Positions 1-24,082 of a DNA stretch of 24,082 nt are shown here, piece after piece; the stretch's first letter is position 1, and every line of letters begins with the position of its first letter. The position numbers were made by a program, and so were the translations under genes. Location: the IMG/VR virus record IMGVR_UViG_3300049825_000307, positions 1-24,082 of that record. One strand, 5' to 3'. Below the pieces are notes generated by a model, which worked only from the letters and a program-made list of their open reading frames with translations, was not told where the DNA came from and ran no database searches. This stretch comes from a virus.

Positions 1-102
1 TACCCGGACCCGGACCCGTCCCCGTACCCGTACCCGGACCCGTACCCGGACCCGTACCCGGACCCGTACCCGGACCCGTACCCGTACCCGTACCCGGACC
101 CG
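1..102. repeat. Hexanucleotide minisatellite (GGGTAC / GGGTCC)
   Basis: About 17 head-to-tail 6-base units, mostly TACCCG or GACCCG on the plus strand, with single-base variation (one unit is TCCCCG). It runs off the left window edge. It lies inside the Gly-Ser-Tyr protein gene, where each unit codes Gly-Tyr, Gly-Ser or Gly-Asp, so length changes by whole units keep the frame. Confidence 0.9.
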
Positions 103-122
103 ATCAGATCATTTTGAGCCAT
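1..122 (-). CDS. Gly-Ser-Tyr repeat protein, 3' end beyond window
   Basis: The ATG at 122-120 overlaps the end of the DUF6948-like gene and is preceded by a good ribosome site, GGGAGAG. The frame reads MAQNDLI and then only Gly alternating with Ser, Tyr or Asp up to the window edge, with no stop, so the C-terminus is missing. The DNA is a run of 6-base units GGGTAC and GGGTCC. The flexible Gly/Tyr-rich character suggests a disordered, possibly condensate-forming or surface-binding tail, but no function is known. I recall similar GSGYG-rich short proteins in other phages of Burkholderiales. Existence is supported by the RBS and the in-frame repeat; role unknown. Confidence 0.6.
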   Translation of the reverse strand, partial: MAQNDLIGSGYGYGYGSGYGSGYGSGYGSGYGYGDGSGSG

Positions 123-465
123 CAATACTCTCCCGGGCGAGCATCGAGCATGGGATTGTTTCGATGACACCGGTCAGCGCTATCCTGGGCACCCTTGTGT
201 CAACCTTGCCAGAATCAAGCCCGTGCTGCGAAAGTCCAGACAATGCGATGCCGGCTTTTGCTTTCCAGCTCCACAATCTGCGAGCATCAGACAAAATTGC
301 TTCGTTGCCTTGCTGAGATACCAAAATGCCAGCATGCACCCCAGCCGAGCAGCAGCGCAAAATCACATACTCACCGACAAACGGATGTGGTTTCTCGGTA
401 GATTGCCCGCCAAACATCCGGCTCAATTCTTTGGCTTGTGAAATTGTCAGATCGTCGATGTTCAT
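109..465 (-). CDS. DUF6948-like phage protein
   Basis: 118 residues starting MNIDDLTISQ. The ATG at 465 is preceded by AAAGGAAAACC, a good ribosome site; the frame stays open upstream but there it runs through other genes. The centre contains YVILRCCSAGVHAG, LSDARRLWSW and a C-terminal RIALTGVIETIPCS, the pattern I associate with the DUF6948 family of small phage proteins of unknown function. It overlaps the next leftward gene by a few codons (ATG at 122, stop at 111-109), consistent with translational coupling. It is near the distal end of the leftward early operon. Family assignment is from memory; function unknown. Confidence 0.85.
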   Translation of the reverse strand: MNIDDLTISQAKELSRMFGGQSTEKPHPFVGEYVILRCCSAGVHAGILVSQQGNEAILSDARRLWSWKAKAGIALSGLSQHGLDSGKVDTRVPRIALTGVIETIPCSMLARESIDGSK

Positions 466-590
466 GGTTTTCCTTTGGGTGATTGAAAGTAAATTTGCCT
501 TGATCGTCGAGCGCAGCTTGCTTTCGGTCCCAAGCAGCTTCCACGGGCAGGCAGATCCGGCATTGGCCCGGAAAGATAGAGTCGTTTCAT
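462..590 (-). pseudogene. 42-codon frame with DUF4406-like start, probably scrambled
   Basis: The frame starts with an ATG at 590-588 overlapping the recT stop and ends in a TGA at 464-462 overlapping the next ATG, so it fits the operon's ATGA coupling perfectly. It begins MKRLYLSGPM, the usual opening of DUF4406 (nucleoside deoxyribosyltransferase-like) phage proteins, but then becomes unusual sequence rich in rare Arg codons. The frame one base over reads CRICLPVEAAWDRKQ and then KFTFNHPKENHEH, which has natural codon use and looks like a small zinc-binding protein, but lacks a start. The simplest reading is a remnant created by a deletion or small indel that fused two genes. It could still be translated as a 42-residue peptide. 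Confidence 0.45.
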
Positions 591-1588
591 GGTGCACCAT
601 CCTTGCCGTGGCTCCATGCCACGTTAAACGCCTTGTCCAGGTCGGCAGCGGAATTGCCAGAAAACACCTTCGATGCCTCTTTGTAGATAACAAAAGCGGA
701 ATCACGATCCGGGGCGTTTTCTATTTCAAAAATAACTTGTTCGATGTTTGGCATGCTGTTGTCAAGCTGTTCGGAGTCGCAATCATGAGCGGCATATTCG
801 CCATCGATCACAGCCGAGTTTTGCTGAATAATCCCGTGCTCGGCCATCTCATCCAAGCCAACAGCGGTCTGCATTTCAATGCTCACTGGCAGGAATTTGA
901 AGAGGCGGCGCACCACGGTTTTGATGGCCATTGCGGCGAAGTCCGTCACCCAGGGGCCATTGTTGCCGCTCTTGCTGCGCGCCCGGATGCCCTCCACTTC
1001 GGCGCGGCTCATAACGTCGAACTGCAGGCCGCCGTCTTTGAGCTTTGCCACGGCGTACACAAACCGCAGCTTGCTCGGGTCGGCCCGATTGCTGTTTTGC
1101 CAGTCCGGTTCATGGTTCAGGCGGGCATCCAAGCCCAGCACGCATTCAAACTTGTCACCCTCATAGACTGCCCGCGCATCAATGCTGACAATCTGCCCCG
1201 ACCGGCGCGCCAGGTCGATCATGCCGCGATAGCCGATGATGACTTGGGCCTCAACGGAAACCGTCTGCCACTGACCATTGACTTTCTCGCGCTTGTCGAA
1301 CGGCAGGATGTAAGCGTGCCCGAGTGCACCACCTGGCTCAAGGCCAAGCTGTGCGCACTGGATGACGGCACCCAAAAACGACATTGGATTGCACTGGCCC
1401 AGCTTGGGGACTTTGCGCATTTCGGTGGTGGCGATGCGCGCCATACGCTCGGCGGTCATGTGGCGCGGGAGAGCCGCCTTCAGCTGCGCCTGTACCCCAG
1501 GCGATGCCAGCAGGTGGGCCAAGTCTTTCGGCGGTGCTTCGGCGATTTGCTTGCCAGTGGCAGCGGCTTTCAGTGCGGCTGAACTCAT
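587..1588 (-). CDS. recT: RecT-family single-strand annealing protein
   Basis: 333 residues from the ATG at 1588, which overlaps the exonuclease stop (ATGA). The RecT/Bet-type core is clear: residues about 60-97 contain KLGQCNPMSFLGAV, IQCAQLGLEPG and LGHAYILPF, followed by QVIIGYRGMIDLARRSG, all hallmark RecT segments. It pairs complementary single strands exposed by the partner exonuclease, giving phage recombination and repair in the cytoplasm. The C-terminal ~70 residues are acidic and variable, as is usual. Upstream sequence in the same open frame belongs to the exonuclease gene and is not part of it. GGGAA sits about 10 bases before the start. Confidence 0.96.
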   Translation of the reverse strand: MSSAALKAAATGKQIAEAPPKDLAHLLASPGVQAQLKAALPRHMTAERMARIATTEMRKVPKLGQCNPMSFLGAVIQCAQLGLEPGGALGHAYILPFDKREKVNGQWQTVSVEAQVIIGYRGMIDLARRSGQIVSIDARAVYEGDKFECVLGLDARLNHEPDWQNSNRADPSKLRFVYAVAKLKDGGLQFDVMSRAEVEGIRARSKSGNNGPWVTDFAAMAIKTVVRRLFKFLPVSIEMQTAVGLDEMAEHGIIQQNSAVIDGEYAAHDCDSEQLDNSMPNIEQVIFEIENAPDRDSAFVIYKEASKVFSGNSAADLDKAFNVAWSHGKDGAP

Positions 1589-2508
1589 GATGACTGTTTT
1601 CCCTTCGGTGTGCGTAGAACGCGGATTGTTGAATTGCGGGTGTACTGCGTGACTATTTCTGGGTGGGCCTCTTTGAGCGCTTTTTCGTCCAGCCTGCGCA
1701 GGCTCTGCCCCTTCCATGTCGCGATGTCAATGCCACCATGCGTCAAGCGTGCGTGTGGGCTGATGAACTCCGCTATCTCAAACTTCAAAGCCTCTTCGAC
1801 CTCCTCAAGGTCTTTGATTCGTGCCTTGACTTCGCGGAACTGAGAGACCTTATCCGCAATGTCTTGTGTTGCCTCGACTGTAGCGCCATTATCACTGGAA
1901 AACAGAGCGGTGATGTCAGTAAAAACCATAGGATCGGGGGCAACTTTTGGTAAAACATGGTCGAGCCAGAACGAAACCAGCTTGGGGCGCATGGCCGCAA
2001 TCGTCTCATCGTCGCGGCGCGTCCAGTAGATATCCACATCGTCGAAGCTGCGCAGGGCGGCCACCAGACACGTGCGGCGGCCTGTGACCATGAGCCCGTG
2101 CATGAACTGGGCGGCATACTCGATTGGCACATCCTCCGTATCGACCTCCCCCCACTTCTTGCGTGCGAAGCCGGTCACGCTTTTTGCGTCGCAGTTGATG
2201 TGCTCGCCGTTGAGCATCAGTTCAAAGTCAATTTCACACGCCAAGAACGGGTGTTCCGGGTCGGTGTAGCGCTGGTTGATCGCCAGCAGCTCCACAGCGT
2301 GCCCCTCGTCCTGCAGCTTGTCAATGACCATGTCACGAATAAATGGCTCAAGCTTGTGCCCCCGGTCAAACCGGCGTTGTTGCTCGGCACTGATGACCTC
2401 TTTGCGCTGCCCGGTTTTTTCCATCCAAAGCTCAACCGGGGTGCGGTACGGGCTCACCCCCAGCACTGCCGCGGCATCACTGCCACCAATGAATTCGCTG
2501 CGGTTCAT
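1585..2508 (-). CDS. YqaJ-family viral exonuclease
   Basis: 307 residues, starting MNRSEFIGGSDAAAVLG, the standard opening of the YqaJ recombinase/exonuclease family (lambda-exonuclease fold, PD-(D/E)xK). Candidate metal ligands are visible: Glu54 in RGHKLEPF, Asp94 in FLACEIDFEL, and Asp107 and Lys109 in NCDAKSV. The C-terminal third contains a predicted coiled segment (VSQFREVKARIKDLEEVEEA) often seen in this family. It degrades one strand from duplex ends to feed the adjacent RecT protein. It overlaps its neighbours on both sides by ATGA, placing it in the middle of a coupled operon. Confidence 0.95.
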   Translation of the reverse strand: MNRSEFIGGSDAAAVLGVSPYRTPVELWMEKTGQRKEVISAEQQRRFDRGHKLEPFIRDMVIDKLQDEGHAVELLAINQRYTDPEHPFLACEIDFELMLNGEHINCDAKSVTGFARKKWGEVDTEDVPIEYAAQFMHGLMVTGRRTCLVAALRSFDDVDIYWTRRDDETIAAMRPKLVSFWLDHVLPKVAPDPMVFTDITALFSSDNGATVEATQDIADKVSQFREVKARIKDLEEVEEALKFEIAEFISPHARLTHGGIDIATWKGQSLRRLDEKALKEAHPEIVTQYTRNSTIRVLRTPKGKQSS

Positions 2509-2816
2509 GACTCACCTATCCAGATTCTGATGATCATTGTCACAATAAAAACCAGCAGGAAAACCAGAAGGGCCAGGGCGGCCTTTTCCTCAACTGACGG
2601 CGCCCGCCCTTCCAGCTCATCCATTTCCCGGGTGCTCAAAAATTGCGTCGCATCAAACGCGCCCTTTTCGCTTTCCGCAATGACCCTCGTAGCCAGATCG
2701 GGCTCTGTATCGAGCCACTCGGGTTTGGCGGCCCGCACCATTTCTGGCGGCACGTCAGGCGTGCAAGGGCATGTGCGGGGGTCGGCGCAATTGAATTTGT
2801 GGGGGCATGTGCTCAT
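2505..2816 (-). CDS. Small C-terminally anchored membrane protein
   Basis: 103 residues. The N-terminus has four Cys within 20 residues (STCPHKFNCADPRTCPCTPD), the middle is acidic and polar, and the last ~25 residues form one hydrophobic helix (ALALLVFLLVFIVTMIIRIW), so the protein is probably tail-anchored in the inner membrane with its Cys-rich part in the cytoplasm. Start and stop both sit in ATGA overlaps with the alanine-rich gene upstream and the exonuclease gene downstream, which supports it being real. I do not recognise the family. The Cys cluster could bind a metal. Confidence 0.8.
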   Translation of the reverse strand: MSTCPHKFNCADPRTCPCTPDVPPEMVRAAKPEWLDTEPDLATRVIAESEKGAFDATQFLSTREMDELEGRAPSVEEKAALALLVFLLVFIVTMIIRIWIGES

Positions 2817-3487
2817 GCGTCACCCCTCAGGCATTCCAAGAACATTTGCGACATTGCGTCCCTGGCTGCGCCCCTGGCTGCGTCCCAGGCTGCGGCCCAG
2901 GCTGCGTCCCCGGCTGCGCCCCTGGCTGCGTCCCAGGCTGCGTCCCTGGCTGCGTCCCCGGCTGCGCCCCTGGCTGCGGCCCAGGCTGCGTCCCTGGCTG
3001 CGTCACAGGCTGCGGCCCAGGCTGCGCCCCTGGCTGCGTCCCCGGCTGCGGCCCAGGCTGCGTCCCTGGCTGCGTCCCTGGCTGCGTCCCCGGCTGCGCC
3101 CCTGGCTGCGTCACAGGCTGCGGCCCAGGCTGCGTCCCCGGCTGCGCTCAGCTCGCTATCAGTGGCTATCCCTCTTGCGTGGCGCTCCGCCACATCAAGC
3201 GCAGCAAGGCTTCGCGGATCAGTCATCAAGTGCTGCACAGTGCGGGCGAATTTCACCGCAAGAAGACGCCAGCGCTTGCTCTCTTCGGGCACGCTGCGCA
3301 GGCACCACAAAGCATCATCAAGGCCGTTAGACTCAAGAATCACCGACAGCGCTAGCGGCTCATCGTCTGTCGTCCCTTTACCAAGGTGCGCCAGCAGTTT
3401 GCACAGGCCCGTTTTTGTGCCGTTGGTATCGGGCCTGAGACCGCAGGGGCCGAAGGAGCGGATTTTATTTAGTGTGGTGTAAATCAT
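2813..3487 (-). CDS. Alanine-rich helical repeat protein
   Basis: 224 residues. The first ~112 form a normal-looking domain (CGLRPDTNGTKTGLCKLLAH, then ESNGLDDALWCLRSVPEE, then LAALDVAERHARGIATDSE). Residues about 113-215 are a strict four-residue repeat of the form Ala-(Trp/Arg/Gly/Cys)-(Asp/Ala)-Ala, and the last 13 residues are MSQMFLECLRGDA-like. Such AARDAAWDAA repeat proteins are frequent in phages of Gram-negatives; function unknown. The repeat should form long helices with Ala faces and alternating Asp/Arg/Trp. It overlaps both neighbours by ATGA. Two other frames of the repeat are also open but lack homologous features. Confidence 0.88.
   Translation of the reverse strand: MIYTTLNKIRSFGPCGLRPDTNGTKTGLCKLLAHLGKGTTDDEPLALSVILESNGLDDALWCLRSVPEESKRWRLLAVKFARTVQHLMTDPRSLAALDVAERHARGIATDSELSAAGDAAWAAACDAARGAAGDAARDAARDAAWAAAGDAARGAAWAAACDAARDAAWAAARGAAGDAARDAAWDAARGAAGDAAWAAAWDAARGAARDAMSQMFLECLRGDA
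2865..3146. repeat. 12-bp coding minisatellite, 24 units
   Basis: GCTGCG recurs on the plus strand at a strict 12-base period from 2865 to 3146, giving 24 copies, with the other six bases varying among a few combinations (TCCCTG, CCCCTG, GCCCAG, TCCCCG, TCACAG). The unit codes one four-residue Ala-rich repeat on the minus strand. All length changes by whole units preserve the frame. Confidence 0.93.
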
Positions 3488-3762
3488 GATTTTCCCTGCA
3501 GTGCTTTTTGAATTGCGTCACCGGCTTGCTGATATGCTAAATCGAGCTCCTCACCCTGAGCGCTCATCACAAACAGCAGGGCGGCCAAAAGCTCAGGCGC
3601 GGCGGCCATCAGGTGTGCGTCCCACATATCTTGCCCTGACTCCTTTATTGAGTGCGGACCACGAGTGATGTAGCCGACAATATCTCGATTTGCATCCCTG
3701 ATGAAAACAAAAGCATAGTCTTCGCTAACTGACCATGGTCCCTGTGAGTATCTGTGTTTCAT
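3484..3762 (-). CDS. Small phage protein of the 'LMAAAPELLAAL' type
   Basis: 92 residues, starting MKHRYSQGPWSV. The central DAHLMAAAPELLAALLF segment and the C-terminal DAIQKALQGKS match a widespread group of short phage proteins of unknown function that carry an aromatic N-terminal part (GPW, YAFVFIRDANRDIVGYI) and this helical motif. The start at 3762 is preceded by AAAGGAAC, a good ribosome site. Its stop overlaps the alanine-rich gene start (ATGA). Function not known. Confidence 0.82.
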   Translation of the reverse strand: MKHRYSQGPWSVSEDYAFVFIRDANRDIVGYITRGPHSIKESGQDMWDAHLMAAAPELLAALLFVMSAQGEELDLAYQQAGDAIQKALQGKS

Positions 3763-3794
3763 GATGTTCCTTTGGTTACTTTGGTAATGACAGA

Positions 3795-4268
3795 TTAAAA
3801 TACCTTGAATTTAAATTGAAGGGCCACAGCTCCTTCGACGTGCTGTGACGGAATATTTGGAATAACACCCAGGTTCACACCAAATCGATCACCCTCGTAT
3901 GTAGCCATGGGCAGCACTGCGAAGAACCCCTTACCTTGACTCTTGAGTGGGTATCCATCCATATAGCCCATACTGACGCCTATCTTTACATTTCCTATCG
4001 ACCATGGTTGATAGACCATAGCAGCATAGCGTGTACGCAGGTCCAAACTGTTTTTGTGAAACCCGGCCATGACGCTCACATCGTCACGAAACCGATACTC
4101 TGCACCTAGGCCAAAGTTGACTTCGTTTCTACCGTTGTCTTCAAAATGCTTTGAAAATCCTCCGGTGTTGACCCACAGCTCATCAGCTTTGCAAGATTGA
4201 ATAGACGACAGCGACAGCACGGTAGCCCATACGATGCCGCCTGCGATGACTTTGAGGATGGTTTTCAT
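3795..4268 (-). CDS. Secreted outer-membrane beta-barrel protein
   Basis: 157 residues from the ATG at 4268; GGAGA lies about nine bases upstream and the start overlaps the previous stop (ATGA). It opens with a signal peptide (MKTILKVIAG, then a hydrophobic stretch to about residue 21), with likely cleavage after Ala28; a weak lipobox-like IQSC at 23-26 is an alternative. The mature part alternates polar and hydrophobic residues in strand-like stretches (NEVNFGLGAEYRFRDDVSV, KIGVSMGYMDGY, FAVLPMATYEG) and ends in Phe, the usual C-terminal signal of outer-membrane barrels. The size (~130 mature residues) suits an 8-strand barrel similar in scale to PagP or OmpX. Made early by a phage, it may alter the cell surface; that is inference. 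Confidence 0.8.
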   Translation of the reverse strand: MKTILKVIAGGIVWATVLSLSSIQSCKADELWVNTGGFSKHFEDNGRNEVNFGLGAEYRFRDDVSVMAGFHKNSLDLRTRYAAMVYQPWSIGNVKIGVSMGYMDGYPLKSQGKGFFAVLPMATYEGDRFGVNLGVIPNIPSQHVEGAVALQFKFKVF

Positions 4269-4510
4269 AAGTGGTCTCCAAGGAAATCGGTTGGGGTAGG
4301 CAGAAAAACAATTTGTGCCGCGGCGGGTGGCGCAAGACAAAACTCCCAAAGAGAGCGCGTCGAACGGATGTATGCCAGCAGGTCATCGGGAGGGGTTGAT
4401 TTCCAATCCGTGACGATGCCTTTGCCAAAGTCGCAGCGGGCCTGCACATCCAAGCCATCCGCAATCCAGCGCAGCACATGCGCCTGGGGGTGTGGTACGC
4501 GGGCGCTCAT
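4265..4510 (-). CDS. Small conserved phage protein
   Basis: 81 residues, starting MSARVPHPQAHVLRWIADG. The pattern 'HP.A..L..WADG..VQ.R' followed by a W-containing middle resembles a common class of short phage proteins (ADGAEIQ-type) of unknown function. Start and stop are both in ATGA overlaps with neighbours. Function unknown. Confidence 0.7.
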   Translation of the reverse strand: MSARVPHPQAHVLRWIADGLDVQARCDFGKGIVTDWKSTPPDDLLAYIRSTRSLWEFCLAPPAAAQIVFLPTPTDFLGDHL

Positions 4511-4653
4511 GATTGAGCCTCCGAAGCCACGATTAAGGGTGTCACCTTTGCGGGCCAGACTGCAATCAGGCGAAAGGCGCAGCGCTCGGGGCCAAAAGCG
4601 ACAACGTGGATACCGTTGCGCTGCAAGATAAAATCAATGCGGGCGGCGGTCAT
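4507..4653 (-). CDS. 48-residue hypothetical phage protein
   Basis: Starts MTAARIDFILQRNGIHVVAF at the ATG at 4653, which overlaps the previous stop (ATGA), and stops in an ATGA overlap with the next gene. The longer upstream extension of this frame runs inside the neighbouring gene and has no ribosome site of its own. The first half looks like a short beta-hairpin; the end is hydrophobic. Not recognised. Confidence 0.65.
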   Translation of the reverse strand: MTAARIDFILQRNGIHVVAFGPERCAFRLIAVWPAKVTPLIVASEAQS

Positions 4654-4976
4654 ACAACCTCCCCGCGCATTGCCATACTGATGGCGACTTGCGCATCGGG
4701 GGCCGCGAAAACACCGCACTGGCGTTGCAGCGCTGCGTTGCGGATGTTGAGTAGGATTTGCCCGAGGCGCAAAAGCGAGAGCGTCCCAGCGTCATGCAGG
4801 GCCATTGCTGCATTCACATCCTCCGCGCAATCTGCAAACTCAAGCATCAAGTCATCGGCGCCGAAGTCTTTGCGCATCGCCTCCGCCCGGCTGAGGGCTT
4901 CAAGTTGGCGCTGTTCGCCCTCAGTCATCTCGTTTTCGTAGGCGTCTTGTGCTGCATCTGTCATCGTGGTGTTCAT
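4650..4976 (-). CDS. Acidic helical phage protein, unknown function
   Basis: 108 residues, starting MNTTMTDAAQDAYENEMTEG. The sequence is mostly helical and acidic in the first two thirds (LEALSRAEAMRKDFGADDLM). The upstream region contains AGAGAAA as a weak ribosome site and two copies of AAAAGTAACC. It is coupled to the next gene by ATGA. I do not recognise a family. Confidence 0.75.
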   Translation of the reverse strand: MNTTMTDAAQDAYENEMTEGEQRQLEALSRAEAMRKDFGADDLMLEFADCAEDVNAAMALHDAGTLSLLRLGQILLNIRNAALQRQCGVFAAPDAQVAISMAMRGEVV

Positions 4977-5000
4977 GGTTTTTTCTCTGGTTACTTTTGG

Positions 5001-5144
5001 TTACTTTTGGTTGCGGAAAATTGCGGCGTCAGAAGCGCTCTCGAACGCTTTGTAACCGCCACAGACCTTGACGATCACGGCGGCCCAGGGGGCTTGTTTC
5101 ACAGCTTGCTTGCGGGTGTTGCAGTCGATCATTTCGGTGCGCAT
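5001..5144 (-). CDS. 47-residue early protein, first gene of the leftward operon
   Basis: The frame from the ATG at 5144 reads MRTEMIDCNTRKQAVKQAPW, continues AAVIVKVCGGYKAFESASD and ends FRNQK with a TAA at 5003-5001. The segment 'C.TRK.A...PWAAVIVKV.GGY..FES..D' resembles a family of very small phage proteins I have seen in other phages. The ribosome site is weak. It begins about 25 bases after the predicted leftward promoter start, so it would be the first protein made from that promoter. Function unknown. A second ATG four codons in is an alternative start. Confidence 0.7.
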   Translation of the reverse strand: MRTEMIDCNTRKQAVKQAPWAAVIVKVCGGYKAFESASDAAIFRNQK

Positions 5145-5176
5145 TTCAATACCCGGTTGGTGTGTCGATGGGATGG

Positions 5177-5205
5177 ATTGTTTACCAGTCGCTGCGGCCT
5201 GTCAA
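5177..5205 (-). promoter_or_regulatory. Leftward early promoter
   Basis: On the minus strand TTGACA (5205-5200), a 17-base spacer and AACAAT (5182-5177) form a sigma70-type promoter. Start of transcription would fall near 5170, about 25 bases before the 47-residue gene. The -35 box is perfect; the -10 box matches four of six. Confidence 0.65.
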
Positions 5206-5244
5206 TGGGAAAAAGCGTGATTCTTGTCACGCTAGTGGTAAACA
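5179..5244. promoter_or_regulatory. Inverted 9-bp pair TGTTTACCA / TGGTAAACA
   Basis: TGTTTACCA at 5179-5187 and its exact complement TGGTAAACA at 5236-5244 flank the central palindrome. The left copy overlaps the leftward -10 box and spacer. They may be half-sites for a regulator, or looping sites. Chance occurrence is possible. Confidence 0.4.
5214..5233. promoter_or_regulatory. Operator palindrome AGCGTGA-N6-TCACGCT
   Basis: Perfect 7-base arms (5214-5220 and 5227-5233) around a 6-base spacer. It lies between the two divergent -35 boxes, where binding of a dimeric helix-turn-helix repressor could affect both promoters. The YdaS/Cro-like protein encoded next door, or an unseen CI-type repressor, are candidate binders. 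Confidence 0.6.
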
Positions 5245-5253
5245 CTTAGCATG

Positions 5254-5282
5254 TTGACAAAGCGGGTTGCATGGGCAACAAT
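5254..5282 (+). promoter_or_regulatory. Rightward early promoter
   Basis: TTGACA (5254-5259), a 17-base spacer and AACAAT (5277-5282), the same boxes and spacing as the divergent leftward promoter. The expected transcription start (about 5289) coincides with the ATG of the YdaS-like gene, so this mRNA may be leaderless. Confidence 0.65.
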
Positions 5283-5288
5283 CGCCAC

Positions 5289-5516
5289 ATGAACACACAA
5301 ACCCCCTTCGCTGTTTGGGCCTGCACCGTACACGGACGCAAGGCGATTCTGGCTCGTGCTCTCGGTGTCAACCGAAGCACTATCACCCACTGGAGCAACG
5401 GCACAAAAAAGATTCCGCCTGACCGCTGTCCCGCGATTGAGCAGCTGACAAAGATCAAGTGCAAAGACTTGCGACCGGATCTGTTTGGGGCAAAAAAGAT
5501 GCCCCGGAAACAGTAG
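5289..5516 (+). CDS. YdaS/Cro-like helix-turn-helix regulator
   Basis: 75 residues from the ATG at 5289. The helix-turn-helix core is about residues 19-38 (AILARALGVNRSTITHWSNG), followed by KIPPDRCPAIEQLTKIKCKD and LRPDLF, the C-terminal signature of YdaS_antitoxin/Cro-like phage regulators. It is the first gene rightward, the position of cro. An upstream ATG at 5271 would lie before the predicted transcription start and lacks a ribosome site, so 5289 is preferred; no Shine-Dalgarno is visible there either, in line with a leaderless start. Likely represses one or both divergent early promoters. Confidence 0.85.
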   Translation: MNTQTPFAVWACTVHGRKAILARALGVNRSTITHWSNGTKKIPPDRCPAIEQLTKIKCKDLRPDLFGAKKMPRKQ

Positions 5517-5519
5517 CCT

Positions 5520-5557
5520 ACAAATGTCTACAGTAGACACAAATATCTACAGTAGAC
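5520..5557. repeat. Two tandem 19-bp repeats with palindromic core TCTACAGTAGA
   Basis: ACAAAT(G/A)TCTACAGTAGAC occurs twice head to tail at 5520-5538 and 5539-5557 with one mismatch. Each has a palindromic core, TCTACAGTAGA at 5527-5537 and 5546-5556. They fill the 68-base gap before the replication initiator gene and look like paired operators or initiator-binding sites. The half-site GTAGA recurs inside the next gene. Confidence 0.7.
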
Positions 5558-5584
5558 TGACGCACCACAACAGCGAGACTCCAA

Positions 5585-6481
5585 ATGAGCAAGTCGTTTA
5601 CGAAATTGTTTGCCAGCATCACCGAGAGCACCATTTGGCTTGAGCCTGACCAGACGCGCCTACTCTGGTTGACCATGCTTGCCATGGCCGACCGAAGGGG
5701 CCGCGTTGAGGGTAGCTTGCCTGGCCTTGCGCACCGTGCCCGCATATCTGTCGAGGCCTGCGAAATCGGCTTGAACACCTTTCTCTTGCCCGACGCATAC
5801 AGCCGCACCAAGGACCATGAGGGGAGGCGAATCAAGGAGATTGATGGCGGATGGCAGCTGCTGAATTACGACAAGTACCGCTCGATGCGCGACGAGGAAA
5901 GCATCCTTGAGTCAAAGCGGAACTACATCAACGCCAAACGGGCAAAGGAAAGAAACGAAAAGCCAAAGGATGTAGAAAATGTAGATCTAAGTAGATCGAT
6001 GTATACCCAAGCAGAAGCAGAAGCAGAAGCAGAAGCAGAAGCAGAAGTAAATACAAAAGAACTTAAAAAGAAAGGGCCTGCGGCCCTAAAGAAAAGCCCG
6101 GCTACGCCGTGCGGGGTTAACCGGCCCGACGACGTTTGCGAAGAGGCGTGGGAAGACTGGACGGCACATCGACGCAAAGCAAAGGCCAGCATCACGGCCC
6201 GGGTCATCGACAAGCTGCGCGAATCTGCCCGACACGCTGGGATGTCGCTTGAGCAGGCCATGGACTGGACCGTTGGGCAGAACCACCAGGGCTTTTATCC
6301 GCCCAAAGGCGGCCAGCACGCGCCAGCTCAGAGGCCTGCACCAGGAAGCTACGCAGAGCGCCGCGAAAACCAGCTCATTGGCGCCGCGATCCTCACCGGC
6401 ACATACCGTCCGCAAGACCCACAATGCCCCCCCCCTTACGTCATGACACTGGAGCACGATGATGCAAAAATTGCCCGATGA
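5585..6481 (+). CDS. Phage replication initiator (lambda O-like)
   Basis: 298 residues. The N-terminal ~105 residues (FASITESTIWLEPDQTRLLW, LAMADRRGRVEGSLPGLAHR and WQLLNYDKYR) are the winged-helix domain typical of phage O-like initiators. A linker follows with an Ala-Glu repeat at 143-154. The C-terminal part (EEAWEDWTAHRRKAKASITA to GQNHQGFYPPKG) matches the domain often found at the end of these proteins and is likely used for helicase-loader contact. The DNA of the linker carries iteron-like repeats, as in lambda. A P-like gene follows with overlap. Ribosome site GAGA is 6 bases before the ATG. Confidence 0.85.
   Translation: MSKSFTKLFASITESTIWLEPDQTRLLWLTMLAMADRRGRVEGSLPGLAHRARISVEACEIGLNTFLLPDAYSRTKDHEGRRIKEIDGGWQLLNYDKYRSMRDEESILESKRNYINAKRAKERNEKPKDVENVDLSRSMYTQAEAEAEAEAEAEVNTKELKKKGPAALKKSPATPCGVNRPDDVCEEAWEDWTAHRRKAKASITARVIDKLRESARHAGMSLEQAMDWTVGQNHQGFYPPKGGQHAPAQRPAPGSYAERRENQLIGAAILTGTYRPQDPQCPPPYVMTLEHDDAKIAR
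5970..6005. other. Candidate replication origin iterons
   Basis: Four related heptamers in the initiator gene: ATGTAGA 5970-5976, ATGTAGA 5979-5985, AAGTAGA 5989-5995 and ATGTATA 5999-6005, spaced 9-10 bases (about one helical turn). They are followed by the purine-only GCAGAA tract and an A-rich stretch (6047-6075). This is the layout of lambda-type origins, which lie inside the O gene. Functional assignment is inference. Confidence 0.5.
6011..6046. repeat. (GCAGAA)6 microsatellite
   Basis: Six exact GCAGAA units code Ala-Glu repeats in the initiator linker. The tract is all purine except one C per unit on the plus strand and adjoins the iteron cluster. Confidence 0.95.
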
Positions 6482-6938
6482 GTGGGTCGACACCATTTTC
6501 ATGGCCCTACGCGCCACCTACGGCGTAGCATTTGACCGGCAATACGAGTGCCCACCTGGCGAAGACCCAGCAAAGTTTTATGCCAACCTCAAGGCCTGGT
6601 GGAAACGCGATCTCGCCCCAGCAATCGCAGCGCCGCACACTATCCGCTATGCGCTTGACCATCTCCCGGCAAAGGTGCCAAACCTCCCAGAGTTCAAGGC
6701 GCTGTGCTGGCAAGCGCCACCAATGCCCCGGCAAGGGCAGATTGCGCATGATGCCAAGGCAGACCCCCAGCGCGTAGCCGCGCAGATGGCGAAGATGCGC
6801 AAAGTCCAAGAGTCCAGCCCCAAAGCATGGGCCTACCGGCTCAAGCAGCGCGAGGAAGAGGGCGACAAGCTGACACAAGCCCAGCGCGATATGCGGAGGG
6901 CTGCCCTAGCGAACACAATGCCCCAAGGACGCGACTAG
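6459..6938 (+). CDS. Replication-associated protein in the lambda P position
   Basis: 159 residues, starting MMQKLPDEWVDTIFMALRAT. The pattern of a helical N-terminus, a short middle (FYANLKAWWKRDLA, then IRYALDHLPAKVPNLPEFKA) and a basic helical tail matches the group of small phage proteins found directly after O-like initiators, sometimes called P-like helicase-loading proteins. It overlaps the initiator by 23 bases. GGAG at 6451-6454 fits the second ATG (6462) better than the first. Role as helicase loader is inferred from position and remembered resemblance. Confidence 0.75.
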   Translation: MMQKLPDEWVDTIFMALRATYGVAFDRQYECPPGEDPAKFYANLKAWWKRDLAPAIAAPHTIRYALDHLPAKVPNLPEFKALCWQAPPMPRQGQIAHDAKADPQRVAAQMAKMRKVQESSPKAWAYRLKQREEEGDKLTQAQRDMRRAALANTMPQGRD

Positions 6939-6970
6939 ACACCCCGCCAATGCGTCAACAGACAACGCAA

Positions 6971-6984
6971 GCTACTAGGGTAGC
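6971..6984. promoter_or_regulatory. Short inverted repeat GCTAC-TAGG-GTAGC
   Basis: A 5+5 inverted repeat in the 83-base gap between the P-like gene and the next gene. It resembles the TCTAC/GTAGA half-sites of the 5520-5557 repeats but with a different spacer. No clear promoter boxes were found around it. Confidence 0.3.
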
Positions 6985-7021
6985 CTGAGCACAAACAAAA
7001 CGAGCCAAGAGCCTAAAAACC

Positions 7022-7222
7022 ATGACCCTCTTTCGCAGACACGCCGGAGCAACAAAAGACGCCGAAATGCGGGACGTGGCAAAGGCGCATCGAATCCTTG
7101 ATCGACTCAAGGCAGGACACAACGAAACACCGACCCAAGTTAACTGGGCGCTGAGGATGACAGGCGACTTAACCGAAACCACCGAAAGGATCGATGATGA
7201 TTTTCAGAGAAATGATGGCTGA
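7022..7222 (+). CDS. 66-residue phage protein, unknown function
   Basis: Starts MTLFRRHAGATKDAEMRDV. The section 'RILDRLKAGHNETPTQVNWALRMTGDL' resembles short phage proteins with the 'NWALR.TGDL' motif, function unknown. It overlaps the next gene by 29 bases. The upstream region lacks a strong ribosome site. Confidence 0.65.
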   Translation: MTLFRRHAGATKDAEMRDVAKAHRILDRLKAGHNETPTQVNWALRMTGDLTETTERIDDDFQRNDG

Positions 7223-7610
7223 AATGTTCACCAAAAGCCGAGGTAGGCCCCTGTCAATGCCGCAGGTCATGCGCAATGCAAAAATCCACGGGTACGCGCA
7301 TGCCAGCGTCTACAACGCCCTGAAACGCATGCTTGCTGCAGGATTTCTCACTGAGTCGGGGGGCTACAGATCCCGCGTTTACCACTCAACGCCAACCACC
7401 CTAACCGGCGCACCGCCCAAAAAACCCGGCCGCGCAAAGAGGCCAAAAGTCAAAAAGCCCAAGGCCGCACCGGCGCCCAGGGGTTGCCGAGACGACGGGC
7501 CCGACCAATCCCCGTTCGTGCACAACACAATCCCCCAAGGAAAGTGGGCTGTGCCGCCAGCAATGGCGTCTGCGACACGCTGGATCTTCGACCTGGGGGG
7601 TAGGGCATGA
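7194..7610 (+). CDS. Winged-helix DNA-binding protein with basic linker
   Basis: 138 residues. Residues about 18-60 (SRGRPLSMPQVMRNA, YAHASVYNALKRMLAAGFLT, then SRVYHSTP) look like a small winged-helix domain. After it comes a Lys/Pro-rich stretch (PKKPGRAKRPKVKKPKAA), resembling histone-like tails that bind DNA without sequence preference. AAGGA at 7186-7190 fits a start at the second ATG (7197) best. Coupled to the next gene by ATGA. Probably a regulator or nucleoid-type protein; not identified. Confidence 0.7.
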   Translation: MMIFREMMAEMFTKSRGRPLSMPQVMRNAKIHGYAHASVYNALKRMLAAGFLTESGGYRSRVYHSTPTTLTGAPPKKPGRAKRPKVKKPKAAPAPRGCRDDGPDQSPFVHNTIPQGKWAVPPAMASATRWIFDLGGRA

Positions 7611-7789
7611 GGTACGCCGCAACCATGGTGGCCGCTGACGGCTCAGTGCAACACCCAGAGGTCTGCGCGGACAGCGAGGCACTGGCAATGCTCGGCCTGT
7701 CACAGCTCGGGCTGTACGTTGAGCTGTTGGCAATTTGGCCTCTGCGGGATAGCGCCAGGGGAACATTTTGGAGGGGGGCTCAATCATGA
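7607..7789 (+). CDS. 60-residue hypothetical phage protein
   Basis: Starts MRYAATMVAADGSVQ, overlapping the previous stop (ATGA), and ends in an ATGA overlap with ninB. The middle (SEALAMLGLSQLGLYVELLA) is hydrophobic and helical. Not recognised; accepted mainly for its coupled start and stop. Confidence 0.55.
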   Translation: MRYAATMVAADGSVQHPEVCADSEALAMLGLSQLGLYVELLAIWPLRDSARGTFWRGAQS

Positions 7790-8214
7790 CACCGCTACGC
7801 GCCCGACTTATTTCAGCCCAGCAAGCAAAAGCGTGGCTTGACTCAGCCTATGTCCAGCTCAAGCCTCACTTGCTCAGCGAGAGGGCTTTTGATGTCGTTA
7901 TCAAGCCCGCCACCAGGACGCTGGACCAGAACGCGGCCCAGTGGCCAATCCTGCAGTCATTCGCAGACCAGCTGCCATGGCCGGTCAACGGCGTCATGTC
8001 GCAACTCTCGCCGGAAGAGTTCAAGGACATCTTCTCGGCCGCATTTCACCAGGAGAACGTGCGGGTGGCGGCCGGGCTGAATGGTGGCTTGGTGATGCTG
8101 GGGAAACGCACATCACAGATGTCAAGAAGGGAGTTCAGCGAGTGGCTGGATTTTTTGCACGCAACGGCCGCAGATCGCGGCGTCATCCTGGAGGTCAACC
8201 ATGAAACAGCCTAA
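7786..8214 (+). CDS. ninB: NinB-family recombination mediator
   Basis: 142 residues, the same size as lambda NinB (Orf). The ATG at 7786 follows GGAGGGGGG and overlaps the previous stop. Family features: RTLDQNAAQWPILQSFADQL, then PWPVNG, then LSPEEFKDIFSAAF, and a terminal stretch SRREFSEWLDFLHATAADRG, typical of NinB. In lambda this protein helps load the annealing protein on SSB-coated single strands. Here it would work with the RecT and exonuclease pair of the left arm. It overlaps the HNH gene by 14 bases. Confidence 0.93.
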   Translation: MTPLRARLISAQQAKAWLDSAYVQLKPHLLSERAFDVVIKPATRTLDQNAAQWPILQSFADQLPWPVNGVMSQLSPEEFKDIFSAAFHQENVRVAAGLNGGLVMLGKRTSQMSRREFSEWLDFLHATAADRGVILEVNHETA

Positions 8215-8713
8215 TGCGCTTGAAAAATGGAGGCCTATACCCGGGTTCCCTGGTTACTCCGCGTCGTCGGACGGCGCGGTCAGAAACGAATCCACCGGGC
8301 GGAAGCACGCAGGGCACGTTCTGCATCAAACCGGATATGTGCAGGCCTGCCTTGCAGGGCGGCAGAAGGTTGCAATGCACCGGCTTATAGCCCTTGCGTT
8401 CTGCCCAAACTTCGCCCCCGGAATGGTCGTCAACCACAAGAACGGGGACAAAAGAGACAACCGCCACTCCAACCTGGAATGGGTTTCTGTGTCCGAAAAC
8501 ACCGCCCACGCTTACCGTGTACTTAAGAGCGCGCACACAAAAAAGGCCGTTGAGTCGGTGTGCCCCAAAACAGGCGCAGTGGTGCAGCGGTTCGAGAGCG
8601 GGATGGCGGCATTCCTTGCGGGTGGCTTCAGCAGACCAGGCATTAGCAACTGCTGCCAAGGAAGGCAGGGCACCCACAAAGGCCTTAAGTGGCGCTATGC
8701 GGAGCACGCATGA
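8201..8713 (+). CDS. NUMOD4/HNH homing-type endonuclease
   Basis: 170 residues. The N-terminal NUMOD4 motif is visible (EKWRPIPGFPGYSASSDGAV), then His60 in AMHRLIALAF, and the HNH core at 78-95 (VNHKNGDKRDNRHSNLEW). The C-terminal part (VQRFESGMAAFLAGGFSRPG, ISNCCQGR, HKGLKWRY) is a NUMOD1-like DNA-binding module. This is a free-standing homing endonuclease of the kind that spreads between phage genomes. It overlaps ninB by 14 bases and the next gene by ATGA, so it has integrated neatly into the operon. Confidence 0.93.
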   Translation: MKQPNALEKWRPIPGFPGYSASSDGAVRNESTGRKHAGHVLHQTGYVQACLAGRQKVAMHRLIALAFCPNFAPGMVVNHKNGDKRDNRHSNLEWVSVSENTAHAYRVLKSAHTKKAVESVCPKTGAVVQRFESGMAAFLAGGFSRPGISNCCQGRQGTHKGLKWRYAEHA

Positions 8714-8892
8714 AGCCCCACATCAAACCAATCCCCGCATGGGGGTCAGGCTGGTACGAGTGCCGAGCAATGGGCGTTGTCGGTGTCGGCCAAAGTGGCC
8801 CGCGGGCATACCGCGACTGGGCCGGTGAATCGGCAAGGCGCGCTGAGAAGGTCAAGAAGGAAATCGACGCATGGCGGAGGGCGACAGCATGA
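8710..8892 (+). CDS. Small protein, first copy of a tandem paralogous pair
   Basis: 60 residues, starting MKPHIKPIPAWGSGWYEC at the ATG at 8710 (ATGA overlap with the HNH gene). It aligns along most of its length with the next gene's product: KPHI-P, W-GW(Y/F)EC, G(V/I)-G-GQS, AY-W. The second half is basic and helical. Function unknown. Confidence 0.8.
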   Translation: MKPHIKPIPAWGSGWYECRAMGVVGVGQSGPRAYRDWAGESARRAEKVKKEIDAWRRATA

Positions 8893-9077
8893 GCAAACCT
8901 CACATCAGGCCCACGGTTTCGTGGAGCGGCGGCTGGTTTGAGTGCTTCGGGGCCGGCATTGCAGGGTACGGCCAAAGCGCAGGGAAGGCGTATGAGTCAT
9001 GGGCGCAGCGGAAACAAAAGGCCGAAGCGTCAAGGCGTTGGTGGGCCTTGCAGCTGTTTGGGGGGCCCAAAAAATGA
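8889..9077 (+). CDS. Small protein, second copy of a tandem paralogous pair
   Basis: 62 residues, starting MSKPHIRPTVSWSGGWFEC at the ATG at 8889 (ATGA overlap). Shared features with the preceding gene suggest tandem duplication, but the two copies differ at roughly half the positions, so the event is old or each came in separately. One conserved Cys and two Trp per copy stand out. Function unknown. Confidence 0.8.
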   Translation: MSKPHIRPTVSWSGGWFECFGAGIAGYGQSAGKAYESWAQRKQKAEASRRWWALQLFGGPKK

Positions 9078-9376
9078 AGCACCAGATGCCAACCCAAGCC
9101 GATCAATCCCGCCTGTGGGGCCACGTTGCCAGCCTGCCGTGCCAACGCTGTGGCCGCCATGGTGTGCAGGTCGCGCACAGCAATCAGCAAAGAGATGGCA
9201 AAGGTATGGGGCTCAAAGCCTACCCGTGGCGCGTTGCCGCCCTGTGCCCACTTTGCCACACCGACATTGACAGCGGCGCCGGCATGACAAAGGGCGAGCG
9301 TCGTGATGAATGGGAGTCAGCACATAGATCAACCATCGGCGAGCTGTTCCGGCTCGGCCTTATCCGTCCAACGTAA
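9074..9376 (+). CDS. YbcO-like HNH recombination nuclease
   Basis: 100 residues from the ATG at 9074 (ATGA overlap). It has CQRC (Cys23, Cys26), AHSNQQRDGKGMGLK with His35, and CPLCHTDID (Cys58, Cys61, His62), then a helical end. This is the layout of the DUF1364/YbcO family of small beta-beta-alpha-metal nucleases found in the nin regions of lambdoid phages. It stands next to rusA, as recombination genes often do. Longer upstream extension lies in the previous gene. Confidence 0.8.
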   Translation: MKHQMPTQADQSRLWGHVASLPCQRCGRHGVQVAHSNQQRDGKGMGLKAYPWRVAALCPLCHTDIDSGAGMTKGERRDEWESAHRSTIGELFRLGLIRPT

Positions 9377-9385
9377 GGGGAAATG

Positions 9386-9640
9386 ATGGATCAATTCAAA
9401 GTGGGCGAGTTTTGGGCAAGTCCGAGTGAGGTGCTGTGGCGAGTGGCGGCCACCGAAGAATCGAAGCACGCTAGCTATGCGGTGCTGACGAGGGTGAAGA
9501 AGGATAAGGGCCGCATCACCCTACCAATGGGGGCCACAAAGGGCTGGGAGCGCATCGCCACGGCGGCTGAGGATCGGGCGCTGGTCGCCCTTTGCCGCCT
9601 GATTGGGGGGGGGGGCTGCGATGATTCAGCTCACCCTTAA
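9386..9640 (+). CDS. Hypothetical phage protein ending in a G11 tract
   Basis: 84 residues from the second of two adjacent ATGs (9386; the other is 9383). AAGGGG at 9375-9380 fits 9386 better. The protein (FKVGEFWASPSEVLWRVAAT) is a small beta-rich domain seen in many phages. The last residues are read through a run of 11 G and then in the frame overlapping rusA, ending at 9640. With 9 or 12 G the stop would be the TGA at the rusA start, the overlap style used elsewhere in this genome. The C-terminal eight residues are therefore suspect. Confidence 0.75.
   Translation: MDQFKVGEFWASPSEVLWRVAATEESKHASYAVLTRVKKDKGRITLPMGATKGWERIATAAEDRALVALCRLIGGGGCDDSAHP
9605..9615. repeat. G11 homopolymer
   Basis: Eleven consecutive G between the end of the 84-residue gene and the rusA start (ATG 9621). 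It can slip in replication or be miscounted in sequencing. Confidence 0.95.
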
Positions 9641-10091
9641 ATTGCCATGGCCGCCAAGCCTGAACACCTATTGGCGCAGCCCAAACAAGGGGCCGCTGGC
9701 TGGGCGGACGCTCATCAGCGAGAAGGGCAGGGCGTATCGCGAGGCGGTGCTGTGGGGCCTCACAACGGAGAAGCTGCCCGCTGATTCACTGCTGACCGCC
9801 CGCCTGTCCGTCGCCCTCTACGCCTATCCGCCCGATAAGCGCCGCCGCGACCTGGACAACCTGCCAAAAGCGATTCTTGACGCCCTAACCCACGCTGGCG
9901 TGTGGGCTGACGATGAGCAAATCGACCAACTGTCAATCCAGCGCTGCGAACAGCGCAAAGGTGGGCACATCAGGGTGGTCATCACAGCACTGGAGGCCCC
10001 GCATGCAGGACGAGGACAAACCAACGTTTTGGGCGCTGCTGTGGGTGCTGATCGGGCTGATATTGGCCTTGATATTCGACAAAAGGGGTGA
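9621..10091 (+). CDS. rusA: RusA-family Holliday junction resolvase
   Basis: 156 residues from the ATG at 9621. Family motifs are clear: PWPPSLNTYWR at the start, ISEKGRAYRE, and the catalytic Asp-rich region PDKRRRDLDNLPKAILDAL (Asp77, Asp79) with GVWADDEQI (Asp97/98). It cuts four-way junctions during recombination and before packaging. Typical RusA is about 120 residues; here about 30 extra residues follow the core (after VVITALEAP), and the DNA for this tail overlaps a well-signalled small ORF in another frame, so the tail may be only a read-through of sequence shaped by that ORF. Confidence 0.95.
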   Translation: MIQLTLKLPWPPSLNTYWRSPNKGPLAGRTLISEKGRAYREAVLWGLTTEKLPADSLLTARLSVALYAYPPDKRRRDLDNLPKAILDALTHAGVWADDEQIDQLSIQRCEQRKGGHIRVVITALEAPHAGRGQTNVLGAAVGADRADIGLDIRQKG

Positions 10092-10098
10092 GCGATGA
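10003..10098 (+). CDS. 31-residue membrane peptide nested in rusA
   Basis: ATG at 10003 has a near-perfect ribosome site, GGAGG, six bases upstream. The peptide has a charged start (MQDEDKPTFW), one hydrophobic helix (ALLWVLIGLILALIF) and a basic end (DKRGER). It is in the +1 frame relative to rusA and ends in an ATGA overlap with the next gene, like its neighbours. It is probably a one-pass inner-membrane peptide with its N-terminus outside. Position and signals favour a true gene; function unknown. Confidence 0.65.
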   Translation: MQDEDKPTFWALLWVLIGLILALIFDKRGER

Positions 10099-10385
10099 GT
10101 CTAGACGCAGAAGAGTACCAGAGCCTTTTGTGCGGCAAGACCGCGCAGGAGTTGCTTTTCGAGAGCACTCAGTGCACAGCCGCCAGGCTGAAGTATGTGC
10201 AAAAGATGTGCCGCCGAACCCTAACGCCGCTTGAAGAGGCTGAGCTGGCGCACATCGATGAATTGCAAGACCTCATCAACGACGCAAAGGACGCGCTTAC
10301 TTGCATGCGCAATGAGTTGCCGTTCTGTATTGCGCCACCGCCAAAAGTCAAACGCCGCACCTACAACCAAGGAGATTGGAAATGA
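10095..10385 (+). CDS. Small helical phage protein
   Basis: 96 residues, starting MSLDAEEYQSLLCGK at the ATG at 10095 (ATGA overlap). The body is helical (SLLCGKTAQELL, PLEEAELAHIDELQDLINDA) and the C-terminus is basic (PPPKVKRRTYNQ). I do not recognise the family. Confidence 0.75.
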   Translation: MSLDAEEYQSLLCGKTAQELLFESTQCTAARLKYVQKMCRRTLTPLEEAELAHIDELQDLINDAKDALTCMRNELPFCIAPPPKVKRRTYNQGDWK

Positions 10386-10993
10386 TCGGAATGCCGAAAT
10401 CGATGATGCAAGAAGCCGCGCAGCCAATGGGGCCGCCAATTCGCAAGTCTGAGGTAGTCAGGGAGTGCCCCATCGCCAAGTTTGAGGTGGTCGACCACAG
10501 CCCCGCGCCCTCGACGCCCGTGCACCTTACAAACCTCTGGTTCGGTGATGGGCTGGTTTATGGATTCAGCATCCCGCGCATCCAAGTCAAGGGGGTCTTG
10601 GGCCAGGCGAGTGATTGGGTAGGGGTCGACGCCGCAGGGGATGAGCTGGTGAACTACCGCCCGGACAACCCGAAGATTGCCGAGCCCAAGCCCAGCGCCA
10701 CCCCGTCGTGGCTGACGGCAGACCCGGCGATGCACGAAAGAAACCCTGATGGCTTTCTAACCACTCGTGCGCTTTTGGTGAGGTACGACGCGGAGAAAGA
10801 GGCAGCAAAGCCAAAGCCAGACGCCGAGGGCTGGATCAATTGGGGGGGTGGTGGGGGCCCAATCCCCTCAAACTCCGTGGTTGATGTGATGTTGAGGGAT
10901 GGCACCTTTCATGAGCACCTTCGTGCGAGCAGATTGCGATGGATTGACTTAGGGACGAGTGGTGATATAGTGGCTTACCGCGTGGTGGGCTGA
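10382..10993 (+). CDS. Phage protein with a C-terminal 'WINW..G..DIVAYRVV' domain
   Basis: 203 residues from the ATG at 10382 (GGAGA six bases upstream, ATGA overlap). Residues about 20-80 form one domain (EVVRECPIAKFEVVDH, TPVHLTNLWFGDGLVYGF); the end, from GWINW through SVVDVMLRDGT to DLGTSGDIVAYRVV, matches a common small phage domain found after Pro/Lys-rich linkers. The linker has an internal Gly run encoded by a G-rich stretch (about 10843-10860). Function unknown; widespread in siphoviral and podoviral accessory regions. Confidence 0.78.
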   Translation: MIGMPKSMMQEAAQPMGPPIRKSEVVRECPIAKFEVVDHSPAPSTPVHLTNLWFGDGLVYGFSIPRIQVKGVLGQASDWVGVDAAGDELVNYRPDNPKIAEPKPSATPSWLTADPAMHERNPDGFLTTRALLVRYDAEKEAAKPKPDAEGWINWGGGGGPIPSNSVVDVMLRDGTFHEHLRASRLRWIDLGTSGDIVAYRVVG

Positions 10994-10995
10994 CC

Positions 10996-11499
10996 ATGGC
11001 GGCCTTGGATAGGTATGTCAGCGCAACCCGCTCAAGCAACCTGAGCGTGGATGAGCGCACAACAATGAGCGACTCAGACATGCTGGGCGCCATGGGGCTG
11101 GCAAGCAAGCGCAACCCCCTTGCCGCGGCCCTGGCTCGGCTGTACGCTGGGCACAATCATGCAGTTGCCGGCGTGGTCACCGCGCTGGCAAACGAGCTGA
11201 CAAACCACCGCCCAGCCAGAGAGCTGACCCGGCTACAGTGCGAGGATTTGAGCCGCGCTGTTCTGGCGTGGCATCGGGATGGGGTGTGCAAGCCCTGCGG
11301 TGGCCACGGCCACACTGCAATGCCTGGTGCCCCAGTGCTGTCGGGCAATGAGTGCCGAGCCTGCGCGGGGGCAGGGCGGATCAAATTCGAGCGCAACTTC
11401 AGGGAGCGCCAGGTTCCGGTGGCGCGGTGGCTGCTCAACCGGGTGGAGTCCGAGGTGGCAGGCGCCGGGACAGCGCTACATTCAAAACTAGGGGGGTGA
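10996..11499 (+). CDS. Cys4 zinc-finger protein, possible Q-like late antiterminator
   Basis: 167 residues. The N-terminal half is helical (DMLGAMGLASKRNPLAAAL, EDLSRAVLAWHRDGVC). A DnaJ-like zinc site follows: Cys98-X2-Cys101 in CKPCGGHGH and Cys120-X2-Cys123 in CRACAGAGR, then a basic helix (VARWLLNRVESEVAGAG). Some Q-type antiterminators carry a comparable zinc site, and this gene lies just before the late promoter, leader and terminator region, the place of Q in lambdoid phages. The role is inferred from position; it could instead be an unrelated zinc-finger regulator. Confidence 0.6.
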   Translation: MAALDRYVSATRSSNLSVDERTTMSDSDMLGAMGLASKRNPLAAALARLYAGHNHAVAGVVTALANELTNHRPARELTRLQCEDLSRAVLAWHRDGVCKPCGGHGHTAMPGAPVLSGNECRACAGAGRIKFERNFRERQVPVARWLLNRVESEVAGAGTALHSKLGG

Positions 11500-11502
11500 C
11501 AA

Positions 11503-11730
11503 GTGATTGCAGAGTTTTTTGGTTATGCCTTGAACATGTTCGGTGGAGGGGTGCGGCCAGCAAAGACAGCAGAGCCGTCAGCACTCTCCGCGGCTGAAAT
11601 CCGAGCCCGCCAAGAGTATGCGGTGTGCGCATTTGCGGGCGTTCACCTTCGAGACCTGGAGAGTATGTCCCAGCATAAGCCGCAGTTGGAGTGGCCTACC
11701 ATCGCATTCCCGGAGGATGGAGCTGTATAA
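11503..11730 (+). CDS. 75-residue hypothetical protein with GTG start
   Basis: The GTG at 11503 is preceded by GGGGGG nine bases before it. The sequence starts MIAEFFGYALNMFGGGV with a short hydrophobic helix, then SALSAAEIRARQEYAVCAFA and a polar end. No family recognised. The frame is intact between the zinc-finger gene and the non-coding leader, and the codon use looks like its neighbours. Confidence 0.55.
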   Translation: MIAEFFGYALNMFGGGVRPAKTAEPSALSAAEIRARQEYAVCAFAGVHLRDLESMSQHKPQLEWPTIAFPEDGAV

Positions 11731-11733
11731 ATT

Positions 11734-11762
11734 CACAGTACTATACAAATCCACAAACTGTG
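11734..11762. promoter_or_regulatory. Inverted repeat CACAGT / ACTGTG
   Basis: Six-base arms at 11734-11739 and 11757-11762, 17 bases apart, spanning the candidate late promoter. Could be a regulator site; weak evidence. Confidence 0.3.
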
Positions 11763-11769
11763 TTAAACT
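11742..11769 (+). promoter_or_regulatory. Candidate late promoter (pR'-like)
   Basis: TATACA (11742-11747), 16 bases, then an extended -10 TGT-TAAACT (11761-11769). Boxes match four of six each, helped by the TG extension. Transcription would start near 11776, giving a short leader that ends in the terminator at 11858-11881. Confidence 0.4.
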
Positions 11770-11773
11770 CCAG

Positions 11774-11881
11774 CCAGCCTTAAAAAGCTGGGGTGATCCC
11801 GGCAAAGCAACAAAGGGCACAGACCGCTAAGGCGGAGCTGTGCCCGCGAGAACACAACCCGCCCAGTGCGGGTATTTTTTT
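11774..11881 (+). ncRNA. Structured late leader RNA with alternative hairpins
   Basis: Three hairpins lie between the candidate late promoter and the terminator. CCAGC 11774-11778 pairs with GCTGG 11787-11791; the latter bases also fit GCTGGG 11787-11792 with CCCGGC 11798-11803 (one G-U), so the two are mutually exclusive. GGGCACAG 11815-11822 pairs with CTGTGCCC 11838-11845, enclosing CCGC/GCGG. The whole then ends in the intrinsic terminator. The layout resembles the lambda 6S late leader, on which Q acts. Confidence 0.5.
11858..11881 (+). terminator. Intrinsic terminator at the end of the leader
   Basis: CCCGC 11858-11862, loop CCAGT, GCGGG 11868-11872, then TA and seven T to 11881. It would block transcription into the late genes unless antiterminated. 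Confidence 0.8.
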
Positions 11882-11944
11882 GCCCCGCAGCGACACCCGG
11901 ACAGCCTCAGCCTGATCCCCTCGGGCCTGATCGCTTGCGGGGCA
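11881..11944 (+). other. Long stem-loop between terminator and late genes
   Basis: TGCCCCGCAGCGA (11881-11893) pairs with TCGCTTGCGGGGCA (11931-11944) with one bulged base, giving a 13-bp stem around a GC-rich loop with repeated CAGCCT-like and CCTGAT sequence. It abuts the terminator U-run. It could be an RNA structure or a packaging-associated DNA site next to the terminase genes; neither can be shown here. Confidence 0.45.
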
Positions 11945-11962
11945 AATTCATTGGAGCATCAC

Positions 11963-12139
11963 ATGGCTGACCCCACCACCTCCGAGCTGGAGCTTCTCCG
12001 AGCCGTCTACCGTGCAGCGCTGCTCCCCATGCATGCCAGCACCCCTGAAGAGACCCGAGTAGGGATGATCGAGTTGGACAAGCATTTGCAGGCCGCCCAG
12101 GCGTTCTATGGCGCCACCGGGGCGGAAGCCGGAATCTGA
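11963..12139 (+). CDS. 58-residue protein before the small terminase
   Basis: The ATG at 11963 follows TGGAG. The sequence MADPTTSELELLRAVYRAAL then LPMHASTPEETRVGMIELDK is helical and resembles short head-gene-region proteins of phages that I cannot name. The frame upstream is open into the leader but has no ribosome site there. Confidence 0.65.
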   Translation: MADPTTSELELLRAVYRAALLPMHASTPEETRVGMIELDKHLQAAQAFYGATGAEAGI

Positions 12140-12150
12140 GGGGTGGCCCT

Positions 12151-12468
12151 TTGAATTCCGAAAAACAATCAAAGAAACCAAAGGGACCGGGCAAGGGCGG
12201 CGCTCGCCCTGGCTCCGGTAGGCCAAAGGGGTCGCTGGACAAAGGGAACGCGGCCATTCGTGAGATGGTTGTTGGTGCGCTCGATGAGCTGGGCGGGGTC
12301 AAGTACCTCAAGGATGTAGCAACCACTCACCCTGCCGCGTTTCTGAGTCTGCTGGGAAAGATCCTGCCAACGCAGATCGAAGGGCCTGATGGTGGGCCGA
12401 TTGAGACGGTCACCCGCATTGAGTTGGTGGCGTTGAGTGCCAGCGGCAGAGATAGCACTACCTCCTAA
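12151..12468 (+). CDS. terS: Terminase small subunit-like protein
   Basis: 105 residues from a TTG at 12151, with AGGGG seven bases upstream and no suitable ATG. The N-terminus is strongly basic and Gly-rich (KKPKGPGKGGARPGSGRPKG), the common opening of small terminase or terminase-associated phage proteins, then helices (AIREMVVGALDELGG) and AFLSLLGKILPTQ. It would recognise the packaging site and feed DNA to the large subunit, whose gene overlaps it by 32 bases. Assignment is from position and the GGARPG.GRPKG pattern. Confidence 0.75.
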   Translation: MNSEKQSKKPKGPGKGGARPGSGRPKGSLDKGNAAIREMVVGALDELGGVKYLKDVATTHPAAFLSLLGKILPTQIEGPDGGPIETVTRIELVALSASGRDSTTS

Positions 12469-13735
12469 GCTGATCCCTGTATTCCAGGGGCGAGCTGATA
12501 TTCGAGGGGCATACGGGGGGCGGGGTAGCGGGAAGACTCGCAGTTTCGCCAAGATGGTCGCGGTGCAGGGCTACATCCACGGCATGGCCGGGACACGGGG
12601 TATTCTGCTGTGTGCGCGGCAGTTTATGAACAGCCTTGAGGATTCGAGCCTTGAGGAGTGCAAGCGTGCGATTGAAGAGGAACCGTGGCTGGCCGCTTGG
12701 TACGAGATTGGCGAAAAGTACATCCGCTCTAAGTGCGGGCGCATCAGCTTTGCGTTTGCCGGGTTGGATCGCAACATCGCCAGCATCAAGTCAAAGGGGC
12801 GATTGCTGCTGTGTTGGGTGGATGAGGCTGAGCCGGTCACCAATGAGGCATGGACCACGCTGATCCCAACTTTGCGCGAAGAGGGTGAGGACTGGAGCGC
12901 TGAGCTGTGGGTGACGTGGAATCCTAAGCGCAAGACGGCGCCGGTTGAGAAGAGATTCCGGCACCTGTCGCACGTTGTTGAGCTGAACTGGAAGGATAAC
13001 CCGAGGTTCCCCGCAAAGCTGGAGCGGGATCGCCTGGCAGACAAGGTTGAGCGCCCAGATCAGTACGGACACATCTGGGATGGCGAGTTTGCAACGGTGA
13101 TTGAGGGCGCCTACTTCGCCTCACACCTGACAGCGGCCAAGGATGAGGGGCGCATCGGCTTTGTTGCTGCTGATCCGCTCATGACGATTCGCCTGTTTGC
13201 TGACATCGGCGGGACTGGGGCGAGGGCTGACGCATTCACGTTGTGGGCGGCGCAGTTCATCGGCACTGAGATTCGGGTGCTCGACTACTACGAGGCGCGG
13301 GGCCAGCCGCTGGCGACCCATGTCGCGTGGATGCGAGAGCGGGGCTACACGCCGGATAGAGCGCAGATATGGTTGCCACATGACGGCAGTACGCAAGACA
13401 AGGTGCATGACGTTTCGTACGAGTCGGCGCTCAAGGCGTGCGGCTACACGGTGACGGTTGTTCCGAACCAGGGCAAGGGTGCCGCTAAGGCTCGGGTCGA
13501 GGCGGCTCGCAGGCTGTTCCCGTCGATGCGATTCAACGCAGAGACAACCGAAGCAGGGCGTGCAGCACTAGGGTGGTATCACGAAAAGCGGGATGAAGAG
13601 CGCGGCATCGGCCTTGGCCCAGAGCACGACTGGTCGAGCCATGGTGCTGACGCCTTCGGGCTGGTGTGCGTGGCCCATGAGGTGCCGAGGAAGTTGCAGC
13701 CCCTGCCGAAGATCAAAAGGAAATACGTCGTATGA
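12437..13735 (+). CDS. terL: Terminase large subunit
   Basis: 432 residues from a GTG at 12437. Walker A is GGRGSGKT (27-34), Walker B LLLCWVDE (123-130) with Glu130 as the likely catalytic base, and the nuclease domain begins near FADIGGTGARADAFTLW (about residue 250), with the C-terminal HDWSSHGADAFGL closing the RNase-H-like fold. This is the motor-nuclease that cuts concatemers and pumps DNA into the procapsid. The size matches the PBSX/Terminase_3-type large subunits. The 32-base overlap with terS and the GTG start leave a small doubt on the exact start; coupling to the next gene is ATGA. Confidence 0.96.
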   Translation: MPAAEIALPPKLIPVFQGRADIRGAYGGRGSGKTRSFAKMVAVQGYIHGMAGTRGILLCARQFMNSLEDSSLEECKRAIEEEPWLAAWYEIGEKYIRSKCGRISFAFAGLDRNIASIKSKGRLLLCWVDEAEPVTNEAWTTLIPTLREEGEDWSAELWVTWNPKRKTAPVEKRFRHLSHVVELNWKDNPRFPAKLERDRLADKVERPDQYGHIWDGEFATVIEGAYFASHLTAAKDEGRIGFVAADPLMTIRLFADIGGTGARADAFTLWAAQFIGTEIRVLDYYEARGQPLATHVAWMRERGYTPDRAQIWLPHDGSTQDKVHDVSYESALKACGYTVTVVPNQGKGAAKARVEAARRLFPSMRFNAETTEAGRAALGWYHEKRDEERGIGLGPEHDWSSHGADAFGLVCVAHEVPRKLQPLPKIKRKYVV

Positions 13736-13983
13736 CCATCGAAAACCAAATCGCCGAGCTACTCGCTCAGGCGGAGCCGCTGCGTGGGCTGGCCCATGAC
13801 GACCCTGCGCAGGCGCCACTTGCTGGCATCGTGGATCGCATCAATGCGCTGCGTGCTGAGCAGGCCGCCGGTCGCATCGTTGACGCCGTGATGGAGTTCG
13901 AGAGCGTGAGCAGCCCCGGAACGTCCGCCGTCTTGATCGAGGCGCGCCGCAAGCCAGGCCCAAAGCCAAAGGCTGCTGAGTGA
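13732..13983 (+). CDS. Small helical protein between terminase and portal
   Basis: 83 residues, starting MTIENQIAELLAQAEPL (ATGA overlap with terL). Helical with a flexible basic end (RRKPGPKPKAAE). A gene of this size often sits between terminase and portal in podoviruses; function unknown. Confidence 0.75.
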   Translation: MTIENQIAELLAQAEPLRGLAHDDPAQAPLAGIVDRINALRAEQAAGRIVDAVMEFESVSSPGTSAVLIEARRKPGPKPKAAE

Positions 13984-16118
13984 CCCGCAAGATGTCCGAC
14001 GATGAGCTGATTGCGCTCGTCGAGCAGCTTGAGCGCCAAGCCATCGGCTACTACGGTAGCGAGATTGCGGCTGAGCAGGCCATGGCCATGGATTACTACC
14101 TTGGCAAGCCCCTTGGAAATGAGGAGCCTGACCGCTCCAGCGTGATCAGCTCGGACGTGTGGGATGTGGTCGAGGGCCTGACGCCGATGGTGCTCAAGCC
14201 GTTTGTGTCGTCTGATGATGTTGTGAAGTTCAAGCCGCTCGGCCCCGACGATGAAGACCGGGCGCAGCAAGAGACAGACTACATCAATTGGGTGGTGACT
14301 CAGAAGAATGAGGTGTTCAACGAGCTGTTGGCCTGGGTGAAAAACGGGCTGCTGCAGAAGAACGGCTTTGTGAAGTACTGGTGGGAGAAGAGCAGGCGCG
14401 CTTCAGTGGAGCGCTACTTCGGCGTACCAGAGGACCAGCTGGCCTTGATGCTGCAAGAGGGCGGCATCACGGTGATTGAGCACACCGCCAACCCCCCGCA
14501 GGAGATGCAAGACCCCGAGACGGGTGAAATGGTGATGGGGCCGCCCACGCATGATGTGACGCTGAGGGTGGTGGAAGAGATCGGCGAAGCGAAGTATCGC
14601 GTGATCCCGCCCGAGGAAATCTTGATCTCCAAGGACGCCACAAGCCCAAACCCGCAAATGGCGCGCTTTGTTGAGCACCGCCAGCGCGTGACCATTTCGG
14701 CCCTGCGTGAGATGGGTTATGACGTTGATGATGACATCTCAGACGACGGCACCGAGAACCTGGACACCTCGCTGCAGTACCAGTCGCGGCACTTTGATGA
14801 AGACCAGGGGGTAGGGCGCCAGGATGTTGGTGATCCGAGCTTGCGTGAGGTGACGTTTCGCGAAATCTACCTTGACACGGACTTCGACGGCGACGGAATT
14901 GCCGAGCTGCGCAAGGTGTGCATTGTCGGCGGGACGATCCTGGCAAACGAGGAAACCGAAGAGAAGCCGTTCTGTGGCTGGACACCGTACCTCCAGCCGC
15001 ACAAGTGCTACGGCAAGTGCCCGGCTGATGAAACGATTGAGATTCAGCTGGTCAAGTCCACTCTGTGGCGCCAGTCGCTGGACAACATTTACACGATCAA
15101 CAACAACCGGGTCTATGCCAACGAGGACGTAAACCTCGACGACCTGATTGACAACCAGATCGGCGGCATCGTGCGGGTCAAGAGCGGCACGCCGGTGGGC
15201 AATGCCGTGCAGCACGCCCAAATCACGCCGATCGGCCAGGTCGTGCAACCCATGATCGAGTACCTGGATTCGGCCAAGGAGAACCGCACCGGGTTCACCC
15301 GCTACAACCAGGGTTCGGACAGCGACAGCCTGAACAAGACCGCCACGGGCATCCGGCTGATCAAGGAATCAGCCAATGGTCGGGTGGAAATCATCTCCCG
15401 CGCCTTCGCAGAGCAGGGCCTGGCCCCGCTGATGCGCGGCATTCACGGTCTGTGCCGGCGCCATGCCACCAAGAAGGAAACCGTGGAGCTGCGCGGCAAG
15501 TGGGTGGATATTGACCCCCGCGGCTGGAAGCGCCGCATTGACATGAGTGTGTCGGTGGGCTTGGGCACTGGCGATCAGCAGATGCGCATGGGCGGCATCC
15601 AGATGCTGATGCAAAAGCAGATGGAGATGCTGCAGGGGCAGGCTGGCACTGTGACGCCGGAGAACCTCTACAACGCCGCCGAGAAGCTTGCTGAGGTGAT
15701 TGGATACAAACAGCCGGGTGTGTTTTTCACCTCGCCCAAGGATCAGGAGCCGAAGACGCCGCCAGACCCGACGCAAGACCCGAAATTCATGATCGAGAAG
15801 GGCAAATTGGATTTGCAAGCCCGTGAAGTGCAGCTCAAAGAGCAGGCTCAGCAGTTCGAGCAGCTCCACACCAAGGCGCAATTTGAGCGTGGCATCGATC
15901 AGCGCCAGAACACCAAAGACCTTGCTGGGCAAGCGGCCCAAGGGCGGCCAGACCAGATGCAGGTACTGATGGCGATTTACCAGGGCATGCAGCAGATCGG
16001 GCAGATGCTGGCCCAGGCCATGCAGCCGCCACCACAGCCTGAGCCCGCCCCAGAGATGACCATGGCCGAGGGAATGCAGGAAATGCCGATGGAGGAAGAC
16101 CTAAATGGACAGGCTTGA
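13980..16118 (+). CDS. Portal protein, P22 gp1-like
   Basis: 712 residues, close to the 725 of P22 portal. GTG start at 13980 with AAAGG seven bases upstream and a GTGA overlap; an internal ATG at 13992 is an alternative. It has an N-terminal helical part (DDELIALVEQLERQ), the portal core (YLGKPLGNEEPDRSSVISS, VEGLTPMVLKPF), the wing region with RVIPPEEILISKDA, and a long helical C-terminal barrel rich in Gln and Met (QMLMQKQMEMLQG, MQQIGQMLAQAMQPPP). It forms the ring at one vertex through which DNA enters and to which the tail binds. Confidence 0.93.
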   Translation: MTRKMSDDELIALVEQLERQAIGYYGSEIAAEQAMAMDYYLGKPLGNEEPDRSSVISSDVWDVVEGLTPMVLKPFVSSDDVVKFKPLGPDDEDRAQQETDYINWVVTQKNEVFNELLAWVKNGLLQKNGFVKYWWEKSRRASVERYFGVPEDQLALMLQEGGITVIEHTANPPQEMQDPETGEMVMGPPTHDVTLRVVEEIGEAKYRVIPPEEILISKDATSPNPQMARFVEHRQRVTISALREMGYDVDDDISDDGTENLDTSLQYQSRHFDEDQGVGRQDVGDPSLREVTFREIYLDTDFDGDGIAELRKVCIVGGTILANEETEEKPFCGWTPYLQPHKCYGKCPADETIEIQLVKSTLWRQSLDNIYTINNNRVYANEDVNLDDLIDNQIGGIVRVKSGTPVGNAVQHAQITPIGQVVQPMIEYLDSAKENRTGFTRYNQGSDSDSLNKTATGIRLIKESANGRVEIISRAFAEQGLAPLMRGIHGLCRRHATKKETVELRGKWVDIDPRGWKRRIDMSVSVGLGTGDQQMRMGGIQMLMQKQMEMLQGQAGTVTPENLYNAAEKLAEVIGYKQPGVFFTSPKDQEPKTPPDPTQDPKFMIEKGKLDLQAREVQLKEQAQQFEQLHTKAQFERGIDQRQNTKDLAGQAAQGRPDQMQVLMAIYQGMQQIGQMLAQAMQPPPQPEPAPEMTMAEGMQEMPMEEDLNGQA

Positions 16119-16395
16119 GCTCGCAACGGTACGCGCCGAAGCCGCCCGCCAGGTGTTGGGCAATGAGATGTTCACAGCCGCCTTTGCCGACACGCGCCAG
16201 GCAATCCTGGAGGCATGGGCAAAGCTGGACAACACACGCGGCGACACGCCCGACGACCTGCACCGAATGCTCAAGTGCCTGGATCGGGTCAGGCGGTGTC
16301 TTGAGATCCATATCGAGACAGGAAAGCTTGCAGAGAAGGAAATCGAGGGCCGCCAAAAGCGGCTCTTTTCATTTGGGAAAAACAAACTGGGGTAA
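16105..16395 (+). CDS. Conserved small protein after portal
   Basis: 96 residues with a strong GGAGGA ribosome site inside the portal end (14-base overlap). Starts MDRLELATVRAEAARQVLG; helical, with LDRVRRCLEIHIETGKLA near the end. I recall similar proteins between portal and scaffold in other podoviral head clusters. Function unknown. Confidence 0.78.
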   Translation: MDRLELATVRAEAARQVLGNEMFTAAFADTRQAILEAWAKLDNTRGDTPDDLHRMLKCLDRVRRCLEIHIETGKLAEKEIEGRQKRLFSFGKNKLG

Positions 16396-16398
16396 CTC

Positions 16399-17409
16399 AT
16401 GAACGACCACGTGCCGACCCATCAAAGCCAGACCGAAGATTCGGGGCCTGGTGATGATGGAAGCATCGATGCCGCCGCGCTGGCATTTGCAAAACGCGCA
16501 AACCCGCAGCCTGTAGAGGATGCAAAGATCGTTGAGCCCACCGACGAACCCGTCGAAGAGGCTCGCGAAGAAGAAGCAGAAGACGAACCCGAAGCCGAGA
16601 AGGCAAGCGAAGAAGCCGATTCCGAAGAGGAACCCAGCGATGGGGAACCCGACGCGGATACCGAGGACGACGCCGAGCTGATTGAGGTGGAGCTGGGCGA
16701 CAAGACCTTCAAGGTCGCGCCTGAGGTTCAGAAAGCCATGCTTCGGCAGGCCGATTACTCGCGAAAGATGAACGAGGTCGGTGCGAAAGAGAAGGTGCTC
16801 GCGCAACAGTTGGAAGTGGTTGAGACGCTCCACGCTGGCGCAGAGAAGTACGCGAAGGCCATGGCCCAAGTTAATGCCATTGATGCGCAGGTACAGCAGT
16901 ACGAGGCGCTTGATTGGCAACGGCTTGAGGAAGAAGACCCGTCCCGCTACTCTGTGCTCGCCGTGAAGTTCATACAACTGCAGAAGGCCCGCGACAACGC
17001 CGCAAACGCCGTGACTGCCATCGGCGAAGAGATCAATGAAAGCCGCCAAAAGATCGTCAACGAAAAGCGTGACGAGATGGATAAGGCCCTGAAGAAAGCA
17101 ATCCCCGGATGGGGGGAAAAGCTCGGAACGGCGATCACTCGATACGCCATTGAGAGCGGCTACACGGAGCAAGAGCTTCGGGCGCTCACTGATCCGAAAG
17201 TGGTTGTTGCCTTGGATAAGGCCCGCAAATTCGATGCCCTGCAGAAGGGCGCAAAAGATGTGATCGCCACCAAGGTGAAAGACGCTCCCCCTGTCCTCAA
17301 GCCCGGTGCGCCACGCAAGACCGACCCAAAGTCGGATGCGATGGCGCGCCTTCGCAAATCCAATTCGCTCGATGACGCCGCATCGGCCTTCGCAGCGAGA
17401 ACTAGATAA
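16399..17409 (+). CDS. Scaffolding protein
   Basis: 336 residues. The N-terminal ~100 residues are strongly acidic (EEAREEEAEDEPEAEKASEE region), the middle is helical (EVQKAMLRQADYSRKMNEVG, then VAVKFIQLQKARDN-like), and the C-terminus is basic (KPGAPRKTDPKSDAMARLRK), the usual build of a capsid scaffold whose basic tail contacts the coat protein. It directly precedes the coat gene. GGGG precedes the ATG. Assignment rests on position and composition; a protease is not visible. Confidence 0.85.
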   Translation: MNDHVPTHQSQTEDSGPGDDGSIDAAALAFAKRANPQPVEDAKIVEPTDEPVEEAREEEAEDEPEAEKASEEADSEEEPSDGEPDADTEDDAELIEVELGDKTFKVAPEVQKAMLRQADYSRKMNEVGAKEKVLAQQLEVVETLHAGAEKYAKAMAQVNAIDAQVQQYEALDWQRLEEEDPSRYSVLAVKFIQLQKARDNAANAVTAIGEEINESRQKIVNEKRDEMDKALKKAIPGWGEKLGTAITRYAIESGYTEQELRALTDPKVVVALDKARKFDALQKGAKDVIATKVKDAPPVLKPGAPRKTDPKSDAMARLRKSNSLDDAASAFAARTR

Positions 17410-17418
17410 GGAACCATC

Positions 17419-18369
17419 ATGGCTGTGCCAACCAATACCCTTCAGACCTACCAAGCCTCGGCAAATGCTGAGGATGTGTCGGACATCATCTACAACATCA
17501 GCCCCGTTGATACCCCGTTCTTGTCTATGGCAAAAAAGGGCGTCGCTGAGGCCACCTACACCGAGTGGACCATCGAAGCCTTGGATGCCGCCGACGGCAC
17601 CAATGCGGTGATTGAAGGTGACGACGCCACCGCTGGGGCATCCACCACCAACACCCGTGTTGGCAACTACTGCCAGATCGTGCGCAAAGTCGTGAGTGTG
17701 TCCAGCACTCAGAACAAGGTGCGCAAGTACGGCACCGGCAACGAGTTCGCCAAGCAAAAGGCCAAGAAGTCCAAAGAGCTGAAGCGCGACATGGAAACCA
17801 TCATGCTGCAGTCGCAAGCCCGTGTGGTTGGCGATGCCGCAACGGCCCAGAAAATGCGCTCTTTGCCTGGCTGGATTACCACCAACGACAGCCGCGGTGC
17901 GGGTGGTGCTGACGGCAATGCCACCACAGCGCAGACGGACGGCACCCAGCGCGCCTTCACCGAATCGCTTCTGAAGTCGGTGATCGTGCAATGCGCGACC
18001 AATGCCAACGACATGCCCACCATGGTCATGGCTGGCCCCGCCAACCGTGCGAACTTGTCGAGCCAGCTGAGCGGCTCATCCTCCAAGTTCTACGACATCA
18101 AAGACAGCACGCTCAACGCCACCATCTCTGTCTACAAGAGCGACTACGGTCCCTTGAAGCTGACGATGAACCGCTTCCAGCGTGAGCGCGACATGTGGCT
18201 GCTGAACCCCGACTTCATCGGCGTTCGCTACCTTGAGCCGATGTCATACGACGACCTGGCAAAGACCGGCCTGAGCCAAAAGGGCCAGCTCTACGCGAAC
18301 TTCACGCTGGAGGTGTCCAACCAGGCCGCCCACGGTGTCGTTGCCGACTTGTTGACCGCCGTCATCTAA
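17419..18369 (+). CDS. Major capsid protein, SU10/DUF5309 type
   Basis: 316 residues, starting MAVPTNTLQTYQASANAEDV after an AAGGA site. The start (EDVSDIIYNISPVDTPFLSM), then EWTIEALDAAD, VGNYCQIVRKVVSVS and a C-terminal AHGVVADLLTAVI are the pattern of the DUF5309 (SU10 major capsid) family with an HK97-type fold. It builds the icosahedral shell. A strong terminator follows, so this gene ends a transcription unit and is probably the most expressed product of the late operon. Confidence 0.93.
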   Translation: MAVPTNTLQTYQASANAEDVSDIIYNISPVDTPFLSMAKKGVAEATYTEWTIEALDAADGTNAVIEGDDATAGASTTNTRVGNYCQIVRKVVSVSSTQNKVRKYGTGNEFAKQKAKKSKELKRDMETIMLQSQARVVGDAATAQKMRSLPGWITTNDSRGAGGADGNATTAQTDGTQRAFTESLLKSVIVQCATNANDMPTMVMAGPANRANLSSQLSGSSSKFYDIKDSTLNATISVYKSDYGPLKLTMNRFQRERDMWLLNPDFIGVRYLEPMSYDDLAKTGLSQKGQLYANFTLEVSNQAAHGVVADLLTAVI

Positions 18370-18390
18370 GCATCTCTCCTGTGGTCTTTG

Positions 18391-18419
18391 GGGGCTCCTT
18401 CGGGGGCCCCTTTTCTTTT
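18391..18419 (+). terminator. Intrinsic terminator with UUCG loop after the coat gene
   Basis: GGGGCTCC (18391-18398), loop TTCG, GGGGCCCC (18403-18410), then TTTTCTTTT. An eight-pair stem with a UUCG tetraloop makes a strong terminator; one pair is G-U. It would limit read-through into the minor head and tail genes or need antitermination. Confidence 0.92.
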
Positions 18420-18432
18420 GGGGAAACCAAAA

Positions 18433-18861
18433 ATGTCAATCAATCTGAAGCAGGCAAGCGATGGCTCGATGGGCTTGGAAGGCAGCGACGGCGGCGCAGG
18501 TGCGTTCCTCAATGTCAACATTGAATACAACGCCTCGAGCGTCGATAAGGTGGCGTTTGTGGCCACGCGCTCTTACATCGTCAAGGCGATCACCGGGCGT
18601 CCGACGGTGGCCGGCACCGACGGATCAGCCGTTACCGCAGTCATCAAGAAGGCCGCCAGCGCCACGGCGATCACCGCTGGCACGGCTCTGCACTCCAGCA
18701 CCTTCAACGTCAAGGGCACCGCTGACACCATCCAGGCGCTGACGCTGTCCACCACCGCAAGCGACCTCGTTATCCCGGCTGGCACGGCAATCGGCATTGA
18801 CTTCACCGGCACGCTGACATCAGCCACTGGCGTTGTGACTGTCTCGTTGAGCCCGCTTTAA
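18433..18861 (+). CDS. Small beta-rich capsid-surface candidate
   Basis: 142 residues from the ATG at 18433 (GGGGAAA upstream). The sequence is Thr/Ser/Ala/Gly-rich and beta-prone (TALHSSTFNVKGTADTIQAL, LVIPAGTAIGIDFTGTLT), like phage decoration or stabilising proteins that follow the coat gene. The start inside the frame before the terminator is not used. Function is inferred from position and composition. Confidence 0.65.
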   Translation: MSINLKQASDGSMGLEGSDGGAGAFLNVNIEYNASSVDKVAFVATRSYIVKAITGRPTVAGTDGSAVTAVIKKAASATAITAGTALHSSTFNVKGTADTIQALTLSTTASDLVIPAGTAIGIDFTGTLTSATGVVTVSLSPL

Positions 18862-18863
18862 CC

Positions 18864-19103
18864 ATGGCGGCGAACCTCGCAAGTTTTGACGTTGCTGCGG
18901 CGATCACGCCGAGCGACGCCACCAACTTCCCGCTTGGGAAGTGCCGGGCTGTCTACGTCGGCGGCGCTGGCAATTTGGTGGCGATTCTGGGCGGCGTGGC
19001 GGTGACGTTCACGGGTGTACCTGTGGGCGCGGTGCTGAACATTGGGCCAACCCGGATCAACAGCACCAGCACCACGGCGACATCGTTGGTGGCGCTTTAT
19101 TAA
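18864..19103 (+). CDS. Small virion protein, spike-base or decoration type
   Basis: 79 residues: AAAITPSDATNFPLGKCRA, YVGGAGNLVAILGG, VTFTGVPVGAVLNI and TATSLVALY. The pattern 'ITPSD...CRA.YVGGAGN' and '...TAT.LVALY' is common among tiny phage and gene-transfer-agent virion proteins annotated as spike-base-like. It begins two bases after the previous stop with only a weak ribosome site, so translation is probably coupled. Confidence 0.75.
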   Translation: MAANLASFDVAAAITPSDATNFPLGKCRAVYVGGAGNLVAILGGVAVTFTGVPVGAVLNIGPTRINSTSTTATSLVALY

Positions 19104-19112
19104 GGGGCTGAC

Positions 19113-19460
19113 ATGACTGAACGTGTCTACCTTGGCGGCGTCACAAACACGACGCTGCACCTGGAGTCCGACGGGACCATGCACATCGAGGAAAAGCAGG
19201 ACGCGGCGCCCGCTCTCGATTTTGCGGCGGCGTGCCGGAATCATCGTTTCAGTGCTGAAGCATGTGACGGGATGTTGCGCCACGTTGCCGAGGTGCCCAT
19301 GGTCGAGTACATCAAGTGGTGTCGTGAGGCCAAGTGCGCCCCGTTCAGCCGAGAGGCTGACATCGTGCTGGAAAAGAAGCTGCAAGACCCGGCCAATTGC
19401 CTGATGTTGGCCGCTCCGAAGCTGCGTGATCCCCGCATTGTGATGAAGGGTCTTAGGTGA
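19113..19460 (+). CDS. Conserved small structural-region protein
   Basis: 115 residues with AAGGGG before the ATG. Starts MTERVYLGGVTNTTLHLES; the rest is helical with RNHRFSAEACDGMLRHVAEV and five Cys. Stop overlaps the adaptor GTG (GTGA). It sits between capsid-surface and adaptor genes. Not recognised beyond that; the Cys-containing part may bind metal. Confidence 0.7.
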   Translation: MTERVYLGGVTNTTLHLESDGTMHIEEKQDAAPALDFAAACRNHRFSAEACDGMLRHVAEVPMVEYIKWCREAKCAPFSREADIVLEKKLQDPANCLMLAAPKLRDPRIVMKGLR

Positions 19461-20092
19461 GCATCAGCACCTACCCGCAGTTCCTGGAGGAGCTGAATCG
19501 GCTGCTGACCAACGAAGAGGAAGCCTACGAGCAGATCCCTTCGCGCACGCTTGAGCAGATCATCAACTTGGGCCAAAAGCGGCTCTACCGTGATGTTCGC
19601 ACCCGGTACAACAACAAGGCGTTCAGCGTCACGGTCACCGGCAACTTGGCCGCGATCCCCAGCGATTTTCGTTCGGCGGATGTCTTGCACTTTGGGCGCG
19701 AAGCACTTGTGCCTGCCACCGAAGACGAGCTGCGCCTGCTGAACTTGGCCGGTGGTGGTGGAGATACCTGCAGGTTCGCCCAGGCCGGTGGAAGCTTCAC
19801 TTTCTGGCCTGCCGTGGCGGATGGTACGGCGCTGCAAGGGCGCTACTTCTACGCGCTTGCTGACCTGTCAATTGCAACCCTGCCGAGCAACGCCCTGTTT
19901 GCGGCGGCTGATGACCTTTTCATGTTCGCGTGCCTCGCCGAGGCGGCCCCGTTATTCCAGGACGACCAGCGCATTCCCCTCTGGAACGCCAAGTACCTGG
20001 CCATCAAAGACCGCCTGAACACCGACCACGAACGCGCCGCCTATTCGGCGGGACGTGCCCGGATTTCCCCATCTACCCGAGTCAAAAGGTAA
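19457..20092 (+). CDS. Head-tail adaptor (SU10-adaptor / P22 gp4-like)
   Basis: 211 residues from a GTG at 19457 (GTGA overlap). The start (TYPQFLEELNRLLTNEEEAY, EQIINLGQKRLYRDVRTRY) is the helical bundle of podoviral adaptor proteins; middle NLAAIPSDFRSADVLHF and end FMFACLAEAAPLFQDDQRIP complete it. Twelve copies would bind the portal and carry the tail, as P22 gp4 does. The order adaptor, tail spike, gp10-like protein supports this. Confidence 0.85.
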   Translation: MSISTYPQFLEELNRLLTNEEEAYEQIPSRTLEQIINLGQKRLYRDVRTRYNNKAFSVTVTGNLAAIPSDFRSADVLHFGREALVPATEDELRLLNLAGGGGDTCRFAQAGGSFTFWPAVADGTALQGRYFYALADLSIATLPSNALFAAADDLFMFACLAEAAPLFQDDQRIPLWNAKYLAIKDRLNTDHERAAYSAGRARISPSTRVKR

Positions 20093-20095
20093 ATC

Positions 20096-21859
20096 ATGCC
20101 TACTGTATCCGCCAGAGCAACAGCGACGGTCACATTGACATACGACGCAATCATCAACCTGTCTGTTGATCCGAATGAGTCTGTCGTCATCACTGTGTTG
20201 CGGGCTGGTGTCCAAGTTTTCGGGCATCGCACGTCACGAAGCCAAAGCGTCGGCCCATTTCTGGGTGGCGATGTCGTTTACATCACGGCTCAAAAAGGCG
20301 CAGCTGACTACACGCTGATTCAGTCGGGCACGCCTGATGTGATCGTCGTCAATGTCGGCACGGGCGATTCTGGCCCAAGAATCCAAGCCGTTCTGGACAG
20401 AGTCAAAGCGGCTGGACGGCGCAGTACGCCCATCATGATCGTGTCCTCTGGGGTGGTGACGCTGGATACAGGAATCATCGTTGATCCCTGGTTCCATGAC
20501 GTGGATTTCGATGGTGCCACTGTCACGTACACGCCCACTACTGGTGTGGCCATCACGATTCAGGGAACCACATCCAATGCGTTCACGCAGATCGTCGGGG
20601 GCGTGCAAAACCTCAACCTGCGCGGCCAGGTAACCGGCACATCTACCGGCATCCTGTTCACCGGCTCAGCTGTCGCGACTCGCACATCGGCCTCACTTCG
20701 CAAGGTGACCACCTACGGCTTTGATATTGGGATTGACTTCTTCAACTATGGCTATTTGACACATTTCCACGATGTCATCATTGACGGCTCCACCACCAAT
20801 GGGCTGCGCCAGCGCATCGGCGAGGACGCCGGGGAGAACATCAGCTGGCATGGCGGTGCGATCAGCAACGGCGCTGGGGTCGCAATTCTTGCGCAGGATG
20901 ACACGACCGAAATCAAGCTGTACGGCGTGAGCATTGATTACAACGTGCGGTGTTTTGATATCCAGAATGGCCGGGTTGAAATGCACGGCGGCCACATTGA
21001 ATTCAATGGCGGCACCGCGGTCAACGACCAGATCAAGTGCGCCGGGCAATCGTCGTTCCGCATGTTCGGCGGCTACTGGGTGGTCAACACCATCGGCGGC
21101 GCTGGCCCCTACGCCTACAGTCACCTGGTCAATGTGGTGGACACGAACTCGCAAGTCATTTTCTATAAAACTCATTTCGTCAACCATCGCAACACGTCGG
21201 ACCAGTGGGCGGTAGGTAATGGTCAGGTGACAACCGACCTCATCACATTTAACGTTCCCCTGATGCCGTATCGCTTTTTTGCGGGGAACAACTTGCTAAT
21301 CGATGGCGGTGGTGAGCAGACCACGCCCCGCGATTTTTGGTATGTGTATGCCGATGCGACCGGGGCCGGGGCAAGCCGAATGGTTGGCGCATCAGGGATG
21401 GCAGTTACGACGGACGCGGCGCCATCTGGGGGCGGTGCACGCACTGGCGCCCGCTCATTCAGGCTGCGCAAAGGGAACGTCGGCACTTCAACCGCCCAAA
21501 CATTTGCAATCATCATCCCGGTCACTGGCCTTGCTGGGCGCCGGATGTGTGCCAACCTATGGGCGCAGTCTGATTCGGCGTCAGGCCTGCACCAGATGAG
21601 TTTGCTGTGGGGTGCGCTGCGCAATCAAGACGCCATTGAGCGCCCCGTGTGGGCTCGCGAGGATGCGTTTGCCACCAACTTTTTCAGTGCAGCGATCCCA
21701 GCGGCAACAAGCCCGGCAAACTGGACACAAGTCGCCATCAACAACGGTGGGTTGATTGTCCCGCGCTGGGCAACCCACTTGCAGCTTCGGATTGACCTCA
21801 CGCTGACCACGGCGCTGTCATCTGTTTGGATTGACGATTTCACGGTAGAGGCCATCTGA
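20096..21859 (+). CDS. Tail spike with right-handed beta-helix
   Basis: 587 residues with AAAGG upstream. The first ~90 residues form a beta-rich virion-binding part; residues about 95-400 contain repeated short strands with Gly/Asn turns (IIVDPWFHDVDFDGATVTYT, VQNLNLRGQVTGTSTGILFT, FDIQNGRVEMHGGHIEFNG), the pattern of a pectate-lyase-like beta-helix; the C-terminal ~150 residues (RSFRLRKGNVGTSTAQTFAI to SSVWIDDFTVEAI) resemble a carbohydrate-binding jelly roll. It probably binds, and may cut, a surface polysaccharide of the host, fixing host range. No catalytic residues can be named. Confidence 0.82.
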   Translation: MPTVSARATATVTLTYDAIINLSVDPNESVVITVLRAGVQVFGHRTSRSQSVGPFLGGDVVYITAQKGAADYTLIQSGTPDVIVVNVGTGDSGPRIQAVLDRVKAAGRRSTPIMIVSSGVVTLDTGIIVDPWFHDVDFDGATVTYTPTTGVAITIQGTTSNAFTQIVGGVQNLNLRGQVTGTSTGILFTGSAVATRTSASLRKVTTYGFDIGIDFFNYGYLTHFHDVIIDGSTTNGLRQRIGEDAGENISWHGGAISNGAGVAILAQDDTTEIKLYGVSIDYNVRCFDIQNGRVEMHGGHIEFNGGTAVNDQIKCAGQSSFRMFGGYWVVNTIGGAGPYAYSHLVNVVDTNSQVIFYKTHFVNHRNTSDQWAVGNGQVTTDLITFNVPLMPYRFFAGNNLLIDGGGEQTTPRDFWYVYADATGAGASRMVGASGMAVTTDAAPSGGGARTGARSFRLRKGNVGTSTAQTFAIIIPVTGLAGRRMCANLWAQSDSASGLHQMSLLWGALRNQDAIERPVWAREDAFATNFFSAAIPAATSPANWTQVAINNGGLIVPRWATHLQLRIDLTLTTALSSVWIDDFTVEAI

Positions 21860-21860
21860 C

Positions 21861-23285
21861 GTGACCCCTTTTGTAGGGCCGAGCTTCAGCCTCATAGATG
21901 AGGCTGAAGTTGATTGTCAGCGGAGCATCAACATGCATCTGCAGGCGGTGGAGACGCCAAACGACAAGGCCCCGGCGCGGTTCATCCTCGTCAGCATGCC
22001 GGGGCGCAAGGCGTGGATGAGCGCCATCGGCGCACCGGTGCGGGCTGAGTTTTCCACGGCTGCAGGGCCTGGACAACGTGCTTTTGCGGTGGTCGGTGAC
22101 AAGCTGTACGAGGTATTTGCGGACCAGACACGCATAGAGCGCGGTACGCTGCTGACCTCGACTGGGCCTCTTCGCCTCGATTATGGAAACACGCAGCTAG
22201 TGGTGGTCGATGGGGATAACGGCTACGTACTTGCGCTGAGCACGAACACATTCACGCAGATCACGGCGGCGGGGTGGCGTGGAAGCAAAACAGTTAGTTT
22301 CCTCAACAACTACTTTGTTTTCTCCGATCCGGGCACAGGGGTCTACTACTGGAGCCAGATCGACGACGCGACCGACTTGGATGCGCTCGACTTTGCCACC
22401 GCCGAGTCACAGCCTGACAACCTCATCGCGGTAGTGGTGGATAACGAGGAATTGCGACTACTAGGCGCATCGACCTGTGAGATGGCCGCGCCCAGCGCCA
22501 CAACGACGTTTGCGAAGCGTCAGGGGGCGTCGGTAGGCATTGGCTGCATGGCCACTTACTCGGCACGCAGTGGGCTGGACAACGGGACAATTTTCCTTGG
22601 CGGCGACAGCAACGGCGGCGGCATCGTTTACATGATCCGGGGCTACCAGCCGCAGCGTGTGAGCACCATCGCCATCGAGTCGATTCTTAAAGAATCTACC
22701 GATCTTTCTGCGGCAACAAGCTACACATGGCAGCGCAAGGGGCTGACCTTTTACGCGCTGGACGCGCCGGGATTGGCTACGACGCTGGCTTACGAGGTGT
22801 CAACCGGCAGTTGGTTCGAGATCGCAGAGATTGACGATTACGGCCAGTTCGTCCCCTCAAAAGTCACATGCCATATGTACGCCTTCGGGAAGCATTTGTT
22901 AGGCGACTCGGACGGGAACATCAGCGAGATGGACGAGAACACCTATCAGAACTTGGGTGCCGCGCTGGTTCGAGAGCGCACCAGCCCGCACATGGTGAGC
23001 CCCGGATTGGGCTGGAATTCTCCGGCCGCCTTTGTGTTGTCGTGCAAGACGGGCGCCGCGCCTGTCGGTGTGACGCCGCTGGTTGAGCTGAGCTACAGCA
23101 ACGACAGCGGAGCGACTTGGAGCAACCCGCGCTTGAAGACGATGGGCGCCATTGGTGTGCATCTGATCCGCCTGGTCTGGCGAAACCTGGGGCGCTTCAA
23201 GGATCGCGTGTGGAAGCTGCGTTGCAGCGCAAATGCGCCGTTCACGATTGTCGATGTGTTCGTTGGCGACCCGGATCGGAGGTAA
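21861..23285 (+). CDS. Packaged-DNA stabilisation protein, P22 gp10-like
   Basis: 474 residues, close to the 472 of P22 gp10, from a GTG at 21861. The opening (MTPFVGPSFSLIDEAEVDCQ, RSINMHLQAVETP, FILVSMPGRKAW) is typical of the gp10-type tail-accessory family, and the body is a beta-propeller-like run of YEVF, RLDYGNTQLVVVDGDNGYVL, FLNNYFVFSDPGTGVYYWSQ, EELRLLGASTCEM. It seals the portal-adaptor channel after packaging and takes part in tail assembly. It follows the tail spike gene directly. Confidence 0.9.
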   Translation: MTPFVGPSFSLIDEAEVDCQRSINMHLQAVETPNDKAPARFILVSMPGRKAWMSAIGAPVRAEFSTAAGPGQRAFAVVGDKLYEVFADQTRIERGTLLTSTGPLRLDYGNTQLVVVDGDNGYVLALSTNTFTQITAAGWRGSKTVSFLNNYFVFSDPGTGVYYWSQIDDATDLDALDFATAESQPDNLIAVVVDNEELRLLGASTCEMAAPSATTTFAKRQGASVGIGCMATYSARSGLDNGTIFLGGDSNGGGIVYMIRGYQPQRVSTIAIESILKESTDLSAATSYTWQRKGLTFYALDAPGLATTLAYEVSTGSWFEIAEIDDYGQFVPSKVTCHMYAFGKHLLGDSDGNISEMDENTYQNLGAALVRERTSPHMVSPGLGWNSPAAFVLSCKTGAAPVGVTPLVELSYSNDSGATWSNPRLKTMGAIGVHLIRLVWRNLGRFKDRVWKLRCSANAPFTIVDVFVGDPDRR

Positions 23286-23288
23286 GCC

Positions 23289-23717
23289 ATGGCCCGCTTC
23301 AACCCGCCTTCGTACCGTATCCCGCTGGGCTTCGTGACCTTCAATAACCAGCGTTTTGATGTAGTGCCTGACAAGGTGTTTTTTGACTACCTGAACGACG
23401 TATTCGAGCGCATCGGCGGTGAGTCTGGTTTGTCCCCTGATGAAATTCTCGCCCTTGTTGCCTCTGAGTCCGCGATACAGCGCAGGCCAGCCAACAACCC
23501 GCTGCCAGAGGCCACGCCGATCCAACGCAGCAACACCGGCGAGGTGCAGGCCCTACGTGACCGGGTGCAGTCCCTCGAATCGCAGCTCAGCTCGGCCCGC
23601 TCACAGCATCAGGCCATTTCTCGTGCAATCGAAGACCTCCGCGCTGAGATGTGCCGCATGCCAAGCCTTGAGGCGCTCACCCGCCGAATCTCCGACCTTG
23701 AAGCCGTAACCCTCTGA
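23289..23717 (+). CDS. Coiled-coil virion protein in the tail-needle slot
   Basis: 142 residues with a strong GGAGG six bases upstream. N-terminus (FVTFNNQRFDVVPDKVFFDY, LNDVFERIGGE) matches the 'F...L..R.GG' motif of many small podoviral virion proteins. Residues about 82-142 (EVQALRDRVQSLESQLSSAR, ISRAIEDLRAEM) are heptad-like and predicted to be coiled coil. In P22 the gene after gp10 is the needle gp26, a trimeric coiled coil, so a needle or fibre role is attractive but unproved. Confidence 0.75.
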   Translation: MARFNPPSYRIPLGFVTFNNQRFDVVPDKVFFDYLNDVFERIGGESGLSPDEILALVASESAIQRRPANNPLPEATPIQRSNTGEVQALRDRVQSLESQLSSARSQHQAISRAIEDLRAEMCRMPSLEALTRRISDLEAVTL

Positions 23718-23724
23718 GGATCAC

Positions 23725-24066
23725 ATGGCAAACACTTTCTCCCAGCTTTTCGCGCCGGTTGTGCTCACCACCAGTTCTGCGGTGCTGTACACCATGCCGA
23801 CCTCGCCAACGAACACGATCCTCCGCAATGGGCGCATCAGGCTCACCAACACCACGGCAGGGATCGTCAGCGGAACGCTTTACGCCGATGTTGCGGCCAC
23901 GCCTTCGGCTGCAGCCAATGCCTGCTTGAGCGCGTACAACATAGCCGCCAACTCATTTGTTGATGTCGATCTTCCGGTATTGAAGGCTGGCGACACCTTG
24001 CGCGGCCTGGCATCGGCAAATACGTCGATCACAGTGCACCACGTTGACGGCTTCTTGGTGGCGTGA
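23725..24066 (+). CDS. Small beta-rich virion protein
   Basis: 113 residues with GAGGA upstream. Starts MANTFSQLFAPVVLTTSSAV and continues as a Thr/Ala-rich beta protein (NTILRNGRIRLTNTTAGIVS, LPVLKAGDTLRGLASANTS). This resembles a common group of short phage structural proteins that decorate heads or fibres. Its stop overlaps the next start by one base (TGATG). Confidence 0.75.
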   Translation: MANTFSQLFAPVVLTTSSAVLYTMPTSPTNTILRNGRIRLTNTTAGIVSGTLYADVAATPSAAANACLSAYNIAANSFVDVDLPVLKAGDTLRGLASANTSITVHHVDGFLVA

Positions 24067-24082
24067 TGAGGCTAACCTACAC
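24066..24082 (+). CDS. Start of next gene, cut by the window edge
   Basis: ATG at 24066 overlaps the preceding TGA (TGATG) and reads MRLTY to the edge. Only 17 bases are present; accepted because gene coupling in this genome is nearly universal. Confidence 0.35.

Follow-up and report, generated by a model that had tools for sequence, protein, structure and literature searches.

A stretch of viral DNA between a Q-position zinc-finger gene and the terminase genes probably serves as late promoter, leader and terminator in a Q/pR'/tR'-type switch of a temperate phage, with a small hairpin of the leader RNA, HP1, likely engaged in loading or stabilizing the modified transcription complex. The window, that is, the whole stretch of DNA analysed, is a 24,082-base IMG/VR virus record, and viral records of this kind are fragments. 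Its leader has a conserved anatomy, a covarying first hairpin, an association with the Q-like gene and a position before terminase genes. A late switch with an undescribed leader RNA is the best reading, given that Rfam holds no match and as judged within open-licence papers.

Gene order and features of the region

In lambdoid phages, Q, pR' and tR' sit between the early and late gene blocks, and the promoter, leader and terminator of the window are placed likewise (Table 1). As in lambda, 21 and 82, a Q-position gene follows NinB and RusA and precedes a late promoter with a -10-like element in the initial transcribed region, a leader, an intrinsic terminator and the late genes. Here the late genes start with terminase rather than lysis genes, and further rightward genes encode SU10-type portal, major head and head-closure proteins. 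The layout is well supported owing to this position (NinB and RusA upstream, terminase downstream), the co-occurrence of leader and Q-like gene, and the nearly fixed spacing between +1 and the terminator. The earlier note had read the region as a Q/pR'/tR' system with a leader of about 105 bases and alternative hairpins; the layout and the leader are supported, the alternative hairpins are not. An HNH/NUMOD4 homing-endonuclease-like gene (8201-8713) lies within the nin-like region.

Table 1. Features of the late-switch region and its neighbouring genes (positions in the window)
Feature	Position	Strand	Remarks
NinB	7768-8214	rightward	upstream of Q-like gene
RusA	9603-10091	rightward	upstream of Q-like gene
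Q-position zinc-finger protein, candidate antiterminator	10996-11499	+	167 aa; CxxCGGHG...CxxCxGxG
75-aa ORF between Q-like gene and promoter	11503-11730	+	matches no family; possibly not a gene
CTGTATAAA box	11723-11731	+	counterpart of CTG[GT]A[TC] in relatives
-35 hexamer TATACA	11742-11747	+	followed by a 16-nt spacer
Extended -10, TGn-TAAACT	11761-11769	+	distance to HP1 as in relatives
Predicted transcription start	11776	+	about 7 nt past -10; inferred
-10-like hexamer TAAAAA	11781-11786	+	adjoins HP1 on its 5' side; candidate sigma-dependent pause element
HP1, GCUGGG-GUGAU-CCCGGC	11787-11803	+	covariation-supported RNA hairpin
A-rich linker AAAGCAACAAA	11804-11814	+	partly conserved
HP2, GGGCACAG...CUGUGCCC, inner CCGC/GCGG stem	11815-11845	+	from folding and relatives
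Intrinsic terminator (tR'-like), ACCCGC CCAGT GCGGGT + T-run	11857-11881	+	stem 11857-11873, T-run 11875-11881
First ORF downstream of leader	11963-12139	+	58 aa; no family assigned
Probable small terminase	12151-12468	+	phrog_18735, E 0.0017; phrog_11043 (function unknown), E 7e-18
Large terminase	12437-13735	+	PF04466; phrog_3717

Promoter and initial transcribed region

The promoter that had been proposed at 11742-11769 finds support in its spacing, as its -10 lies from HP1 at the distance seen in relatives. The end of the -10 precedes HP1 by 16-18 nt in 23 leaders, a spacing partly constrained by the search, in which the -10 was picked within a limited distance range. Since a consensus promoter scanner did not list the window promoter (4+4 of 12 matches, under threshold), the assignment rests on comparison with relatives rather than on hexamer score. 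The -35 of the window is weak and lacks the TTGC carried at this position by 12 of 22 relatives. Farther upstream, a CTG[GT]A[TC] box (9 of 22 in total) lies 38-39 nt before the -10 in eight relatives and 41 nt before it in the window; it may be an element upstream of the promoter, or else the site at which the antiterminator contacts DNA. On the other side of the predicted start, a TA-rich hexamer directly adjoins HP1 in most of the 23 leaders, reading TACAAA, TATAAA or near variants in relatives, and the TAAAAA of the window is a weak version of it.

A covarying hairpin directly past the -10-like element

HP1 consists of a 6-bp stem and a 5-nt loop. Across 24 leaders, 144 of 144 cells of the stem pair, and all six pairs have undergone two-sided changes. 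Its covariation score is 0.986, against at most 0.205 for slid versions, a control that preserves the relatedness of the leaders, and 0.242 +/- 0.042 for shuffles, the count of which is not a probability because the leaders are related. G-U wobbles, which would be A-C mismatches on the other strand, occupy 15 of the 144 cells and thus point to a + strand RNA. Most leaders have the loop GUGUU in place of the GUGAU of the window (at the DNA level GTGTT in 15 of the 24 and GTGTC in four). The mean folding z across leaders is -3.27 for HP1, -1.63 for HP2 and +0.29 for a control stretch, and for an RNA starting at 11776 the pair probability of HP1 is 0.99. Covariation in relatives, suggested beforehand as a check on the leader, strongly supports HP1, which is, on this comparative evidence, under selection as RNA. 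Its conservation by matched base changes suggests a part for the RNA itself in the switch. A pseudoknot between loop and linker was also sought by eye and discarded, being inconsistent across sequences.

According to the earlier note, HP1 competes with a second hairpin and the leader might act as an attenuator. In the window the arms of the two hairpins do overlap at 11787-11791, where the 3' arm of the rival (GCTGG) pairs with CCAGC at 11770-11774 or 11774-11778. However, this 5' arm lies mostly upstream of the predicted +1, so that an RNA starting at 11776 retains three pairs, with a probability below 0.001; when the RNA is started at 11770 instead, HP1 still forms at about 0.70 and the rival, in the 11774 register, at about 0.2-0.27. 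Among the aligned relatives the rival has no apparent counterpart, and conservation is confined to one of the two hairpins. Mutually exclusive hairpins are therefore not borne out, and an attenuator built on them is highly improbable; HP1, the promoter, the long stem and the terminator of the anatomy first described all stand.

HP2, terminator and the leader as a whole

The leader RNA (11776-11881, about 106 nt) folds at -44.1 kcal/mol, with z = -3.3 relative to dinucleotide shuffles. The long stem and the intrinsic terminator recognized from the window recur as HP2 and a tR'-like element in the relatives, less strictly than HP1. HP2 is present in most minimum-energy folds of the leaders; in a MAFFT alignment of the relatives 71% of the cells in its columns pair, with two-sided change at two pairs and little covariation, so it appears conserved in shape more than by proven covariation. 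In 13 of 20 leaders the terminator ends 100-124 nt past the predicted +1. No family of Rfam 15 matches the leader at gathering score, and searches with five relatives found nothing in the leader at E up to 1. Directly past the terminator and ahead of the next ORF, the window holds a long inverted repeat, GCCCCGCAGCGA / TCGCTTGCGGGGC (11882-11943).

The leader travels with the Q-like gene

Protein searches yielded six viral loci and two bacterial ones (Variovorax and Aquincola), and a search with an alignment as query yielded 22 viral loci, some of them repeats. On inspection, the DNA downstream of the Q-like gene in the relatives has a leader in common. A covariance model of it, R1, was built from 17 leaders, whose own matches are given by construction; outside this training set it matches L075 (2e-14), L083 (2e-12) and L073 (5e-6), and later L105, L135, L099 and L114 (E about 1e-16 or better). 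At least 22 Q-like loci carry the leader after the gene, though their terminases differ. Nine of ten downstream proteins tested are terminase subunits, of several different families, which suggests that the leader and the Q-like gene travel together, as one module. R1 finds no leader at six Q-like loci (L005/L008, L006, L029, L056, L066 and L067), and L068 is borderline; HP1 thus does not accompany every Q-like gene. By eye, L066 and L067 seem to have a similar layout with other loops. At L029 (minus strand, Q-like gene at 10471-11214) the Q-like protein is divergent, and about 900 nt downstream of it comes a leader-like stretch in which the HP2 sequence and a terminator follow a different first hairpin.

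The association was also assessed from the side of the DNA, in 15 contigs whose leader was reached by a DNA pattern independent of the protein, non-leaders by the model being set aside. The Q-like gene or its cut end is found just upstream of the leader in 13 of them; of the other two, L099 is cut at the contig edge and L083/L147 has no Q-like gene in 15 kb. The latter is a 15,138-base contig with genes for a capsid protein and a lambda-type tape measure. Its orphan leader (L083:3663-3741) follows an integrase gene, and a -10 is not obvious where one normally lies. The contig may represent a compact phage, a fragment, or an element that relies on the protein of another phage.

Such an orphan is what would be expected if HP1 and HP2 bound RNA polymerase and antiterminated by RNA alone, as putRNA does, the zinc-finger protein doing another job or only helping. 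Like putL of HK022, the leader has two stem-loops just past the promoter and before a terminator, together with a -10-like element (PMC9378689). However, the leader is otherwise tightly associated with the Q-like gene, HP2 is far more variable than HP1, and an RNA antiterminator that is always on would render the terminator pointless. Moreover, put sites belong to early operons, act without a phage protein, by way of the beta' zinc-binding domain of RNA polymerase, and have longer, more complex stems (PMC9378689) that are nearly adjacent, whereas a linker of 11-14 nt separates the stems here. An RNA-only mechanism is thus quite unlikely.

Beyond these loci, phage and plasmid records contain no relatives of the zinc-finger protein, and phage records no similar DNA. 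Among bacterial genomes, 399 of a single order, Burkholderiales, were searched under strict filters, and the weak R1 matches obtained (L086-L090, E about 1e-3 over the 399 genomes) were taken as chance.

The zinc-finger protein

The protein encoded at the Q position has a DnaJ-type Zn finger and relatives that are 39-53% identical. That it is not a plain lambda Q relative, as had been noted from the sequence, is confirmed at this level: none of 26 family members matches PF03589, the Pfam family of lambda Q, at E up to 10, while lambda Q itself matches at 6e-58. Neither do the 26 match the Q82 (PF06323) or Q21 (PF06530) families in Pfam; NCBIfam and PDB sequences gave no Q-family match for the protein, and the Q82-type protein of Gifsy-1 has no detectable similarity to it. 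In PHROG, the window protein matches phrog_127, annotated as 'anti-termination protein Q-like', at E 1e-3, and such weak matches recur in 16 of the 26 members (best 8e-4). When aligned with lambda Q by hhalign, the zinc finger alone aligns, weakly (probability 19%). An AF2 model of the window protein (pLDDT 83.5) has Qlambda (7ubn_Q) as its best PDB match, with probability 1.00, TM 0.60 and E 0.017. Because the model of the L009 relative, from a Variovorax prophage (pLDDT 82.6), did not reproduce a Qlambda match, the Qlambda fold is treated as no more than a possibility. A distant relationship to Qlambda is likewise possible, in view of the weak zinc-finger match, the phrog_127 matches and one of two predicted structures.

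How the switch may work

The start site, pause, antitermination and HP1 role that we infer can be set out as follows. RNA polymerase would start near 11776 and, without the phage protein, stop at the terminator, releasing an RNA of about 106 nt. Sigma is probably retained at the -10-like hexamer adjoining HP1, giving a promoter-proximal pause during which the zinc-finger protein would load, so that polymerase reads through into the terminase and head genes. Once the pause is over, HP1 would emerge from the exit channel ahead of any other structure, and it probably helps to load or stabilize the modified complex, bound by the protein, NusA or polymerase. In lambda, the pause lies about 10 nt beyond the -10-like hexamer. 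If this spacing holds, the end of the paused RNA falls in the HP1 loop and HP1 could form only after escape. It would then be a candidate, like boxB or put (PMC9378689), to stabilize or mark the complex that has escaped.

Several points weigh against this explanation, namely the lack of a Q-family sequence match, the unreproduced Qlambda fold, the six Q-like loci at which R1 finds no leader, the weak window -35 without TTGC and the little covariation in HP2, as well as the fact that known Q proteins load through DNA and are not stated to need an RNA hairpin. In known Q systems the late promoter has to supply both a -10-like element for pausing and a DNA element for binding; 21Q and AlpA load from a DNA site at a sigma-dependent pause caused by the -10-like element and build a ring at the RNA exit channel (PMC6606751, PMC9371919).

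Given that Qlambda and 21Q use DNA elements (PMC6606751), the window might harbour a plain Q system loaded by DNA alone, in which HP1 merely shields the 5' end of the late mRNA or prevents misfolding of the leader. The conserved TTGC -35 and the CTG[GT]A[TC] box could then be the DNA sites of the protein, one predicted structure of which resembles Qlambda. We consider this doubtful, though conceivable, as it leaves unexplained why the loop is conserved (GUGUU or GUGUC, 19 of 24 leaders) and why HP1 has a fixed start immediately behind the -10-like element. Tentatively, one can go further than the switch itself and propose an undescribed family of phage leader RNAs, in which the GUGUU-loop hairpin is where zinc-finger antiterminators of a new class load onto RNA. 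The hairpin would be made as polymerase leaves the sigma-dependent pause, and a late, Q-position system would then work through nascent RNA, as N does, and not through DNA alone.

Comparison with known leaders

The window leader differs from the lambdoid ones in its tight covarying hairpin directly past the -10-like element, and it is shorter than that of lambda (about 190 nt). Whether such a hairpin is general to classical Q leaders was considered by folding those of lambda, Gifsy-1, five further Q82-type and four further lambda-type phages, with automatically picked promoters; the idea was dropped, the hairpin being strong in Gifsy-1 and weak or unclear elsewhere. In the nut site of lambda, boxB has a GNRA-like loop and is preceded by boxA. 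The window leader resembles this site in having a small hairpin with a 5-nt loop before terminators, and differs from it in its GUGUU loop, its late promoter and the absence of a visible boxA. AlpA of Pseudomonas aeruginosa is likewise an antiterminator loaded at a promoter with a -10-like element and a terminator downstream, but it is a different protein, its binding element (ABE) lies between -35 and -10, and NusA gave it no help (PMC9371919).

IsrK of Gifsy-1 is a short, terminated RNA downstream of the Q82-type gene antQ that acts in trans (PMC4825925), and a terminated leader could similarly be a regulatory small RNA, as the earlier note had also allowed. Both RNAs fold as hairpin, hairpin and terminator, and the isrK model of Rfam (RF01394) weakly matches the leaders of the window (12.5 bits) and L074 (18.8 bits). 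Membership was rejected, as these scores are far under the gathering score of 50 and R1 does not find isrK, whose A/T-rich CAAAAT is within the loop of the first hairpin, not before the hairpin. The HP1 loop and the A-rich linker are the sole unpaired seeds in common among the leaders, and the conservation of position and -10 spacing along with the RNA suggests a role in cis; a trans-acting RNA is hence unlikely. The IsrK region (L150:5070-5360) lies directly after a strong promoter, a parallel layout beside an unrelated Q family.

Significance

Q-type antitermination is understood as DNA-loaded; with a strictly covarying hairpin immediately past the pause element, RNA would become a component of it. 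The anatomy of HP1 gives the exact bases to mutate, and R1 offers a possible way to locate late promoters in unannotated phages. This concerns phages of Burkholderiales and related metagenomic hosts, the late control of which is little described in the open-licence literature.

Other features of the window

The RecT and YqaJ recombination genes are on the minus strand (587-2508). A 12-base tandem repeat of 24 copies (2855-3146) lies inside a minus-strand ORF (2813-3487) and gives rise to an Ala-rich repeat protein. At the very start of the record (1-102) there is a 6/12-base tandem repeat (ACCCGTACCCGG), which may mark an assembly edge.
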